In this document: positions 1 through 64,000 of the stretch, piece by piece | Layout: every line of letters begins with the position of its first letter | How positions within the stretch are numbered: the stretch's first letter is position 1 | Assembly (NCBI RefSeq): GCF_001592945.1 | Contig: NZ_LRPB01000003.1 | Location: forward strand, 1 to 64,000 | From: Roseivirga seohaensis | GTDB taxonomy: Bacteria; Bacteroidota; Bacteroidia; Cytophagales; Cyclobacteriaceae | DNA length: 64,000 bases | Direction: 5' to 3' | Made by a program: the position numbers and the translations under genes | The notes under the pieces: model-generated | What the model saw: only the letters and a program-made list of their open reading frames with translations | The model's database searches: none | What the model was told of the DNA's origin: nothing

Positions 1-162
1 GGAATCAGGAATCAGGAATCAGTTAAGGCTGAGTTTTTTCCAGCAATTTGAGTTCCCCACCTCACTGTTTTTTACTTTATTATTTCCTGATTTACTTGTT
101 TTCTGTTTTACTAATAACTGATTCCCTGATCAACTAATAACTGACCAACTAATCACTCTTAA
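1..162. repeat. Non-coding stretch with short tandem repeats
   Basis: Three perfect copies of the 7-mer GGAATCA occupy positions 1-21 (more may lie to the left of the window). ACTAATAACTGA occurs at 110-121 and again at 133-144, followed by a degenerate third copy. No open frame or RNA gene is seen. The stretch lies just past the stop codon of the minus-strand dehydrogenase gene and looks like slippage-prone intergenic DNA. Confidence 0.6.
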
Positions 163-978
163 CTACTTTTTCGCAGAAAAAGGCGAGTCTGGTTCTTTAG
201 CGAAAACATTGAATACAATTTTATCCATTCGGCTGGGGATCCATTTATTGAGGAAGACGGCCAATTTACCTTGGCTGGTAAATACGATGTCGCGCTTTCT
301 TTTTTGAATGGCTTTTATAATTCCTTGAGCTACTTCTTCTGCCGTCATCATCTTTCCTTCATCACGAGGCGATTCACCTTGGGAAGTACCGTCAGCCGTA
401 AGTGCGGCATTTCTGATATTCGTTCCTGTAAAACCAGGGCAAGCCACGAGTACATGAACACCTCTGTGCATTACTTCCGTACGCAGCGATTCCATAAAGC
501 CATTCATCGCATATTTTGAGGCGGTGTAAGCGGTTCTGGCTGGGGTGCCTCGGTAACCGTTAATTGACGAAACGCCTACAATGGAGCCTTTGGTTTTTAG
601 TATTTCAGGAAGACAGTATTTAGTAGCGTAAAGGGTTCCGTAAAAGTTAATGTCCATCACTTTTTTGAAAACATCCATTTCGATTTCTTCGAAAAGCGCT
701 CGCATGGAAATGCCCGCATTATTGATCAGGATGTCAATTTTACCGAAGGTATTTAGGGTTTCATTGACTAAAATCTCGTTGTCTTTTTCTTTGGCTACAT
801 CCAGTTGCAGACAAAGATTTCGGGTTTTCATGCCATCCAGAATTTCGGCTACTTCATTAAGGCGTGCTTCATTTCTACCAGTAATGACAATATGTGCGCC
901 CAGTTTAGCAAACTCAATGGCCAATGCTTTTCCAATACCCGAAGAAGCTCCTGTGATGATAACAACTTTGTTTTTCAT
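163..978 (-). CDS. Short-chain dehydrogenase/reductase (SDR family)
   Basis: A 271-residue classical SDR that should reduce or oxidise a hydroxyl/carbonyl group with NAD(P)(H). The N-terminal Rossmann motif TGASSGIG (about residues 9-16), the NNAG motif (about 86-89), and the catalytic Ser (GVSS) with YTASK (Tyr and Lys about 150-156) are all present. The C-terminal extension with a basic/hydrophobic stretch resembles SDRs that associate with membranes. The ATG at 978 is supported by a TATCTTTG -7 element at 993-1000. Substrate cannot be assigned; many paralogues of this shape act on short lipids or sugars. It appears monocistronic and divergent from the next gene. Confidence 0.85.
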   Translation of the reverse strand: MKNKVVIITGASSGIGKALAIEFAKLGAHIVITGRNEARLNEVAEILDGMKTRNLCLQLDVAKEKDNEILVNETLNTFGKIDILINNAGISMRALFEEIEMDVFKKVMDINFYGTLYATKYCLPEILKTKGSIVGVSSINGYRGTPARTAYTASKYAMNGFMESLRTEVMHRGVHVLVACPGFTGTNIRNAALTADGTSQGESPRDEGKMMTAEEVAQGIIKAIQKRKRDIVFTSQGKLAVFLNKWIPSRMDKIVFNVFAKEPDSPFSAKK

Positions 979-992
979 GCCTAATATTTACG

Positions 993-1023
993 CAAAGATA
1001 TCAGCTTTTAGAACTCTCTTAAA
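993..1023 (-). promoter_or_regulatory. Putative Bacteroidota promoter of the SDR gene
   Basis: On the minus strand the -7 box TATCTTTG (plus 993-1000) fits TAnnTTTG exactly. A TTTA box lies 19 nt further upstream at 1020-1023, one mismatch from TTTG. Transcription would start a few bases before the ATG at 978. Confidence 0.5.
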
Positions 1024-1071
1024 TAATTCATGATATTAAGGGCTTAATACATGATGGCTGTTAATAAATTA

Positions 1072-1962
1072 ATGAAAAAGCTGGTATACATAATTACCCT
1101 TCTACTATTGATTACTGGCTACAGCAAGGCTCAAATGGTTATTAAAGGAAAAGTTATGGCTTCAGATGATGGATTGCCATTGCGCTTTGTGAGCATTCAA
1201 GCAAAAGAAACTGACAAAAAAACACTAACAACTATTGATGGTGATTTTGAAATTGAGGTTGAACTCGGACAAACACTTATTTTTAAATTCGTTGGGTTTG
1301 CCGAAAGGGAAGTTCAAATTACTGACGACAAATTTTATCTAGTTGAGCTCAAACCATATATCATTCAAGATGATTTTGGCCAGAGTCGTATTCATTTTGA
1401 TGCAGGGTATGATCTGAAGAACAGGTTTGTTATAGGAAAGCTTAGCTACGTTTCAGACCAAATTGGGTGGTTTTCAATCCGAACTTCAGTCGTAAAAAAC
1501 CTTACTAGCCAAGCTGATTTTCTCGACTCAAAAATAGAAGCTTCCAATCTTATTTACTCATATCCTAACATAAGCATTGGCACTACATTTCGATACCAAA
1601 ATATCTCTTTCCAAGATTACAGTTTCAAAAACTCTACATTTTCATTTCAACCAAAATTGAGATATTTTGATGGTAATATTGGGTTTGGAGTTAGCAATCA
1701 TGATTTAAATTCCAAGAAGTCTTTTGGAATCCTTCTTGGGGCAAATAAAGAAATTCGTCTTGGCAAATATCACTATATCCCGATTGAGGTCTCCTCAACC
1801 TTTTGGGGTAAAAACGTAGAATTTAATGCCTCATTAAAATATAGAGTCCTAAGATATTTTGAGCTTGGATTGAGCTATCAGCATTATCGAAGTTTTGATT
1901 CGTTGATAGCAACAGTTGGAAGCTCAATCAGATTATGGAAACGGGCTAAAAACGAATACTAA
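1072..1962 (+). CDS. Exported protein with carboxypeptidase-regulatory-like N-terminal domain
   Basis: The chosen start (MKKLVYIITLL...) gives 296 residues and opens directly with a signal peptide ending near SKAQ; an in-frame ATG 21 nt upstream is less likely because it puts charged and polar residues before the signal. Roughly residues 20-95 form a CarboxypepD_reg-like beta-sandwich (VIKGKVMASDDGLPLRFVSI... FVGFAEREV), a module common on Bacteroidota outer-membrane proteins. The remaining 200 residues are rich in aromatic and polar alternation and could form a small beta structure, but I recognise no family. Its stop codon overlaps the stop of the convergent SulP gene by 4 bp (1959-1962). 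Confidence 0.7.
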   Translation: MKKLVYIITLLLLITGYSKAQMVIKGKVMASDDGLPLRFVSIQAKETDKKTLTTIDGDFEIEVELGQTLIFKFVGFAEREVQITDDKFYLVELKPYIIQDDFGQSRIHFDAGYDLKNRFVIGKLSYVSDQIGWFSIRTSVVKNLTSQADFLDSKIEASNLIYSYPNISIGTTFRYQNISFQDYSFKNSTFSFQPKLRYFDGNIGFGVSNHDLNSKKSFGILLGANKEIRLGKYHYIPIEVSSTFWGKNVEFNASLKYRVLRYFELGLSYQHYRSFDSLIATVGSSIRLWKRAKNEY

Positions 1963-3548
1963 ACTTCAGCCGCCACTTTTTTATTGTAATTATCAATCGC
2001 CACAAAGTAATCTGGATCTTCAAGTACATTCACATCGCAAATTTCTTCGGCACGTTTAATTAGCGCTAAGCAATCTTTACTTAAATGACGCAAGTGAATA
2101 GTTTTCCCTTCTTTCTGATACCTTTCTGCCAGCTTATTAATAGCTTCTATGGCAGATTGATCGACAATGCGTGATTCAGCAAAATCAATAATCACTTCAT
2201 TCGGGTCTTCTTTAATATCGAATTTGCTATTGAAAAGGCTGATAGAACCAAAGAATAATGGTCCGTAAATTTCATAGTGCTTAATGCCGTGTTCGTCAAT
2301 TGATTTCCTCGCTCGAATGCGCAATGCATTTTGCCAAGCAAACACCAATGCCGACACGATCACCCCTGCAAAAACAGCAATGGCCAAGTCGAAAATTACA
2401 GTAAGCCCTGTTACCAATATGATTACGATTACATCGGCCTTCGGTACTTTGTTCCAAACCTTAAAAGTAGACCAAGCGAATGTGCCAATCACCACCATAA
2501 ACATTACACCTACCAATGCTGCAATAGGCACCATTTCAATGTATTCTGAACCAAAAAGAATAAAAGCGAGCAAAGCCAACGCGGCAACCACGCCTGAAAG
2601 GCGACCTCTTCCGCCAGATTTTACATTGATAATACTTTGGCCAATCATGGCGCAACCGCCCATTCCACCAAAAAATCCGTTCACCATATTGGCCAAGCCT
2701 TGCGCAACCGATTCACGGTTTCCGCTTCCACGGGTTTCGGTTAATTCGTCTAATAAGTTTAAGGTCATCAAGGATTCGATCAGGCCAATCGCGGCTAGGA
2801 TTACTGCGTAAGGAAATATGAAGGCCAAGGTGTCCCAGTTCAGGTCGATTACTGGTACGTTGAAAGAAGGAAGTCCAGCTTTAATACCATCGCCTCCACC
2901 GGCTTGAATAAAACTCTTTACTGTTTCGGTTTCTATACCTCCAAAAATTACAATGAACGACACTACCAATATGGCTACAAGTGCCCCCGGAATATTCTTA
3001 TTGATTTTAGGGATAAAAACCATAATAGCCATGGTCAGCAGTGTTAAACCAAGCATGATAAAAAGTGACTGACCTGTAAGCCATTCGCCACCTACTTTAA
3101 ACATGCCCAGTTGCGACATAAAAATCACAATGGCCAAGCCGTTTACAAAGCCCATCATTACCGAATGTGGCACCATTCTGATGAACTTGCCCAGCTTTAA
3201 AAAGCCAGCCGACATTTGAATAATGCCTGTTAATATCAAAGTAGCAAACAAGAACTGAAGGCCTTGACCTTCGCCCATAAGCTCACCTTCGGCTACCAGA
3301 GAAACCATTACTACTGCCAACGCTCCCGTAGCTCCAGAAATCATCCCTGGCCTACCACCAAAAATGGAAGTAATTAGACCCATCATAAAGGCACCATAAA
3401 GCCCAACAATTGGAGAAATTCCAGCCACAAAGGCAAAGGCAACTGCCTCTGGCACAAGCGCCAAAGCCACTGTTAAGCCTGAAAAAATATCACTTTTGGC
3501 GCTGATTCTGTTTTTGTCAACAATTGAGAATGCTTCTCTAAAATTCAT
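1959..3548 (-). CDS. SulP family inorganic anion transporter with STAS domain
   Basis: A 529-residue inner-membrane transporter of the SLC26/SulP family, probably moving sulfate, bicarbonate or another small anion. About the first 400 residues hold the hydrophobic core with family landmarks such as LVPEAVAFAFVAGISPIVGLYGAF near the N-terminus (inverted-repeat helix region). Residues about 420-529 form the cytoplasmic STAS domain (IDFAESRIVDQSAIEAI). I start it at MNFREAF (3548) rather than the longer in-frame ATG at 3584 because a good -7 promoter box (3571-3578) lies inside the longer version. Substrate is not determinable; bicarbonate and sulfate are both plausible. Confidence 0.88.
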   Translation of the reverse strand: MNFREAFSIVDKNRISAKSDIFSGLTVALALVPEAVAFAFVAGISPIVGLYGAFMMGLITSIFGGRPGMISGATGALAVVMVSLVAEGELMGEGQGLQFLFATLILTGIIQMSAGFLKLGKFIRMVPHSVMMGFVNGLAIVIFMSQLGMFKVGGEWLTGQSLFIMLGLTLLTMAIMVFIPKINKNIPGALVAILVVSFIVIFGGIETETVKSFIQAGGGDGIKAGLPSFNVPVIDLNWDTLAFIFPYAVILAAIGLIESLMTLNLLDELTETRGSGNRESVAQGLANMVNGFFGGMGGCAMIGQSIINVKSGGRGRLSGVVAALALLAFILFGSEYIEMVPIAALVGVMFMVVIGTFAWSTFKVWNKVPKADVIVIILVTGLTVIFDLAIAVFAGVIVSALVFAWQNALRIRARKSIDEHGIKHYEIYGPLFFGSISLFNSKFDIKEDPNEVIIDFAESRIVDQSAIEAINKLAERYQKEGKTIHLRHLSKDCLALIKRAEEICDVNVLEDPDYFVAIDNYNKKVAAEV

Positions 3549-3570
3549 ATGCGTTTTTGTAATAAGCCTG

Positions 3571-3601
3571 CAAAGGTAGGGCATTTCATTTAGACAGAAA
3601 G
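3571..3601 (-). promoter_or_regulatory. Putative promoter of the SulP gene
   Basis: Minus-strand TACCTTTG (plus 3571-3578) matches TAnnTTTG exactly, with a CTTT/TTTC sequence about 19 nt upstream as a weak -33 box. Its position decides the start codon of the SulP gene. Confidence 0.5.
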
Positions 3602-3706
3602 ACTTACCTATGAATTGTTGGTTAAATCACACCACGGCAAAAGTAACTCATCATCAAAATTAACATTGGGTAACTAGACTTTCACAGAATGAAATTATCT
3701 TCGCGC

Positions 3707-5110
3707 ATGGCAAAGTTTAGGGGAAAAAGAAAAGTACTAGAGCAAGTAAGAATCGAAGGCATTGCAGCAGAAGGAAAGTGCATTGCCCGTGTAAACGATG
3801 AAGTGCTTTTTGTGGAAGGCGTGGCGCCAGGTGATGTGGTAGATGTACTCGTGACCAGAAAGAAAAAGAACTTTATGGAAGGCAAGCCCCTTACTTTTCA
3901 TGAATACTCAAAAGATAGAGTAAAGCCTTTCTGTCAGCATTTTGGCATTTGTGGAGGTTGTAAATGGCAACACATTCCGTATGACATTCAGCTAAAATAC
4001 AAGCACCAGCAAGTGATTGATAATTTGGAACGTATTGGTAAAATCCCTTTGCCAGAAGTCAGTCCAATTTTAGGTTCTTCTAAAATCAAATATTATCGAA
4101 ACAAGCTTGAATACACCTTTTCAAACTGGAAATGGCTAACGCAAGAAGAAATTGCCACAGGCGAAGAACTCGACCGAAGAGGTTTGGGCTTCCACGTTCC
4201 GGGCAGCTTTGATAAAATATTGGACATTGAAACCTGTTATCACCAACCCGATCCTTCTAACGAAATTAGGCTTTCGGTAAGAAAATACTGTTTGGAAAAC
4301 GATGTCCCTTTTTTCGACTTAAAGCGAAGAACCGGAAATGTCAGAAACCTGATCATCAGAAATTCATCGCTAGATCAATGGATGGTGATTGTTCAGTTTG
4401 CCATGGAGCATGAAAAGAATATGGGGCTGATGGAGCACATTAAAACCGCCTTCCCTCATATTCATTCCTTACAATACGTAATTAACGATAAGGGCAACGA
4501 AACTTTCCACGACCTAGAAGTGAAACTTTACTCTGGCGAAGCTCATATTACTGAGGCCATGGAAGATGTCCAGTTTCGAGTTGGACCAAAATCGTTTTAC
4601 CAAACCAATGCGGCTCAGGCTTATGAGCTCTACAAAATTGCCAGAGATTATGCTGGTTTAAAGGGTGACGAAGTGGTTTATGATTTATATACCGGCACAG
4701 GCACCATTGCCAACTTTATTGCCAAAGACGCTAAAAAAGTAATTGGTTTAGAGTATGTAGAAGCGGCCATTGAAGATGCCAAATTGAATTCAGAAATCAA
4801 TGGAGTGACGAACACCGAATTCTACGCAGGCGATATGAGGGAATTACTCAATGACGATTTCATGTCTAATCATGATAGGCCGGATGTGATCATCACCGAC
4901 CCACCACGTGCAGGAATGCACGAAGATGTAATTGAAATGTTGCTCAAAATTGAGGCTGAAAAAATCGTGTACGTTAGCTGTAACCCCGCCACACAAGCCC
5001 GCGACTTGGCTTTACTCGATGTAAAATACACCGTTAAAAAAGTACAGCCAGTAGATATGTTTCCACAAACGCATCATGTGGAGAATGTGGTTTTGTTGGA
5101 AAAGAAATAA
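3707..5110 (+). CDS. rlmD: 23S rRNA (uracil-5-)-methyltransferase RlmD/RumA type
   Basis: SAM-dependent m5U methyltransferase acting on 23S rRNA. The order is TRAM domain (about residues 8-70), an iron-sulfur ligand set CQHFGICGGC plus a later Cys in IETCYHQ, and a C-terminal Rossmann methyltransferase with YDLYTGTGTIA (SAM binding), TDPPRAG and the nucleophile motif SCNPATQARD. Size (467 residues from MAKFRG) is normal for the family. An upstream in-frame ATG at 3689 would add six residues (MKLSSR). It appears to be a single-gene unit followed by the S9 peptidase gene after 86 nt. Confidence 0.92.
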   Translation: MAKFRGKRKVLEQVRIEGIAAEGKCIARVNDEVLFVEGVAPGDVVDVLVTRKKKNFMEGKPLTFHEYSKDRVKPFCQHFGICGGCKWQHIPYDIQLKYKHQQVIDNLERIGKIPLPEVSPILGSSKIKYYRNKLEYTFSNWKWLTQEEIATGEELDRRGLGFHVPGSFDKILDIETCYHQPDPSNEIRLSVRKYCLENDVPFFDLKRRTGNVRNLIIRNSSLDQWMVIVQFAMEHEKNMGLMEHIKTAFPHIHSLQYVINDKGNETFHDLEVKLYSGEAHITEAMEDVQFRVGPKSFYQTNAAQAYELYKIARDYAGLKGDEVVYDLYTGTGTIANFIAKDAKKVIGLEYVEAAIEDAKLNSEINGVTNTEFYAGDMRELLNDDFMSNHDRPDVIITDPPRAGMHEDVIEMLLKIEAEKIVYVSCNPATQARDLALLDVKYTVKKVQPVDMFPQTHHVENVVLLEKK

Positions 5111-5196
5111 ACGTTTAAGGCTGATAAATTAGCCAAAACTTCGTGAGCGCATCAAATTTTGGTTAACTTCCTTTTCGAAATTAAACAAACTCAATC

Positions 5197-8115
5197 ATGC
5201 GTAAACAACTACTCACATTCTTAGCACTTTTTTGCTTTGCAAGTTTTGCTGTGGCCCAAGAAAAAAAGCCCATTACATGGCAAGATATTCCCACTTGGAA
5301 ATACATGCAAAGCAATAGCTTTCAAGTATCACCAGATGGAAAGTGGATTGCCTACGGAAACGTGGCTTTGGAAGCAGATGGCGAGCTCATCCTTCAAAAC
5401 ATTTCAGACCCAAGTGCTGAAAAAAAATCATTCCCCATCGGCTCAACAAACTTCCCCTCGATTTCTTTTAGTGATGACGGGAAATGGATTGCGTTTAAGG
5501 AGTATCCTACGTTTGCTGAAAGCAAAGCAAACAAAGGAGCGAAAGGAAAACCGCTTCGAGACAAACTTACTTTGATCGAACTAGGAACAGATGAGAAGAC
5601 AACTTTTGAAAACGTAATCAGCTTTTCTTTCAACGGCAAAGCAGCTTCGCATTTGGCCATCAACCTGGCTAAAGATGGAAATGGTGACGGCAAAGGTTCT
5701 GATCTTTTGATTCATCATTTAAAGACTGGAAAATCTCAAAACATGGGAAATGTCTCTGAATTCAGGTTCAATAAATCGGGTAGCCACTTGGCATATGTTG
5801 TTGATGCGGCCAATAAATCTGGCAACGGCCTTTATCTACTGAATTTGACTAACAACAGAACCCAAATCTTAGATTCAGACAAGGCATCTTACAAGTCTAT
5901 CAACTGGACTGAGAAAGGCGATGCTTTTGCTGCCTTAAAAATGGTTGAAGACAAAAAATACAAACAAGATCACGGTCAGGTAATTGGAGTGAAAAACCTA
6001 AACAACCCACAGGTTACCATTTATGATGCCCTGAAAGACAGCATTGGTTTTGACCAAGCGTACACCATAAGCGGTAGTCGAAGACCAATGTGGTCAGAAG
6101 ATTTAACCCGACTTTTTTACGGCATTCACCCACTGACACTAGCGAAAAAAGATGATAAAAAAGAGCTGGACAAAGATTCGGTGAAAATGGCAGAAGCAAA
6201 TGCCATGGAAAAAATCATGGCAGACACATCGATAAAGTCGATTGCCGATCTGCAAAAAGCAATTGCCAAACTGAACTCAGGAAAAGAAAAGAAAGAGGCA
6301 AATACTGATAAGCCAGATATGACCATATGGCATTGGAACGACAGCAAACTCCAGTCGCGACAGCAGGTTACGGCAAATCAGGACAAAAATTACAGCTTCT
6401 GGGCCATGTATAATGTGGCATCCGCTAAGCATACCGCTTTACAAGACAGCAGTATGAAAGATTTAAGTATTCTACCTAAACATCGTTATGCCTTGGGGTC
6501 AGATGCTCAAGCTTACGAACTAGACATTAACCTAGACGGGCAGCAATACAGCGACTTTTACATCGTAGACTTACTTACAGGTGAAAAAACTACGCTTTTC
6601 ACTAAATTCTATATTCCATCATATTCGTCATCACCAAGACCCTCAACGGACGGAACCAAACTGATGTATGGAAAAGATGGACATTATTTCGTCTACGATA
6701 TTGCTAGTAAATCAACAAAAAACATCACGGAAAATCTTCCAGTAACCTTTGTAGACGTTGAAGATGACCATAATGTAGAGAAGCCCATGGTGGGCGCCTT
6801 AGGCTGGAGTTCAGATGACAAGTATGTGTTACTTCGAGATGGTTGGGATATTTGGCAGGTGCCTTTAAATGGCAAATCATCATCTATCAACCTTACTCAA
6901 AATGGTAGAGCGAAAAAGATTCGCTACCAGTATAGGTTTGGACTTGATCCTGAGGAAAAAGGAATTGACCTTACTAAGCCAGTTTACGTCCGAACCTATG
7001 GTGAATGGAACAAAAAAAGTGGTATTTCCTTGCTTTCTCCAGCAAAAAAAGATGGCCTATCTTCTGGAGCTAAATCTCTAATCTGGGAAGACGCTAATGT
7101 TGGAGGCCTTAGAAAAGCTGAAAATGCTGATGCATTCTTCTTCAGTAAAGAGACCTTCAATATGCCAACAGAAATTTACATGACGGACGCCTCGCTTTCT
7201 TCACCAAAGCAGGTTACAGAAAACACACCTGATGCCGAAAAGTACCTTTGGTCAGACGGAACACAATTGGTGGATTATGTGACTGACAAAGGAGATTCAT
7301 TACAAGGAGCATTATTTCTTCCAGCCAATTATGTAGAAGGGAAAAAGTACCCAACCATAGTTTACTATTACGAGAAACTTTCACAAACCCGCCATAATTG
7401 GGCAAACCCAGGATTTAGCGGAACAGGCTGGAACCCTACTGTTTACACCAGCAATGGTTATGCTGTGTTTATTCCAGACATCGTTTACAAGCTAGACGAT
7501 CCGGGAATGTCAGCGGTTTGGGCAGTACTTCCTGCCGTAAAAGCCGCCATCGCTACGGGTGTGGTCGATGAAAATAATATCGGAATTCATGGTCATTCTT
7601 GGGGTGGTTATCAAACTTCTTTCCTCATTACACAAACAAACATGTTCAAGGCGGCTGCGGCAGGAGCACCTCTAACGAACATGATCTCGATGTATGATTT
7701 GATCTACTGGAACTCTGGCGGTGGAAACATGTCCATCTTTGAAGCTTCTCAAGGAAGGTTTAGTGGCGCCCCATGGGAAAACTGGGATTCTTACGAGCGA
7801 AATAGCCCAGTGTACCATGTGAAAAAAGTGAATACCCCACTCTTAATGCTTCACAACGACAAAGATGGTGCAGTAGATTTCACCCAAGGTATTGAGTATT
7901 ATTCAGCTTTAAGAAGGCTGAAAAAACCAGTGATACTTATGCAATACAAAGGCGAAAATCACGGACTGAGCAAGCTTGAAAACCGAAAGGATTATAGCGT
8001 TCGTATGATGGAATTCTTCAATCATCATTTAAAAGGCCATGCTGCCCCAGACTGGTTAGAAAAAGGAATTGACAACCTTAAATTAGATGAACATTTAGAG
8101 AAAAGAGGTTTCTAA
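5197..8115 (+). CDS. Secreted S9 family (prolyl oligopeptidase-like) serine peptidase
   Basis: A 972-residue exported peptidase: signal peptide (MRKQLLTFLALFCFASFAVAQ), a long N-terminal region with beta-propeller-like repeats (segments such as FQVSPDGKWIAYG and FSDDGKWIAF) and a C-terminal alpha/beta hydrolase. The triad is visible: Ser801 in GHSWGGY, Asp890 in HNDKDGAVD, and His922 in GENHGL. It probably degrades short or proline-containing peptides in the periplasm. A Rho-independent terminator follows at 8146-8178. The protein is longer than typical DPP4-like members because of the expanded propeller region, including a Lys/Glu-rich insert near residues 325-370. Confidence 0.88.
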   Translation: MRKQLLTFLALFCFASFAVAQEKKPITWQDIPTWKYMQSNSFQVSPDGKWIAYGNVALEADGELILQNISDPSAEKKSFPIGSTNFPSISFSDDGKWIAFKEYPTFAESKANKGAKGKPLRDKLTLIELGTDEKTTFENVISFSFNGKAASHLAINLAKDGNGDGKGSDLLIHHLKTGKSQNMGNVSEFRFNKSGSHLAYVVDAANKSGNGLYLLNLTNNRTQILDSDKASYKSINWTEKGDAFAALKMVEDKKYKQDHGQVIGVKNLNNPQVTIYDALKDSIGFDQAYTISGSRRPMWSEDLTRLFYGIHPLTLAKKDDKKELDKDSVKMAEANAMEKIMADTSIKSIADLQKAIAKLNSGKEKKEANTDKPDMTIWHWNDSKLQSRQQVTANQDKNYSFWAMYNVASAKHTALQDSSMKDLSILPKHRYALGSDAQAYELDINLDGQQYSDFYIVDLLTGEKTTLFTKFYIPSYSSSPRPSTDGTKLMYGKDGHYFVYDIASKSTKNITENLPVTFVDVEDDHNVEKPMVGALGWSSDDKYVLLRDGWDIWQVPLNGKSSSINLTQNGRAKKIRYQYRFGLDPEEKGIDLTKPVYVRTYGEWNKKSGISLLSPAKKDGLSSGAKSLIWEDANVGGLRKAENADAFFFSKETFNMPTEIYMTDASLSSPKQVTENTPDAEKYLWSDGTQLVDYVTDKGDSLQGALFLPANYVEGKKYPTIVYYYEKLSQTRHNWANPGFSGTGWNPTVYTSNGYAVFIPDIVYKLDDPGMSAVWAVLPAVKAAIATGVVDENNIGIHGHSWGGYQTSFLITQTNMFKAAAAGAPLTNMISMYDLIYWNSGGGNMSIFEASQGRFSGAPWENWDSYERNSPVYHVKKVNTPLLMLHNDKDGAVDFTQGIEYYSALRRLKKPVILMQYKGENHGLSKLENRKDYSVRMMEFFNHHLKGHAAPDWLEKGIDNLKLDEHLEKRGF

Positions 8116-8409
8116 ATTTAAAAACCAAATTGCTTTCAACATCACATCCCTCGATACACATCGGGGGATATTTTTTTTGCTAGTAGCCTATTTTTGAAGT
8201 GGCGAGTTTTAACTTAATACTAAAGGTAAGGCTAATACTATTTCTATTCTTTGGCAACCAGTTAAAATTAGAAGGAAGAATCCTTTCTAAAATTTAAAAA
8301 GCGAATTGCTTTTGGAAGTACTCTTCAAAAAAAATAAGCCTTACTAAATTCAAAAATTCTGAACTGCCAAAGAACTTGATTAGTTTAAGACTTAAATAAA
8401 AGAAGCATT
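8111..8409. repeat. Intergenic stretch with an imperfect direct repeat
   Basis: The stop-codon region of the S9 gene (from about 8109: TTTCTAAATTTAAAAA, then CAAATTGCTTT) recurs imperfectly from about 8284 (TTTCTAAAATTTAAAAA, then CGAATTGCTTT). Between and after the copies there is no open frame. TTCTTTGGCA (about 8247) and TGCCAAAGAA (about 8366) are inverted with respect to each other. The arrangement could be the scar of a lost tandem duplicate. Confidence 0.45.
8146..8178 (+). terminator. Rho-independent terminator of the S9 peptidase gene
   Basis: ATCCCTCGAT and ATCGGGGGAT form a 10-bp stem (one G-T pair) around a 4-nt loop, followed by eight T residues at 8171-8178, 30 nt past the stop codon. 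Confidence 0.85.
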
Positions 8410-9363
8410 ATGAACCAATTGATATTTAAAAACGGAGATAAATTAGACACCATCGGGCTGGGAACTTGGAAATCTGAACCAGGAGAGGTTTACAAGGCAG
8501 TAAGAGAAGCCATAAAACTAGGCTACCGACACATTGACTGCGCTTGGATTTACCAAAACGAAAAAGAAATAGGCAACGCTTTTGCCGATGCCTTTGCCGA
8601 AGGTGATGTAACCCGAGATGAGCTTTTTGTCACCTCAAAACTTTGGAATTCATTCCATGCTCCAGAAGATGTAATGCCTGCCTTAAAAGAATCGTTGAAC
8701 GCATTACAGCTCGAATATTTGGACTTGTATTTAATCCATTGGCCAATTGCTCATAAAAAAGAAGCCATCAATCCAAAAACTGCTGACGATTTTATTCCGA
8801 TTGACGAAATGCCCATTGCCGACACTTGGAAAGCCATGGAAGCTTGTGTAGAGGCGGGGTTAGTAAAACATATTGGCGTTTCAAACTTCAATATTCCTAA
8901 GTTGAAAAAGCTGATGGAAACCGCCATTATTCAGCCCGAAATGAACCAGGTGGAGTCGCACCCTTATTTGGCTCAGAATGACTTATTGCAATTCTGTATT
9001 GACAACAATATTCATTACACGGCCTACTCTCCGCTTGGGTCGCGCGATCGTGCCGAAGGTATGAAAGGGATTGACGAACCTGATATGTTTGAAAATGACG
9101 TGGTGAAGAAAATCGCTGAAGCCCACAATGTTCACCCCGCTCAAATTTTAATCAAATGGGCGGAAGCCAGAGGCACTGCCGTAATTCCAAAATCGGTAAA
9201 TCCAGAAAGGTTAAAGAAGAACTTGAAGTCGGCTAAAATTGAGCTGAGTAAGGAAGATATGGCCAAACTGAACAAGCTTGATAAAGGATACCGATTCCTA
9301 AACGGTAAGTTTTGGGAACGCGAAGGTGGAAGTTATACCGCAGATGGTCTTTGGAATAACTAG
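8410..9363 (+). CDS. Aldo/keto reductase
   Basis: A 317-residue NADPH-dependent aldo/keto reductase with an (alpha/beta)8 barrel. The catalytic tetrad is visible: Asp and Tyr in YRHIDCAWIYQNE, Lys in FVTSKLW, His in YLIHWP. The C-terminal cofactor motif IPKSVNPERLKKN binds the NADP phosphate. Length is normal. It resembles the aldose/aldehyde reductase branch (AKR3/AKR5 type), reducing aldehydes or sugars, but the substrate is unknown. The gene stands alone between two terminators. Confidence 0.88.
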   Translation: MNQLIFKNGDKLDTIGLGTWKSEPGEVYKAVREAIKLGYRHIDCAWIYQNEKEIGNAFADAFAEGDVTRDELFVTSKLWNSFHAPEDVMPALKESLNALQLEYLDLYLIHWPIAHKKEAINPKTADDFIPIDEMPIADTWKAMEACVEAGLVKHIGVSNFNIPKLKKLMETAIIQPEMNQVESHPYLAQNDLLQFCIDNNIHYTAYSPLGSRDRAEGMKGIDEPDMFENDVVKKIAEAHNVHPAQILIKWAEARGTAVIPKSVNPERLKKNLKSAKIELSKEDMAKLNKLDKGYRFLNGKFWEREGGSYTADGLWNN

Positions 9364-9390
9364 ACTCACCTCGCACTTATTTAAATTCTC

Positions 9391-9425
9391 AAAAAACCAG
9401 CCTTGGAGACAGGGCTGGTTTTTTT
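9391..9425 (+). terminator. Bidirectional terminator between two convergent genes
   Basis: AACCAGCC (9395-9402) pairs with GGCTGGTT (9413-9420); a T run follows on the plus strand and an A run precedes it, so it can also end the minus-strand gene whose stop is at 9424. Confidence 0.85.
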
Positions 9426-9897
9426 ATTCTATTCTAAAATGAATCAATAAAATCGACAGAACCTGTTCCAGTGTGTTCAAATAAGGAGTTTTTACCTTTA
9501 GGATAAATGTGTCATTTTTAGCACTTGCATTGAAAGACCTAAGTCCTGAAACGCTACTTTTTTTCAATTCAGAAATCCAATATTGAGCAAATTTGTTACC
9601 GCCATCTCCTAAAACAACAAACCTTTTTTTTGACAACAACCTAGAAATACCATTATTCATTTTAATGGTAAAATCGGAAGACTCAAAATTGGAAACAGTT
9701 AAACTAAGTTTGATGTTAGTGTTCAACGCAGAAACAGAAGCACCTTTACTTATTTCAAGTAACAACCTCAATTTATCACTTTGAATAATACTTTTATTCG
9801 TTACCACTAAAAGGACACTATCAGAATAATTATCCAGCTTTACATTAAATTCATCTGCAATAGATTCAAGTAATTCTGCAATTCTTTTATCATTCAT
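9424..9897 (-). CDS. Hypothetical protein, soluble, about 157 residues
   Basis: I recognise no family. The protein has no signal peptide or membrane segment. It begins with MNDKRIAELLESIADEF (amphipathic helix) and alternates short charged helices and beta-like stretches (VLLVVTNK, RFVVLGDGG, FILKVKTPY). The start is the only good ATG. Downstream (minus sense) it shares the terminator with the aldo/keto reductase gene. Base composition is somewhat AT-richer than its neighbours. Could be a small accessory or regulatory protein; no context supports a role. Confidence 0.6.
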   Translation of the reverse strand: MNDKRIAELLESIADEFNVKLDNYSDSVLLVVTNKSIIQSDKLRLLLEISKGASVSALNTNIKLSLTVSNFESSDFTIKMNNGISRLLSKKRFVVLGDGGNKFAQYWISELKKSSVSGLRSFNASAKNDTFILKVKTPYLNTLEQVLSILLIHFRIE

Positions 9898-10107
9898 TAT
9901 TAATAAAATCTAATGCTCGGTTTAGCTTGTGCTTCCCTTATTGGTCGCTGTATCCACATACACAGCCTAATATAAAAAGCTTATTTCAATTTTACCTTTT
10001 GATTTTTAAAGCTTACTTCCACAGGGTTATAATAACCCATCTAACCTATAAAACAGAAGAGGTTACACCATTGCTGATGTAACCTCTTTTGTATTTTTAT
10101 GATTTAT
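9898..10107. other. Intergenic region with an orphan hairpin
   Basis: No gene is visible. A strong stem (AGAGGTTACA at 10058-10067 with TGTAACCTCT at 10078-10087, then TTTT) is oriented as a plus-strand terminator, although no plus-strand gene lies upstream of it. It may be a relic of a lost gene or the end of an unannotated small transcript. Confidence 0.4.
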
Positions 10108-10132
10108 AAAAAAACCCCGACCAGTCGGGGTT
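10108..10132 (-). terminator. Terminator of the cold-shock gene
   Basis: AACCCCGA and TCGGGGTT form an 8-bp stem with loop CCAG; on the minus strand it is followed by seven T residues, 28 nt past the cspA stop codon. Confidence 0.88.
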
Positions 10133-10159
10133 CAATAATCAAAAATCTATAATTCTTAA

Positions 10160-10351
10160 CTATATTTTCTTGACATTCACAGCGTTAAGTCCTTTACGAC
10201 CTTCTGCTTTCTCGAATTCAACTTTGTCGTCTTTGTCGATAGCATCGATTGTACCAGAAACGTGAACAAAGATTTCTTCACCAGATGCGTCATCAACGAT
10301 AAAGCCGAAGCCTTTATCATTGTTGAAGAATTTTACTACTCCTGTATTCAT
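10160..10351 (-). CDS. cspA: Cold-shock domain protein (CspA family)
   Basis: A 63-residue single cold-shock domain that binds single-stranded RNA/DNA and acts as an RNA chaperone. RNP1 (KGFGFI, about residues 13-18) and RNP2 (IFVHVS) are intact, and the start MNTGVVKFFN is the universal CspA start. A longer in-frame extension to 10435 runs through the promoter and is rejected. The gene has its own -7 box (10395-10402) and a strong terminator, giving a transcript of about 280 nt with a 5' leader of roughly 40 nt. Confidence 0.95.
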   Translation of the reverse strand: MNTGVVKFFNNDKGFGFIVDDASGEEIFVHVSGTIDAIDKDDKVEFEKAEGRKGLNAVNVKKI

Positions 10352-10394
10352 TGTAAATTGTAATAAGTAATTAAAAATTTTATTTGTATTACGG

Positions 10395-10424
10395 CAAATG
10401 TAGCTATTAGTTATGAAATCCAAT
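10395..10424 (-). promoter_or_regulatory. Putative cspA promoter
   Basis: Minus-strand TACATTTG (plus 10395-10402) is a perfect TAnnTTTG; ATTG lies 18 nt upstream (10421-10424) as an imperfect -33 box. It overlaps the start of the divergent phosphatase gene. Confidence 0.55.
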
Positions 10425-10928
10425 AAAACCAGCAATAAAAAACTGTATATCGTTCGTCATGCCAAATCTAGTTGGGGCAATCCGCATCTATCTGATTTTG
10501 AGCGACCTTTAAATCATCGTGGTAAAAATGATGCGCCAGATATGGGTCAGCGACTGGCCATGAAAGGCATCAAACCATCGCTTATCATATCCTCTCCTGC
10601 CAACAGGGCATTGACCACGGCAAAAGTAATTTCTGCTAAAATCGGTTATCCTGTTTCCTACATTATGGAAGAAGAAAGGCTTTATCATGCTTCTACCGGA
10701 ACCATTAAAACGCTGTTAAGCCGAGTGGATGATCAGCACAACACAGTTATGATTTTTGGCCATAACCCTGGGTTGACTTACTTGATCAACGAAATCAGTC
10801 ATTTTGATTTAGACAATCTACCCACCTGTGCGGTATGCGGTATTGAGTTTGAAATGGAAAGTTGGAAAGATATTCACAGTACTAAAGGTCATCAGTTTTA
10901 TTACGATTACCCGAAATCGCAGCAATGA
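10413..10928 (+). CDS. SixA-like histidine phosphatase
   Basis: A 171-residue member of the histidine phosphatase (phosphoglycerate mutase-like) superfamily, SixA branch. The phosphohistidine motif is YIVRHAKSSW (about residues 13-22), and the second catalytic His lies in GHNPGLT. SixA-type enzymes remove phosphate from phosphohistidine on phosphotransfer proteins; related ones act on small phosphoesters, so substrate is uncertain. The gene is divergent from cspA with overlapping promoter DNA (start only 61 nt away). Confidence 0.82.
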   Translation: MKSNKTSNKKLYIVRHAKSSWGNPHLSDFERPLNHRGKNDAPDMGQRLAMKGIKPSLIISSPANRALTTAKVISAKIGYPVSYIMEEERLYHASTGTIKTLLSRVDDQHNTVMIFGHNPGLTYLINEISHFDLDNLPTCAVCGIEFEMESWKDIHSTKGHQFYYDYPKSQQ

Positions 10929-11371
10929 TCTTCTCTTATAAAACGGGTCGCTCCTACGGAGCTTAACTATCTATTCATTTGACCCTAAGCTACAAACGGT
11001 AAGTCCCGCTGGGACTAGAGTAGTTTGTATTCTCGAATCTATGATCAAAAGCCTACCAAAGAGTAAAAGATACACATTTAAAATGCATCATAATTTTTAA
11101 GAAAACTAACCTCGTAGAGGTGGCCTGATTGTAACATAATCCACTAATCGCCAACAAGCCCCATCGGGGCGACCTGCTAAGATTGCCGCTAAAGCATACC
11201 CCAGTTCCAAAAATCCAATCATACCTGAGGACAAAGCCAGTCCATTAAGACACCCCATGTATCCGTGATGAAGCTAACCTCGTAGAGGCGGCCTGATTGT
11301 AGAATAGCCGCTAACGAACGAACCTTAAGCCCCATCGGGGCGACCCGATAAAACTTCAAGACTAATCTAAA
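10929..11371. repeat. Cluster of REP-like palindromes between convergent genes
   Basis: Six short hairpins, each with a 5-6 bp stem and 3-nt loop: GCTCCTACGGAGC (10950-10962), AGTCCCGCTGGGACT (11002-11016), ACCTCGTAGAGGT (11109-11121), GCCCCATCGGGGC (11158-11170), ACCTCGTAGAGGC (11277-11289, last pair imperfect) and GCCCCATCGGGGC (11329-11341). The third/fourth and fifth/sixth are two copies of one composite unit about 170 bp apart with shared flanks (CTAACCTCGTAGAGG, GGCCTGATTGTA). The stretch has no gene and lies between convergent genes, the usual home of REP/BIME-type repeats. Confidence 0.7.
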
Positions 11372-12424
11372 TCACAAAACCTGTTTCAGAAGTTGGATGT
11401 AAAACTCAATTCCCTCTTCTATTTCATGGATGAAAACAAATTCATCGGCTGTATGCGATCGTGCCGAATCGCCAACACCGAGCTTTAATGAAGGATAAGG
11501 CATTAGCGCCTGATCCGACATTGTTGGAGAGCCATACGTTTTTCCACCCAAAGCAATTCCCGCCTGAACAATCGGATGATCCATTGGAATGGAGGATGGA
11601 TTCAATCTGGTAGATCGTGGTTCCACTTTGGATTTAACATGCGCTCTAATAATTTCTAAAATTTGGGTATTTGAATAGCAATCTGTACTGCGCACATCAA
11701 CTACAAACTTGCATTCATCAGGCACTACATTGTGCTGCTGGCCCGCATTAATCATCGTTACCGACATTCGCACTGGCCCCAAGGTTTTCGAAACTTCATC
11801 AAAGGCATAAGTACGAAACCATTCAATATCTTTCATGGCTTTGTAAATGGCGTTTTCGCCTTCATTTCGGGCAGCGTGGCCAGATTTTCCGATGGCTACA
11901 CAGTCCAGAACCATCAATCCTTTTTCCGCTATCGCCAAATCAAGCAAAGTAGGCTCGCCCACTATGGCGAAATCTATATCTCCCAGTTCTTCTAGAATAC
12001 TTTCCACCCCATTCTTCCCAGAAATTTCTTCTTCGGCTGTAGCCGCCAAAATCAAATTGTATTTTAGGTCAGGAGCATGAGAGAAATGTAGAAAACAAAC
12101 CATGAGAGAAACCAGACTGGCTCCAGCATCATTGCTTCCCAAGCCGTAAAGTTTTCCATCTTTCACCTCCGGAAAAAATGGATCTTTGATGTAGCCCACA
12201 TTCGGTTTTACGGTGTCGTGATGCGAGTTGAGCAAAATGGTGGGTTTACTGGCATCGAAATGTAAGTTCTTCACCCAGACGTTATTGCCTTTTCTTTGGG
12301 TTGAAATTCCTTTATTCTGAAAAAAGGATTGAATCAAATCGGCCGTTTTATCCTCTTCTTTGCTGAAAGAAGGAATAGCAATAAGCTGTTTTAGTAATTC
12401 GATTGCCTCGTTGAATAACTGCAT
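11372..12424 (-). CDS. argE: M20 family deacylase of the arginine operon (N-acyl-citrulline/ornithine type)
   Basis: A 350-residue dinuclear zinc amidohydrolase. Metal and catalytic motifs are visible: LLNSHHDTVKP (His and Asp), GLGSNDAGASLV (bridging Asp), ATAEEEISGKNG (catalytic Glu-Glu pair) and the later zinc His in SHTADEFV. Last gene of the arginine operon, 1 nt after argB. Because the carbamoyltransferase here uses acylated ornithine, the expected substrate is N-acyl-L-citrulline (acetyl or succinyl) rather than N-acetylornithine; this is inferred from pathway logic. argH is not in the window; the REP-like cluster follows instead. Confidence 0.85.
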   Translation of the reverse strand: MQLFNEAIELLKQLIAIPSFSKEEDKTADLIQSFFQNKGISTQRKGNNVWVKNLHFDASKPTILLNSHHDTVKPNVGYIKDPFFPEVKDGKLYGLGSNDAGASLVSLMVCFLHFSHAPDLKYNLILAATAEEEISGKNGVESILEELGDIDFAIVGEPTLLDLAIAEKGLMVLDCVAIGKSGHAARNEGENAIYKAMKDIEWFRTYAFDEVSKTLGPVRMSVTMINAGQQHNVVPDECKFVVDVRSTDCYSNTQILEIIRAHVKSKVEPRSTRLNPSSIPMDHPIVQAGIALGGKTYGSPTMSDQALMPYPSLKLGVGDSARSHTADEFVFIHEIEEGIEFYIQLLKQVL

Positions 12425-12425
12425 T

Positions 12426-13211
12426 TTAATTGGTGATTAGAGTTCCAGATTGGTCATTGGCCAAGGCTGGTAAGTTTTCAAAAGAACCGATTCTCACCGA
12501 TTTAGCACCATGAGCCAAGGCCAATAAAGCGCAATCCATTTTGGGAAGCATGCCTTCATTGACCACTCCGCGCTCTTTTAGTTCTGCTACTTCTGCCCTT
12601 TTAATTTCAGGAATTACAATTTTATTTTCGAAATCGGAAAGTACACCAGGTTGCTCGAAGCAGTAAATCAATTTCACTTCAAATTGCTGCGCCAAAGCAG
12701 CTGCCACAGAAGCCGCAATGGTATCGGCATTCGTATTGAGCATATGACCTTCGCCATCGTGGGTCAAAGGTGCCAACACAGGGATTAGTCCCGAATCGAT
12801 AAGGTTTTTAAGTATTTCAGTATTGATATTTTCTGGCTTTACATCGCCTACAAACCCATAATCAATTGCTCCAACGGGTCTTTTTGTAGCAGGAATTACA
12901 TTGGCATCCGCACCAGTGAGGCCAATGGCGTTTACCTTCAAGGCTTGAAGTTTACTAACGATTCGCTTACTCACCAAGCCACCATACACCATGGTCACCA
13001 AATCAATGGTTTCCGCATCGGTAATTCTTCGTCCGTCAATCATTTTGGCTTCAATGCCCAATCTCTTACCAAAGTCGGAAGCAATTTTTCCACCTCCGTG
13101 AATTAGAATTTTCTCTCCTTCTAAAGTTGAAAACGATTTTAGAAAAGCATTTAAAGCCGATGCTTCATCAATTACCTTTCCCCCAACTTTAACAATGGTA
13201 AGTTTTTTCAT
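12426..13211 (-). CDS. argB: N-acylglutamate kinase ArgB
   Basis: A 261-residue amino-acid kinase that phosphorylates the gamma-carboxylate of N-acyl-glutamate with ATP. The N-terminal VKVGGKVID (ATP site), the substrate-side ILIHGGGKIAS (about residues 35-45), and the C-terminal LNTNADTIAASVA are typical. The stop is 1 nt from the start of the M20 gene. In Bacteroidota with succinylated intermediates ArgB is expected to accept N-succinylglutamate, but nothing in this protein alone shows that. A 142-nt gap filled with palindromes separates it from argF'. Confidence 0.9.
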   Translation of the reverse strand: MKKLTIVKVGGKVIDEASALNAFLKSFSTLEGEKILIHGGGKIASDFGKRLGIEAKMIDGRRITDAETIDLVTMVYGGLVSKRIVSKLQALKVNAIGLTGADANVIPATKRPVGAIDYGFVGDVKPENINTEILKNLIDSGLIPVLAPLTHDGEGHMLNTNADTIAASVAAALAQQFEVKLIYCFEQPGVLSDFENKIVIPEIKRAEVAELKERGVVNEGMLPKMDCALLALAHGAKSVRIGSFENLPALANDQSGTLITN

Positions 13212-13353
13212 TTTTCTTATTTATTTGGCCTCTCCCTAAATCCCTCTCCTAGGAGAGGGACTTTACAGACTGCGAGTGTGTAGTGGATCTCTCCAAACTG
13301 GCAGTCTGTAAGCCTTCCCCCTCGGGGAATTCCGAAGTTTCGGAAGGATGGGG
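13212..13353. repeat. Composite palindromic repeat inside the arginine operon
   Basis: Contains a perfect 20-bp palindrome (TCCCTCTCCT/AGGAGAGGGA, 13241-13260), an 11-bp stem (TTACAGACTGC at 13263-13273 with GCAGTCTGTAA at 13301-13311) and two adjacent hairpins TTCCCC/GGGGAA (13315-13329) and TTCCGAA/TTCGGAA (13330-13345), ending against the argF' stop codon (13354). It would fold into stable RNA within the operon transcript. Related palindromic fragments occur at 61903-61918 and 62017-62040, so it appears to be a dispersed repeat. Confidence 0.65.
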
Positions 13354-14295
13354 CTACATTAACAATTCGTAAAACACCGCTTGAGCTGCGTAAACTCGGT
13401 TTTCAGCTTGTTCTAAATGAATGGCATTTGGTCCATCTAAAATTTCATCTTTAATCACCAAGCCACGTCTTACGGGCAAACAGTGCATCACTTTCGCGTT
13501 TTCAGTCAATTCCAATTGCTTCGAACCGAAAGTCCAGCTTTCATCCTGAGATAAAATTTGGCCATAGTCATCATAAGACGACCAGTTCTTCACATACACA
13601 AAATCGGCATCTTTAAGCGCCTCTGCTTGGTCATGAAAAACTGGTACACCTTGGCGAAACTCTTCTGCCAAATCATAGCCCTCTGGATTGGCAATACTGA
13701 AATCAACGTCAGCTTTTCCCATCCATTCTGCAAAAGAATTGGGAACTGCTTGCGGTAAAGCCTTTACATGTGGCGCCCAAGTCAGCACTACTTTGGGTTT
13801 GTGCGTTGCTGTCCATTGCTCTTTGATCGTAATCAAATCGGCCAAGCTCTGTAATGGATGTCTGGTGCCGCTTTCCAAACTCACAATGGGAACTCCCGCA
13901 TATTTAATAAAGGCATTCAAGAGCTTTTCTGAATAGTCCGCTTCTTTCGATTTCAATTCAGGAAAAGTACGCACCCCCAACACATCAAAATAACGTCCCA
14001 TTACAGCTGCAGCCTCCTTAATGTGTTCGGCCTTATCGCCATTCATCACCACACCATCTTCAAACTCTAAAGCCCAGCCGTCTTTCCCTATATCGAGCAC
14101 AATGGCTTGAGCCCCTAGATTTTGAGCCGCCACCTGAGAACTCAAACGTGTTCTCAAGCTCGGGTTGAAGAAAATCAAACCGATTCTTTTGCCTTCGGCC
14201 AATTTGGTTTGAAATGGATTTGCCTTTAACGACAAAGCCTTTTCAACCAGTGCATTTATATTTTGTACGTCTTTTACTGAAGTGAAATTTTTCAT
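13354..14295 (-). CDS. argF': N-acyl-L-ornithine carbamoyltransferase (ArgF', probably succinyl type)
   Basis: A 313-residue transcarbamylase that transfers carbamoyl phosphate to an acylated ornithine. Carbamoyl-phosphate motif FFNPSLRTR (about 42-50), HPLQSLADL, and the C-terminal MHCLPVRRG are visible. The sequence PKVVLTWAPH and PNSFAEWM are close to the Bacteroides N-succinylornithine enzyme as I recall it. The residue that separates acetyl (Glu) from succinyl (Pro, or Ser/Val in mutants) specificity aligns with Ala89 in NGDKAEHI, arguing against a strict acetylornithine enzyme. Followed by the palindromic repeat before argB. Confidence 0.88.
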   Translation of the reverse strand: MKNFTSVKDVQNINALVEKALSLKANPFQTKLAEGKRIGLIFFNPSLRTRLSSQVAAQNLGAQAIVLDIGKDGWALEFEDGVVMNGDKAEHIKEAAAVMGRYFDVLGVRTFPELKSKEADYSEKLLNAFIKYAGVPIVSLESGTRHPLQSLADLITIKEQWTATHKPKVVLTWAPHVKALPQAVPNSFAEWMGKADVDFSIANPEGYDLAEEFRQGVPVFHDQAEALKDADFVYVKNWSSYDDYGQILSQDESWTFGSKQLELTENAKVMHCLPVRRGLVIKDEILDGPNAIHLEQAENRVYAAQAVFYELLM

Positions 14296-14361
14296 TCTTT
14301 TTTATTCGTTGCGGAAATGAATTCAATCATTCCTACATTTTGAGATCGTAATTCTGACCTC

Positions 14362-15489
14362 TTATTTGTTTAACTCTATACTTAATGCGGCTAAAAACTG
14401 ATCCAGTTCGGCCTTGCTAATGTTCAGCGGTGGTAATAAACGAATCGTGTTTTTATTTGAAGCCGAACCAGTGAAAATGCCATGTTCAAAAATCAAGGCT
14501 TTACGCAAAGCCGCCACATCAAAATCAAATTCAGCACCAATCATTAGGCCCTTTCCTCGGACTTCCTTCACTTGTTCAATTTTCTTCAATTCGGTTTCAA
14601 GGTAAGTGCCCATTTCGGTAGCATTCTTGAGTAAGTGTTCTTCCTCTATCACTTCCAAAACTGCAAGCGAAGCAGCACAAGCCAAATGATTTCCTCCGAA
14701 AGTGGTGCCCAACATGCCATGCCAAGGCTCAATTTCTGGTGAAATCAAAACACAACCCACTGGAAAGCCATTGCCCATTCCTTTTGCCATGGTAATAATA
14801 TCAGGACGCACTACAGAATGCTGATGAGCGAAGAACTTACCTGTTCTTCCAGCCCCCGACTGTACTTCGTCCAGAATTAATACGGCTTCATACTTATCGC
14901 AGAGTTCGCGAGCTCTGGCTAAAAAGGCATCGTTTGGCGAATACAGCCCAGCAACTCCTTGAATGCCTTCAATAATTACACCTGCTACTTCATCATCAAA
15001 AGCTGAAGTTAAAGCCTCCAAATCATTCAAAGGCACAAAAACCACCTCGTGACCACTGTTGAATGGCGCTACGATTTTAGGATTGTCAGTTGCGGCAACT
15101 GCTCCAGAGGTTCTCCCATGAAAAGCATTTTCAACCGCAATAATTTTGCGTTTTCCAGTATGAAAAGAGGCCAGTTTTAATGCATTTTCATTGGCTTCGG
15201 CACCAGAGCTACACATAAAAAACTGGTAGTCGTAGTAGCCTGAAATTCGGCCCATCGCTTCGGCCAATTGATCTTGCAATGAATTTTGAACTGCATTGGA
15301 ATAGAAACCAATTTTAGATAATTGATCTGTAATTCGTTTCACGTAATGCGGATGGGTATGACCAATGGAAATAACCGCATGACCACCATATAAATCCAAA
15401 TACTCTTTCCCTTCTTTATCCCAAAGTTTGGCTCCAAGCGCACGCACAGGCTCAATTGGGTAAAGCGGATAAACATCAAATAATTTCAT
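14362..15489 (-). CDS. argD: N-acylornithine aminotransferase ArgD
   Basis: A 375-residue PLP-dependent class III aminotransferase converting N-acyl-glutamate semialdehyde to N-acylornithine with glutamate. Visible: SSGAEANENALKLA (phosphate binding), FHGRTSGA, the ILDEVQSGAGRTG stretch (PLP-ring Asp) and the Schiff-base Lys in TMAKGMGNGFPVGC. I prefer the start MKLFDVYP (15489) over the ATG three codons earlier, which would nearly touch argC. It lies 9 nt after argC and 66 nt before argF' in the operon. Confidence 0.9.
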   Translation of the reverse strand: MKLFDVYPLYPIEPVRALGAKLWDKEGKEYLDLYGGHAVISIGHTHPHYVKRITDQLSKIGFYSNAVQNSLQDQLAEAMGRISGYYDYQFFMCSSGAEANENALKLASFHTGKRKIIAVENAFHGRTSGAVAATDNPKIVAPFNSGHEVVFVPLNDLEALTSAFDDEVAGVIIEGIQGVAGLYSPNDAFLARARELCDKYEAVLILDEVQSGAGRTGKFFAHQHSVVRPDIITMAKGMGNGFPVGCVLISPEIEPWHGMLGTTFGGNHLACAASLAVLEVIEEEHLLKNATEMGTYLETELKKIEQVKEVRGKGLMIGAEFDFDVAALRKALIFEHGIFTGSASNKNTIRLLPPLNISKAELDQFLAALSIELNK

Positions 15490-15498
15490 AGTTATCAA

Positions 15499-16452
15499 TT
15501 AAAAAGCACTTGGTTTTAAGTTCAAGCCTAGTTTTTCAGGCAAACCAAACATTAAATTCATGTTTTGTACGGCCTGACCGCTAGCACCTTTGAGTAGGTT
15601 ATCAATCGCAGAGTGGATCACCAAATAGCTGCCATGTTTTTCAAGATGAAGCACACACTTATTAGTGTTCACTACTTGTTTCACATCAATGGCCGCATCG
15701 CTTACCCAAGTAAAGGGATGGTCTTCATAATATTCCTTATACACCTGAATGGCTTCTTCCAAAGGCCACTCGCAATGCTGATAGGCCGTCACAAAAATGC
15801 CTCTAGTGAAGTTTCCTCTGTAAGGCACAAAGTTGATGGGCTTATCGAACCAAGGCTGAAGCTGTTGAAGGCTTTTCCCAGTCTCATCCATGTGTTGGTG
15901 GGTGAAAACTTTATAAGCCGAAACATTACTGTCGCGCCAGCTAAAATGGGTACTGGCCGAAGGTTGAACTCCTGCACCTGTTGAGCCCGTCATGCCAGAA
16001 AGGTGTACTTCTCTCAACATTCCGTTATAGGCCAAAGGCAGCAAAGCCAACTGAATGGCCGTGGCAAAACAACCAGGATTGGCCAAGAAACGGGCATTTT
16101 TAATTTCGTCACGATTAAGTTCGGGCAAGCCATAAACGGCTTCATTACTCATTCTGAAATCATGGCTTAAGTCAATAATCTTGACCGTATCTGGCACTTG
16201 ATTCTCCTTCATAAATTCTGAAGAAGCACCATGTCCCATGCAAAGGAAAAGCAGATCAATATCGAAATGGATCTGATCCGTAAAGCAAAGTTCGCTATCT
16301 CCCAAAAGGTCGGTGTGCACATTATGAATAGGTAAACCTACCTGACTTCGGCTGTGGGCAAAAATGACCTCCACCTCAGGATGATGAATCAGTAAACGCA
16401 GCAACTCACCTCCTGTATAGCCTGCTGCTCCAACTATTCCTGCTCTAATCAT
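15499..16452 (-). CDS. argC: N-acyl-gamma-glutamyl-phosphate reductase ArgC
   Basis: A 317-residue NADPH-dependent reductase that makes N-acyl-glutamate semialdehyde. The N-terminus has GAAGYTGGELLRLL (dinucleotide binding) and the catalytic Cys is in NPGCFATAIQLALLPL (about residue 130). The catalytic His region HQHMDETGKSL is also visible. Its start overlaps the end of argG by 8 bp, indicating translational coupling. Size is that of the short bacterial type. Confidence 0.92.
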   Translation of the reverse strand: MIRAGIVGAAGYTGGELLRLLIHHPEVEVIFAHSRSQVGLPIHNVHTDLLGDSELCFTDQIHFDIDLLFLCMGHGASSEFMKENQVPDTVKIIDLSHDFRMSNEAVYGLPELNRDEIKNARFLANPGCFATAIQLALLPLAYNGMLREVHLSGMTGSTGAGVQPSASTHFSWRDSNVSAYKVFTHQHMDETGKSLQQLQPWFDKPINFVPYRGNFTRGIFVTAYQHCEWPLEEAIQVYKEYYEDHPFTWVSDAAIDVKQVVNTNKCVLHLEKHGSYLVIHSAIDNLLKGASGQAVQNMNLMFGLPEKLGLNLKPSAF

Positions 16453-17644
16453 TTTCTTGATTTACTTGGTGGTAAATGGCACTTTGGTTACCGAAAATCT
16501 TTGCAAAGCCTTTTACGTCATCACCCGTCCAAGCATTGTTCATTTCTCCGTAGTTGCCAAATTTGGCCGACATCAAATCATGCTCAGATTCAATTCCAAT
16601 GAGCTGATAACGGTAAGGTAAAAGCTTGAAAAATGCTTTTCCAGTCACAAATTTCTGACTGCTTTCCATCATAGTTTCCAAATCACGCATTACAGGATCC
16701 ATAAACTGCCCTTCGTGCAGCCAGTTGCCATAAAATGCGGCCACTTGGTCTTTCCAGTAAATTTGCCATTTAGTCAAAATATGTTTCTCCAAAGCCTGAT
16801 GTGCTTTGATGGTAAGGATGGCAGCCGAAGCCTCAAAACCCACCCTTCCTTTAATTCCAATAATGGTATCACCCACATGGATATCGCGACCAATGCCAAA
16901 AGGTGCTGCTATTTTCTCTAAAGCCTGAATGGCTTCATATGAATGTGTAAACTCAGTTCCGTTTATCGACTTCAACTCACCTTTTACAAAGCCCAATTCT
17001 AAATCCTCTTCCACTGTTTTGGTTACTTGAGTGGGCCAAGCTTCTTCAGGTAAATAACCTTTAGAAGTCAATGTTTCTTTTCCTCCAACCGATGTTCCCC
17101 AAAGGCCTTTGTTAATAGAATAAGCCGATTTCGAAAAGTCCATATCTACACCTTTCGATTTCAGGTAAGCGATTTCTTCTTCTCTCGAAAGTCGCATATC
17201 TCGAATGGGCGTGATGATTTCCGCGTCAGGTAAGTAGGTTTGGAAAATCATATCAAAACGGACTTGGTCGTTTCCAGCACCAGTGCTTCCGTGCGCTATA
17301 TATTCAGGGTTAAGTGTTTTGGCATATTTGGCAATTGCCATGGCTTGACTCACCCTTTCGGCACTTACAGAAAGTGGATAAGTACTGTTTTTCAATATGT
17401 TACCAAAAATCAAATATTTGATTACACTTGAGTAATAGTTAGAAGTTTCTTCAATGGTTTTATGGCTGGTTACACCCATCGCATAAGCGCGCTTTTCTAC
17501 TTCGTCTAGTTCTTGCTGAGAAAAACCACCCGTATTTACCAATACCGAATGGATTTCTAAACCGCGTTCTTCGCTTAAATATTTTACACAATAAGAGGTG
17601 TCGAGCCCTCCGCTATAGGCTAAAACTACTTTCTTCTTATTCAT
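16445..17644 (-). CDS. argG: Argininosuccinate synthase ArgG
   Basis: A 399-residue ATP-dependent ligase joining citrulline and aspartate. The PP-loop-like AYSGGLDTSYC (about residues 8-18) binds ATP, and GSTGAGNDQVRFD marks the citrulline/aspartate site. An in-frame ATG one codon earlier (17647) is equally possible. It overlaps the GNAT gene at its start and argC at its end by several bases, so translation is probably coupled. argH, which would use the product, is not in the window. Confidence 0.93.
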   Translation of the reverse strand: MNKKKVVLAYSGGLDTSYCVKYLSEERGLEIHSVLVNTGGFSQQELDEVEKRAYAMGVTSHKTIEETSNYYSSVIKYLIFGNILKNSTYPLSVSAERVSQAMAIAKYAKTLNPEYIAHGSTGAGNDQVRFDMIFQTYLPDAEIITPIRDMRLSREEEIAYLKSKGVDMDFSKSAYSINKGLWGTSVGGKETLTSKGYLPEEAWPTQVTKTVEEDLELGFVKGELKSINGTEFTHSYEAIQALEKIAAPFGIGRDIHVGDTIIGIKGRVGFEASAAILTIKAHQALEKHILTKWQIYWKDQVAAFYGNWLHEGQFMDPVMRDLETMMESSQKFVTGKAFFKLLPYRYQLIGIESEHDLMSAKFGNYGEMNNAWTGDDVKGFAKIFGNQSAIYHQVNQEND

Positions 17645-18323
17645 CATTTTTCTTTCTTTTGGCTTCTGCCTTCAACAAAATATTTTTCTTAAAATTCACC
17701 CAGCGCTTGAACAAGTTAAAGTCTTTATCCAACTCGCGTTCTACCCATTGGGTTCTTTTAGGTTTTACGTTTTTCTCCCATTCCGGATTGTACAACATGG
17801 CTGTACAAATGCAGTTTGACCTATTTTTTGCTTTTAGTATCTCGTAATTGACACAGCTTTGACAGCCCTTCCAGAAATCCTCGTCTTGGGTAAGTTCTGA
17901 ATACACCACAGGTTTATAACCCAATTCTGAGTTGATTTTTAACACAGCCGCGCCAGTAGTTAGCCCAAATATTTTTGCTGTGGGGTACTTCTTCCTAGAT
18001 AACCTGAACACGGCTGCCTTAATACGTTTTGACAAACCTAAGCCACGAAATTTATGAGATACGATGAGCCCAGAGTTGGCTACAAATTTCTCATGACTCC
18101 ACACCTCAATGTAGCAGAAACCCGCCCATTCACCCGCTTCAGTTACGGCTACTACCGCTTTGCCTTCACGCATTTTTAGCGATACGTATTCTGGGGTTCT
18201 TCGCGCAATTCCAGTGCCTCTAATTTTGGCGGAGTTGGCTATTTCTTCAATAATATCTTCTGTAAAGCGGGTGTCTTCTTCTGTGGCTACCCTTATTATG
18301 AATTTTGTTGATTCCATTCTCAC
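17637..18323 (-). CDS. GNAT acyltransferase, candidate first enzyme of the arginine pathway
   Basis: A 228-residue GNAT-fold acyltransferase at the head of the arginine operon. The N-terminal half (about 5-150) carries the fold with the acyl-CoA loop around LIVSHKFRGLGLSKRIK. The C-terminal half is unusual: CQSC followed some 16 residues later by CIC (GCQSCVNYEIL ... NCICTAMLYNP), then a basic tail. Position and the absence of argA or argJ suggest that it acylates glutamate with acetyl- or succinyl-CoA. This is inference from context. The start could be at 18317 (second Met). Confidence 0.72.
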   Translation of the reverse strand: MRMESTKFIIRVATEEDTRFTEDIIEEIANSAKIRGTGIARRTPEYVSLKMREGKAVVAVTEAGEWAGFCYIEVWSHEKFVANSGLIVSHKFRGLGLSKRIKAAVFRLSRKKYPTAKIFGLTTGAAVLKINSELGYKPVVYSELTQDEDFWKGCQSCVNYEILKAKNRSNCICTAMLYNPEWEKNVKPKRTQWVERELDKDFNLFKRWVNFKKNILLKAEAKRKKNDE

Positions 18324-18648
18324 TATAATTCTGGACCATGAAAACGACTCAATGTTTTCAGAAATCCTAAAAGGAAATATGATTAAAAATTTGAAAAAGA
18401 ATATAGGTAATATTGGGGACTTGACTACCGCATAGGTAGTCTATGTATATGAGGCGACTAGCGCCTAAAAAACTTAGGTGTATATACAGCAAACTCAGAC
18501 ACAGGAAGTGTCAAGTTTACGGCTGATGATATGTTCGCTTCGTTCTTCATTCTGAAATGAGGGACAAAGGAAATGAAAAGTTTGGAATGGACAACGGTTT
18601 TATACAGGAATTTTAAAAACCCAATAAAAATGGTTCAAAACACAGTAT
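18324..18648. repeat. Leader of the arginine operon with three hairpins
   Basis: No gene is seen. Perfect stems occur at 18423-18441 (GACTACC/GGTAGTC, 5-nt loop), 18452-18466 (AGGCG/CGCCT) and 18498-18512 (GACAC/GTGTC). They lie between the stop of the YkgJ-like gene and the start of the arginine operon, both on the minus strand. They resemble the REP-like hairpins at 10950-11341 in size. They might also act as a leader or attenuator, but no leader peptide with an arginine run is evident. Confidence 0.5.
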
Positions 18649-19257
18649 TTACGCACTCAATTTACGATAACCTGCTGGTGGCCTGCGATATGCATAATAA
18701 CTCATCACCACTTCAATTGCTTGACGAATTGCCTGATTAATAGGCATCATCTTAGTACCTAGTTCGGTGTCAATACTTCGAAGTCTAAAGTAATAATCAC
18801 TCATCATTGGTGCGGGAGTACCTGCCTCCATATCTGCTTCAATCTTTGAAATAGTATCTGCTTGGCCTGCTTTCATGATTTTACAGGTAATGAATTTTGG
18901 CTTGCCGTTTTTATCGCGTGTAGCTGAATAACCAAAAAGCCGACAAATTAAACCTCGATATGCGTACTGAGAGCAACCTCCTTTATCTAAGGAATCCTTC
19001 ACTGGATTAAATAGCGTACACATGGAGCTTTCATTCGCCAGCAGGCCTTGATAAACTTCATCAATTCGCTTGGTCAGGAAGAGGTGAAGGGCATAAGGAA
19101 GAAACTCTAAAGGAGTAGCCTCAATATTGGCCTTGAAGCAGCATTTTCCACAGCCCGAAACACAATGAAGACCACTTCTATCGCGAAGTGAATTCATTTC
19201 TTGGTCTAAAGCGGCAAAAATCTTTTCTACCGATTTTACTTTTCTGACGATTGACAT
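18649..19257 (-). CDS. YkgJ-type cysteine-cluster protein
   Basis: A 202-residue cytoplasmic protein with the CxxxCxxCC pattern of the YkgJ/CxxCxxCC family (CVSGCGKCCFKA, about residues 30-41), followed by later Cys residues (CTLF, GCSQY, ICRLFGYS, FITCKIM) that probably complete a zinc or iron-sulfur site. Function of the family is not established. MSIVRKV (19257) is preferred to a Met ten codons upstream. It is the gene before the arginine operon on the same strand, separated by 325 nt. Confidence 0.75.
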   Translation of the reverse strand: MSIVRKVKSVEKIFAALDQEMNSLRDRSGLHCVSGCGKCCFKANIEATPLEFLPYALHLFLTKRIDEVYQGLLANESSMCTLFNPVKDSLDKGGCSQYAYRGLICRLFGYSATRDKNGKPKFITCKIMKAGQADTISKIEADMEAGTPAPMMSDYYFRLRSIDTELGTKMMPINQAIRQAIEVVMSYYAYRRPPAGYRKLSA

Positions 19258-19367
19258 AAGGGCTGCGAAGGTAGTGGAGAAAAGCATCGAGTTTACATTT
19301 CTCGTAAGATTTACTTTTAGTGCTTACACCCTAAAAGTCAAGCGTTTTAACCAAGGTTGGTAAAGAG

Positions 19368-20090
19368 TTATTTTTTGGAAAAAACAACCTGTGACCTCAC
19401 AGGTAGGGCACCTTCTTCTAGGCTTAAAAATGAAATACCTGTAAGCATATTCCCATTACTTTTTTCTACATAGATAATTCCAAAACCAGCGGTAAGTACT
19501 TCGGAAGAAAACTCGATGGCCATGTATTTTCCTAAAGTATGGGTGTAGAATTCTCGTTTTTCATGTTGGCCGTTTTCCCAAATAAAAAGCTCTCCTTTGG
19601 GTCTAAATTCAAAGGTTTTATTCTGAAAAAACCCCGAACTACCATTGGTACTCCATGAGCTATTTGTCAGCTCAAATGGAGCAACTTCTGGAGAAAAAGC
19701 AGCAAAAAAATAGTCTGTTGGGCTTTCATCAATGGTTGATTTTAATACAAGCATACCTTCGGTATTGAATCCTCCGTAGAGTGTATCTTCTAACGATTCG
19801 AAGCGCACCTGTTTTCCATCTTGAATCACTTTCCACTCTTCTTTCACATCGGCATAGAAGCTTTCTGCCTTATTGCTCGGCAACACTGACAACAGCATAA
19901 GCCCAGGTTCTATGAAGCTCTGCTCATCGTCATAACCACCCTCATTATACTCCAACACTGCCCCGTCTTCTCCCATTACCATTTCGGGCGGAGAAGCCTT
20001 AATATAAGCCAAAAGCCAATTTCCATTAAGGTTTTGAGCACTAAGAGAGGTAGAAAAAACAATTAGAATTGATGATAATAAAACACGCAT
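19368..20090 (-). CDS. Secreted protein of unknown function, about 240 residues
   Basis: Signal peptide MRVLLSSILIVFSTSLSAQ, then a beta-rich protein that starts with LNGNWLLAYIKASPPEM, reminiscent of lipocalin-like proteins that open with a G-x-W motif. A second similar segment (LTNSSWSTNGSSGFF) occurs near residue 140, suggesting two related beta units. No catalytic motif seen. It lies 24 nt downstream of the LytTR response regulator gene on the same strand and could be co-transcribed with it. Confidence 0.6.
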   Translation of the reverse strand: MRVLLSSILIVFSTSLSAQNLNGNWLLAYIKASPPEMVMGEDGAVLEYNEGGYDDEQSFIEPGLMLLSVLPSNKAESFYADVKEEWKVIQDGKQVRFESLEDTLYGGFNTEGMLVLKSTIDESPTDYFFAAFSPEVAPFELTNSSWSTNGSSGFFQNKTFEFRPKGELFIWENGQHEKREFYTHTLGKYMAIEFSSEVLTAGFGIIYVEKSNGNMLTGISFLSLEEGALPVRSQVVFSKK

Positions 20091-20114
20091 GTCCGAATAT
20101 ACGGTAAAAAGGCA

Positions 20115-20885
20115 TTATCGATCGAGCCACTTTTTAAAATCTTGCACTTTGTCTCTGCTTACAATCGCATCGGTTTCATCTGTATGAATTAAAATAAGTC
20201 GGAGACGAGAGTTTGAATAGGTGATAATATCCTTTACCGCCTCTAGCGAAACCAAGTATTTACGATTAATGCGGAAGAATTTTTGAGGATCTACCAACTG
20301 TTCCACTTGTTCCATGGTGTAGTCAATAATGTATCGGTTCTTCTCTTTAGTTTGAAGGTAAGTGGCCTTTTCTTGGCTAAAAAAGTATGCTGTTTCTGAA
20401 GTTGCAATGGTGTGAATATGCTCCCCAATTTTGACAACAAAGCGCTCCTTGTATTGCTTTGTCAGCATTTGCATGGCTTGCTGAATCAGCATCATATCCA
20501 TACCTGAGTTTCGCTCAGGTACGCTGGGCTTAAATCTGGCTTCATACTTTTCTAAAGCACTTTCTAAATCTGCTGGATCAATGGGTTTGAGCAAATAATC
20601 AATGCTATTTACCTTAAACGCCTGAATGGCATACTCATCAAAAGCAGTAGTGAATATGATGGGGGAAGAAACTTCTACCTGCTCCAAAATCTCGAAACTG
20701 AGTCCATCTGCCAACTGAATATCGAAGAACAGAAGATCGGGCTGAGGATTTTCTTTTAACCAATTCACCGTTCGTTTTACCGAATCGAGTTTGGCCAGTA
20801 TTTCAATTTCTGGATTAATTTTTTCTAGTAAGCTAGCCAATCTCTTGGCTGCCATCGACTCATCTTCTACAATCAGTACTTTCAT
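20115..20885 (-). CDS. LytTR family response regulator
   Basis: A 256-residue transcription factor: receiver domain (about 1-120; phospho-acceptor Asp55 in LLFFDIQLADG, Lys in YLLKPID) and a C-terminal LytTR DNA-binding domain (about 150-255; INRKYLVSLEAVKDI). Its start overlaps the stop of the histidine kinase gene by 4 bp (ATGA), the normal two-component arrangement. LytTR proteins bind paired 9-bp direct repeats; two such pairs occur nearby at 23410-23442 and 25767-25799, so the TPR-like and TonB receptor genes are likely targets. Confidence 0.9.
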   Translation of the reverse strand: MKVLIVEDESMAAKRLASLLEKINPEIEILAKLDSVKRTVNWLKENPQPDLLFFDIQLADGLSFEILEQVEVSSPIIFTTAFDEYAIQAFKVNSIDYLLKPIDPADLESALEKYEARFKPSVPERNSGMDMMLIQQAMQMLTKQYKERFVVKIGEHIHTIATSETAYFFSQEKATYLQTKEKNRYIIDYTMEQVEQLVDPQKFFRINRKYLVSLEAVKDIITYSNSRLRLILIHTDETDAIVSRDKVQDFKKWLDR

Positions 20886-21910
20886 TTCTCAAAGGCTAAT
20901 AATGGAAGTTTCACAATAAATTCGCTCGGCCCATCAACCACCTCCACGGGTATTGGGCTTAAGAATTCATACCTAGATTTTATGTTTGAAAGCCCCATAC
21001 CTGAACTTTCATCTACTGGGATATTCTTCTTCTGAAGGTTATTTCGAACCACCAGTTTTTCCCCATTTTCAATTTCAACATGAATAGTAAGTGGTTCTTC
21101 TTCAGCAATTACATTATGCTTAATGGCATTTTCTAAAAGCATTTGAATGGCCATAGGTGGAAGCATTTTTTGTTCAAAATCTTCAATATTTATTATCAAC
21201 TGAAGCTTTTCGTCAAACCTTATTTTTTGTAGAAAGAGGTAAGAGTTAACAAATTCCATTTCGGTTTTCAGGCTTACTACCTCTTGGGCACGAGTATCTA
21301 AAACATACCGATACACTTTTGAAAGCTCACGAATAAACTTGGCCGCTTGGTCTTGATCTTCATACACCAAATTGGTTAGCGCATTCAAGCTATTAAATAG
21401 AAAGTGTGGGTTGACCTGATTTTTGAGTGTTTCATATTTGGCCTCCATCTGTTCTTTTTTTAGCCTTTCTGCATCCAAACTGGCTTTCTTCCAGTTCTTA
21501 AGAAATTCAACCGAATTCAAGAAAAAAGAAATAACAAAAGTGATTCCGACAGAGATTAATAAGGTCCATTTAATATCACCCAAATCAATGTCGAAGCCAT
21601 ATTTCAGCACTACATATAGTGAGTAAACAGCTGTAGGAGTATATGCAATTACGCCTATTACTCCCCAAATAAATCGCTTACTTGGGTTTTCTAACCAAGG
21701 GATTCTATAGGAAAGATAATTGGAAACATGTGCATTGCCTTGCCAGAGTAAAATCCACTGAATGGCAGAAATGGCCGTTGCTGCAAGGGCTACATTCCAA
21801 GCACTAAAGCAGGTACTACACCAGAAATAGGCAGAAGGGCCTCCAAACAATGCGATAAGCACAGTTTCCTTAATCTCCTTTTTCCAGTTCAGTGTTTTGA
21901 GGTATCCCAT
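20882..21910 (-). CDS. Sensor histidine kinase, LytS/His_kinase type
   Basis: A 342-residue membrane kinase: an N-terminal membrane region of about four helices (residues 15-135), a linker helix, then the His_kinase domain with the phospho-acceptor in VNPHFLFNSLNAL (about residue 170), the N-box LLENAIKHN and a G-box region GMGLSNIKSR. No large periplasmic sensor is present, so the signal is probably sensed in or at the membrane. It is translationally coupled to the LytTR regulator and starts 19 nt after the preceding membrane-protein gene. Confidence 0.9.
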   Translation of the reverse strand: MGYLKTLNWKKEIKETVLIALFGGPSAYFWCSTCFSAWNVALAATAISAIQWILLWQGNAHVSNYLSYRIPWLENPSKRFIWGVIGVIAYTPTAVYSLYVVLKYGFDIDLGDIKWTLLISVGITFVISFFLNSVEFLKNWKKASLDAERLKKEQMEAKYETLKNQVNPHFLFNSLNALTNLVYEDQDQAAKFIRELSKVYRYVLDTRAQEVVSLKTEMEFVNSYLFLQKIRFDEKLQLIINIEDFEQKMLPPMAIQMLLENAIKHNVIAEEEPLTIHVEIENGEKLVVRNNLQKKNIPVDESSGMGLSNIKSRYEFLSPIPVEVVDGPSEFIVKLPLLAFEK

Positions 21911-21929
21911 TTAGGCTAAAGTACTGATT

Positions 21930-22619
21930 TTATACTTTCAATGTGTTGGCATATTTACCAACGCCAAATTGTTTTCTGTAACGGTTGGCATGATAAGCAA
22001 TTAATGGCGAACCTATGGCAGCAGGCAAAACCCAAAGTAACCACCCCTTATTTCCTAAGGCCTGAAAAAGGGCTCCATTTTGAACTAAAAAAGCTGTAAT
22101 GCTAGCGATAAATGCACCTCCCATTAAATTCATATGGGCAAACCACCACCACATTTTATCGGGTTTGGTATTTCTAAACCCTTTGATGTTGAGCCACGCG
22201 GTATTGGCAGTGAAAAACCCGAAAATGATGGACAGATAACCAAAGCTTGATGAAAAATTGCTCAAGACTAAATACCTAATTCCCGCCCCAAAAAGAGTTA
22301 AGCCAAAAGCAATGGCAATAAAAGCCGCGATCCAATCGATAAGCAATGGCTTCAATGTTTTTTTCAGCTCCAATACCCGTTGGCCTGCGAATGTCATATA
22401 GAAACTAAATACAGCTATGATGGTAAGAAAGAAGTTAAACCTAACGAAGCTTACAATTAAAATTGCGCTAATGAAGATCCAAGTCATAGACCAAAAGAAA
22501 ACCTTTCCGGCAGCGCAGTGAATCTTACCTCCTTTTCTACCAAAAAAAGCAGCCAAAATTCCTGAAAGCAAAGTAGTAACGCCTGCAGTTACGTGAGATA
22601 AGATGAGTACTTTTTCCAT
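21930..22619 (-). CDS. Integral membrane protein (DUF2306-like)
   Basis: A 229-residue protein with about seven hydrophobic segments. The N-terminus (ILSHVTAGVTTLLSGILAAFFGRKGGKIH) places a His in the first helix and a GGKIHxxAGKVFF loop, a pattern I associate with DUF2306-type putative membrane cytochrome-like proteins; this is a moderate-confidence call. It directly precedes the histidine kinase gene (19 nt) and may share its transcript, so it could feed the sensor, although this is only positional. Confidence 0.6.
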   Translation of the reverse strand: MEKVLILSHVTAGVTTLLSGILAAFFGRKGGKIHCAAGKVFFWSMTWIFISAILIVSFVRFNFFLTIIAVFSFYMTFAGQRVLELKKTLKPLLIDWIAAFIAIAFGLTLFGAGIRYLVLSNFSSSFGYLSIIFGFFTANTAWLNIKGFRNTKPDKMWWWFAHMNLMGGAFIASITAFLVQNGALFQALGNKGWLLWVLPAAIGSPLIAYHANRYRKQFGVGKYANTLKV

Positions 22620-22682
22620 GATTGAATCTTTTAAGGAAGAAGAAAAATGAGGTGCTACCGACTTTCGATAGCACCATTGTTT

Positions 22683-23327
22683 TTACTTTCCGCAACCAGC
22701 CATTAACTGTTCAGCTACTTCAATTCCCCAAGTAGGATCAAAGCTTTTTCCTTTTTCTTCAGCATTAAAGAGAGGAATACTTTTCTGCGCCAAACCACAG
22801 GCGCCTGCTGTAGAAGAACCGAAAAACTGTGCTGTACCATATTGCATTTGAGCCATTAAAGCCATTGCTCTAGGATTTTCAGGGTTTAATTTCATGGCAT
22901 AACCAAAAGTTTGTGTTGCCAAGCCCGACAATGATTGTCCTCTTGTGTTTGGATCGGCCGCCAATTGCGCCATAAAATAAAAACCTTCTAAGGCCACAAC
23001 CTCACTATTGTTAGGCACAAGCTCTTTCGCTTTTTCAACAAATGGCTTAGCCTTATCTAAAAGTTGGTCTTTGGCTTTTACACCCTCTGCCAATAATGAA
23101 GCATTAATATAACTAAGGGCAGCGTAATATTGAGGGTGCCACTGGTCGCTTGCATTGGAGGCTATACGTTCAAATTGACCAGCTGAAGCTTGTAGGTTTT
23201 CTAAATTTCGCTCAGCCCCCATTGACTGCAAGCCCTTGACCATGGCGTTCATATAAGCCTCTTGGTTTTGAGCATTTAAGGTGAAACTTGTGATAAAAAG
23301 TGCGAGTAAAATTGTAAGCTTTTTCAT
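22683..23327 (-). CDS. Secreted TPR-like protein under a putative LytTR site
   Basis: A 214-residue protein with signal peptide MKKLTILLALFITSFTLNAQ followed by helix pairs with TPR-like spacing (LENLQASAGQFERIAS, PQYYAALSYINASLL, PFVEKAKELVPNNSEVVALEGFYFM, TFGYAMKLNPENPRAMALMAQM). The C-terminus contains two Cys. Probably a periplasmic scaffold. Its upstream region holds a paired repeat that matches the one before the TonB receptor at the same distance (82 versus 83 nt from the start codon), so the two genes are probably co-regulated by the neighbouring LytTR system. Confidence 0.72.
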   Translation of the reverse strand: MKKLTILLALFITSFTLNAQNQEAYMNAMVKGLQSMGAERNLENLQASAGQFERIASNASDQWHPQYYAALSYINASLLAEGVKAKDQLLDKAKPFVEKAKELVPNNSEVVALEGFYFMAQLAADPNTRGQSLSGLATQTFGYAMKLNPENPRAMALMAQMQYGTAQFFGSSTAGACGLAQKSIPLFNAEEKGKSFDPTWGIEVAEQLMAGCGK

Positions 23328-23371
23328 GTTATGTTTTTTATAGTTTTTGAGTTCGTTTTCTAATGATGATA

Positions 23372-23442
23372 CTAAAGTGCAGGGAAATGATTGGCTTAGA
23401 AAAAAAGTGTTACCGAACCGTAGAATCTTCAGGATGAACCGT
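23372..23442 (-). promoter_or_regulatory. Putative LytTR operator and promoter of the TPR-like gene
   Basis: Minus-strand half-sites ACGGTTCAT and ACGGTTCGG (within plus 23410-23442) form a direct repeat with 21-bp period, i.e. 9-bp boxes 12 bp apart, the geometry reported for LytTR proteins. Exactly 29 nt downstream is GCACTTTAG (plus 23372-23380), in the place of a -7 box. The same layout recurs before the TonB receptor gene. Confidence 0.7.
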
Positions 23443-23514
23443 AATAAAGTAAAATTTCAAGGGGTCAAAACTCAAATTTCAAAAGGATCTCATCTAATGT
23501 CTAAATGCTAACTA

Positions 23515-25683
23515 CTACAAGTTATCCAGCTGATTCTCTTGTCCATCTTTTGTTAAGGTGATGAACAGGGAAAGAAAAATGAAACGCTTGGCGCCTTGCC
23601 CTATCTCCTGTCGTTCATAAATACCTTGAGCATTCGCTTGATCTGCATATTGGTAACCAAACACATTATTGCGCCCGAAGATGTTGGAAGAAGACATGTA
23701 CAGGATGATATTCGGTTTTATAAGGAAAGCAGCATTCAAACTCAAGTCGTGAAAAGTTGGTGTTTTATCATTCTGAAAACCAGACTTGTTCGGGTTGTGA
23801 AATGGCCTGCTCGAAGCAAAATTATATGTGGCTCCAAATTGAGTTCTTAACGGCACAACAAAATGTTTGGCCACAAAAGAGAAGTTGTGATTAGACACAA
23901 ATGAAGGCGTAGCTAAACTCGAAAAATCTCGATAATCTCTTTTTGAATCCACGTAGGAGTAAGAAATCCAGTAGTCAGTATTTTCAAAGGTCTTACTATC
24001 TCTCCAAAACACATCCACCCCTTTGGCCTCACCAAAGCCAGCATTTGAGTAATTATTAGGGTTGAAATCATTCTCGTCAATGAACTTCACTAAGTCGTCA
24101 TATTTTTTAAAATAGGTTTCTACCCTGAAAACACGATCATTATGAATGTATTGATAGTTCAGAATGTAATGCGCTGCCTTCTCTGGTTTTAAATTCTGAT
24201 TTACCAAAGCATAGTCGTTTTGAGCAGATTGCAAATACTGCCCATAGGCCAGCGAAAACTGCCCTTTTTCTGTCAGCTTATACGACATCGCTAATCGTGG
24301 ATTCACCCACGTTTGGCCCAATAATGAAGAGTGTTCTAAACGCAATCCCGTGCGCACTACAAACTTATTCGAAGCGAAATAATCCGTTTCAACAAAAGTG
24401 CTCGCAATGTTTTCTTTAAAATCGAAGGCATCATTTGGCCCATTTTCTATGTTAAATTTATTGGTGTATTTCTTAGCGAAAAACTCGGCCCCCATATTTA
24501 CGCTCACCTTTTCGGCTGCTTCCCAGTTTAAAGCGAGCTTAGCGTGAACGCCTTTTTCGTCCTCCTCAATCACATCAGTATTGAAGTCAATTTTCTCTTG
24601 GTTCAAAGTGGTAGAAACCCCAGCCCGAACCGACCAACGGTCAGCAATAATGTCTTTGTAGCTCGTATTCAAATAGAAGTAATCATTACCAATCGAAACG
24701 GTGTCTTTCGCTCCACCATTATTGATGTTGGGTTGACGAATGCTCAGGTTCGAAATGTCCATATTGGTGTATACTTTCAATAAACCAGTTCCATTTATTT
24801 TCTGTCGGAAAACCAACTCAGCTACTTTCCCATTAGGCGCCACTTTCCAATCAAAATCCTGTTTGATCATATCTTGATAAGGGCGTAAATCCGTATACTG
24901 AACCTTGCCTGAAATACTGGAGTTCTCCCATTTTTTGGTGTAGGCCAAATCGCCTCCAACCGTCATTACCGAAATATCAGCTTGGGTTTTCTCGGCAATA
25001 TCGTTGGAGTTTAAAACCAAGGCCGAAGAAAGTGCTTGGCCATATTCAGCAGAGTACCCGCCCGTACTAAATATGGTTCCTTTAAACAAAAAAGGACTAA
25101 ATCGTCCTCTAGTGGGTACATTGGGAGCCGTAGCACCAAATGCATTTCTAACCTCAAGTCCATCAATAAAAACCTTGGTTTCGTAGCCTTCGCCTCCACG
25201 AACGAATAACCTTCCTGATTCGCCAACAGTGGCGGTACCAGGCAGAGTGTTTATTGCCCCCATGATATCGCCTGCTGCACTTGCCGTAGTTACAATATCA
25301 AGGGGTTTTAACACAGTCACCTTTTTAATATCGCTGGCTTCGAATGCTCCAGCGGTAATGGTTACTCCATCAATTTTATTGATTTGCTCTTCTAAAATGA
25401 CATCCACCTGAATTGGTTGACCATTCAATTCAAGTGTTTTCTCGAAGGTTTTAAAGCCAATAAAGCTTACCATTAGGGTTCGCTGTCCTGTCTCGCTTGT
25501 TTGGAAACTGAAGGAACCGTCATTTTTAGAGTTTGCACCATCAAATGATCCTTTAATGTACACATTCGCAAAAGGGATTGATTGCCCTTGACTATCGGTT
25601 ACTTTTCCTGAAATAACAGTTTGTGCCTTGGCATTGGAAGCAATGGCCAACACAAAAAGAATAATAAATTTGAAACACTGCAT
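23515..25683 (-). CDS. TonB-dependent outer-membrane receptor
   Basis: A 722-residue receptor from MQCFKFIILF (25683). Order: signal peptide to NAKAQ, CarboxypepD_reg-like domain (VISGKVTDSQGQSIPFANVYI, about 22-105), plug domain (VTITAGAF ... GESGRLFVRGGEGYETKVFIDGLEV, about 115-240) and a beta-barrel ending with an aromatic-rich C-terminus. No SusD-like partner gene is adjacent, so it is probably not a polysaccharide SusC; metal chelates, small organics or peptides are possible. A longer in-frame start at 25731 is rejected because it places 16 polar residues before the signal peptide. Upstream LytTR-like operator at 25767-25799. Confidence 0.9.
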   Translation of the reverse strand: MQCFKFIILFVLAIASNAKAQTVISGKVTDSQGQSIPFANVYIKGSFDGANSKNDGSFSFQTSETGQRTLMVSFIGFKTFEKTLELNGQPIQVDVILEEQINKIDGVTITAGAFEASDIKKVTVLKPLDIVTTASAAGDIMGAINTLPGTATVGESGRLFVRGGEGYETKVFIDGLEVRNAFGATAPNVPTRGRFSPFLFKGTIFSTGGYSAEYGQALSSALVLNSNDIAEKTQADISVMTVGGDLAYTKKWENSSISGKVQYTDLRPYQDMIKQDFDWKVAPNGKVAELVFRQKINGTGLLKVYTNMDISNLSIRQPNINNGGAKDTVSIGNDYFYLNTSYKDIIADRWSVRAGVSTTLNQEKIDFNTDVIEEDEKGVHAKLALNWEAAEKVSVNMGAEFFAKKYTNKFNIENGPNDAFDFKENIASTFVETDYFASNKFVVRTGLRLEHSSLLGQTWVNPRLAMSYKLTEKGQFSLAYGQYLQSAQNDYALVNQNLKPEKAAHYILNYQYIHNDRVFRVETYFKKYDDLVKFIDENDFNPNNYSNAGFGEAKGVDVFWRDSKTFENTDYWISYSYVDSKRDYRDFSSLATPSFVSNHNFSFVAKHFVVPLRTQFGATYNFASSRPFHNPNKSGFQNDKTPTFHDLSLNAAFLIKPNIILYMSSSNIFGRNNVFGYQYADQANAQGIYERQEIGQGAKRFIFLSLFITLTKDGQENQLDNL

Positions 25684-25728
25684 TGTTGTTGTTTTTTGAG
25701 TTTCAGCCCCAAGGGCTCGTTGTTGACT

Positions 25729-25799
25729 CAAAGGTGCGATGCTCCGTTTCTGAATTGAAATTAGTCTTACCGAATCGTAGAATTGGGCGGATGAATTGT
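25729..25799 (-). promoter_or_regulatory. Putative LytTR operator and promoter of the TonB receptor gene
   Basis: Minus-strand half-sites ACAATTCAT and ACGATTCGG (plus 25767-25799) repeat with a 21-bp period. They share 25 of 33 bases with the site at 23410-23442, including TTCATCC and the end TACGnTTCGGTAA. GCACCTTTG (plus 25729-25737) lies exactly 29 nt downstream, as at the other site. Confidence 0.72.
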
Positions 25800-25942
25800 G
25801 AGTTCTAAAAGGAAGTGACTAAGGTCAGTACATCGTAATCCAAAATTATTATGTTTTTAGAATCACTTATTCAATGCTATCATAAGCATCATTAATGGTT
25901 TTTCAACACAAGCCATTATCTTAGCTAACAAATCAAAACCTT

Positions 25943-26746
25943 ATGAAAACCAAGACCTTATTTTTCCTCTCGCTCTTACTTGTCTGTTTAATACAAAGCT
26001 GTGGATCAGGAACCACTCAAGAAACCACAGATGTTGAATATGGCAACCCTCCAGCTGAAGGCTTTAATCTAGAAGGTTCTGACCCAAAAGCCATCGAAGT
26101 AGCCGATCAAGTAATGGAAGCCATGGGGGGACGTAAAGCATGGGACAACACCCGACATATTGCATGGAATTTCTTTGGCGCTCGTGATTTAGTTTGGGAC
26201 AAATGGACAGGTGATGTTCGCATTGATATGCGCAATACTACTTTCCTAATCAACATTAATGATAATACTGGAAAAGCATTTATAGACGGAAGAGAAATTA
26301 CCGATTCTGATACATTAAACAATCTAATTGGCAGAGGTAAAAGTGCTTGGATCAACGACTCCTATTGGTTGCTTATGCCTTTCAAATTAAAAGACTCGGG
26401 CGTTACACTAAAGTATTTGGGGGAAGAAAAAACCAATGAAGATGTATTGGCAGATAAGCTTGAATTGACATTCGATAAAGTAGGGAACACTCCAAATAAC
26501 CGCTATTGGGTATGGGTAGATAAAACGGATCACTTGGTTAAGCAATGGGCTTATTATCGTAATGCGGCTGACACTACCCAAGGCTTCAATGTTCCTTTTA
26601 GAAATTACCAAAAGATGGGCAACATCTTAATTTCAGGAGACCGAGGCGAACGCCAACTCACCAATATTATGGTATTTGATGAATTACCTTCTTCAGTGTA
26701 TAAATCGAAAGAAAAGCCAGATTTGGCTGCCTTGAAAAACCAGTAA
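25943..26746 (+). CDS. Lipoprotein of unknown function, about 267 residues
   Basis: Lipobox LIQSC at residues 17-21 after a hydrophobic signal marks a lipoprotein. The mature part starts with an acidic linker, then AIEVADQVMEAMGGRKAWDNTRHIAWNFFG, a pattern also seen in Bacteroidota outer-membrane-lipoprotein-sorting-like proteins with a half-barrel fold; the later KYLGEEKTNEDVLADKLELTF and YWVWVDKTDHLVKQWAYY fit that fold. I do not recognise a named family with certainty. It is 7 nt upstream of the next lipoprotein gene, with which it should form an operon. Confidence 0.62.
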   Translation: MKTKTLFFLSLLLVCLIQSCGSGTTQETTDVEYGNPPAEGFNLEGSDPKAIEVADQVMEAMGGRKAWDNTRHIAWNFFGARDLVWDKWTGDVRIDMRNTTFLININDNTGKAFIDGREITDSDTLNNLIGRGKSAWINDSYWLLMPFKLKDSGVTLKYLGEEKTNEDVLADKLELTFDKVGNTPNNRYWVWVDKTDHLVKQWAYYRNAADTTQGFNVPFRNYQKMGNILISGDRGERQLTNIMVFDELPSSVYKSKEKPDLAALKNQ

Positions 26747-26753
26747 AACCCCC

Positions 26754-27806
26754 ATGAAGAAATTAATATACTTATTTCCAATCCTCTTCTTACTAGGCTG
26801 TGGAAGTTCAGAGAAAAAAGAAGAAGAAAGCAAAACACAAATCCCTTATTGGCAAGCACAAACGTCTGGTTCAAAAGCTAGTTTACGAGGTCTAAATGCC
26901 GTAACAGAAAATGTAGCCTGGGCCAGCGGCACCAAAGGAACGGTGCTCAGAACAATTGACGGAGGAGAAACTTGGGAAGACGTAAGTGTTCCAGCATCCG
27001 ACACTATCGACTTTAGAGATATTCAAGGCTTTGATGAGAATACGGCCATTGTATTGAGTGCAGGCCTACCAGCGGTGATTTACAAAACCACTGATGGCGG
27101 TCAAAGTTGGCAACAGAAATACTTTTCTATGAAGGAAGGCACTTTCTACGATGCCATGGATTTTTGGGACGATCAAAACGGAATCATTTTTGGCGATGCG
27201 GTAGATAGCCGATTGCTAATTCTGAAAACCAAAGATGGTGGTGAAACCTGGCAAGAACTTCCTTTCGAACAAAGACCGATTGCTAAAGATGGACAGGGTG
27301 GTTTTGCAGCCAGTGGCACTTGCTTAATTACGAATGGAAATTCAGATGTTTATATAGGCTTAGGCGGAGAAGAAGCTAGTCTTTTTTATTCTTACGATAG
27401 AGGTGAAACTTGGGAGAAAACCATTACACCGCTTCAATCAGGTGAATCCACCGCAGGAATTTTTTCCATTGCTTTTAAAAATGAAAACGAAGGTCTGATG
27501 GTCGGGGGTGATTATCGTGGAGATTCGCTTACCCGAATCAATAGTGCCTATACCTTAGACCGTGGAAAATCGTGGTTTCCTGTAATGGCTGCTTTAAAAC
27601 CACAAGGTTACAGGTCTGGAGTTGCTATTTTCAATGATTTGGTTTTGGCCGTAGGCAGAGAAAGTTGCGATTACTTTAGAGAAGGAATGGAAGGTTATGC
27701 TCCAATGGAAGGTAAATATTATGCTGTAAGCGTATCCAAAGACAACAAGGCAGCCTATGCTTCGGGTCCTGGAGGCTCGGTGGCAAAATTAGCCTTCAAG
27801 GAATAA
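26754..27806 (+). CDS. Lipoprotein with YCF48/BNR-type beta-propeller
   Basis: A 350-residue lipoprotein (lipobox FLLGC, Cys16) with repeated blades bearing the BNR/sialidase-like T/S-x-D-G-G-x-T/S-W motif: RTIDGGETWEDV, KTTDGGQSWQQK, KTKDGGETWQEL, YSYDRGETWEKT and YTLDRGKSWFPV. Homologues are annotated as photosystem II stability/assembly factor-like or oxidoreductase proteins, usually without proof. It likely acts as a cell-envelope scaffold or binding protein. It overlaps nothing but follows the previous lipoprotein by 7 nt and ends at a strong terminator. Confidence 0.8.
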   Translation: MKKLIYLFPILFLLGCGSSEKKEEESKTQIPYWQAQTSGSKASLRGLNAVTENVAWASGTKGTVLRTIDGGETWEDVSVPASDTIDFRDIQGFDENTAIVLSAGLPAVIYKTTDGGQSWQQKYFSMKEGTFYDAMDFWDDQNGIIFGDAVDSRLLILKTKDGGETWQELPFEQRPIAKDGQGGFAASGTCLITNGNSDVYIGLGGEEASLFYSYDRGETWEKTITPLQSGESTAGIFSIAFKNENEGLMVGGDYRGDSLTRINSAYTLDRGKSWFPVMAALKPQGYRSGVAIFNDLVLAVGRESCDYFREGMEGYAPMEGKYYAVSVSKDNKAAYASGPGGSVAKLAFKE

Positions 27807-27821
27807 GATTGCTCACAGAAT

Positions 27822-27865
27822 TTGTAATCAAATAAACGACTGAGGTTTATTTGATTACAATTTTT
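27822..27865 (+). terminator. Bidirectional terminator with a 16-bp perfect stem
   Basis: TTGTAATCAAATAAAC (27822-27837) pairs fully with GTTTATTTGATTACAA (27845-27860), followed by TTTTTGTTTTT. The right arm also encodes the last residues and stop of the convergent minus-strand lipoprotein gene. Confidence 0.9.
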
Positions 27866-28542
27866 GTTTTTGGCTTTTTATTGAAGTCTTCTTTAATAAA
27901 CAGCCTATATTCCCAACTAGCCACTTTTTTGTCGTCCGAAATTACATATTCCTTATTTGAAACTGATTTAATCTTATTATCAAATTCAATAGTCTGCTTA
28001 TAAGAAGCATCACCGAACAACATTGCAGCCATTTCTAAATCAAGTTCTTCTTCTCCATCTTCCTGAAGTCCTTTTTTAAAATTATCGACTATTCCATTGT
28101 TTTCAGTTCTTTCAAAAGTATTGCCCTTTTGGATAAAAAAGGTTGTCAGCTTAGTTGAGCCCACTTCTGTGGAGTCACGGTAAAACTCACTCATTCCCGC
28201 ATTCAAGGCATCTACATCTGCAAAGTCAAAAAGCACCTCATATTTTAGGTTCTCTCGGTCAAACTCGTTCCGCCAATTAGATACTCCGTTGATTGCCTCC
28301 ATTCGAGCCACCTTCTCTTCAAAACTCACCTCCATCTCATCCATGCTCTTAATGAACTCGTCATCTGCTCCGCCTAAAGACTTCATCATTTCAGCCATTT
28401 CACTCATATCAACGGCCATAGAATATGTACCACTACCATCATTTTTGAAAATGAATTTCTCTATAATCTTAACACATGAAGTAAGACATATTGAGAGACT
28501 GAGAATACAGATTATCGAAAGGAATTTTTTAGTGGTTTTCAT
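27847..28542 (-). CDS. Lipoprotein of unknown function, about 231 residues
   Basis: Signal peptide with lipobox ICLTSC (Cys about 23). The mature part begins with VKIIEKFIFKNDGSGTYSMAVDMSEM, a beta strand plus helix, then a long acidic helical stretch (SMDEMEVSFEEKVARMEAINGV) and beta strands rich in charged residues. The pattern K-F-x-N-D-G-S-G-x-Y recurs in Bacteroidota lipoproteins of unknown function. No enzyme motif. Its 3' end is shared with the terminator hairpin at 27822-27865. Confidence 0.62.
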   Translation of the reverse strand: MKTTKKFLSIICILSLSICLTSCVKIIEKFIFKNDGSGTYSMAVDMSEMAEMMKSLGGADDEFIKSMDEMEVSFEEKVARMEAINGVSNWRNEFDRENLKYEVLFDFADVDALNAGMSEFYRDSTEVGSTKLTTFFIQKGNTFERTENNGIVDNFKKGLQEDGEEELDLEMAAMLFGDASYKQTIEFDNKIKSVSNKEYVISDDKKVASWEYRLFIKEDFNKKPKTKIVIK

Positions 28543-28626
28543 AAGATGTAGGAATTTGAAATAAATATAAGCGATTAGCCTAAATCTGATTACAGATTAA
28601 TAGAAATAAATTTTGATGATATTCTG

Positions 28627-29364
28627 CTAAACCTCAAAAATGACTTCGCTATTTGGCACTCTAAATCGCTCTGAATAAACACCACCTTCTGCTGCCGGAC
28701 CGCAACCAATCACCATAGTTACTTCTGCTTTTCGCGGAAGCTTTAGAAACTTTTTAATCCGAAGTGAGTCCATACCTTCCATTGGGCAAGTATCGTAACC
28801 TTCAGATTTCATGCTCAGCATAAAGGTTTGGGCAGCCAATGCAGCACTTTTATGTACACTAATACGAACATCAGTAGCATTTCCGTGACGCACCATTGGC
28901 CTGTTTAGACCTACAAAAAAGTAGATGCACTTTTTAATAAAACCCCAAACGCCAAAAGGGTCGTTGTAGTAATATTTAGGAATTAGGCTTTCGTAATAGT
29001 TAAGTGCCCTCTTGGCTGCCTTGGTTTTAGGTTCGCCATAAACCCTTTTCATTTCTTTTACCAAAGCTTTTTGCCTTGTTCGCCAAAGATCTTTTCGAGC
29101 TACAAATACCACCAATTCTCTAGCAGTTTTCGCAGCCTTCTGATTCATACACATCCAGCTTACCTTTTCAAGGGCTTCTTCGGAACGAATTCTATAAAAT
29201 TCCCAAAGTTGCATGTTGCTGCTATTGGGTGAAAGAATAGCCCTTTCCAAACTTCGCTTAACAGCATCTGGGTCAAAATCTGCTTTATCGTCATAAATCC
29301 GCACTGACCTTCTTTCTTCAACAATCTTATCAAATACTATTGCGCTTTCTTTCATGTTATCCAT
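28627..29364 (-). CDS. Nitroreductase-family flavoprotein
   Basis: A 245-residue FMN-dependent oxidoreductase of the nitroreductase superfamily: N-terminal VEERRSVRIYDDK (FMN phosphate-binding Arg pattern), LSPNSSNMQLWEFYRI (FMN/dimer), and the C-terminal GYDTCPMEGMDSLRIKKFLKLP and VTMVIGCGPAAEGG typical of the fold. Substrates in the family include nitroaromatics, quinones and enones; the actual one is unknown. Its start overlaps the end of the SLC13 transporter gene by 8 bp, so the two are a coupled operon. Confidence 0.85.
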   Translation of the reverse strand: MDNMKESAIVFDKIVEERRSVRIYDDKADFDPDAVKRSLERAILSPNSSNMQLWEFYRIRSEEALEKVSWMCMNQKAAKTARELVVFVARKDLWRTRQKALVKEMKRVYGEPKTKAAKRALNYYESLIPKYYYNDPFGVWGFIKKCIYFFVGLNRPMVRHGNATDVRISVHKSAALAAQTFMLSMKSEGYDTCPMEGMDSLRIKKFLKLPRKAEVTMVIGCGPAAEGGVYSERFRVPNSEVIFEV

Positions 29365-30808
29365 ACACTAAGGGAATCAAGGTTTCTGATAAAACAGCTA
29401 AAAGAAGAATAGCTACAACATTAAGAATAAATCCAGCCCTAATCATTTGCTTCATGGGGATCATTCCAGAAGAAAACACTATTGCATTTGGCGGAGTAGA
29501 AATGGGCATCATAAAGGCATAGCTTGCCGCCAAAGTAACCGGCAACGAAAGGTACATTGGGTTAATATTTAGACTAATGGAAATTCCTAAAACTACCGGC
29601 ACAAAGATAACGGCAAGGGCTACATTACTCATAATCTCGGTCATAAACAGCATAAATGCACTTAAACCTAAAACCAATAGTAACTTACTGACATTGCCTT
29701 GTTGGGTTATTGTTTCGCCTACAATCTGAACAATTTCAGTAGTTTCCATGGCCTTGGCCAACGTGAGACCACCTCCAAAAAGTAATAGAATTCCCCAAGG
29801 TAACTTTTTGGTATATTCCCAATCCAATAAAAATTCTCCTTTCTTCAAACTAACCGGAGTAGCAAACATAAAAATGGCACCTACCATCCCTATTAAGGTG
29901 TCGTTTAGCAAGTTGGTATTAAACCAAGTATTTAAGTTTCCTCTGAGAATCCAGGCAACTGCAGTAAGGACAAATATAATTGCTACCAACTTTTCTGCTC
30001 GGCTAATCTTTCCCAGCAATTTGATTTGATCGTCAATAATTTGAGAGGAATCAGCCAGATTCTTGATTCTACTAGGGAAAAGTACTTTAGTAAGCAAAAG
30101 GTAAGTAATGGTGAGCATGATAAAACATGTAGGTAAACCCACTTTCAAATATTGAGAGAAACTCACCTCATAATTCATCATTTCACTCATAAAACCCACC
30201 CATGCCACGTTAGGCGGAGTTCCAATAATGGTGGCTGTACCTCCGATATTAGCGGCATAAGCAATGCCTAACATGAGCACTAATGAAAACCTCTTTTTCC
30301 CTTTGTCTTCTGTCAGATCCAATTCTAGCAAACTGGTAATAGATAGTGCAATTGGCAGCATCATCACCGTTGTAGCTGTATTGCTAATCCACATAGAAAG
30401 AAAGGCAGTGGTAAGCATAAAACCCAAGATAATTCCATTTGGATTGGTGCCTGTTAGACGGATTAAGTTCAATGCGATTCGTTTATGCAGATTGTGCTTT
30501 TCCATTCCTAAACCCAAAATAAAACCTGCCATAAACAGAAATATAATAGGGTTTGCATAAGGTGCAGTAGCTTCGTTTGCATCGAAAACACCCGTAAGTT
30601 GAAACAAGACAATGGGAAGTAAAGCAGTAACAGGAATGGGAGCAGCTTCGGTAATCCACCAAATAATCATCCAAGCAGCAATACCAACCACCTTCCATGC
30701 TTCAGGAGATATCCAGAAATCGGGAGAAAAGGTTAGGATGAGAAAAAATACTAGGGGTCCAGCAAATAGGCCAAAAATTTTTGCGCCTTTGAAATCAGGT
30801 GTGCTCAT
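29357..30808 (-). CDS. SLC13/DASS family sodium-coupled carboxylate transporter
   Basis: A 483-residue membrane protein with about 11 hydrophobic segments. The two SNT-like motifs of the divalent anion/Na+ symporter family are visible: WISNTATTVMMLPIAL (first) and the region around TEIMSNVALAVIFVPV (second), in the two inverted-repeat hairpins. Substrates are typically succinate, malate, citrate or sulfate. Co-transcribed with the downstream nitroreductase gene (8-bp overlap). The upstream 420-nt gap separates it from divergent sucD. Confidence 0.88.
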   Translation of the reverse strand: MSTPDFKGAKIFGLFAGPLVFFLILTFSPDFWISPEAWKVVGIAAWMIIWWITEAAPIPVTALLPIVLFQLTGVFDANEATAPYANPIIFLFMAGFILGLGMEKHNLHKRIALNLIRLTGTNPNGIILGFMLTTAFLSMWISNTATTVMMLPIALSITSLLELDLTEDKGKKRFSLVLMLGIAYAANIGGTATIIGTPPNVAWVGFMSEMMNYEVSFSQYLKVGLPTCFIMLTITYLLLTKVLFPSRIKNLADSSQIIDDQIKLLGKISRAEKLVAIIFVLTAVAWILRGNLNTWFNTNLLNDTLIGMVGAIFMFATPVSLKKGEFLLDWEYTKKLPWGILLLFGGGLTLAKAMETTEIVQIVGETITQQGNVSKLLLVLGLSAFMLFMTEIMSNVALAVIFVPVVLGISISLNINPMYLSLPVTLAASYAFMMPISTPPNAIVFSSGMIPMKQMIRAGFILNVVAILLLAVLSETLIPLVYG

Positions 30809-31175
30809 TTTATTTTTTGGATGACCTACTAAGATAGTATTTTAATAGAGTGTTGTTAAGCCTAGGCGATTCAAATTCCTATTTTTCTAACAGGCCTAAA
30901 AAAAGAAAAGAGCCCCAACCTCGAGCTCTTTTTCTTAATCAACCTTAAAATACTAAAAACTAACTATGTATAATCAACCTTAATCTATATTCTTACCTGA
31001 TAAGTGTTGTTTATCAATTCTTCTTTCTAAACACTTATGGGTAGGTATACCGACAATCGATAAAAATTGTTTCAGTTTTCAGAATAAAATTTCGTTAAAA
31101 AAGGTTAACAGTTTTTTCGTTCACAAAAGCTTGGGTTGTAATTCAGCCAAACGGAACATCTCAAGCAATTAATCC
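30809..31175. other. Intergenic region with an orphan terminator-like hairpin
   Basis: Between divergent genes there is no open frame. AAAAGAGC (30906-30913) pairs with GCTCTTTT (30925-30932) and is followed by TTC on the plus strand; on the minus strand T-rich sequence also follows. No annotated gene ends here on either strand. It could end a small RNA (for example a minus-strand transcript begun near the sucD promoter), or be a relic. The rest is AT-rich without recognisable signals. Confidence 0.4.
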
Positions 31176-31206
31176 TTTGGCTTAGCCATTTATTATTCTA
31201 TTTTTG
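31176..31206 (+). promoter_or_regulatory. Consensus Bacteroidota promoter of sucD
   Basis: TTTG (31176-31179), a 19-nt spacer, and TATTTTTG (31199-31206) match both boxes of the Bacteroidota primary sigma promoter exactly. The predicted transcript starts shortly after, giving a leader of about 15-20 nt. Confidence 0.8.
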
Positions 31207-31228
31207 CCACAAATTTAAACCCGCTGTA

Positions 31229-32104
31229 ATGAGTGTTTTAGTCAATAAAGATTCTAAAATTATAGTTCAAGGATTTACCGGTTCTGAAGGTACTTTCCAT
31301 GCTGAACAAATGATTGAATATGGTACAAATGTAGTTGGTGGTGTTACTCCAAATAAAGGAGGTCAGCTACACCTAGGCAAACCTGTTTTTAATACTGTTG
31401 AAGACGCAGTGACTTCAACAGGTGCAGATGTTTCCATTATTTTTGTTCCACCTGCTTTTGCGGCTGATGCCATTATGGAAGCGGCTGATGCTGGAATATC
31501 TGTAATCATCGCTATTACCGAAGGAATTCCTGTAAAGGATATGGTAATGGCTAAAGAATATATCAAAAACAAAAATGTTACTTTGATTGGCCCTAACTGC
31601 CCAGGTGTAATTACTCCTGGCGAAGCTAAAGTTGGTATCATGCCTGGCTTTATTTTCAAAAAAGGTAGAATTGGTTTAGTATCTAAATCAGGTACATTAA
31701 CTTACGAAGCTGCTGACCAGTTGGTGAAAGCCGGTTTGGGTATTTCTACTGCAATTGGTATTGGTGGCGACCCAATTATTGGAACTCCTACTAAAGAAGC
31801 CGTAGAGCTTTTAATGAACGATCCAGAAACGGACGCTATCGTTATGATCGGTGAAATTGGCGGTAACTACGAAGCCCTTGCTGCTGAGTACATTAAATCA
31901 ACAGGAAACAAAAAACCTGTAGTTGGATTTATTGCTGGTCAAACAGCGCCTCCAGGCAGAAGAATGGGCCACGCTGGTGCAATCATTGGTGGAGCAGAAG
32001 ATACTGCAGAAGCCAAAATGAAAATTATGTCAGAGTGCGGAATTACTGTAGTTAATTCTCCTGCAGATATCGGAGCTACAATGGCTGAACTATTGAAAGC
32101 TTAA
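31229..32104 (+). CDS. sucD: Succinate-CoA ligase, ADP-forming, alpha subunit
   Basis: A 291-residue alpha subunit of succinyl-CoA synthetase. N-terminal CoA-binding Rossmann ([16 protein letters not shown], about 13-28), and the phosphohistidine loop [13 protein letters not shown] (His about 247) are intact. It catalyses the substrate-level phosphorylation step of the TCA cycle together with SucC. No sucC is adjacent; the gene has its own consensus promoter and terminator, i.e. monocistronic, as is usual where sucC and sucD are separated. Confidence 0.95.
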
Positions 32105-32128
32105 GAAGAATAAATCTTAGAAAATATT

Positions 32129-32153
32129 AAAGCCTCATTTTGAGGCTTTTTTT
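32129..32153 (+). terminator. Terminator of sucD, usable in both directions
   Basis: AAAGCCTCA and TGAGGCTTT form a 9-bp stem with loop TTT followed by T residues to 32153; on the other strand it ends the M20 gene whose stop is at 32159. Confidence 0.9.
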
Positions 32154-32158
32154 ATGTC

Positions 32159-33355
32159 CTATTGGGCGGAAGCAAGTTGGTTCAAGGCAATCCAAGCCAT
32201 CAGACCAATCCCCAATTCAATGGCATCTTCGTCTATGTTGAATTTAGGTGTATGCACCCCCAAAGTAGTTCCTTTTACTGAATTTCCTGTTCCCAAACGA
32301 TAGAAGCAAGAAGGCACCTCATGCGAATAGTAGGCAAAATCTTCTGCCCCCATCCATAAATCTAAATCCACAATATTTTCTGCACCGAGATAAGCTGTTG
32401 CTGCCGCACGTGCTGATTGCGTAGTTGTCGGGTCATTGGTTAAGTAAGGGTAACCAACGTCAATCAACACATCACAACTCCCTCCCATTGCCTCAGCAAG
32501 TCCTTCAGCAATGCTTCTTATTTTTTTGTGTGCCTCAAAGCGCCACTCCTCGTCTAAAGCCCGAAAGGTTCCTCCGATTTTAACTTCATCGGGAATGATA
32601 TTCTGCGCATGGCCACCTTCAATTTGCCCAAACGAAAGCACGGTTGGTTTTTTAGGGTCAGCATTTCTGCTCACTACTTGCTGTAACGCCACAATGATAT
32701 GCGATGCAATCAGAATAGGGTCAATCACTTTATCAGGCAGTGCAGCATGACCACCTTTACCTTTTACGGTAAGGTAAATTTCATCAGCACTGGCCATGTA
32801 TTGCCCTTCTCTAAAACCAACTTTCCCTGTCGGAATATACGGCATCACATGTTGCCCAAACATATTATTTGGTCTAGGGTTTTCCAAAGCTCCATCTTTA
32901 ATCATTAAAGATGCGCCCCCTGGGTTTTTCTCTTCTCCCGGCTGAAAAACAAGCTTTATAGTTCCTTCAAACTGATCTTTAAGTTGCACTAAAATACGGG
33001 CGGCACCTAAAAGACATGACGTGTGGACATCGTGACCACAAGCGTGCATTACCCCTATATTCTTAGATTTATAAGAAACTTCATTTTGCTCCGTAATCGG
33101 CAAAGCGTCCATATCGGCACGCAAAGCCACCGTTTTGGATGCTGGATTCCTTCCTTCAATTAAGGCGGTTAACCCTGTTCCAGCCACTCCTTCCTTTGGT
33201 TCGATTCCTAATTTACGCAACTCAGCCGCCACATATTTTGCGGTTTCAAACTCCTTGAAAGAAAGCTCGGGGTTTGCATGAATATGCCTACGAATATTAA
33301 CAGTATCCTCTGCATACTGAGCAGCAAGCTTTTTTACGTCATTCAACAAACTCAT
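32159..33355 (-). CDS. M20 family amidohydrolase (hippurate/N-acyl-amino-acid type)
   Basis: A 398-residue metal-dependent amidohydrolase of the AmhX/HipO/IAA-amino-acid hydrolase subgroup. Metal motifs: MHACGHDVHTSCLLGAA (about 100-116), FQPGEEKNPGGA (catalytic Glu), HVMPYIPTG and a late His in LGVHTPKF. It probably hydrolyses N-acyl amino acids or short amide bonds. It overlaps the SPOR-like lipoprotein gene by 4 bp and so belongs to the secA-downstream operon. Distinct from the arginine-operon M20 deacylase. Confidence 0.87.
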   Translation of the reverse strand: MSLLNDVKKLAAQYAEDTVNIRRHIHANPELSFKEFETAKYVAAELRKLGIEPKEGVAGTGLTALIEGRNPASKTVALRADMDALPITEQNEVSYKSKNIGVMHACGHDVHTSCLLGAARILVQLKDQFEGTIKLVFQPGEEKNPGGASLMIKDGALENPRPNNMFGQHVMPYIPTGKVGFREGQYMASADEIYLTVKGKGGHAALPDKVIDPILIASHIIVALQQVVSRNADPKKPTVLSFGQIEGGHAQNIIPDEVKIGGTFRALDEEWRFEAHKKIRSIAEGLAEAMGGSCDVLIDVGYPYLTNDPTTTQSARAAATAYLGAENIVDLDLWMGAEDFAYYSHEVPSCFYRLGTGNSVKGTTLGVHTPKFNIDEDAIELGIGLMAWIALNQLASAQ

Positions 33356-33879
33356 TTTTCAAGCTTGAATTGCTCTGGAACTACAGTAGCGGTTGGGTAA
33401 TATTTCTTTATTTTTTCATAAAGCGGTTGGGCTTCTATCTGCTGATAGAACTCTCCAATCTTCACGAAATAGGTCGGCAATTTGTACTGAATCTGCGCCT
33501 CCATTGCTGGAAGAATATCGAAAAGGCGATTTCTGATTCTACCTGCCTCAACTTCGTTGGTACCAGAATAAACCATAATGGTATAGCCAGAAAGTGTTGC
33601 CAAGGTGTCATTTCTCACGGCAATGGAATCCATCACGGCATCCATCTTATCTGATATTTCATAAGTTGAGCGGATGGCTTGATTATTCAATACTTTGATT
33701 GTATCGCCCTCTTTAGATTGTACCTTAACAGTTGGGCGATATTTCGATAAATCATCAGAATAACTCAAATCAACATCGTCTCGCTTTACATCCTTTTTAG
33801 GAATAGCCTGATTGGTACAACCAACCGCCAACAGGACTACTGTCAGAGTCAATAAAGTATTTGAAACAGACTTAATCAT
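33352..33879 (-). CDS. Lipoprotein with SPOR-like C-terminal domain
   Basis: Signal peptide [21 protein letters not shown] (lipobox LAVGC, Cys21) and a C-terminal segment [21 protein letters not shown] ... [31 protein letters not shown] that matches the SPOR pattern of two short repeats with R/N-x-x-L. SPOR domains bind denuded peptidoglycan glycans. The gene overlaps secA by 8 bp and the M20 gene by 4 bp, so it is translationally coupled to both. Confidence 0.75.
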
Positions 33880-36800
33880 TAATAACTACGCATTTATTGC
33901 TCAGAATATCTTCTTCCACTTGCTTAAACTTAACGTCATTTTTAATGGTTCCGTCTTGATACTGAACATTTACTCGATCGTTTCTTCCATAAATCTTTTC
34001 AGACTTAATAGGAGCTGTTTTTTCTACCGGAGGTCTGTTTCTAGTATCTTGTCTACTTGCCAAAGCAGATTTAGATTCTTCCTTACTCTCATTCAATTTC
34101 TGCTGACTTCCTCTACTTCTTGCCTCTTGCACCCTATCTGGCGCTTGTTGAGGGATATCGGCTTTGGTTAAGAAAGAAACGGTTTCTTCATTTACTTTAG
34201 AAAGGAAGGCTTTAAACAATTGGAAAGCTTCGAATTTATAAATCAAAAGTGGATCCTTCTGCTCATAAACCGCATTCTGTACCGACTGCTTCAAGTCATC
34301 CATGTCGCGAAGATGTTCTTTCCAAGTTTGGTCAATTACAGCTAGTGTAATAGATTTTTCCATGGCCTTGATCAGCTCAGCATTTTCTGTTTCAACAGTC
34401 TTATTCAGGTTAACAGCCACTCCAATCTGCCTTTTTCCATCAATAAATGGAAGGAGAATGTTCTCAACTGTAGCGCCTTTTTCTTGTTGAATATGCTTCA
34501 TCAACGGCAGTGTTTTTTCCGCTATATTCTTGTTCTTCTTGTTATAATCTGCATAAACCTCTTCATACAGATCATTGATAAGCGTGTTTACATCAGATTG
34601 CGTGTATTGATCCAAATTAATTTTGGTATCCATACCTAAAGTACCAATGCAACTCAGTTTGAATCCATCGAAATCGTTTGTTGGTTTTGTATTGTTCACA
34701 ATGTCTTCACAAGTGTCGTACATCATGTTCATAATATCCAACTGTAGACGTTCGCCCATCAGCGCATTTCTTCTTCGTTCGTAGATCACAGAACGCTGTT
34801 GGTTCATGATGTCATCATACTCCAAAAGTCGTTTTCTAGTACCGAAGTTATTTTCTTCCACCTTACGCTGTGCTCTTTCAATAGATTTGGAAATCATGGA
34901 ATGCTGAATCATTTCACCTTCCTTCAATCCCATTCTATCCATTAACTTGGCCACTCTGTCTGAGCCAAAAAGCCTCATTAGATTATCTTCTAACGAAACA
35001 AAGAATTGAGATGAACCTGCGTCTCCCTGACGGCCCGCTCTACCTCTTAACTGACGGTCAACTCGTCTTGACTCATGTCTTTCTGTACCAATAATGGCAA
35101 GCCCGCCAGCAGCTTTAGATTCTGGCGATAGTTTAATATCTGTTCCACGACCCGCCATGTTTGTAGCAATGGTTACCGTACCTGGTCTACCAGCAGCGGC
35201 TACAACATCGGCTTCTCTAGCGTGTTGTTTCGCGTTCAATACCTGGTGCTCAATCTTTTTCAGATGAAGCATTCTACTCAATATCTCTGAGATTTCAACC
35301 GAAGTAGTACCCACAAGTACCGGTCTGCCTTCAGCAGTTAACTCAACGATTTCATCGACTACGGCATTAAACTTTTCTCTTACCGTTTTATATACTTTAT
35401 CCTCTCTGTCTTCTCTTGCAATTGGTCTGTTGGTAGGAATTACCACTGTATCCAACTTATAGATTTCCCAGAACTCACCTGCTTCTGTTTCGGCAGTACC
35501 CGTCATACCTGCCAGTTTGTGGTACATTCTGAAGTAATTCTGCAATGTGATTGTAGCATAGGTTTGAGTAGCGTCTTCTACCTTCACGTTTTCCTTTGCT
35601 TCAATGGCTTGGTGTAGTCCGTCAGAATACCTACGACCGTCCATTACCCTTCCGGTTTGCTCATCTACAATTTTCACCTTACCGCCATCAAGGATGTATT
35701 CTGTATCCTTTTCAAACATGGTATAAGCTTTTAGCAGCTGGTTCACGGTATGTATTCGCTGGCCTTTTACGGAGTAATCTTGAATAGCTTCTTCCTTTTG
35801 TTTCAGCTTTTCCTCATCCGATAAAGTTTCATCTTTCTCTAGTCTGGCAACTACTTCTCCAATATCGGTCATGATAAAGAAGTTTGGATCTTCTCCTTCG
35901 CCAGTAATCAAGTCTGTTCCTTTTTCAGTAAGATTAACCGCGTTGGTTTTTTCATCAATAGTAAAGTAAAGCGGTTCATCTGCCTTAGGCATGTTTTTCT
36001 GATTGTCTTGCAGATAGAAGTTTTCTGTTTTCTGCATTACCATCTTCATTCCTGTTTCACTAAGGAATTTAATCAATGGCTTATATTTTGGAAGACCACG
36101 GAAGGCTCTAAACAAGGCTAATCCACCTTCTTCCTCGTTTCCTTCTTTAATTAACCTTTTGGCATCGTTCAAATACTGAGAACATAACTTCTTTTGTGCA
36201 TCTACCAATTTGGTTACGCGAGGCTTCAATTCATGAAACTCGTGTTCATCCCCTTTAGGAATTGGCCCCGAAATAATTAATGGAGTTCTGGCTTCATCGA
36301 TCAATACTGAATCGACCTCATCGACCATAGCATAATGATGCTTGCGCTGCACAAGTTCTTTGGCTTCTCTAGCCATGTTGTCACGCAGATAATCAAAGCC
36401 AAACTCGTTATTAGTTCCGTAAGTAATATCAGCACGGTAGGCTTGTCTTCTTTGTTCAGAGTTAGGTTGGTGCTTATCAATACAGTCGATGGTAAGCCCA
36501 TGAAACTGGAATAATGGCGCCATCCATTCTGAATCTCGTTTTGCCAAATAGTCGTTCACCGTAATTACGTGAACCCCTCTTTCGGCCAAAGCATTTAGGT
36601 AGGCAGGCAAGGTAGCCACAAGCGTTTTACCTTCACCAGTAGCCATTTCGGCAATTTTACCTTGATGCAAAACAATTCCACCGATAAGTTGAACATCGTA
36701 GTGAAGCATCTCCCAAGTCACCTCAGAGCCTGCAGCTAACCACTTATTCTTCCAAACCGCTGTTTCACCAACAATTTCTACCTGAGGGCCAATGGCCGCA

Positions 36801-37225
36801 ATTTGCCTGTCGTGCAAAGTGGCCTGAACTTCAAGTTTACCTACTTCTTTTAATCTTCTTGCGGTTTCCTTTACTACAGCAAAGGCATCGGGAAGCACAT
36901 CCATAAGTACTTTTTCAAGTTCTTCATCGCGCTTCTCTTCCAATTTATCTATTTGATCAAAAATGCTCTCTTTTTGAGCAATCTCAAGACCAGTTTCGCT
37001 ATCAATTCTTTTATGAAGTGCCTCTAGCTCTCCATCAATTTCTTTAAGGTAGTCTTTAATCCTTCCTTTAATTTCTTGGGTCTTCCCCCTTAAGGCCTCA
37101 TCAGAGATGTTCCTCATTTCGGCAAACGCCTTATTGATCTTGTCAACGTAAGGTTTTACCTCTTTAATATCGCGATCTGACTTTGATCCGAAAACCTTTG
37201 CTAACCCCTTTGTTAAAAAACTCAT
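33872..37225 (-). CDS. secA: Preprotein translocase ATPase SecA
   Basis: A 1117-residue SecA motor that drives secretion through SecYEG. Walker A is [17 protein letters not shown] (about residues 196-212), Walker [17 protein letters not shown], and motif VI region [14 protein letters not shown]. It is longer than the E. coli protein (about 900 residues), with large insertions in the middle region (around 330-470) as commonly seen in Bacteroidota. The C-terminal zinc motif (CxCxSG...CH) is absent; the tail is basic/Ser-rich followed by [19 protein letters not shown], so SecB-dependent docking through zinc is not expected. Confidence 0.95.
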
Positions 37226-37294
37226 ACTGTATTTTTAATATGGTCTAAAGTTAATTTCTTGTATAGAAAAAGGAAACATAAGCTTGATTTATAT

Positions 37295-38062
37295 TCACAG
37301 CTCTATTACTCCTTCGAATACTTTTTCTGCAGGACCTATCAAATAGATATCCTTAAAAATATCGCCCTCTTGGTTAAAAGAGACTTGAAGTTCTCCACCA
37401 ACAGCATTAAGCCTAATGGGCGATTCTGCACCCTTAAGTGCAAAAGACAATGCCGCAGCAGTACATCCAGTACCGCAAGACAAAGTCTCGTTTTCAACAC
37501 CTCTCTCATACGTCCTAATTACAAGTGAGTTGTTTGGGCACTCCTCAATAAAGTTCACATTTACTCCATCCTCTTTAAAGCGGTCAGAATAACGAATATC
37601 TCTACCTGTTTGCACAACATCAATATCGTGCGCATTCGGTACATATTTTATGTAATGAGGAGAACCTGTATTGATTAGAAAGTCGTTACCGATCAATTCA
37701 TGTTCGGCAACATCATTCATTAATAAGTGTACTTCATCTTCATCAATAAAAGCGGAGTGAACCCCATCAATGGCTAAAAACCCGGTTTCATTGTCGATAA
37801 TTCCTAAACTTTTGGCAAACATAACCGCACAACGGCTTCCGTTACCACACAAACTCTGTGAGCCATCAGGGTTAAAGTAAATCATTTCGAAGTCGAGTTC
37901 GGGGTGATTCTCTATAAGAATGACACCATCTGCGCCTACTCCGAACCTTCGGTCGCACAATCTTCCGATGAGCAAAAGGTCCGATTTATCGAATTTCAAA
38001 TCACGATTATCGATCATTACGAAATCGTTGCCTGTACCTTGATATTTATGAAATTGAATCAC
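37295..38062 (-). CDS. dapF: Diaminopimelate epimerase DapF
   Basis: A 255-residue PLP-independent racemase making meso-diaminopimelate for lysine and peptidoglycan. The two catalytic Cys are in SLCGNGSRCAVM (Cys about 72) and LSCGTGCTAA (about 213). The start is a GTG just before MIQFHKYQGTGNDF (38062; a GTG one codon earlier is equally possible). A longer open frame to 38167 crosses the promoter and terminator region and is rejected. It lies 69 nt upstream of secA on the same strand. Confidence 0.92.
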   Translation of the reverse strand: MIQFHKYQGTGNDFVMIDNRDLKFDKSDLLLIGRLCDRRFGVGADGVILIENHPELDFEMIYFNPDGSQSLCGNGSRCAVMFAKSLGIIDNETGFLAIDGVHSAFIDEDEVHLLMNDVAEHELIGNDFLINTGSPHYIKYVPNAHDIDVVQTGRDIRYSDRFKEDGVNVNFIEECPNNSLVIRTYERGVENETLSCGTGCTAAALSFALKGAESPIRLNAVGGELQVSFNQEGDIFKDIYLIGPAEKVFEGVIEL

Positions 38063-38087
38063 CACTGATAAATTCTTATTTGGTGGG

Positions 38088-38118
38088 CAAAGGAACAATA
38101 AATGAGCCTTATTTAAAA
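38088..38118 (-). promoter_or_regulatory. Putative dapF promoter
   Basis: Minus-strand TTCCTTTG (plus 38088-38095, one mismatch to TAnnTTTG) with TTTT 19 nt upstream (38115-38118). Start of transcription would be about 20 nt before the GTG start codon, supporting the short form of DapF. Confidence 0.4.
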
Positions 38119-38153
38119 AGGTGACATATTGGCGCAGAAAAAATATAAGGCAT

Positions 38154-38178
38154 AAAAAAACCCCCAAAATGGAGGTTT
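38154..38178 (-). terminator. Terminator after rplS
   Basis: On the minus strand AAACCTCC pairs with GGGGGTTT (one G-T pair) around a short loop and is followed by a T run. It lies 22 nt past the rplS stop. Confidence 0.8.
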
Positions 38179-38199
38179 AAATTCTTTTTAAAGGAATGA

Positions 38200-38559
38200 C
38201 TATTTAGTCAACTTCTCTTTAATTCTAGCAGCTTTACCATGTCTACCTCTTAAGTAGAATAATTTAGCTCTTCTTACTTTACCTTTTCTAAGCACTTCGA
38301 TTTTATCGACATTTGGAGAAAGCAGTGGGAACACTCTTTCAACACCAACACCGTTAGAAATCTTTCTTACTGTGAAAGTCTCACCGTTTGTGCCTGGGTT
38401 TTTTCTCTGAATCACAGTTCCTTGAAACTGCTGAATTCTCTCTTTACCACCTTCTTTAATCTTCACGTGCACATTGATAGTGTCACCTGGATTGAACTGT
38501 GGCATCGAAGTTCTTACTTCGTTATTTTCTTGCTCTATAAATTTGATAAGATCACTCAT
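38200..38559 (-). CDS. rplS: 50S ribosomal protein L19
   Basis: A 119-residue L19 at the 30S/50S interface. Conserved blocks: [31 protein letters not shown] and [44 protein letters not shown]. It has its own promoter rather than being transcribed only with the upstream trmD-rimM-rpsP genes. Its 5' region shares a striking block with the rpsP promoter. Confidence 0.96.
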
Positions 38560-38597
38560 GATTTCTATCTCTAACAGCCTCGTCTAAAATCGGACTG

Positions 38598-38627
38598 CAA
38601 ATATATGGAAAATGTTTTTGTAACAAG
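38598..38627 (-). promoter_or_regulatory. rplS promoter
   Basis: Minus-strand TATATTTG (plus 38598-38605) fits TAnnTTTG; a CTTG-type box is 18-19 nt upstream. The bases following the -7 box, CAGTCC then TTTTAGACG, recur after the rpsP -7 box. Confidence 0.6.
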
Positions 38628-38645
38628 CAGGCTATCAATAATTTT

Positions 38646-39323
38646 TTATTCATCTAGCAATCCAGGTCGCCTAGCCCTAGTTCGCGCTACAGATTGCTCA
38701 TACCTCCATTCTTCAATCTTGGCCTGATGACCCGATAAAAGCACTTCTGGCACAACCATTCCTTTATACTCCGCAGGCCGTGTATAGACTGGTGGAGCTA
38801 CCAAATCATCTTGAAAAGAGTCCGTCAGAGCCGAAGTTTCGTCAGACAATACCCCGGGCAGCAGTCTAATTATAGCATCCGCTACCACAGCGGCTGCCAA
38901 TTCCCCTCCCGATAGCACATAATTTCCAATGCTAATTTCTCGGGTAATAAAATGCTCTCTTACTCTTTCGTCTACTCCTTTATAATGACCGCACAGTAAA
39001 ATAAGATTCCCTTTTAAGGAAAGTTCATTCGCAATTCCTTGATTCAGCAATTCCCCATCAGGAGTCATATAAATAACTTCATCATAATCACGCTCAGCCT
39101 TTAATTTAGAAATACACAAATCAATCGGCTCAATCATCATCACCATGCCTGCCCCACCGCCATAAGCATAATCATCAAGTTGACGCTGCTTGCTGGTTGA
39201 GAATTCACGCAAATCATGCACTACCACTTCTGCTAAACCTTTATCCTGCGCTCTTTTTAATATAGAGTGTGAAAAAGGACTATCAAGCAACCGTGGTAAT
39301 AAGGTAATGATGTCAATTCTCAT
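38646..39323 (-). CDS. trmD: tRNA (guanine37-N1)-methyltransferase TrmD
   Basis: A 225-residue SPOUT-class methyltransferase that makes m1G37 in tRNAs. The knotted SAM site is visible in [16 protein letters not shown] (about 110-125) and [17 protein letters not shown] (about 130-146). It is 3 nt downstream of rimM in the classical rpsP-rimM-trmD-rplS order. The N-terminal [10 protein letters not shown] is typical. Confidence 0.95.
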
Positions 39324-39326
39324 GGA

Positions 39327-39860
39327 TTAATCTTCTAAATAAACATCTACCAAACCCTCAGGAACAAACATGTGAATTTGATTATTCTCTTTGTCTATTT
39401 CCTTTATCAGCTCATCCGTCAACGGAATCAATACTTCCTTAGAAGTTTTATGCTTTACCGACAGCAATGTTTGCGGACCAGCCTCAAACACATTCTCAAT
39501 CATACCAACAGCCTCATCCGTATTCACATCGATTAACTCTAAGCCTACGAGTTCATGAAAATAAAAATCTCCTTCCTCTCGTTCTGGAAGAGTAGATAAA
39601 GGCAAATAAAGCACACAACCTTTAAGCGACTGTGCTAACTCTAGAGAATCCGTATCCTCAAACCTAATTATGGCTTTATCTCCATTTAAGGAGATAGCGG
39701 TAATAAAAAAAGGAACCAGTTGTTGCCCTTGTTGGACAAAAACTGATTCCAATGTTTTATATTCATCAGGATAGTCCACGTCTAATAAGACCTGAACCTC
39801 ACCTTTTAAGCCGTGCGGTTTAACGATATACCCTAATTGGTAACAATCTTCAACCGTCAT
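39327..39860 (-). CDS. rimM: Ribosome maturation factor RimM
   Basis: A 177-residue protein assisting 30S head assembly through binding of S19. N-terminal RimM domain starts YQLGYIVKPHGLKGEVQVLLD; the C-terminal PRC-barrel contains FYFHELVGLELIDVNTDEAVGMIENVF and ends at VPEGLVDVYLED. The gene is 11 nt after rpsP and 3 nt before trmD. Confidence 0.94.
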   Translation of the reverse strand: MTVEDCYQLGYIVKPHGLKGEVQVLLDVDYPDEYKTLESVFVQQGQQLVPFFITAISLNGDKAIIRFEDTDSLELAQSLKGCVLYLPLSTLPEREEGDFYFHELVGLELIDVNTDEAVGMIENVFEAGPQTLLSVKHKTSKEVLIPLTDELIKEIDKENNQIHMFVPEGLVDVYLED

Positions 39861-39871
39861 GACCGAATAAA

Positions 39872-40435
39872 TTAATCTTCCTTTTTCTCTTCAGCAGCTG
39901 GTGCTTCTTCTGCAGCAGGAGCCTCTACTTCTTCAGTAGCTTCTTCCTCAGCAGCCGGTGCATTAGCAGCCTCTGCTTCTGCTTTTCTAGCAGCAATCGC
40001 CTCAGCTCTTGCAGCATTTACCTTAGCTTCCGCTTCTAATTTCGCTTTCTTAGCGTCATCTTTTGCTTTTGCTAATTGCTCTACTTTACCAGAAATCTGA
40101 GATTCTTTACCCTCTAACCAAGCCTGATATTTTTTATCAGCTTCTTCTTGAGTAATTGCGCCTTTGATTACACCAATCTGAAGGTGTTTTCTTAAAAGAA
40201 CTCCTCGGTAAGAAAGCATTGCCTTTACAGTATCTGTAGGCTGAGCTCCATTCATAACCCACTGAAACGCCTTCTCATTATCAATATTGATAGTAGCTGG
40301 GTTGGTGTTTGGGTTATAAATACCAATTTTTTCAATAAAGCGACCATCACGTGGTGCTCTTGCGTCTGCGATAACTACATCGTAAATCGCTTGCTTCTTG
40401 CGGCCTCTACGGGCCAATCTGATTTTTACTGCCAT
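39872..40435 (-). CDS. rpsP: 30S ribosomal protein S16 with long Ala/Glu-rich tail
   Basis: S16 core at residues 1-80 ([21 protein letters not shown] and [13 protein letters not shown]). After about residue 85 there is an added charged helix ([39 protein letters not shown]...) and an acidic Ala/Glu/Pro tail, giving 187 residues versus about 82 in E. coli. Such tails are common in Bacteroidota S16. First gene of the operon, with its own promoter. Confidence 0.95.
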
Positions 40436-40502
40436 TTAACTTTTAAAGTTTAGCGAGGATCACGTCCTCTAATCTTTGAAATCACGTCTCAAAAATGGAC
40501 TG

Positions 40503-40533
40503 CAAATGTACGGGTAATATTTTAATTATAAAA
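40503..40533 (-). promoter_or_regulatory. rpsP operon promoter
   Basis: Minus-strand TACATTTG (plus 40503-40510) with TTTT 19 nt upstream (40530-40533). Downstream bases CAGTCC and then TTTTTGAGACG match the rplS promoter region. The leader is about 65 nt and can form GAGGA/TCCTC. Confidence 0.65.
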
Positions 40534-40571
40534 CGATTCAGAAAACTGACTTACTAAAGAATGTGTCTATC

Positions 40572-41011
40572 TTACTTCTCCAGCCACTCCCAATCAGAGC
40601 CGTCCTCGGCATTCATAAAAGTAACTTTCGCTTTTCCATCCTTACCAATTTCCAACAATGAGGGATACATATGAGAAAGCCCATGATCTAATGCGACAGA
40701 CAACTCTATAAAACCTATTCCAGAAGTATCTTCTTCGCCCAGCACTTTAAGCCTAACCCTTATGCCTTTTTTCGATCCATAATTGATGAAAACATATTTG
40801 ATTAAAGGAGAATTGTAACGTAACAACATAAAATCATAGGATTTCTTAACACAATTAGAACAGCCATTTTGAGGGATTACCAGCACAAATCTTCACTATT
40901 CAATTTTATCGAAGACTCCTCAAACAAAGGTTTATATTCGATTTCTAACCTATGCTTACAGCTCTGCAACCCAAGTAATATCACAAAACAACATATAATT
41001 ACTCTCTTCAT
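40572..41011 (-). pseudogene. Frameshifted CxxC lipoprotein, paralogue of the gene at 42218
   Basis: From the ATG at 41011 the frame encodes MKRVIICCFVILLGLQSCKH (lipobox LGLQSC) and runs to IKLNSE; the homologous body (LVIPQNGCSNCVKKSY ... AEDGSDWEWLEK) continues in the next frame from about 40890 to 40572. Alignment with the intact paralogue shows one missing base in the codon after that Glu (GAAGA/TTTGTG), so the reading frame is broken. Identity to the paralogue remains high even at DNA level in the last 100 bases, so the break is probably recent. Its ATG overlaps the stop of the upstream propeller gene (ATGA). A sequencing error or recoding are alternatives. Confidence 0.75.
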
Positions 41012-42204
41012 TTTTTCAAACCGATGAATGAAATCCCCATTATATCTTCCCCCTTAACACTATGCTGTGGCCCACTTAACCCGTCTGGTGTAACAAAAAT
41101 CCCCCTGTCCAGCAAAGCATGCCAACCATCTATGATTCCATCAGAAAGTTTGTTAAAGTCTGCATCAAAAACAGTTACTGAATACATAAAAGGATCGCGT
41201 ACCTCCTCTCCAGCTAACAGCCGCCTGTATGTATTCTTGCCTTTTTCAACCACCCCCACCCTGTAATACAAATCCTTATAAGGGTTATAAAGAACACCAT
41301 AATATCTCGCACTACTGAAACCTATTGCGTGTACATCAATGTTGTTAGGGTCGTAAACTATGGGGCGTTTTCTCTCAAGAAAATGAAACTCTCCAATCGC
41401 ATCACTCTTTCCATCTAATTTCTCTACAATGCCATTTCTAAGCCTGTAGACATTATGATCTAAGGGAAAACTTATAATAACATCTCCATTCTTAGTGTTT
41501 TGGGTTATGCGGCAATTGTAGAAGTAATAGAAATTATTCCAAACTGTACTACGCACATCAAAACCTTGGTAAGGCAAGGGAGCCTTTAGATATTCAAAGG
41601 TATCGTTACTCATATCTAATTTAATGATAGGAGCTACTTTGTTTTGTTCTTCTTTATCCGATATCTCCAAACCAATGTAAACAAAAGGAGGCCTAACTAC
41701 CAGTGCCCCAAAAAGGGTTGAGGCACTTGGGTAGCGCACCTTACTGTAATCATCACTTGAATAATGAAATGTATTGAGCTTTTTACCTTCTGAGTTCATA
41801 AGGAACATACTAAAGTTTGTCCCCCTGCTCAATATAAAAATAGAATCCTTATTGTGGTAGTGGAAATAGTAAGGGTCTGGCCCAATATCATCTGGCCCCT
41901 GTTTGGCAAACTGGGTTTGCCCTACGCCTTTACCTGTTTTATAATCGAAGTACTTAAGAGCATTTGTTATTCTGTTGTAGTAGACAATTGCCTTACGGTC
42001 TTCACAGTATTGAAACGAACTACCAAAAGAAGGAGGAGGTGCCGTTTCATTGTCCAAGTGAAGATCTAACTCACCTACCACTCCAACTTGAGCTTTCTGA
42101 GCACTCATTGACAAAGGACAAAAGAGCAATAGGCTGCTCAACAAAGCATGAACACAAAAAAGATATTTTTTCAACAAGCTCCCCATACTAGTTTTCATAT
42201 TCAA
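41008..42204 (-). CDS. Exported DUF4221-like beta-propeller protein, copy 1
   Basis: A 398-residue protein with an N-terminal signal segment (KKYLFCVHALLSSLLLFCPLSMSAQ). Shared with the two paralogues in this operon: LDLHLDNETAPPPSFGSSFQYCED, PYYFHYHNKDSIFILS, SSARYYGVLYNPYKDLYYRVG and a C-terminal GLSGPQHSVKGEDIMGI. The pattern is of the DUF4221/6-bladed propeller type found in Bacteroidota; my family call is moderate. No lipobox is visible after the signal (the preceding Cys lie in the hydrophobic core). Last intact gene of the operon; 13 nt after the CxxC lipoprotein and overlapping the broken copy that follows. Confidence 0.7.
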   Translation of the reverse strand: MNMKTSMGSLLKKYLFCVHALLSSLLLFCPLSMSAQKAQVGVVGELDLHLDNETAPPPSFGSSFQYCEDRKAIVYYNRITNALKYFDYKTGKGVGQTQFAKQGPDDIGPDPYYFHYHNKDSIFILSRGTNFSMFLMNSEGKKLNTFHYSSDDYSKVRYPSASTLFGALVVRPPFVYIGLEISDKEEQNKVAPIIKLDMSNDTFEYLKAPLPYQGFDVRSTVWNNFYYFYNCRITQNTKNGDVIISFPLDHNVYRLRNGIVEKLDGKSDAIGEFHFLERKRPIVYDPNNIDVHAIGFSSARYYGVLYNPYKDLYYRVGVVEKGKNTYRRLLAGEEVRDPFMYSVTVFDADFNKLSDGIIDGWHALLDRGIFVTPDGLSGPQHSVKGEDIMGISFIGLKK

Positions 42205-42217
42205 TTAAGCACAAAAG

Positions 42218-42697
42218 TTAAAATTTATAGGGTTCAGAATCCTGTTCCATCTGTTCCTCAAGCCACTGCCAATCAGAGCCGTCTTCTGCATTCATAAAAG
42301 TAACTTTTGCCTTACCATCCTTACCAATTTCTAACAAAGAGGGATACATTTGAGATAGCCCATTCTCTAAGGCTACACGCAAATCGATAAATCCAATTCG
42401 GGAAACATCCTCCTTGCCCAAAACATTCAACCTAACCTTGATTGCCTTCTGAGAGGAATAGTGCGTAAAAACATATTTTATTTTGGGGCTTTCATAGTTC
42501 TTTAAAAGAAAGCCATAAGATTTTTTCACACAAGTCGAGCAACCATTCTGAGGAATAACTAACATAAATTCTTCATTATCAACCTCAAAGCCAGCCTCTT
42601 TCAAAAAGAGTGAATAGTCCATTTCTGAATGCCTACTACAACTCAGACTTATTGTCAATAACCCAAACACTGTTAAAAATACTTTAATCCTTCTCAT
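42218..42697 (-). CDS. CxxC lipoprotein with thioredoxin-like features
   Basis: A 159-residue lipoprotein (lipobox TISLSC, Cys20). The body opens with FMLVIPQNGCSTCVKKSYGFLLKNY: a beta strand, then a CxxC at the start of a helix, as in thioredoxin-fold proteins. A later YPSLLEIGKDGKAKVTFMN fits a second strand pair. It lacks the usual cis-Pro context of an AhpC/TSA protein as far as I can see, so a redox role is only likely. Its start overlaps the end of propeller copy 2 by 14 bp, and propeller copy 1 follows after 13 nt. Confidence 0.65.
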   Translation of the reverse strand: MRRIKVFLTVFGLLTISLSCSRHSEMDYSLFLKEAGFEVDNEEFMLVIPQNGCSTCVKKSYGFLLKNYESPKIKYVFTHYSSQKAIKVRLNVLGKEDVSRIGFIDLRVALENGLSQMYPSLLEIGKDGKAKVTFMNAEDGSDWQWLEEQMEQDSEPYKF

Positions 42698-43847
42698 TAA
42701 ATTTCAATAACCCAATAGACATAATATCCTCCCCTTTACTATTTGGCAACAAAACCCATAAACCCTTAGGACTCACAAAAACACCCTTTTCGGGAGTCGC
42801 CTCTCTAGATGTAAATAAAACTTCTGTTTTTTTACTCAAGCCAGAATCAAATATCATCCATGAGTAAGAGTCAGGCACGTACTTTTTGGAATTTGATAAA
42901 TACTTTGATTCCGTTTTTGAAACATTATCCAATTTAACTAATCTATAAAAAAGCTTATTATATTGATCATAGAAAATCCCAAAGTATCTTGCGCTTCCGA
43001 ACACAATCTTTTTATATCCTACATCATTAACTTCAAATCTATTTTTGTCTCTAGAGAGCAATTCAAACCCCTTAACACTCTTGCTTTTTGCCTCTACTTC
43101 TTTTACTATCCCGTCTCTTAAAACATAGAGTTTTTGGCTCAGTGGGTAATTAATTACCATTTCATTATTATCAGCATTGAAGGCTAATCGAGACTCATAG
43201 AATTCATGCTGTCCTCCTTTGGGTATTCGTGACAAATCTAAATCCCTATATGCACCAGGTTCTTTTAAAAAACCATGTTCCTTGGTTACCATGTTATATT
43301 TTAAAACTGGTGCAACACTATTCCGTTCCTTCTGCTCTGAAATGTTGAATGATAAGAAAAAATGTTCCTTGTGGACAACAATGGCTCCTGAAACTCTAGT
43401 CAATCTTGGAAATGGTGTAAAACGATACCCATCTTTAGCTTCAAAATCGAAGGTATCAACTTTACCTCCTCTATCATTCACCAAAAAAAGTTTGGAATTC
43501 TGAAATTCTGAAAAGATAAAAATCGAATCCTTGTTATGATAATAAAAATAGTAAGGTTCACCGGGTATAGCCTCAGGGCCATAAGGTGAAAGTTTGGTTT
43601 CTTTTACAGTTTCTCCCGACTCTAAATCAAAGTACTTTATGGATTTAGTTATCCCATTCCAGTAAGCCAGTAAATCTGTATCATCACAATACTGAAACAC
43701 ACTACCAAAATACCATGGCATAGCAGTTTCATTATCAAGCTTTAGGTCTATAACTTTTCCAAATACCTCATTAGTAAATTGTACTGTTTGCCCTACACAA
43801 ACAGTACATACTTTAGCTATTAAGAAACACAAAACAAGCTTCCTCAT
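42684..43847 (-). CDS. Exported DUF4221-like beta-propeller protein, copy 2
   Basis: From MRKLVLCFLIAKVCTVCVGQ (43847) 387 residues. Family blocks: DLKLDNETAMPWYFGSVFQYCDD, PYYFYYHNKDSIFIFSE, FGSARYFGIFYDQYNKLFYRLV, SPKGLWVLLPNSKGEDIMSIGLL. Paralogue of the genes at 41008 and 44116, clearly closer to the former. An in-frame ATG at 43892 lies within the preceding small gene and is rejected. Start is 11 nt after that small gene; the 3' end overlaps the CxxC lipoprotein gene. Confidence 0.7.
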   Translation of the reverse strand: MRKLVLCFLIAKVCTVCVGQTVQFTNEVFGKVIDLKLDNETAMPWYFGSVFQYCDDTDLLAYWNGITKSIKYFDLESGETVKETKLSPYGPEAIPGEPYYFYYHNKDSIFIFSEFQNSKLFLVNDRGGKVDTFDFEAKDGYRFTPFPRLTRVSGAIVVHKEHFFLSFNISEQKERNSVAPVLKYNMVTKEHGFLKEPGAYRDLDLSRIPKGGQHEFYESRLAFNADNNEMVINYPLSQKLYVLRDGIVKEVEAKSKSVKGFELLSRDKNRFEVNDVGYKKIVFGSARYFGIFYDQYNKLFYRLVKLDNVSKTESKYLSNSKKYVPDSYSWMIFDSGLSKKTEVLFTSREATPEKGVFVSPKGLWVLLPNSKGEDIMSIGLLKFNEKD

Positions 43848-43858
43848 TATTAAAACAA

Positions 43859-44113
43859 TTAGTTTAATGGCTCTATTGAGTTTCCAGAACATTTCTGTTT
43901 ACCACTTTCATTGGGGGCTGACATATCTGCTGCGACACACCGAGAAATTAAAATATCATCTTCTCCTTCTGCTCCCTTTATTGTTATAGCATCACAGTAC
44001 CCCTGATACATATTTTCTTGTATCAGGCAATACTCTTCATCTGGAACAATATAGAAAGGCACAATAAACAAACTCACAAAGCTATATACTGTAATAAGTG
44101 TAATTTTTTTCAT
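43859..44113 (-). CDS. Small exported Cys-containing protein, 84 residues
   Basis: An N-terminal hydrophobic segment (KKITLITVYSFVSLFIVPFYIV) like a signal, then an acidic body with four Cys (EEYCLIQ, GYCDAIT, SRCVAA, QKCSGNSIEPLN). The C-terminal CSGNS is shared with the other small protein of the operon at 45301. I see no named family; size, signal and Cys content recall NVEALA-type peptides of Bacteroidota but the motif itself is absent. Fits tightly between propeller genes (2 nt after copy 3, 11 nt before copy 2). Confidence 0.6.
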   Translation of the reverse strand: MKKITLITVYSFVSLFIVPFYIVPDEEYCLIQENMYQGYCDAITIKGAEGEDDILISRCVAADMSAPNESGKQKCSGNSIEPLN

Positions 44114-44115
44114 AA

Positions 44116-45300
44116 TTATTTTTTTAATATTTTCATTAATTTAAATTCCATAACATCCTCATCCTCTCCTTGTGGGCGCAACAACCATAACCCTTCTTCA
44201 TTGACAAATAACCCCTGTTCAAAAAGAAGATTCTCATCAAAAAATTTATTCTCCGCAATTTTCTTGAAATCCTTATCAAAAGCCTGAATTGAGAACTCTT
44301 GATATATCTTTAACTCCTCACCCATATCTCTTCTTTTTGATAACTCCCTATTGAAAGGAAGCCTCCCAATACGATAATAAACATCCCGATATTGATCGTA
44401 AACCAACGCTGAATACCGTGGCATCAGCCTCACCTCGTCAATATATTTCCTTCTATTATTCTTATATTTCGTGAGCTCCGATTTTAAGAACAAAGGTTTT
44501 TCATAATAGACACTTTGCGCTCTAAAAATCAACCATTTATCACTATCTCTTTTTACCCACAAATCAGGTGATAGCGCGAAATCCAAAATCAACTCATTGG
44601 ATAGATCATTGTAAAAAACAGCAGTTGAACCAAATCTGTGATCAAAAGGAATTTTTCCTAAATCACTTTTAGCATACGGTTGTGGATTAGTAAAGTAATC
44701 TAATTTCCCCGAGGCTATATCCAGCTTCAAGTACGGTGCTCTTTTGAGCATCTTCTGAGGGGAATAAACACGTAACCCTAAGAATAAAGCATTCATCTGT
44801 TTAGAATAGCTAATACCTCCAGAAATTCGTTTTAACTCAACAGTATGAGCAAGCTCATCACTAGTTGAATTCAGTTCATAGTTTCTATATTTTTCCCCTT
44901 TGCTATTAAGAAGACTTAAACGCCCATTGTTCAAATTTGAGAATACAAAAATAGAATCCCTATTAACCCAATAAAACGAAACAGGCTCAGGACCAACAGA
45001 ATCCGGACCTTCTATGGATAATGGCACACTCAACACTATAGTACCTGATTTTACGTCAAATAATTTTATGCTGGCATCAATTTTATTTAAGTAAGCTACC
45101 GCATCTTCGGAAGACAAATACTGGAAACAACTCCCTGGAGCCCATGGATGTACAGTCCTTTCATCAAGTTCAAAAGTCATACTATCTCCCTTAATAACTT
45201 TAAATGGGAAATCAACATCCACCTCCCTTATGTACTGCCTTGCATCACCCACAAACTCACTGACAATTAACAAGAAGAGAATCAATAAATGTTTACACAT
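44116..45300 (-). CDS. Exported DUF4221-like beta-propeller protein, copy 3
   Basis: A 394-residue protein with signal MCKHLLILFLLIVSEFVGDA. Diverged paralogue: MTFELDERTVHPWAPGSCFQYLSS, PVSFYWVNRDSIFVFSN, MPRYSALVYDQYRDVYYRIG, NEEGLWLLRPQGEDEDVMEFKLM align with copies 1 and 2. The start codon abuts the stop codon of the preceding small gene with no gap. It is the least similar of the three and probably diverged first. Confidence 0.68.
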   Translation of the reverse strand: MCKHLLILFLLIVSEFVGDARQYIREVDVDFPFKVIKGDSMTFELDERTVHPWAPGSCFQYLSSEDAVAYLNKIDASIKLFDVKSGTIVLSVPLSIEGPDSVGPEPVSFYWVNRDSIFVFSNLNNGRLSLLNSKGEKYRNYELNSTSDELAHTVELKRISGGISYSKQMNALFLGLRVYSPQKMLKRAPYLKLDIASGKLDYFTNPQPYAKSDLGKIPFDHRFGSTAVFYNDLSNELILDFALSPDLWVKRDSDKWLIFRAQSVYYEKPLFLKSELTKYKNNRRKYIDEVRLMPRYSALVYDQYRDVYYRIGRLPFNRELSKRRDMGEELKIYQEFSIQAFDKDFKKIAENKFFDENLLFEQGLFVNEEGLWLLRPQGEDEDVMEFKLMKILKK

Positions 45301-45573
45301 TTAATTGTACATTTCTGGAAAAAAATACAAACTATTCCCTGAACACCTTGAATAAGCAAAATCTCCGCTTTCCCATTCGCATACAGCTAAATCTGTTGAT
45401 TCCCCATTATATTGTTCAGTTGTAATATTACAGTAGTAGTCATTAGGCACATCATTACCATTCATATCTTTCGCATTTGTAAGACACTTAGAGTAATAAT
45501 CCGGGACATACCTGAAAGCAAAAGAGCTAGCCAACAACAAGCCCATACCCATAATTAAAAATCTATTTTTCAT
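45301..45573 (-). CDS. Small exported Cys-containing protein, 90 residues
   Basis: MKNRFLIMGMGLLLASSFAFR is a good signal or membrane anchor; the rest (YVPDYYSKCLTN, YYCNITTEQY, LAVCEWESG, AYSRCSGNSLYFFPEMYN) has four Cys spaced much as in the protein at 43859. Both end in CSGNS plus a short tail. First gene of the operon, just downstream of its promoter (45604-45634). Candidates for the role are a secreted peptide, surface antigen or a substrate of the neighbouring CxxC lipoprotein; none is proven. Confidence 0.6.
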   Translation of the reverse strand: MKNRFLIMGMGLLLASSFAFRYVPDYYSKCLTNAKDMNGNDVPNDYYCNITTEQYNGESTDLAVCEWESGDFAYSRCSGNSLYFFPEMYN

Positions 45574-45603
45574 AATCATTCTTGATAAAAGTAAAACATG
45601 ATT

Positions 45604-45634
45604 TAAACCTAAATAGAAAATTTCGTAAATCAAA
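45604..45634 (-). promoter_or_regulatory. Promoter of the small-protein/propeller operon
   Basis: On the minus strand TTTG (plus 45631-45634), a 19-nt spacer and TAGGTTTA (plus 45604-45611, one mismatch in the last base) form a good Bacteroidota promoter. It would drive all seven genes down to 40572. Confidence 0.65.
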
Positions 45635-45907
45635 TTATTACATATTTTTTTTTATTTTGCACTTTATACACTTCATACGCCTTCTATAAGGTATTACCAT
45701 ACGTATTCTATATTCATTTAATATTTTAAAACTAAGAAGACTATAGTTGTTTTCAATACTTCACTATGAAAGACAGAGTGGCTAATCACTCTTATGTAGA
45801 AGATATTCTCCCACACAAACACAACCCTAAGCCACTAAATACGATTAAGAACAAAAACCTCATTTTGATATAGAAAAATAAATACATTTATATAACCGCA
45901 TAAACAG
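45635..45907. other. AT-rich intergenic DNA between divergent promoters
   Basis: About 270 bp with no open frame beyond short random ones. A small hairpin AGAGTG/CACTCT lies near 45775-45795, and several T runs and TATT-rich stretches are present. No further recognisable signal. Confidence 0.5.
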
Positions 45908-45939
45908 TTTTCAATAACTAAACTAAAGGTCTACCTTTG
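45908..45939 (+). promoter_or_regulatory. sucA operon promoter
   Basis: TTTT (45908-45911) as an approximate -33 box, 20 nt, and TACCTTTG (45932-45939) as an exact -7 box. It lies inside the long upstream open frame starting at TTG 45937, so the ATG at 45967 is taken as the sucA start. Confidence 0.62.
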
Positions 45940-45966
45940 GTACTCATAAGAGGCAAACACCTGTTC

Positions 45967-48717
45967 ATGGATAATTATTCTTATTTAAGCAATGCAGATC
46001 CTAAGGCTTTAGAAGCCCTTTATCAGCAATTCAAAAATGACCCCAACAGTATTGATGAGGGTTGGAAAAAATTTTTCGAAGGTTTTGAGTTCGCTCAAAC
46101 GGAGTATTCAATGCTACCAGATGGTCAGGCTTCGAGCACTGCTCAAACTACAACTGGTACTAATACCGTTTCTGACAAAGAGGTTCAGGTAAGAAACCTG
46201 ATCCATGCTTACAGAACTAGAGCGCACCTAAGGTCTAAAACCAACCCTGTTAGGGAAAGAAAAGATAGAAAACCAATTCTTGATTTGGCTGACTTCAACT
46301 TAAGTGAGTCAGACTTAGATACTCAATTCATCTCTGGTGAAGAGTTGGGAATTGGCAAAGCACCTTTAAGAAAAATCATTGAAACACTTAAATACATATA
46401 TGAAGGAACTGTCGGCTTCGAATACATGTATGTTCGTGATCCAGAGAAACTAAAGTGGCTTAGAGAGAAAATTGAAAAAGATGCGCTTTCATTTAAGCCG
46501 TCTCATGCCCAGCGCGAAAGAATTCTTAGCAAGCTTAACGAAGCCGTAGTTTTCGAAAACTTTCTTCACACCAAATACTTGGGCCAGAAAAGATTCTCTT
46601 TGGAAGGTGGTGAAACTACAATCGCTGCATTGGATGCTATTATTAATAAAGGTGCCGAACTTGGTGTTAAAGAAGTAATGATTGGAATGGCCCACCGTGG
46701 CCGTTTAAATGTTTTGGCTAATATTATGGGCAAAACCTATGAACAAATCTTTAGCGAATTTGAAGGCAACTCTACACCAGACCTTACTATGGGCGATGGT
46801 GACGTTAAATATCACATGGGATTTTCGAGCCAAATTACTGCGGTAAATGGCGAAAAAGTTGAACTTAAACTAGCACCTAACCCTTCTCACTTAGAAGCAG
46901 TAAACCCGGTGGTTGAAGGCTTTGTAAGGGCCAAAGGTGATGAGGAATACAATAGAGACCGCTCTAAAATACTACCAATCCTTATTCACGGTGATGCAGC
47001 CGTTGCAGCTCAAGGTATAGTATATGAGGTTACTCAAATGGGTAATCTTGAAGGCTACAATACAGGCGGAACTATCCACTTTGTAATTAATAACCAAGTT
47101 GGTTTTACTACCGACTTTGACGATGCTCGTTCAAGTATCTATTGTACTGATGTAGCAAAAATTATTGACGCACCTGTACTTCATGTTAATGGTGATGATC
47201 CAGAAGCGGTAGTGTTCTGCGTTCAGTTTGCTACTGAGTACAGACAAAAATTTGGTGAAGATATTTTCGTGGACATGGTTTGCTACCGTAGACACGGCCA
47301 CAACGAAAGCGATGAACCTAAGTTCACACAGCCTTCACTATATAATGTGATTTCAAAACACCCTAACCCACGCGAGGTTTACAATAAACAACTCATTGAA
47401 AAGGGAGAAATTGAAGCCGCTCTAGCTAAGAAATTAGACAAAGAATTTAGAGCATTGCTTCAAGATAGACTCAATTTGGTGAAGCAAAAGCCACTTCCGT
47501 ACATCTACCAACCTTTGGAAGAAGAATGGAGGAACTTGAGAAGATCTAAACCAGAGGATTTTGAACAGTCTCCAGAAACTGGAATTTCAAATGATACGCT
47601 CAAGAAAGTAGCGGACGCCTTAACTACTATTCCAAAAGGATTTAAGCCTTTAAAGCAAATCGAAAAGCAGCTAAAACAACGTAAGGACATGTTCTTCAAA
47701 GAGAAGTCTTTGAACTGGGCCGCTGGTGAACTTCTGGCTTACGGCTCGCTTCTATTGGATGGTAAGAAAGTACGTTTAACCGGTCAAGATGTGCAAAGAG
47801 GAACTTTTTCACACAGACACGCTGTATTGCATGATGCCAACACCAACGAAGCCTACAATAGCTTAAACCATCTTGGAGCAGATAACAAATTCGAGATTTA
47901 TAACTCTCTGCTTTCAGAATTTGGCGTAATGGGCTTTGAATTTGGCTATGCCATGGCAAACCCAAATGCTCTTACATTGTGGGAAGGCCAGTTCGGTGAT
48001 TTTGCCAACGGTGCCCAAGTAATGGTAGATCAGTTCATTTCATGTTCTGAAACCAAATGGCAACGCATGAATGGAATGGTACTTCTTTTACCACATGGTT
48101 ATGAAGGTCAAGGCCCAGAGCATTCAAACGCAAGACCTGAGCGTTACTTACAGTTGAGCGCTGAATACAACATGGTAGTGGCCAATATTACCACTCCGGC
48201 CAACTTCTTCCACGCATTGAGAAGACAGCTGACATGGGAATTCAGAAAACCATTGGTGGTGATGTCGCCTAAATCTTTATTGCGCCATCCTAAGGTAGTT
48301 TCACCGGTGGAAGATTTTACTTCAGGTCGTTTCCAAGAGGTAATTGGCGATGACTATGCAACTGCTAAATCTGTAAAACGTGTTCTTCTTTGTTCAGGAA
48401 AAATCTACTACGATTTGCTTGAGCGCCAAGAAGCAGACAAGCGTAAGGATGTGGCTATAGTGAGGGTTGAGCAAATTCAGCCATTCCCAACTAATCAAGT
48501 GAACGAAATCCTAAGCCAATATAAAGGTGCGGAAGTTTTCTGGGTACAAGAAGAGCCTGAAAACATGGGTTACTGGTCGTTTATATTAAGAGCCTATAAA
48601 GACAAAGTCCTTACATTAATATCTCGTAAAGCGAGTGCTTCACCTGCAACAGGCTACGCTAAAGTACACGCTGCCGAACAAGAAAAATTAGTCGATCAAG
48701 CTTTCGCAAAAAATTAA
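45967..48717 (+). CDS. sucA: 2-oxoglutarate dehydrogenase E1 component
   Basis: A 916-residue thiamine-diphosphate enzyme that decarboxylates 2-oxoglutarate and passes succinyl to the E2 lipoyl arm. The start MDNYSYLSNADPKALEALYQQFKNDP is the standard short Bacteroidota N-terminus. Key blocks: GMAHRGRLNVLANIMGK, HGDAAVAAQGIVYE (ThDP Mg motif GDxA...N region), NNQVGFTT and CYRRHGHNESDEP. The E2 gene follows after 6 nt, then E3. Confidence 0.95.
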   Translation: MDNYSYLSNADPKALEALYQQFKNDPNSIDEGWKKFFEGFEFAQTEYSMLPDGQASSTAQTTTGTNTVSDKEVQVRNLIHAYRTRAHLRSKTNPVRERKDRKPILDLADFNLSESDLDTQFISGEELGIGKAPLRKIIETLKYIYEGTVGFEYMYVRDPEKLKWLREKIEKDALSFKPSHAQRERILSKLNEAVVFENFLHTKYLGQKRFSLEGGETTIAALDAIINKGAELGVKEVMIGMAHRGRLNVLANIMGKTYEQIFSEFEGNSTPDLTMGDGDVKYHMGFSSQITAVNGEKVELKLAPNPSHLEAVNPVVEGFVRAKGDEEYNRDRSKILPILIHGDAAVAAQGIVYEVTQMGNLEGYNTGGTIHFVINNQVGFTTDFDDARSSIYCTDVAKIIDAPVLHVNGDDPEAVVFCVQFATEYRQKFGEDIFVDMVCYRRHGHNESDEPKFTQPSLYNVISKHPNPREVYNKQLIEKGEIEAALAKKLDKEFRALLQDRLNLVKQKPLPYIYQPLEEEWRNLRRSKPEDFEQSPETGISNDTLKKVADALTTIPKGFKPLKQIEKQLKQRKDMFFKEKSLNWAAGELLAYGSLLLDGKKVRLTGQDVQRGTFSHRHAVLHDANTNEAYNSLNHLGADNKFEIYNSLLSEFGVMGFEFGYAMANPNALTLWEGQFGDFANGAQVMVDQFISCSETKWQRMNGMVLLLPHGYEGQGPEHSNARPERYLQLSAEYNMVVANITTPANFFHALRRQLTWEFRKPLVVMSPKSLLRHPKVVSPVEDFTSGRFQEVIGDDYATAKSVKRVLLCSGKIYYDLLERQEADKRKDVAIVRVEQIQPFPTNQVNEILSQYKGAEVFWVQEEPENMGYWSFILRAYKDKVLTLISRKASASPATGYAKVHAAEQEKLVDQAFAKN

Positions 48718-48723
48718 AAAATC

Positions 48724-50259
48724 ATGAGTCTTGAAATCAAAGTACCTACCGTTGGAGAGTCAATAACCGAGGTTACAATTGCCCAATGGTTCAAAAAAGA
48801 AGGAGAGTCTGTAGAAATGGACGAAGTTATTTGTGAGCTAGAATCAGACAAAGCCACATTTGAACTAAATGCCGAAGCTGCAGGTAAATTGCACATTATT
48901 GCCCAAGAAGGCGAAACGTTAGAAATTGGTGCGACCATCTGTGAAATTGACACAGATGCAGCTGGAAGTAGCGCCCCTGCTCCAGAAAAAGAAGCTCCGA
49001 AAGCTGAAGCCAAAGAAAGTACTGGCCCTAAATCTACTGGTGAAACTAAAGAAATGATTGTTCCTACTGTAGGCGAATCTATTACTGAAGTAACCATTTC
49101 TAGCTGGTTGAAAAACACTGGCGATTATGTAGAGCTTGACGAGATTATTGCTGAAGTAGATTCGGACAAAGCAACTTTTGAATTGCCTGCCGAAGCATCG
49201 GGTATACTTACCATTATTGCAGAAGAAGGCGACACTATCGAAATCGGTGCAACGATTTGTAAAATTGAGGTAACCGAAGGTGGTGCCCCTGCTAAATCTG
49301 AAGCAAAAGTAGCATCTGGTGCTGCTCCTGCTTCTCAATCTGCTTCACAAGATCAAACTTACGCTACAGGCCATGCCTCTCCTGCAGCGGCTAAAATTTT
49401 AGCTGAAAAAGGTATTGACCCTAAATCAGTTAAAGGAACAGGCGTTGATGGTAGAATTACCAAAGAAGATGCAGAAAGTGCTCAAAAATCGGCACCAGCG
49501 CCTAAAGCAGCGGAAAGCAAAAAAGAAGATTCAGCTCCAGCCATTAGTGTTCCAGGTGGACGTAATGAAAGTAGAGAGCGCATGTCGGCTTTAAGAAAAA
49601 CAGTGGCCAAGCGTTTGGTTTCAGTGAAAAACGAAACTGCAATGCTTACTACCTTCAACGAAGTGAACATGAAACCTATCATGGACATTCGTAAAAAGTA
49701 CAAAGATTCGTTTAAAGAGAAGCACGAGATTGGCTTAGGCTTTATGTCGTTCTTTACCAAAGCGGTAACTATGGCGGCCAAAGACTGGCCAGCTGTAAAC
49801 GCTCAAATTGATGGTAACGAAATCGTTTACCATGATTTCGTAGACGTTTCTATTGCCGTTTCAGCCCCGAAAGGTTTGATGGTTCCTGTAATCAGAAATG
49901 CAGAAAGCATGAGCTTCGACCAAATTGAAAAAGAAGTAATGAGGTTGGCCATGAAAGCGAGAGATGGTAAACTTACGATTGAGGAAATGACTGGAGGAAC
50001 CTTCACAATTACTAATGGAGGTATTTTCGGTTCTATGCTTTCAACACCAATTATCAATGCTCCGCAGTCGGCTATTTTGGGAATGCACAACATTGTAGAG
50101 CGCCCAATGGCAGTAAATGGTCAGGTTGAAATTCTTCCTATTATGTACTTAGCCCTTTCTTACGATCACAGAATTGTGGACGGAAGAGAGTCGGTAAGCT
50201 TCTTAGTAAGAGTGAAAGAATTACTAGAAGATCCAACAAGATTATTATTAGGAGTATAA
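48724..50259 (+). CDS. sucB: Dihydrolipoyllysine succinyltransferase (E2) with two lipoyl domains
   Basis: A 511-residue E2 of the 2-oxoglutarate dehydrogenase complex. Order: lipoyl domain 1 (residues 2-77, lipoyl Lys43 in ESDKATF), Ala/Pro/Glu linker, lipoyl domain 2 (about 109-184, Lys149 in DSDKATF), linker, peripheral subunit-binding domain ([15 protein letters not shown] ... [10 protein letters not shown], about 217-250), and the catalytic domain with [15 protein letters not shown] (His and Asp). Most E2o proteins have one lipoyl domain. Between sucA (6 nt) and lpdA (30 nt). Confidence 0.93.
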
Positions 50260-50289
50260 ATCTAAAATCAAACATCCAAAATCGTAGAT

Positions 50290-51690
50290 ATGAAATATGA
50301 TGTAACAGTGATTGGTTCGGGACCCGGTGGTTATGTAGCGGCAATTCGTTGCGCACAACTGGGAATGAAAACGGCCATCATCGAAAAATACGATACATTA
50401 GGTGGTACTTGCTTAAACGTAGGTTGTATTCCTTCAAAAGCATTACTCGATTCTTCAGAACATTACCATAACGCAGCGCACACCTTTAAAACGCACGGCA
50501 TTGAATTAGATAACCTTAAGGTAAACCTAAAGCAAATGATCGATCGCAAAGCAGGTGTGGTAACCGATAACGTGAATGGCATTGCCTTCTTAATGAAGAA
50601 GAACAAAATTGATGTTCACACGGGTGTTGGATCGTTCATCGATAAAAACAACATCAAAGTAACCGACAAAGACGGTAAAGAAACCAAGCTTGAAACGGAT
50701 AAAGTTATTATTGCTACGGGTTCAAAACCTTCTTCGCTTCCTTTCATCACAATTGATAAAAAGCGTGTCATTACTTCTACCGAAGCCTTAGAACTTAAAG
50801 AAGTGCCAAAACACATGATCGTGATTGGTGGTGGTGTAATCGGTATGGAGTTAGGTTCGGTGTATGCCCGTTTGGGTGCCGAAGTTTCTGTGGTGGAATA
50901 CATGGATTCGCTTATCCCAACGATGGACAGCACTATGGGGCGTGAGTTGAAGAAATCATTGAAAAAACTCGGTTTCAACTTCTACTTAGGACATAAAGTA
51001 ACCGAGGTAAAAGGCACAGCGAAAAACGTAACTGTTAAAGCTGAAAACAGCAAAGGCGAAACTGTTGAACTGAACGCAGATTACTGCTTGGTTTCAATTG
51101 GAAGAAAACCTTATACCGAAGGTTTGGGGTTAGAAAACATTGGCATTACGCCAGATGATCGCGGCAGAATTGAGGTTGACGAGCATTTAAAAACCAAAGT
51201 GGACAATGTATATGCCATTGGTGATGTAATCAAAGGCGCCATGTTAGCCCATAAGGCTGAAGAAGAAGGCGTTTTTGTTGCAGAAACTATTATGGGACAA
51301 AAGCCACACATCAATTACAACCTAATTCCTGGTGTGGTGTATACTTGGCCAGAAGTGGCTGCTGTAGGTTATACTGAAGAGCAGTTGAAAGAAAAAGGAG
51401 TTGAATACAAAACTGGTTCTTTCCCTTTCAAAGCCTCAGGTCGTGCTCGTGCTTCAATGGACACTGACGGTTTAGTAAAAGTATTGGCTGATAAAAAGAC
51501 CGATGAAATTCTTGGCGTACATATGATTGGACCAAGAACAGCAGACATGATTGCTGAGGCCGTTGTAGCCATGGAGTTCAGGGCAAGTGCCGAAGACATT
51601 GCAAGAATGTCGCATGCGCACCCAACTTATACCGAAGCTTTCAAAGAGGCTTGTTTAGCAGCAACTGACAATAGAGCGTTGCACATTTAG
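50290..51690 (+). CDS. lpdA: Dihydrolipoyl dehydrogenase (E3)
   Basis: A 466-residue FAD/NAD disulfide oxidoreductase reoxidising lipoyl arms. FAD motif GSGPGGYVAAIRCAQLG, redox disulfide GGTCLNVGCIPSKALL (Cys about 42 and 47), NAD motif GGGVIGMELGSVYARLG, second FAD motif VYAIGDVIKGAMLAHKAEEEG, and the catalytic HAHPTYTE at the C-terminus. Its place in the sucA-sucB operon makes it the dedicated E3, although it may also serve pyruvate dehydrogenase. Confidence 0.95.
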   Translation: MKYDVTVIGSGPGGYVAAIRCAQLGMKTAIIEKYDTLGGTCLNVGCIPSKALLDSSEHYHNAAHTFKTHGIELDNLKVNLKQMIDRKAGVVTDNVNGIAFLMKKNKIDVHTGVGSFIDKNNIKVTDKDGKETKLETDKVIIATGSKPSSLPFITIDKKRVITSTEALELKEVPKHMIVIGGGVIGMELGSVYARLGAEVSVVEYMDSLIPTMDSTMGRELKKSLKKLGFNFYLGHKVTEVKGTAKNVTVKAENSKGETVELNADYCLVSIGRKPYTEGLGLENIGITPDDRGRIEVDEHLKTKVDNVYAIGDVIKGAMLAHKAEEEGVFVAETIMGQKPHINYNLIPGVVYTWPEVAAVGYTEEQLKEKGVEYKTGSFPFKASGRARASMDTDGLVKVLADKKTDEILGVHMIGPRTADMIAEAVVAMEFRASAEDIARMSHAHPTYTEAFKEACLAATDNRALHI

Positions 51691-51714
51691 ACAAAACTTA
51701 CATAGCATAAAATA

Positions 51715-51750
51715 AGAGAAGGCCGTCAAATGACGGCCTTCTCTATTTTT
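51715..51750 (+). terminator. Terminator of the sucA-sucB-lpdA operon
   Basis: AGAGAAGGCCGTCA pairs perfectly (14 bp) with TGACGGCCTTCTCT around a 2-nt loop, followed by ATTTTT. A very strong intrinsic terminator 24 nt past the lpdA stop. Confidence 0.95.
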
Positions 51751-51791
51751 AACCTAAAAACTCAACTCAACTTTTATTAAAACTCAATTTC

Positions 51792-52232
51792 TTATTGTTG
51801 CCCCTTTATTTCTGCGTTCAACTTTCTGTTTAAACTAAAAAAACTAACCTCCGATGAATTATTATTTTGAAGGGACTGTAAGCCCTCAAGCGTCTTCATT
51901 TCGTAAGTCTTGAATTGTGCAGCTACATAAACTGTATCATTATCACTGTTCAAGTATCCAAATGAAAAGCGAATATCTCCATCGCAACTGAAGTCGAATA
52001 TTTCCTTCTCTTCATTATCAATTTTCATTTTTATTCCCTTTTCAATTTTCGAGAATTGAAAAAGAACCTTCTCTTCATCTAAAGCTTCCCATTCCCCCAT
52101 CAAAGCCTCTTTTAGGTTTTCATTTCTTGAATCGAAAAATCCGTTTCCTGAAACCCTTGCTCCCTGACAGCCACTTATTAATATGGATAAATAAAAGACT
52201 AAAGCCATAGCCGATTTTGAGTACTTATTCAT
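51792..52232 (-). CDS. Small lipoprotein of unknown function
   Basis: A 146-residue protein with lipobox LISGC (Cys22) after a signal. Mature part: short Ser/Asn linker, LKEALMGEWEALDEEKVLFQFSKIEKGIKMKI and DFSCDGDIRFSFGYLNSDNDTVYVAAQFKT, suggesting a small beta barrel of the lipocalin-like sort that starts with G-x-W. No family recognised. Convergent with the operon terminator upstream; no partner gene is obvious. Confidence 0.6.
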   Translation of the reverse strand: MNKYSKSAMALVFYLSILISGCQGARVSGNGFFDSRNENLKEALMGEWEALDEEKVLFQFSKIEKGIKMKIDNEEKEIFDFSCDGDIRFSFGYLNSDNDTVYVAAQFKTYEMKTLEGLQSLQNNNSSEVSFFSLNRKLNAEIKGQQ

Positions 52233-52387
52233 GTCTTAAGAGTTGGTCAGTTATCATTTACCAAACACTAAGCCATATATAAAATCAGCCAAAAGAGGAA
52301 GAGGTGAGAGGTTTTAAAAACTATTCCTACCCACTATGGGATAAAATTCCCAATTTTAGAATCAGACTCAACAAAGTGATGTTTACA

Positions 52388-52414
52388 TAAAAAAACCTGC
52401 TGTTCAGCAGGTTT
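52388..52414 (-). terminator. Terminator of the lipoprotein gene at 52446
   Basis: AAACCTGCTG and CAGCAGGTTT form a 10-bp stem with a 2-nt loop; on the minus strand a run of T residues follows. It is 31 nt past the stop codon. Confidence 0.88.
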
Positions 52415-52445
52415 CTAATGATTAATAAAAATAGTTAGAGCTAGC

Positions 52446-52865
52446 CTATTTTGATTTACGCGTGGCTTGCACTGGGAAAGAGTCAGCCCCCATATTTACG
52501 TATCCAGCCATACTTTCGCCATCAAAAGTACCCTCAATACTTGCTGTAGTACCCATAACATCAATAGAGCCAGAAAAAGCATTACCTACCACTGTAAATC
52601 CAGTTACATTCAATGTCCCGAATTGATCAGTTTCCATCACTGCAGCATAAAGACCATTATCTCCTGTAATTCTCATTATTCCATAGCTATCGGTATCAGG
52701 GGTTTGCACGGTATAATCCCAAACTCCTCTTGGGTCATAAGCTTTTTCTTTGGCCTTCTTTTCCACCTTAGCAGTAGCCGATGCTTTTCCTGATGCACAG
52801 CCTACGATAGAAACCGCTAAAAGCAAGCTTAAAGTAAGTGTTAAAAGTGACTTCAAATTTTTCAT
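52446..52865 (-). CDS. Small lipoprotein of unknown function
   Basis: A 139-residue lipoprotein (lipobox IVGCASG, Cys23) with a Lys-rich linker and a beta-rich body (DPRGVWDYTVQTPDTDSYGIMRITG ... NVTGFTVVGNAF ... SIEGTFDGESMAGYVNMG). The alternation of Gly and hydrophobic residues resembles small beta-barrel envelope proteins. No enzyme motif. It precedes the carB promoter region on the opposite strand. Confidence 0.6.
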   Translation of the reverse strand: MKNLKSLLTLTLSLLLAVSIVGCASGKASATAKVEKKAKEKAYDPRGVWDYTVQTPDTDSYGIMRITGDNGLYAAVMETDQFGTLNVTGFTVVGNAFSGSIDVMGTTASIEGTFDGESMAGYVNMGADSFPVQATRKSK

Positions 52866-52985
52866 AGTGTTGTTTGTTAGTATAAAATGTTCATCTGAAT
52901 TTAAGCTTTTTTTCTTTCTGCCTTTCTGAAAACTTTTAGAATTTCAGCCTTAGATACCAAATCTAAGAATAAGCTTTCCATTGGT

Positions 52986-53015
52986 TTTGATTATAAGTTT
53001 TACGCTATAACTTTG
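52986..53015 (+). promoter_or_regulatory. carB promoter
   Basis: TTTG (52986-52989), an 18-nt spacer and TAACTTTG (53008-53015) fit the Bacteroidota consensus. The transcript would have a leader of about 35 nt before the ATG at 53058. Confidence 0.72.
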
Positions 53016-53057
53016 TGCCAATTTACACCCTAGTAAAACCGCACGTACCCCTTACAA

Positions 53058-55871
53058 ATGCCTAAAGACAATAGTATAAAATCTGTCCTCATCATCGGAA
53101 GTGGGCCAATCATCATCGGACAAGCTTGTGAATTTGATTATTCTGGTACTCAAGCCTCAAAATCATTAAGGGAAGAAGGAATCGAGGTAACCCTCATCAA
53201 TTCCAATCCTGCCACAATCATGACCGATCCGGTAACGGCCGATAACGTTTATTTGAAGCCTTTAACAAAAAGGTCCATCATTGAAATTCTAGAAAAGCAT
53301 AAAATTGACGCAGTTCTACCAACTATGGGAGGCCAAACTGCACTCAATTTGGCAATTGACTGTGACAAAGCAGGAATCTGGAAAAAGTATGATGTGAGAA
53401 TTATTGGCGTAGACATTAATGCCATCGAAACTACTGAAGATCGTGAGAAGTTCAGGTTGAAGATGCAAGAAATAGATGTCAACGTTTGTAAAGGAGAAAC
53501 CGCAACATCTTTCTTAAAAGGAAAAGAAATTGCGCAAGAAATTGGTTTTCCGCTCGTGATTCGTCCTTCCTATACATTAGGAGGCTATGGTGGTGGATTT
53601 GTGAACACCCAAGAAGAATTTGACGCTGCGCTAACGCATGGCTTAAATGCTTCACCAATTCACGAAGTATTGGTAGAGCAAAGTATTTTGGGCTGGAAAG
53701 AATACGAACTAGAATTACTCAGAGACAATATTGGCAACGTCATCATCATCTGTTCTATCGAGAACTTTGACCCAATGGGTGTCCATACTGGCGACTCGAT
53801 CACAGTTGCGCCAGCCATGACTTTACCTGACACTGTCTATCAGGAAATGCGTGATTTGGCCATCAAAATGATGAACGCCATTGGTCAGTTTGCAGGAGGC
53901 TGTAATGTACAGTTCTCTGTAAGCCCAGAAGATGACACCATCATTGGTATAGAAATCAACCCTCGTGTTTCAAGGTCTTCGGCACTGGCTTCTAAGGCTA
54001 CTGGTTACCCAATTGCGAAAATTGCCGCTAAGTTGGCCATTGGTTACAACTTAGATGAATTGAAAAACCAGATTACTAAAACCACCTCAGCCTTCTTTGA
54101 GCCTGCACTGGATTATGTAATCGTAAAAATACCTCGTTGGAATTTTGACAAATTCAAAGGTTCTGACAGAAAGCTTGGTTTGCAAATGAAGTCGGTAGGT
54201 GAAGCCATGGGAATTGGCCGAAACTTCCAAGAAGCACTTCAGAAGGCATGTCAATCTTTAGAGATTAAGCGTAACGGATTAGGGGCCGATGGCAAGGAAT
54301 TAAAAGACCAAGCCGCCTTGCTTTACAGCTTAGAAAACCCAAGTTGGAACAGGCTCTTCCATATTTATGACGCTTTTAAGCTTGGCATTCCGTTAAAAAC
54401 CATTCAGAAGAAAACGAAAATCGACAAGTGGTTCCTTCAGCAAATTGAAGAAATGATCCAGTTGGAAGATGAAATCGAAAAGCATAACCTTGAATCTTTA
54501 CCTGAAAGCCTTCTAAGAACGGCCAAGGAAAAAGGGTATGCCGACAGACAAATCGCACATTTGATTAAATGCCTTGAGAGTGAAGTTTTCACTAAAAGAC
54601 ATGAAATGGGCATTAAGCGAGTGTATAAACTTGTGGATACTTGTGCTGCAGAATTTGAAGCCCAAACTCCATATTATTACTCTTCTTTCGATGAAGAAAA
54701 CGAATCGATTAGCAGCGATAAAAAGAAAGTAATTATTCTAGGTTCGGGACCAAACCGTATCGGGCAAGGAATTGAATTTGATTACTCTTGCGTTCACGGT
54801 TTATTGGCCGCCAAAGAATGCGGTTACGAAACCATCATGATCAACTGTAACCCTGAAACGGTTTCTACAGATTTTGATGTGGCAGATAAACTCTACTTCG
54901 AACCTGTTTTCTGGGAACACATTTACGACATTATTCTTCATGAAAAACCAGAAGGTGTAATTGTGCAATTGGGCGGGCAAACTGCCTTGAAACTGGCCGA
55001 GAAGCTCGATCGTTACGGAATCAAAATTATTGGAACGAGCTACAATGCCCTTGATTTAGCGGAAGACAGAGGCCGTTTCTCTGACCTGTTGGCCGAAAAC
55101 GATATTCCTTACCCTAAATTTGGTGTAATTGAAGATGCTGATGAAGCCTTGGAGCTTTCTAAAGAACTAGGCTTTCCATTATTGGTGCGTCCTTCATACG
55201 TGTTAGGAGGCCAGAGCATGAAGATTGTGATCAACGAGCAAGAGCTTGAAGAACACGTGGTCAATATCCTAAAAGACATCCCTGGTAACCGCGTGTTACT
55301 CGATCACTTCTTAGAAAATGCGATTGAAGCAGAAGCCGATGCCATTTGCGATGGAGAAGATGTGTACATCATAGGAATTATGGAGCACATTGAGCCTGCC
55401 GGAATTCACTCTGGCGACTCATATGCTGTGCTACCTCCTTACAGTCTCGGTGATTTCATCATCAGACAAATTGAGGCACACACCAAGAAAATTGCACTTG
55501 CGCTAAACACTGTCGGGCTCATCAATATTCAGTTCGCCATAAAAAATGATAAAGTTTATATCATTGAAGCGAACCCAAGGGCATCGAGAACCGTTCCGTT
55601 TATAGGTAAAGCCTACCAAGAGCCATATGTAAAGTACGCTACAATGGTAATGTTGGGTGAGAAAAAGATCAAAGACTTTGACTTTAAGCCAGTTAAGAAG
55701 GGCTACGCCATTAAAGAACCGGTTTTCTCATTCCATAAATTCCCGAACGTAAACAAGGAACTTGGGCCAGAGATGAAATCTACTGGTGAGGCAATTTACT
55801 TTATAGATGACCTAATGGATGATTATTTCTTGGACATCTACTCTAAAAGGAATTTGTACCTAAGCAGGTAA
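53058..55871 (+). CDS. carB: Carbamoyl-phosphate synthase large subunit without the allosteric domain
   Basis: A 937-residue CarB. Two ATP-grasp halves are visible: the first starts VLIIGSGPIIIGQACEFDYSGTQA (synthetic unit 1), the second VIILGSGPNRIGQGIEFDYSCVHG (about 568 on), with ATP-grasp blocks VIRPSYTLGGYGGGF and LVRPSYVLGGQSMKI. E. coli CarB has about 1073 residues and ends with an MGS-like allosteric domain from about 936; this protein stops at that border (YFLDIYSKRNLYLSR). It makes carbamoyl phosphate for arginine and pyrimidines. No carA is adjacent. Confidence 0.94.
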   Translation: MPKDNSIKSVLIIGSGPIIIGQACEFDYSGTQASKSLREEGIEVTLINSNPATIMTDPVTADNVYLKPLTKRSIIEILEKHKIDAVLPTMGGQTALNLAIDCDKAGIWKKYDVRIIGVDINAIETTEDREKFRLKMQEIDVNVCKGETATSFLKGKEIAQEIGFPLVIRPSYTLGGYGGGFVNTQEEFDAALTHGLNASPIHEVLVEQSILGWKEYELELLRDNIGNVIIICSIENFDPMGVHTGDSITVAPAMTLPDTVYQEMRDLAIKMMNAIGQFAGGCNVQFSVSPEDDTIIGIEINPRVSRSSALASKATGYPIAKIAAKLAIGYNLDELKNQITKTTSAFFEPALDYVIVKIPRWNFDKFKGSDRKLGLQMKSVGEAMGIGRNFQEALQKACQSLEIKRNGLGADGKELKDQAALLYSLENPSWNRLFHIYDAFKLGIPLKTIQKKTKIDKWFLQQIEEMIQLEDEIEKHNLESLPESLLRTAKEKGYADRQIAHLIKCLESEVFTKRHEMGIKRVYKLVDTCAAEFEAQTPYYYSSFDEENESISSDKKKVIILGSGPNRIGQGIEFDYSCVHGLLAAKECGYETIMINCNPETVSTDFDVADKLYFEPVFWEHIYDIILHEKPEGVIVQLGGQTALKLAEKLDRYGIKIIGTSYNALDLAEDRGRFSDLLAENDIPYPKFGVIEDADEALELSKELGFPLLVRPSYVLGGQSMKIVINEQELEEHVVNILKDIPGNRVLLDHFLENAIEAEADAICDGEDVYIIGIMEHIEPAGIHSGDSYAVLPPYSLGDFIIRQIEAHTKKIALALNTVGLINIQFAIKNDKVYIIEANPRASRTVPFIGKAYQEPYVKYATMVMLGEKKIKDFDFKPVKKGYAIKEPVFSFHKFPNVNKELGPEMKSTGEAIYFIDDLMDDYFLDIYSKRNLYLSR

Positions 55872-55877
55872 AACGAT

Positions 55878-56117
55878 ATGTTTTTTAAATTTTTATTCTT
55901 CGTAATTCTAATTGGCTGGATAATCCGCAATGTGCTCCGCTTTTTTGTAGCAGGCCTAACAGGCCAGCAAAGAACGGCTGGCGCTCGCCAACAGTATACG
56001 CAACAACATCGTCCCGAAGGGAAAATCAATGTTGACTACGCGCCTAAGAATACGAAAGAAAAATCCTCTGATAATTTCAGAGGAGGAGAATATGTAGATT
56101 ACGAAGAGGTGGATTAA
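55878..56117 (+). CDS. Small membrane protein of the DUF4834 type
   Basis: A 79-residue protein with one N-terminal hydrophobic helix (MFFKFLFFVILIGWIIRNVLRFFV) and a polar C-terminus (KINVDYAPKNTKEKSSDNF, EYVDYEEVD). The arrangement is that of the DUF4834 small proteins of Bacteroidota, of unknown function. It starts 6 nt after carB and is likely co-transcribed. Its stop codon is inside the terminator hairpin. Confidence 0.72.
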   Translation: MFFKFLFFVILIGWIIRNVLRFFVAGLTGQQRTAGARQQYTQQHRPEGKINVDYAPKNTKEKSSDNFRGGEYVDYEEVD

Positions 56118-56132
56118 TCCACCTCTTTTTTT
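56104..56132 (+). terminator. Terminator of the carB transcript
   Basis: A perfect inverted repeat (AAGAGGTGGATT and its complement AATCCACCTCTT) followed by a T run to 56132; the stop codon TAA lies in its centre. Confidence 0.9.
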
Positions 56133-56144
56133 GTGCTTTTTTGG

Positions 56145-56903
56145 TCACAGCGAGACGCGACCAGTGGGGGGATATCTTCCTTTTAGCCTTTGGAATATTT
56201 CAATTTTATTTGATCCACTGGTCATCAATGTTCGATCATGATGGAAGTTAGATGTTCTGGGCAATGGAGTTTCCAAATCATCAAAATAGTTGTAAAAGAT
56301 TATATACGACATCACAAAATCCAGAATGTTACCATACCAACCGCGGCCTTCAGCCATTTCATATTCCCAACCATAAATTTCATCGGGACTGGTAACATGA
56401 AAAATATCTGACATTAGAGTTAAAGTATTCTCAAAGAATGGCAGGATTAAAAGGTCTCGATCATTTGGAGGGTTTGGGGCTTTGGGATCATAGTATCCTT
56501 GTAATTTGGAGTGTTCGTCTGAATCTAACCAAGAATATACAATGGTGTTAACTGGGTAATTCTGTGCGTTTATATCTTTTATATATTCAGGAACCTCTGA
56601 AAAAACTGGATAAATCGGATTGTTCAAAAAAATAACACCAGTTTCCTGTGGTGAGGATTTTAAAAGTTGAGCTTTATCTTTTAGGTTTTCAACGTCAATT
56701 AGATAGCCAGAAATATGATTGTCCAACCATGCTAATTGTAGGTCTCGATGTTCAAAAAACTTCCAGACTTTGACAATTTCAGAGTGTTGTTCAAAACAAG
56801 TCGTGAAGTGGGTTAATGATTTAATAGTATCATCCATAAATTGATTGTTGTGAATGAAATTAAGTAATGGATGTTTAGATATTAGTAAATTCTCTTTAGT
56901 CAT
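56145..56903 (-). CDS. Hypothetical protein of about 252 residues
   Basis: I recognise no family. It is soluble, with no signal or membrane segment. Mixed composition rich in Asn, Tyr, His and Trp (for example ISGYLIDVENLKDKAQLL, TVIYSWLDSDEHSKLQGYYDPKAPNPPNDRDLLILPFFENTL, YGWEYEMAEGRGWYG). Size and aromatic/acidic content resemble SMI1/KNR4-like immunity or accessory proteins, but no motif proves it. It ends beside the carB terminator and is flanked on its 5' side by two inverted repeats (56932-57017). Probably an accessory gene. Confidence 0.55.
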   Translation of the reverse strand: MTKENLLISKHPLLNFIHNNQFMDDTIKSLTHFTTCFEQHSEIVKVWKFFEHRDLQLAWLDNHISGYLIDVENLKDKAQLLKSSPQETGVIFLNNPIYPVFSEVPEYIKDINAQNYPVNTIVYSWLDSDEHSKLQGYYDPKAPNPPNDRDLLILPFFENTLTLMSDIFHVTSPDEIYGWEYEMAEGRGWYGNILDFVMSYIIFYNYFDDLETPLPRTSNFHHDRTLMTSGSNKIEIFQRLKGRYPPTGRVSL

Positions 56904-56931
56904 AAATGAATTAAAAATAACATTATGTATA

Positions 56932-57017
56932 CGCCACGTTTGTGGCGCATATATCCCATGTAATTTATTAAAACTTCCTTATAGCGATAAATAATAGAGT
57001 GCTATAAGGAAGTTTTA
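56932..57017. repeat. Two inverted repeats upstream of the hypothetical gene
   Basis: CGCCAC/GTGGCG (56932-56947, 4-nt loop) and a 17-bp perfect stem TAAAACTTCCTTATAGC (56969-56985) with GCTATAAGGAAGTTTTA (57001-57017), loop of 15 nt. The longer one may terminate the CPBP-protease transcript on the minus strand, although no good T run follows. Otherwise the intergenic stretch 56904-57057 is empty. Confidence 0.55.
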
Positions 57018-57057
57018 GTGAAGGTTCTTGGAGAAATGGTTCGTATAGCAATTCCAA

Positions 57058-57741
57058 TTATTCTTTAATCCCATGCCTAACATACAACCAAGTAACCAAA
57101 GGCGGCACAAATACAGAAATCACCAGCCCCAAAATCATAATTGCTCCTTCTGGCTCAGTTCCACCAGTTGAAACCAAGGCTATTTCACCCAAAGGGCCTT
57201 TAGAAAACAGTCCGTTGTTAATGGCATTCCAGCCAAGATGAAGACCAAAAGGAAGCATGATAGATTCTGTTTTAGCAAAGGCATATGCCCAAACCAACCC
57301 CATTAAGCCTGTCAGTAGAAATACATAAATCATGGGCACCACATTCCCAAATGCGCCAAACGAAAACCAATGGTAGACGCCAAAAGCAGTTGCCGAAATC
57401 AATACCCCTTTCTTACCGCCTAGTTTTTTGATCAGGAGGTAAAGTAGAGCACCTCGGTAAATCAGCTCTTCGGTGAATACGGATTTGAGATCGTACCAAA
57501 CTGAATCGAGGAGCAATGTAAAACTAAATTGGTCACTCAGAAGCCAGGTTTCAGATCTTAAAACTGCCAGCACAAGGGTAACCATGGTGCAAATAACCGC
57601 GGAAACTAAAAAACCCAATCCGAACTGTTTGAGCCTTTTGGTTACTGGTGTAAAGCATAAAGCCAACAGACTCTTCTTTTCAAAAAGAAAGAGCATTAAC
57701 CAGGATGCAAGAAGAATAATTAGAATGCCGAGCATAGCCAT
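57058..57741 (-). CDS. CPBP family intramembrane metalloprotease
   Basis: A 227-residue protein with about seven hydrophobic segments and the Abi/CPBP motifs: EELIYRGALLYLL (Glu-Glu and Arg, about residue 91), FGVYHWFSFGAFG (His) and HLGWNAINN (His). Family members cleave within membranes (Rce1-like) and some protect against bacteriocins. The target is unknown. Separate from the synthase III gene by 84 nt. Confidence 0.82.
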   Translation of the reverse strand: MAMLGILIILLASWLMLFLFEKKSLLALCFTPVTKRLKQFGLGFLVSAVICTMVTLVLAVLRSETWLLSDQFSFTLLLDSVWYDLKSVFTEELIYRGALLYLLIKKLGGKKGVLISATAFGVYHWFSFGAFGNVVPMIYVFLLTGLMGLVWAYAFAKTESIMLPFGLHLGWNAINNGLFSKGPLGEIALVSTGGTEPEGAIMILGLVISVFVPPLVTWLYVRHGIKE

Positions 57742-57825
57742 TACAAGTCTAAGACATTCTTTTTTGAATAAAAAATGGATTCATTGCTGAACCCATTTAA
57801 GTGATTTCTTATGTCAATAGAAGCC

Positions 57826-58905
57826 TTAAGGCACTTTATACACCATTGCATTAATGTGCATTCCTGCGCCAACTGAGGCAAAAACCAGAATATCTCCAGA
57901 GTTGATTTGATGCCCTTCTAGTTCATTTCGTTGAATTAAATCCAACATAGTCGGGATTGTGGCTACAGAACTATTACCCAAATCTTGAATGGTCATAGGC
58001 ATAAATTCGGCCATAGGTTTTTCTTGTCCGCAGATTTTAAAAAGCTTCTTTAAAATGGCTTCATCCATTTTTTCATTCGCTTGGTGGATCAAAATTTTAT
58101 CTACGTCTTTCAACTCCACTCCCGCTTTGTCCATGGCAGTTTTAATAGCTTCGGCTACATTCACTAGCGCATATTCGTAAATCTTACGGCCTTTCATTTT
58201 TATAAAGCGTTTACCGTTTTGCTTTTCTGGGTGAAAAGAAGCACCCATTTCTAGGTAACTCATTTCAACCGTAGCATCGGTTCTAGAGCTTTGCGAAAGC
58301 ACACCTCCAATGCTATCGGCTGATACTCCTTGAAAAATAGTAGCGCCTGCTCCATCTGCAAAAATCATTGAGTCACGGTCGTGCACATCCACCACACGAC
58401 TAATGGTTTCGGTACCCACCACCAAAACATTTTTGGCATCACCCATCATAATCATTTGGTAGGCCTGAATACTTGATTGCAACCAGCCTGGACAACCGAA
58501 AATCACATCGTAACAAGAAGTAGCAGGATTCTGAATATTGAGATTGTGCTTCACACGCGAGGCCAAGCTTGGCATCATGTCGGTGCGTTGCGTACCCACT
58601 TCCATATCTCCAAAATTGTGAGCTACAATTATGTAATCTAGCTCTTCGGCATCTATTGTACTATTGTCCAATGCATTTTTTGCAGCAATTGTAGCCAAGT
58701 CAGAGGCCTTTTGATCGTCATTGGCATAGCGCCTAGCTTTTATCCCAGTAATGGCTTCAAATTTTCGAATAATTTCAGCATTATCGGCTGTAAACTTCTC
58801 TCCGTTTTCCTGATAGAATTCAGCATTTAGGAAATCTTCATTTTTAACTATTCTTTCGGGAATACAACTTCCCACCCCGTTAATAATTACTTTGCAATCG
58901 CGCAT
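57826..58905 (-). CDS. 3-oxoacyl-ACP synthase III family protein (FabH-like)
   Basis: A 359-residue thiolase-fold condensing enzyme. Catalytic Cys in NPATSCYDVIFGCPGW (about residue 132), His in KILIHQANEKMDE (about 275), Asn in QDLGNSSVATIP (about 310). It is longer than housekeeping FabH (about 320), with an added N-terminal MRDCKVIINGVGSCIPERIVKN. It is 12 nt downstream of a TetR regulator gene, which suggests a lipid-related or stress-regulated branch rather than the core FabH. True substrate is unknown. Confidence 0.82.
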   Translation of the reverse strand: MRDCKVIINGVGSCIPERIVKNEDFLNAEFYQENGEKFTADNAEIIRKFEAITGIKARRYANDDQKASDLATIAAKNALDNSTIDAEELDYIIVAHNFGDMEVGTQRTDMMPSLASRVKHNLNIQNPATSCYDVIFGCPGWLQSSIQAYQMIMMGDAKNVLVVGTETISRVVDVHDRDSMIFADGAGATIFQGVSADSIGGVLSQSSRTDATVEMSYLEMGASFHPEKQNGKRFIKMKGRKIYEYALVNVAEAIKTAMDKAGVELKDVDKILIHQANEKMDEAILKKLFKICGQEKPMAEFMPMTIQDLGNSSVATIPTMLDLIQRNELEGHQINSGDILVFASVGAGMHINAMVYKVP

Positions 58906-58917
58906 AATTCACTTTTG

Positions 58918-59493
58918 TTAATTGTGTTTCACGGCATCCCAACAGGCCTCTGCAGCCTGATCTATCCTGTCGTCTGAAAGATTTTGATTGTTGTCAATAT
59001 GTTGTTTGAGCAAAGACACGATTGGACCATATAGCAATGCTATGATGGTATACAATGGCAGGTCCTTCATGGCCTTGGCCCGCTTGGCCTCAATAAAAAA
59101 CATCATCACAGGCGATAAAATCATAAAAGACTCTTCTCTTGTGAGGTTGCTCATATAAGGCGCGTAGCGGTGCTGCTCAATAAAATTAAATTCCTTTGGG
59201 TGCTTCATAAAATAGTGAACCATGTTTTTCCATAGGTGCATAAAACGTGCTTTAAAATCACCCTCGTCACTATAATTATTGAGCATGGCCCGAATAATAT
59301 CTCGCTTTATCTCTTTGAAAAGCTCATTGATCAGTTCCTCCTTATTTTGAAAATAACGGTATATAGTACCTGCACCAACTCCAGCTCGCTGAGCAATAAT
59401 AGATATTGGCGTACCATGAAAGCCCTGCTCCGAAATTAAATTCAGAGTAGTACCTAAAATCAAGGAACGTTTATCAAGCTTATTTTCAAACAT
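58918..59493 (-). CDS. TetR family transcriptional regulator
   Basis: A 191-residue repressor from MFENKLDKRSLILGTTLNLI. N-terminal helix-turn-helix GFHGTPISIIAQRAGVGAGTIYRYFQNKEEL (about residues 20-50) and a helical ligand/dimer domain behind it. I prefer this start to the ATG at 59517 because an 18-bp perfect palindrome (59503-59520) lies just upstream and would otherwise be inside the coding region. It forms an operon with the synthase III gene 12 nt downstream and is probably autoregulated. Confidence 0.85.
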   Translation of the reverse strand: MFENKLDKRSLILGTTLNLISEQGFHGTPISIIAQRAGVGAGTIYRYFQNKEELINELFKEIKRDIIRAMLNNYSDEGDFKARFMHLWKNMVHYFMKHPKEFNFIEQHRYAPYMSNLTREESFMILSPVMMFFIEAKRAKAMKDLPLYTIIALLYGPIVSLLKQHIDNNQNLSDDRIDQAAEACWDAVKHN

Positions 59494-59502
59494 TTGTAAT
59501 GC

Positions 59503-59520
59503 GGAATGAACGTTCATTCC
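59503..59520. promoter_or_regulatory. Putative TetR operator (perfect 18-bp palindrome)
   Basis: GGAATGAACGTTCATTCC is a perfect 18-bp inverted repeat with GAACGTTC at its centre, 9 nt upstream of the TetR start codon. A TTCCTTCG box lies on the minus strand at about 59527-59534 (one mismatch to a -7 box), which would place the palindrome over the start of transcription. Confidence 0.72.
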
Positions 59521-59617
59521 GTGATACGAAGGAAAAGAGAAATGAATAGAAAACCAATCAGTTTTTAGCTTTTTGTTGGGTATATAGATGTTTTATGAGA
59601 GGTTCTCACGATTAGGC

Positions 59618-59648
59618 TTTGGGCTACCACAGTTTTGACCTATTTTTG
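59618..59648 (+). promoter_or_regulatory. Consensus promoter of accD
   Basis: TTTG (59618-59621), a 19-nt spacer, and TATTTTTG (59641-59648) match both boxes exactly. Divergent from the TetR gene. Confidence 0.8.
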
Positions 59649-59691
59649 TTCCCTATTTGTTTATAAAGTTCAAGCTTAATAAAGAACGCGT

Positions 59692-60534
59692 ATGTCTTGG
59701 TTTGAGAGAAAAGTTAAAGGGATTACTACCCCTACAGAACAGAAGAAAGATGCACCAGACGGTTTATGGTTCAAAACCCCTAACGGGAAGATTGTTCATA
59801 CCCGCGAGCTTAAAAACAATGCATACGTAAGCCCAGAAGATGGCTTTCATGTGCGCATCGGTTCTAAAGAATACTTCGAAATAATTTTCGATAATAATAA
59901 ATTTACTGAAATGGACGCCAAATTGACTTCTGGTGATCCACTTAAGTTTGTTGACAGCAAGCCTTACCCAAAAAGGATTGTAGAAACGCAATCCAAAACT
60001 CAATTGACAGATGCTGTTCGTTCGGCTCATGGTAAAATGAACGGGATTGACATTGTGGTTTCGTGCATGGACTTTGCCTTTATTGGTGGTTCTATGGGGT
60101 CTGTTGTGGGGGAAAAAATTGCAAGAGCAATCGACTTCGCTTTAGAGAACAAAATGCCTTTCTTGATGATTTCGAAATCAGGTGGTGCTCGAATGATGGA
60201 AGCAGGTTATTCATTGATGCAAATGGCCAAAACATCTGCCAAACTTGCACGACTTTCTGAGGCAGGTATTCCTTACATTTCGTTATTGACTGACCCTACT
60301 ACGGGTGGAGTAAGTGCTTCTTACGCCATGTTGGGTGACTTTAACATTGCAGAACCGGGTTCATTAATTGGATTTGCTGGCCCACGAATTATTCGCGATA
60401 CAGTAGGTAAAGATTTACCAAAAGGTTTCCAAAGTGCCGAGTTTGTTCTTGACCATGGCTTCTTAGATTTTATAGTTGACCGCAGGGATTTGAAAAAACA
60501 ATTGACTACATTGTTGAGTATGTTGAAGAATTAA
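59692..60534 (+). CDS. accD: Acetyl-CoA carboxylase beta subunit lacking the zinc-ribbon cysteines
   Basis: A 280-residue carboxyltransferase beta subunit for malonyl-CoA synthesis. The catalytic body is normal ([70 protein letters not shown]). The N-terminal zinc ribbon has lost all four Cys: the two CxxC positions are T29-P-N-G32 (FKTPNGK) and S47-P-E-D50 (YVSPEDG). The rest of the ribbon fold ([12 protein letters not shown]) is recognisable, so it is not simply deleted. A consensus promoter precedes it. Confidence 0.93.
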
Positions 60535-60544
60535 CAACCTCGCT

Positions 60545-60790
60545 ATGAATCTGTCAATTTCTAAAACTGGAGTTCGAGTAGTATTGTCCGTCATACTGAT
60601 GTTCACACTACTCGCCACCTCAATACTTTTAAAGATTGGCGCTCTATCTCTTGGCCTCGCAATTATGGTTTGGGCTACACTCAAAGTGGAAGGTTTTTAC
60701 CCGAAACCTAATAAGAAAGTACAGGCCGTTTGGCTGGGTATTTTGGGCGGATTAACCCTTATAGTGTTAGGCGTCTACGTTTTGGCTTAA
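60545..60790 (+). CDS. Small membrane protein, 81 residues
   Basis: Three hydrophobic segments (VRVVLSVILMFTLLATSILL, IGALSLGLAIMVWATL, VWLGILGGLTLIVLGVYVL) with a short Lys-rich loop between the second and third. No family recognised. It starts 10 nt after accD and ends 42 nt before the radical SAM gene, so co-transcription with accD is likely. The conserved start and good coding length argue that it is real. Confidence 0.58.
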   Translation: MNLSISKTGVRVVLSVILMFTLLATSILLKIGALSLGLAIMVWATLKVEGFYPKPNKKVQAVWLGILGGLTLIVLGVYVLA

Positions 60791-60832
60791 ATCACAGCAG
60801 CAACTACTTAGCTTAACAGTCTGAAGTGCCTT

Positions 60833-61810
60833 ATGAGACTTATTAAGCATCCCATACTTTGCAATTACTACGTTACTTATCGTTGCAACGCGACTTGTAG
60901 CTTTTGCGATATTTGGGAGAAGCCATCGCCTTACATTACGCTAGAAGATGCCGAACGCAATTTTAGCGACCTTAAAAAACTAGGCGTTAAGGTAGTCGAT
61001 TTTACGGGAGGCGAACCGCTCCTCCATCGCGAATTGCCTGAGCTTCTAAAACTGGCAAAATCCTTTGGCCTCATTACTACTGTAACCACCAACGGCTTGC
61101 TCTACCCAAAGCGAGCAGAGTCGCTCAAAGGTTTGGTAGATATGCTCCACTTTTCCCTCGATTATGCCAGCAAAGAAAAGCATGATACCGCCCGTGGTGT
61201 AGCCTGTTTCGATACTGTAATAGAGTCCATTCAGCTGGCCAAAAGTTTGGGAGAAAGACCAGATATTCTGATGACGGTGTTTGAAGAAAATATTGATGAA
61301 ATCGAAAAGGTCTATCAACAAATTACACTTCCGAACAACCTTGTACTTATTCTAAATCCAGTTTTTGAATATAACGAAGTGGAAACGGGACCTTCACTTT
61401 CTTCTTCAACTTTAGACCTTTTAGAAAAGTGGGCTAAACGTAAAAACGTATACCTAAACGAAGGCTTTATCCAATTAAGACGTGATGGCGGAAATCATAT
61501 CGACAAGCCAGTTTGCAAAGCTGGAAGCACAACCATTGTTATTTCTCCGCAAAACGAGTTGGTCATGCCCTGCTATCATTTGGGAATAGAAACTATTCCG
61601 GTTCAAAATGATTTGTTCAACCTTTATCAATCAGAAAAAGTACAGGCTGCTATTGCGATGGAAGGCCTTTACGATGCTTGTGAAGGTTGCGCGATCAACT
61701 GTTACATGCAGCCGAGTTTTGCAGTTGAAATGAATAAGTATTGGTGGAAGGCGCTTCCCAGCACCCTTAAATACAACCGCATCAAAAGCACTTGGAAACA
61801 GCTTTTTTGA
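60833..61810 (+). CDS. Radical SAM protein with C-terminal Cys cluster
   Basis: A 325-residue radical SAM enzyme. The CxxxCxxC cluster is YRCNATCSFCDIW (about residues 17-26), followed by FTGGEPLLH (SAM-binding GGE) and a TIM-barrel-like body. The C-terminal half has Cys in PVCKAG, MPCYHLG and CEGCAINC, which fits an auxiliary Fe-S (SPASM-like) cluster. It could modify a peptide or small molecule; no precursor gene is visible next to it. A role near fatty-acid genes is not supported. The product lies downstream of the small membrane protein gene. Confidence 0.82.
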   Translation: MRLIKHPILCNYYVTYRCNATCSFCDIWEKPSPYITLEDAERNFSDLKKLGVKVVDFTGGEPLLHRELPELLKLAKSFGLITTVTTNGLLYPKRAESLKGLVDMLHFSLDYASKEKHDTARGVACFDTVIESIQLAKSLGERPDILMTVFEENIDEIEKVYQQITLPNNLVLILNPVFEYNEVETGPSLSSSTLDLLEKWAKRKNVYLNEGFIQLRRDGGNHIDKPVCKAGSTTIVISPQNELVMPCYHLGIETIPVQNDLFNLYQSEKVQAAIAMEGLYDACEGCAINCYMQPSFAVEMNKYWWKALPSTLKYNRIKSTWKQLF

Positions 61811-62135
61811 GGTATTTTAATTTAAACTCCTTCTCTCCTGACCTCGAGATTTCGGGGAAGTATCTAAATTTCTCGATTCATGATTCTATTTCTAGATCCT
61901 TCCTCCGAAGCTTCGGAGTCAGGATGAAAAGCAGTGTGCATAGAACTAGATTGGACGTTATTTTTAGGCTTACCAGTTTAATAAAAAGGTGGGCTCAAAC
62001 TTACCGCCAAACCGTTCCCTCTATTAAGAGGGGTTAGGGGAGTGTGGTGCAAACCTATTTCACGGTGAAACACATTCAACTAACCGAATCACACTTTGCG
62101 CACCTTACCGATCGTTGCGGCTCACTCTCTCCAAC
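61811..62135. repeat. Intergenic stretch with palindromic repeat fragments
   Basis: No gene is seen. Contains the perfect 16-bp palindrome CTCCGAAGCTTCGGAG (61903-61918) and a hairpin CCCTCT/AGAGGG (62017-62032) followed by GGTTAGGGGAG, which resembles the CCCTCTCC...GGAGAGGG...TTAGGGAGAG unit at 13231-13260. It therefore looks like a decayed copy of the same dispersed repeat family. Lies between convergent genes. Confidence 0.55.
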
Positions 62136-63056
62136 TCAGTAAAAAACCAATATCAAAGCAGCTGAAGCTACGCCCACAAACACCCAAAGTGCAATGCCGT
62201 ACACCAAAGGTTTATAGCCTACCACCTTGAATTCTTTGAGTGTTAAACTCGCCCCCATTAAAAACAATACCAAAGACATTAGCGATTTAGAAAAAGTAAA
62301 CATGCTTAAGGTGAGTACTTTTGGAAGCGGAAAAGCGGCTGAAAAACCCATAGCTAGTATAAAGAAAAGTACAAACCACGGAAATTTGAATTGCTTTTTA
62401 TCTTTAGTGAAAACGGCCACTCCGAGCATCAATGGGATAATCCATAATACTCTCACCAGCTTGGCGGTCGTAGCCAACTCCAAAGCTTCTTTACCATATA
62501 CTGAAGCAGCCCCCACTACCGAACTGGTATCATGAATTGCTATGGCACACCATAAACCAAATTGATGTTGTGTCATGTGCATAAAAGCCCCGAGGCTAGG
62601 AAAAATAAAAACAGCCAAGGCGTTTAGTAAAAAAACCACCGCCAAAGCGGAAGATATCTCTCTGGTGGATGCGTTAATTACAGGTGCCATTGAGGCGATG
62701 GCACTTCCTCCGCAAATTGCAGTTCCGGAAGAGATTAAGAAGGACATTTTCTTATCTAAATGAAATCGTTTTGTTAGGAACAAGCCTAAGCCTAATACTG
62801 AAAATACAGAAAGTGCCGTAAGCATAAACCCTTCCGAACCTGCCGATAGGGCTTTATCCACCGCAATGCAAAAACCCAATACCACCACCGCAATTTGCAG
62901 TAGCCATTTTGTGATTTTTGGCACTTGGCTAAAACCGACATCCCCTATTATGCTCCCGAAAATAAGCCCCATAATTAAGGCAATCGGGCCGTTGATTGCA
63001 GGCAAAAGGCATAACGCAGCTAGGCCTATAAACAGGCTTCTTTTGAAAATTAACAT
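62136..63056 (-). CDS. YeiH/UPF0324 family membrane transporter
   Basis: A 306-residue protein with about ten hydrophobic segments. Family pattern: AINGPIALIMGLIFGSIIG near the N-terminus, SSGTAICGGSAIASMAPVI in the middle (conserved Gly/Cys loop), and ASLTLKEFKVVGYKPLVYGI at the end. YeiH-type proteins are called putative sulfate exporters; direct proof of function is lacking. No regulator (LysR) is adjacent. It ends 79 nt past the decayed repeats and starts 25 nt from the threonine synthase stop region. Confidence 0.82.
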   Translation of the reverse strand: MLIFKRSLFIGLAALCLLPAINGPIALIMGLIFGSIIGDVGFSQVPKITKWLLQIAVVVLGFCIAVDKALSAGSEGFMLTALSVFSVLGLGLFLTKRFHLDKKMSFLISSGTAICGGSAIASMAPVINASTREISSALAVVFLLNALAVFIFPSLGAFMHMTQHQFGLWCAIAIHDTSSVVGAASVYGKEALELATTAKLVRVLWIIPLMLGVAVFTKDKKQFKFPWFVLFFILAMGFSAAFPLPKVLTLSMFTFSKSLMSLVLFLMGASLTLKEFKVVGYKPLVYGIALWVFVGVASAALILVFY

Positions 63057-63081
63057 GATTTAGAGATTTAAATCGAAACGT

Positions 63082-64000
63082 TTAATTCAAGTTCTCTAAG
63101 TACTTATAGCCGCTTCCCGTATTGATCATCATAATTTTTTCAGAGCGAGAAATTTCTCCACTAGCAATAAGCTTCGGAATTGCTTTCCAAAGTGCTGCTC
63201 CTTCAGGCGCAACTAACACCCCTTCTTGCTTGGCCATTTTCTTCACTCCATCAATCATTTCTTGTTCAGAAACTGTCACCGAAGTACCACCCGACTCTTT
63301 CACCACACAGTGAATCATATCCTGACCAAAGGCCACCGGAACAGCCAAACCATTGGCCAAAGACTCTGTGTATTCAGAAATGTCTTTCGTAATTCCATTC
63401 AAAGAATCTACCACAGGAGAACAATTAGCCGCTTGCACTACAATCATTCGAGGCAACTTCACATCAGCTTTTAACCAGCCAAGGTTTATCATTTCATGAA
63501 AAGCTTTCCAGATTCCTAGTAGGCCCGTTCCTCCACCAGTAGGATACAGAATTACATCAGGCAACTGCCAATTCATCTGCTCAGCAATTTCATAACCCAT
63601 GGTTTTCTTACCCTCTAGTCGGTAAGGTTCCTTTAAAGTGGAAATATTGAAAGCGCCTTGCTCTTTCTCAATTTTAGCAGCCAAAGCCCCACATTGATTG
63701 ATCAAGCCCTTAACTAAAAGCAACTCTACTCCGTAATACTGGCATTCGTCTTGAAATATTTTCGGGGTATGGCTCGGCATAATCACCGTAGCTTTAATGC
63801 CAGCCGAAGCGCAATAGGCAGCCATTGCCCCTCCTGCATTTCCCGCAGTGGGAACCACGCATTTTTCCACTCCTAATTCTTTGGCTTTTGAAACTGCCAT
63901 ACTCAAACCTCGCGCCTTGAAAGAACCCGTTGGGTTGAGTGATTCATCTTTCATTTGAAGGTCATTTAGCCTCAATTGAGCAGCCAATCGTTTGAGTGGC
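63082..64000 (-). CDS. thrC: Threonine synthase (5' end outside the window)
   Basis: A PLP-dependent enzyme converting O-phosphohomoserine to threonine. The frame continues past the window edge (PLKRLAAQLRLNDLQMKDESLNPTGSFKARG), so the N-terminus is missing and any start inside the window is artificial. Seen: the Schiff-base Lys in TGSFKARG, PTAGNAGGAMAAYCA, ILYPTGGGTGLLGIW (phosphate loop) and the C-terminal MINTGSGYKYLENL. The close relation to threonine dehydratase and other fold-type II enzymes makes the name probable, not certain. Confidence 0.78.
   Translation of the reverse strand, partial: PLKRLAAQLRLNDLQMKDESLNPTGSFKARGLSMAVSKAKELGVEKCVVPTAGNAGGAMAAYCASAGIKATVIMPSHTPKIFQDECQYYGVELLLVKGLINQCGALAAKIEKEQGAFNISTLKEPYRLEGKKTMGYEIAEQMNWQLPDVILYPTGGGTGLLGIWKAFHEMINLGWLKADVKLPRMIVVQAANCSPVVDSLNGITKDISEYTESLANGLAVPVAFGQDMIHCVVKESGGTSVTVSEQEMIDGVKKMAKQEGVLVAPEGAALWKAIPKLIASGEISRSEKIMMINTGSGYKYLENLN

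Follow-up and report, generated by a model that had tools for sequence, protein, structure and literature searches.

A recurrent set of small cysteine peptides, DUF4221 propellers and CxxC lipoproteins in Bacteroidota

Results

A set of three gene types, encoding a small cysteine-containing peptide, a six-bladed DUF4221 propeller and a CxxC lipoprotein, recurs with its order preserved in Bacteroidota of other families, orders and classes, and divergence of the propeller tracks that of the lipoprotein and of the mature peptide, but much less that of the peptide leader. Gene content, gene order, recurrence, co-divergence and the predicted folds of propeller and lipoprotein were all computed. In the window, by which we mean the whole 64,000-nucleotide stretch of DNA analyzed, the set occupies seven genes that are all located on the minus strand and fill 40572-45633, with rpsP on one side (39872-40435, minus strand) and sucA on the other (45937-48717, plus strand). 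The features are as follows.

45301-45633, minus strand: pep1, small putatively exported protein with four cysteines; ATG start probably at 45573
44116-45300, minus strand: DUF4221 six-bladed propeller, copy 1 (PF13970, 90.9 bits); no lipobox by a simple pattern
43859-44113, minus strand: pep2, small putatively exported protein with four cysteines in the mature part
42684-43892, minus strand: DUF4221 propeller, copy 2 (PF13970, 58.9 bits); likely ATG start at 43847
42218-42697, minus strand: CxxC lipoprotein with a predicted thioredoxin fold; 14 nt overlap with copy 2
41008-42204, minus strand: DUF4221 propeller, copy 3 (PF13970, 65.2 bits); no lipobox by a simple pattern
40572-41011, minus strand: CxxC lipoprotein gene, frameshifted and broken into frames of 44 and 104 amino acids
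40526-45798, no strand given: accessory block, missing in G004, the nearest relative by rpsP

An earlier note, made from the sequence alone, had described the gene order, strand, spacing, broken last gene and rpsP-sucA position, all of which held. In line with its claim of export signals, a signal-peptide-like stretch is seen by eye at the N-terminus of all intact products. The layout of a single operon also held; a single transcript remains an inference, as there are no transcript data. The claim that the operon has its own good promoter is not supported: sigma-70-like sites show no excess over shuffled sequence (21 versus 20.9), and TAnnTTTG, which we take to be the Bacteroidota promoter element, is absent from the minus strand at 45634-45936. 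On the minus strand, copy 3 contains two terminator-like sites and a further one precedes pep1; in all, five were found against 2.8 expected.

Examination of the same site in relatives indicates that the cluster is accessory. The rpsP-sucA junction of G004 is empty, and the cluster is missing in 12/14 junctions of the genus, a count that includes the window and L067 and leaves out five further genomes of the genus set. L067, from another species, carries a shuffled version in which a similar leader is followed by a different first peptide and propeller. The upstream DNA and leader of pep1 resemble those in L067, whereas the mature parts differ when aligned. Copy 2 is 83% identical to L067 7883-9067 and copy 3 is 75% identical to L067 6215-7381, and an intact relative of the broken lipoprotein gene lies in the same place in L067 (7378-7827).

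Propellers and lipoproteins

All three propellers clear the Pfam cut-off for DUF4221 (23.4 bits), so that what had been called DUF4221-like is DUF4221 proper. The model of copy 1 (pLDDT 86.3) matches 3s9j over 338 residues (Z 34.9, rmsd 2.7) and meets the criterion of a six-bladed propeller as in that structure, which the propeller profile (alignment A3) also retrieves (E 1.5e-63). Genomes contain up to 18 DUF4221 matches. In a 49-row propeller alignment, the lipobox is the only column with cysteine in at least 12 rows; therefore, no mixed disulfide site is apparent in the propellers.

The lipoproteins form an unnamed family for which modeling predicts a thioredoxin fold. C20, C53, C56 and P119 are invariant in 20/20 rows of the lipoprotein alignment (A1), and the model (pLDDT 88.3) is DsbE/ResA-like, with Z 9.1 against DsbE 3gl3 and Z 8.4 against ResA. 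It has the structural marks of the membrane-anchored oxidoreductases of the thioredoxin superfamily: the fold itself, a CxxC motif where a helix begins, and a conserved proline, the cis state of which is inferred. The earlier description of these proteins as thioredoxin-like is thus supported by the fold model, redox activity being an inference. Pfam matches to the family are weak and mixed (Thioredoxin_7 0.025 and Redoxin 0.072, one member each).

Small peptides

From sequence alone, the small proteins look exported; most carry four cysteines. Cysteine number is even in 44/49 peptides, and mature peptides are acidic, with a median charge of -5 and 44/49 at or below 0, which disfavors a cationic membrane-active peptide. 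Because peptides were called by a simple rule of hydrophobicity and cysteines, some were missed (L086, for example) and a few may be false. Pfam and NCBIfam scans returned nothing for pep1 and a single chance-level NCBIfam match for pep2 (E 0.12). For 38 aligned peptides (alignment A4) they gave only single weak family matches, the best being ExtJ (one member, E 1e-4), besides one match to NVEALA (PF14055). That one member of the 38 is not named, although A4 includes L169, an NVEALA match; the NVEALA Pfam model does not match the window peptides.

Purely diversifying peptides were considered as a general rule and rejected, as two close pairs with conserved propellers have mature peptides that are 81% and 93% identical. 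For the L179/L197 peptide, dN is about 1/12 of dS, which counts against pure diversification. In the L057/L058 pair the peptide evolves faster than the propeller (pN 0.51 versus 0.31, dS being saturated).

Recurrence of the set

Both partners lie beside 14/87 DUF4221 ORFs, compared with 0/319 other ORFs of at least 250 amino acids in the same loci, and a single partner lies beside 26/87 and 18/87 DUF4221 ORFs compared with 2/319 and 1/319 controls. The 87 ORFs come from loci picked for DUF4221 and include those of the window. Scanning named genomes with the lipoprotein motif gave 17 loci, eight of which are the query rows' own contigs; at the nine new loci DUF4221 is directly upstream of the lipoprotein in 9/9 and a peptide gene is present in 7/9, at one of them (L203) 190 nt away. 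In 59 relatives there are 29 strong CxxC matches, 20 of them query rows. Six of the nine others are directly downstream of a Pfam DUF4221 match, one is beside DUF4221 in reverse order and two are beside divergent DUF4221. None of nine weaker CxxC matches in these relatives (E 1e-7 to 7e-4) has a DUF4221 neighbor, and these may be other thioredoxins.

It is important to point out that only lipoproteins adjoining DUF4221 went into the CxxC model, and therefore counts that include query rows prove nothing alone. In the collected loci, 41/45 unique CxxC members directly follow DUF4221. The remaining four comprise two over-extended starts (L093, L186), a fragment (L177 5616-5852) and L077 1357-1878, the only real exception.

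By our criteria, 31 of 124 DUF4221 genes have both partners and 65 have neither, which means that the propeller also functions apart from this set. The 124 genes consist of 106 from DUF4221-picked loci (a peptide beside 36, a lipoprotein beside 27 and both beside 20), 17 from lipoprotein-picked loci (12, 14 and 11, respectively) and one from G293. Failure of the gene types to co-occur elsewhere had been named in advance as a refutation; this was checked and not met.

Co-divergence

Propeller and lipoprotein similarity are correlated (r 0.61, n=36; within genus r 0.68, n=20), and 0/5000 permutations reach either value. For propeller and mature peptide, r is 0.69 (n=49). Reducing redundancy to 44 members lowers this to 0.44, or 0.27 without cysteines (0/5000 permutations each), while leader and propeller give -0.06. 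In the full set the leader also exceeds every permutation (r 0.19); short leaders saturate. Correlated divergence could come from linked inheritance alone. Taken together, same-order co-occurrence elsewhere and co-divergence support reading the genes as a functional set, although physical joint action of the three products, as the earlier note proposed, is an inference.

Related loci in Bacteroides-like gut genomes

Bacteroides-like gut genomes contain loci with an NVEALA peptide, a propeller and a CxxC lipoprotein, some also with signal peptidase I. NVEALA is present in 33/60 genomes of this genus, and of 54 NVEALA-like ORFs identified by motif, 41 are followed by a propeller within 400 nt, the window peptides being placed likewise. 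By profile, the Bacteroides-like CxxC lipoprotein is related to the window family (hhalign 95%, E 4e-8). An NVEALA peptide has its mature core in common with a peptide whose leader is ordinary (E 3e-12, versus 1e-3 for the best of 20 shuffled controls).

Discussion

On balance, we lean toward an exported disulfide peptide served by a dedicated propeller partner and a dedicated thiol-disulfide enzyme anchored in the membrane. Two of the genes would encode precursors of small acidic peptides that are exported by Sec and have four cysteines each, with the genes for their cognate six-bladed DUF4221 propellers beside them. A peptide would pass the inner membrane, lose its leader to signal peptidase and be bound specifically by the propeller, and the CxxC lipoprotein may make, reduce or reshuffle its disulfides outside the inner membrane; the finished peptide would then be retained by the envelope or released. 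We infer export, binding, redox chemistry and final role, and there is no experiment on binding or redox activity. The role is most likely peptide-based recognition, signaling or competition, again by inference. The broken state of the last lipoprotein gene in the window counts against this reading, as do the 65 DUF4221 genes that lack both partners, the weaker CxxC matches away from DUF4221, the faster change of the L057/L058 peptide and the lack of an apparent mixed disulfide site in the propellers.

It remains possible that the peptides are bacteriocin-like antibacterial toxins, with the propeller as carrier, surface anchor or immunity partner. In favor are the accessory, shuffled locus with similar leader but different mature peptide and propeller, the expansion to many DUF4221 copies per genome, and the gene for a secreted antibacterial ubiquitin of B. 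fragilis, which is located in a variable region and adjoins propeller genes (PMC5705921). Against it, the mature peptides are acidic, which typical membrane-active bacteriocins are not, and the seven genes include no transporter and no recognized immunity gene. Furthermore, in L271 and L273 the ubiquitin gene and the propeller-like genes lie on opposite strands and no NVEALA motif is close by, and no propeller-like gene was tagged close to the ubiquitin gene in L272. The link between ubiquitin and NVEALA/propeller loci is circumstantial (three of four ubiquitin matches were looked at). In one Bacteroides-like genome the ubiquitin gene lies, by eye, near a mutL-like gene, as described for B. 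fragilis.

A redox or stress device, in which the lipoprotein reads the peptide as an expendable thiol substrate or sensor and the propeller serves as scaffold, would fit the frequent sharing of one operon by thioredoxin-fold lipoprotein and cysteine peptide, both being present with a quarter of DUF4221 genes (31/124). We consider it unlikely, as mature peptide sequence beyond the cysteines co-diverges with the propeller, whereas a generic thiol buffer would have no need of such matching. Slightly less likely still are unrelated envelope genes travelling as an accessory cassette; absence from 12/14 junctions is as expected of one, but the same order is found at unrelated loci across classes, and in Bacteroides-like genomes it recurs around propellers of other families.

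A bolder version of the peptide-propeller reading, which we put forward tentatively as plausible but less likely than not, is a phylum-wide Bacteroidota peptide-receptor system: exported disulfide peptides with exchangeable recognition cores, each with its own propeller receptor and thiol-disulfide enzyme, would serve strain-specific recognition (signaling or kin competition), and the gut NVEALA loci would be a branch with its own signal peptidase. Three orphan families, DUF4221, NVEALA-like peptides and the unnamed CxxC lipoprotein, are here joined in one testable system that spans environmental Bacteroidota and Bacteroides-like gut genomes. If specific peptide-propeller pairing is true, bacteria would have a further, new way to recognize or compete with one another, which might operate in the human gut.

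The literature searched (titles and abstract openings) held no description of the three-part set or of NVEALA loci, and no paper on DUF4221 or NVEALA by name; titles matching family names or accessions concerned only Plasmodium or enzyme prediction and are probably accession look-alikes. The suggestion that the system is undescribed stands to the extent that no account of the set's function was found there. A study of iron in B. thetaiotaomicron (PMC10434189) includes BT0662 (O-antigen ligase family), BT0663 (hypothetical), BT0664 (six-bladed propeller) and BT0667 (lepB). Because their signs are opposite and the column that we take to be P values gives 0.11-0.44, we make no claim of regulation.

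Among known systems, bacteroidetocins are described as class IIa-like peptide toxins and are likewise small peptides of Bacteroidota (PMC6671954); to our knowledge, neither a propeller nor a thioredoxin accompanies them. In Bacillus and relatives, sublancin/glycocin operons also pair a disulfide peptide with a thiol-disulfide oxidoreductase of its own. A further likeness is a glycosyltransferase-like gene that adjoins some Bacteroidota triads (L190, scanned; L205, by eye). Glycocins, however, rely on a leader and an ABC transporter dedicated to them and are not known to have a propeller, and no dedicated peptide ABC transporter is found among the seven genes. ResA/DsbE-type oxidoreductases share the thioredoxin fold, CxxC and N-terminal membrane anchor with the window lipoprotein, which differs in its weak sequence-family matches and its location in a peptide-propeller operon. 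NVEALA loci (PF14055 with DUF4221, DUF5128 or TolB_like propellers) differ in that the window peptides have ordinary leaders and no PF14055 match, in an extra DUF1573 domain on the two Bacteroides-like lipoproteins scanned, and in signal peptidase I, transglutaminase-like and Wzy_C genes that are not in the window operon. Their likeness to the window lies in a small cysteine peptide with an N-terminal export stretch, encoded immediately ahead of a six-bladed propeller that in many cases has a CxxC lipoprotein after it.

Gene content of the rpsP-sucA interval

Between rpsP and sucA, seven genes that nearly touch or overlap are arranged on the minus strand, as the earlier note had read from the sequence alone, and this layout held. 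Its further claim, that the operon has a promoter of its own, received no support from consensus scans. Propeller copies are numbered here along transcription, whereas the earlier numbering ran the opposite way.

40572-45633, minus strand: operon; along transcription, small exported Cys-containing protein pep1, propeller copy 1, second such protein pep2, propeller copy 2, CxxC lipoprotein, propeller copy 3, frameshifted CxxC lipoprotein

All three propellers belong to the Pfam family DUF4221, and scans of Pfam and NCBIfam returned no match above chance for the small proteins or lipoproteins. The last gene (40572-41011) may be a pseudogene, or its frameshift may stem from an error in sequencing.

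The propeller model (pLDDT 86.3) matches 3s9j, a solved DUF4221 protein, with Z 34.9, the next-best structures being NHL propellers at Z about 19. The lipoprotein is predicted to adopt a thioredoxin fold (pLDDT 88.3), with DsbE (Z 9.1) and ResA (Z 8.4) as closest structures; these values are modest, and the motif is consistent with the assignment, the lipobox Cys, CxxC and proline being invariant in 20 of 20 aligned family members. The peptides show a four-Cys pattern (exactly four in 33 of 49, an even number in 44 of 49). With cleavage set a fixed distance beyond the hydrophobic stretch, the median length of the mature part is 51 residues and its median net charge -5.

Variable content of the rpsP-sucA junction

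In the nearest relative by rpsP (G004), whose sucA is 99.4% identical, the rpsP-sucA junction is empty, and the block that is lacking corresponds to approximately 40526-45798 of the window. Twelve further members of the genus were fetched, out of 17 that remain when the window and G014, another Roseivirga genome, are set aside, and none carries the cluster at this site; 11 have plain junctions and one (locus L265) carries two unrelated genes. At the same site, G014 has a differently ordered version of the cluster (locus L067). Propeller copies 2 and 3 have relatives there (83% and 75%), and the lipoprotein gene that is broken in the window has an intact one. The propeller that comes first in L067 shares 30% identity with copy 1, and the first peptide shares 44% with pep1 over its full length, mostly, as judged by eye, in the leader.

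Recurrence of the gene set

DUF4221 is present in 19 of 59 relatives and, across the phylum, in 15 of 296 genomes, 13 of these above cut-off. Among 87 DUF4221 ORFs, including those of the window, an exported Cys-containing small ORF lies upstream of 26, a CxxC ORF downstream of 18, and both accompany 14; the same counts for 319 other ORFs of at least 250 aa from these loci are 2, 1 and 0. An enlarged set of 124 unique DUF4221 genes gave 49 with the peptide, 41 with the lipoprotein, 31 with both and 65 with neither. Without the single G293 locus and those retrieved on account of the lipoprotein, 106 genes remain, of which 36 have the peptide, 27 the lipoprotein and 20 both. At four loci of other genera (L045, L171, L172 and L176), DUF4221 genes stand in tandem; most have lipobox-like starts, and none has a peptide or CxxC partner by our criteria.

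Approached from the lipoprotein, a profile search of the 59 relatives gave 29 strong matches, 20 of which are the profile's own rows, every one picked beside DUF4221. Among the remaining nine, which include the broken gene of the window, six come immediately downstream of a Pfam DUF4221 match, one (G002:C3) adjoins such a match in reverse order, and two follow a divergent DUF4221 missed by the Pfam search. None of the nine weaker matches in these relatives adjoins DUF4221. Scanning named genomes identified 17 loci, from hosts including Roseivirga, Algoriphagus, Cyclobacterium, Thermoflexibacter ruber, Parapedobacter koreensis and Fodinibius halophilus. Eight of these loci are the query rows' own contigs; in the other nine, DUF4221 is directly upstream in all, preceded by a peptide gene in seven.

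Glycosyltransferase-like genes directly adjoin triads of peptide, propeller and lipoprotein in T. ruber (L190, 2883-4250 and 6465-7838) and Cyclobacterium (L205, 6361-7749). Only L190 6465-7838 was scanned, matching a macrolide glycosyltransferase model below cut-off; the other two calls were made by eye. Possibly, the triad peptides of these hosts are glycosylated.

Co-divergence and interpretation

Propeller similarity correlates with lipoprotein similarity (r 0.61, n 36; inside the genus r 0.68, n 20) and with that of the mature peptide (r 0.69, n 49). For the leader, r is 0.19 in the full set, which also exceeds every permutation. Among 44 less redundant members, the correlation with the mature peptide is 0.44, or 0.27 without Cys (0 of 5000 permutations each), versus -0.06 for the leader. 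In 19 of 49 cases, the member closest in propeller sequence is also the closest in mature peptide (permutation mean 1.0, maximum 6). Linked inheritance would produce part of this pattern. The contrast between mature part and leader suggests peptide-propeller specificity, although the leader, being short, is a weak control.

We favour, with moderate confidence, a reading in which an exported disulfide peptide would pair with a cognate propeller, and the lipoprotein would be a thiol-disulfide enzyme dedicated to that peptide; nothing here shows the role of the finished peptide. That the peptide is a toxin appears unlikely. More doubtful is that the set is a redox device, and marginally weaker still is the view of the gene set as a passive cassette.

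Comparison with NVEALA peptides

NVEALA peptides (PF14055) occur in 33 of 60 genomes of a genus that we take to be Bacteroides. In 20 regions fetched around NVEALA matches, a propeller lies at most 400 nt downstream of 41 of 54 NVEALA-like ORFs. Considering only the three families within 4 kb, the row starts with propeller then CxxC lipoprotein for 24 of the 54 and contains signal peptidase I for 10. One locus (L238) reads:

429-4582: operon; NVEALA peptide, DUF4221, DUF1573 lipoprotein with CxxC, signal peptidase I, transglutaminase-like lipoprotein, Wzy_C protein

The Wzy_C protein is a membrane protein of O-antigen ligase type with TPR. The three distal genes could conceivably form a peptide-processing set.

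At two loci (L271, 8231-8542; L273, 9757-10068), an antibacterial ubiquitin gene of the B. fragilis type has propeller-like lipoprotein genes in its vicinity, encoded on the other strand; those tagged by the model are at a distance of about 4-5 kb or more, and these neighbourhoods contain no NVEALA motif.

Profile comparison shows the Bacteroides-like and Roseivirga-type lipoprotein families to be related, and locus L251 combines an NVEALA-like peptide and DUF4221 with a short CxxC lipoprotein of Roseivirga type (E 1e-24). With its A-L-A end, the NVEALA motif looks like a site for signal peptidase; we infer that this would be compatible with the signal peptidase encoded nearby. The window peptides have ordinary leaders, and a peptide with an NVEALA leader (L236, 236-472) has nearly the same mature core as one with an ordinary leader situated just after a triad in G087 (L181, 3563-3769).
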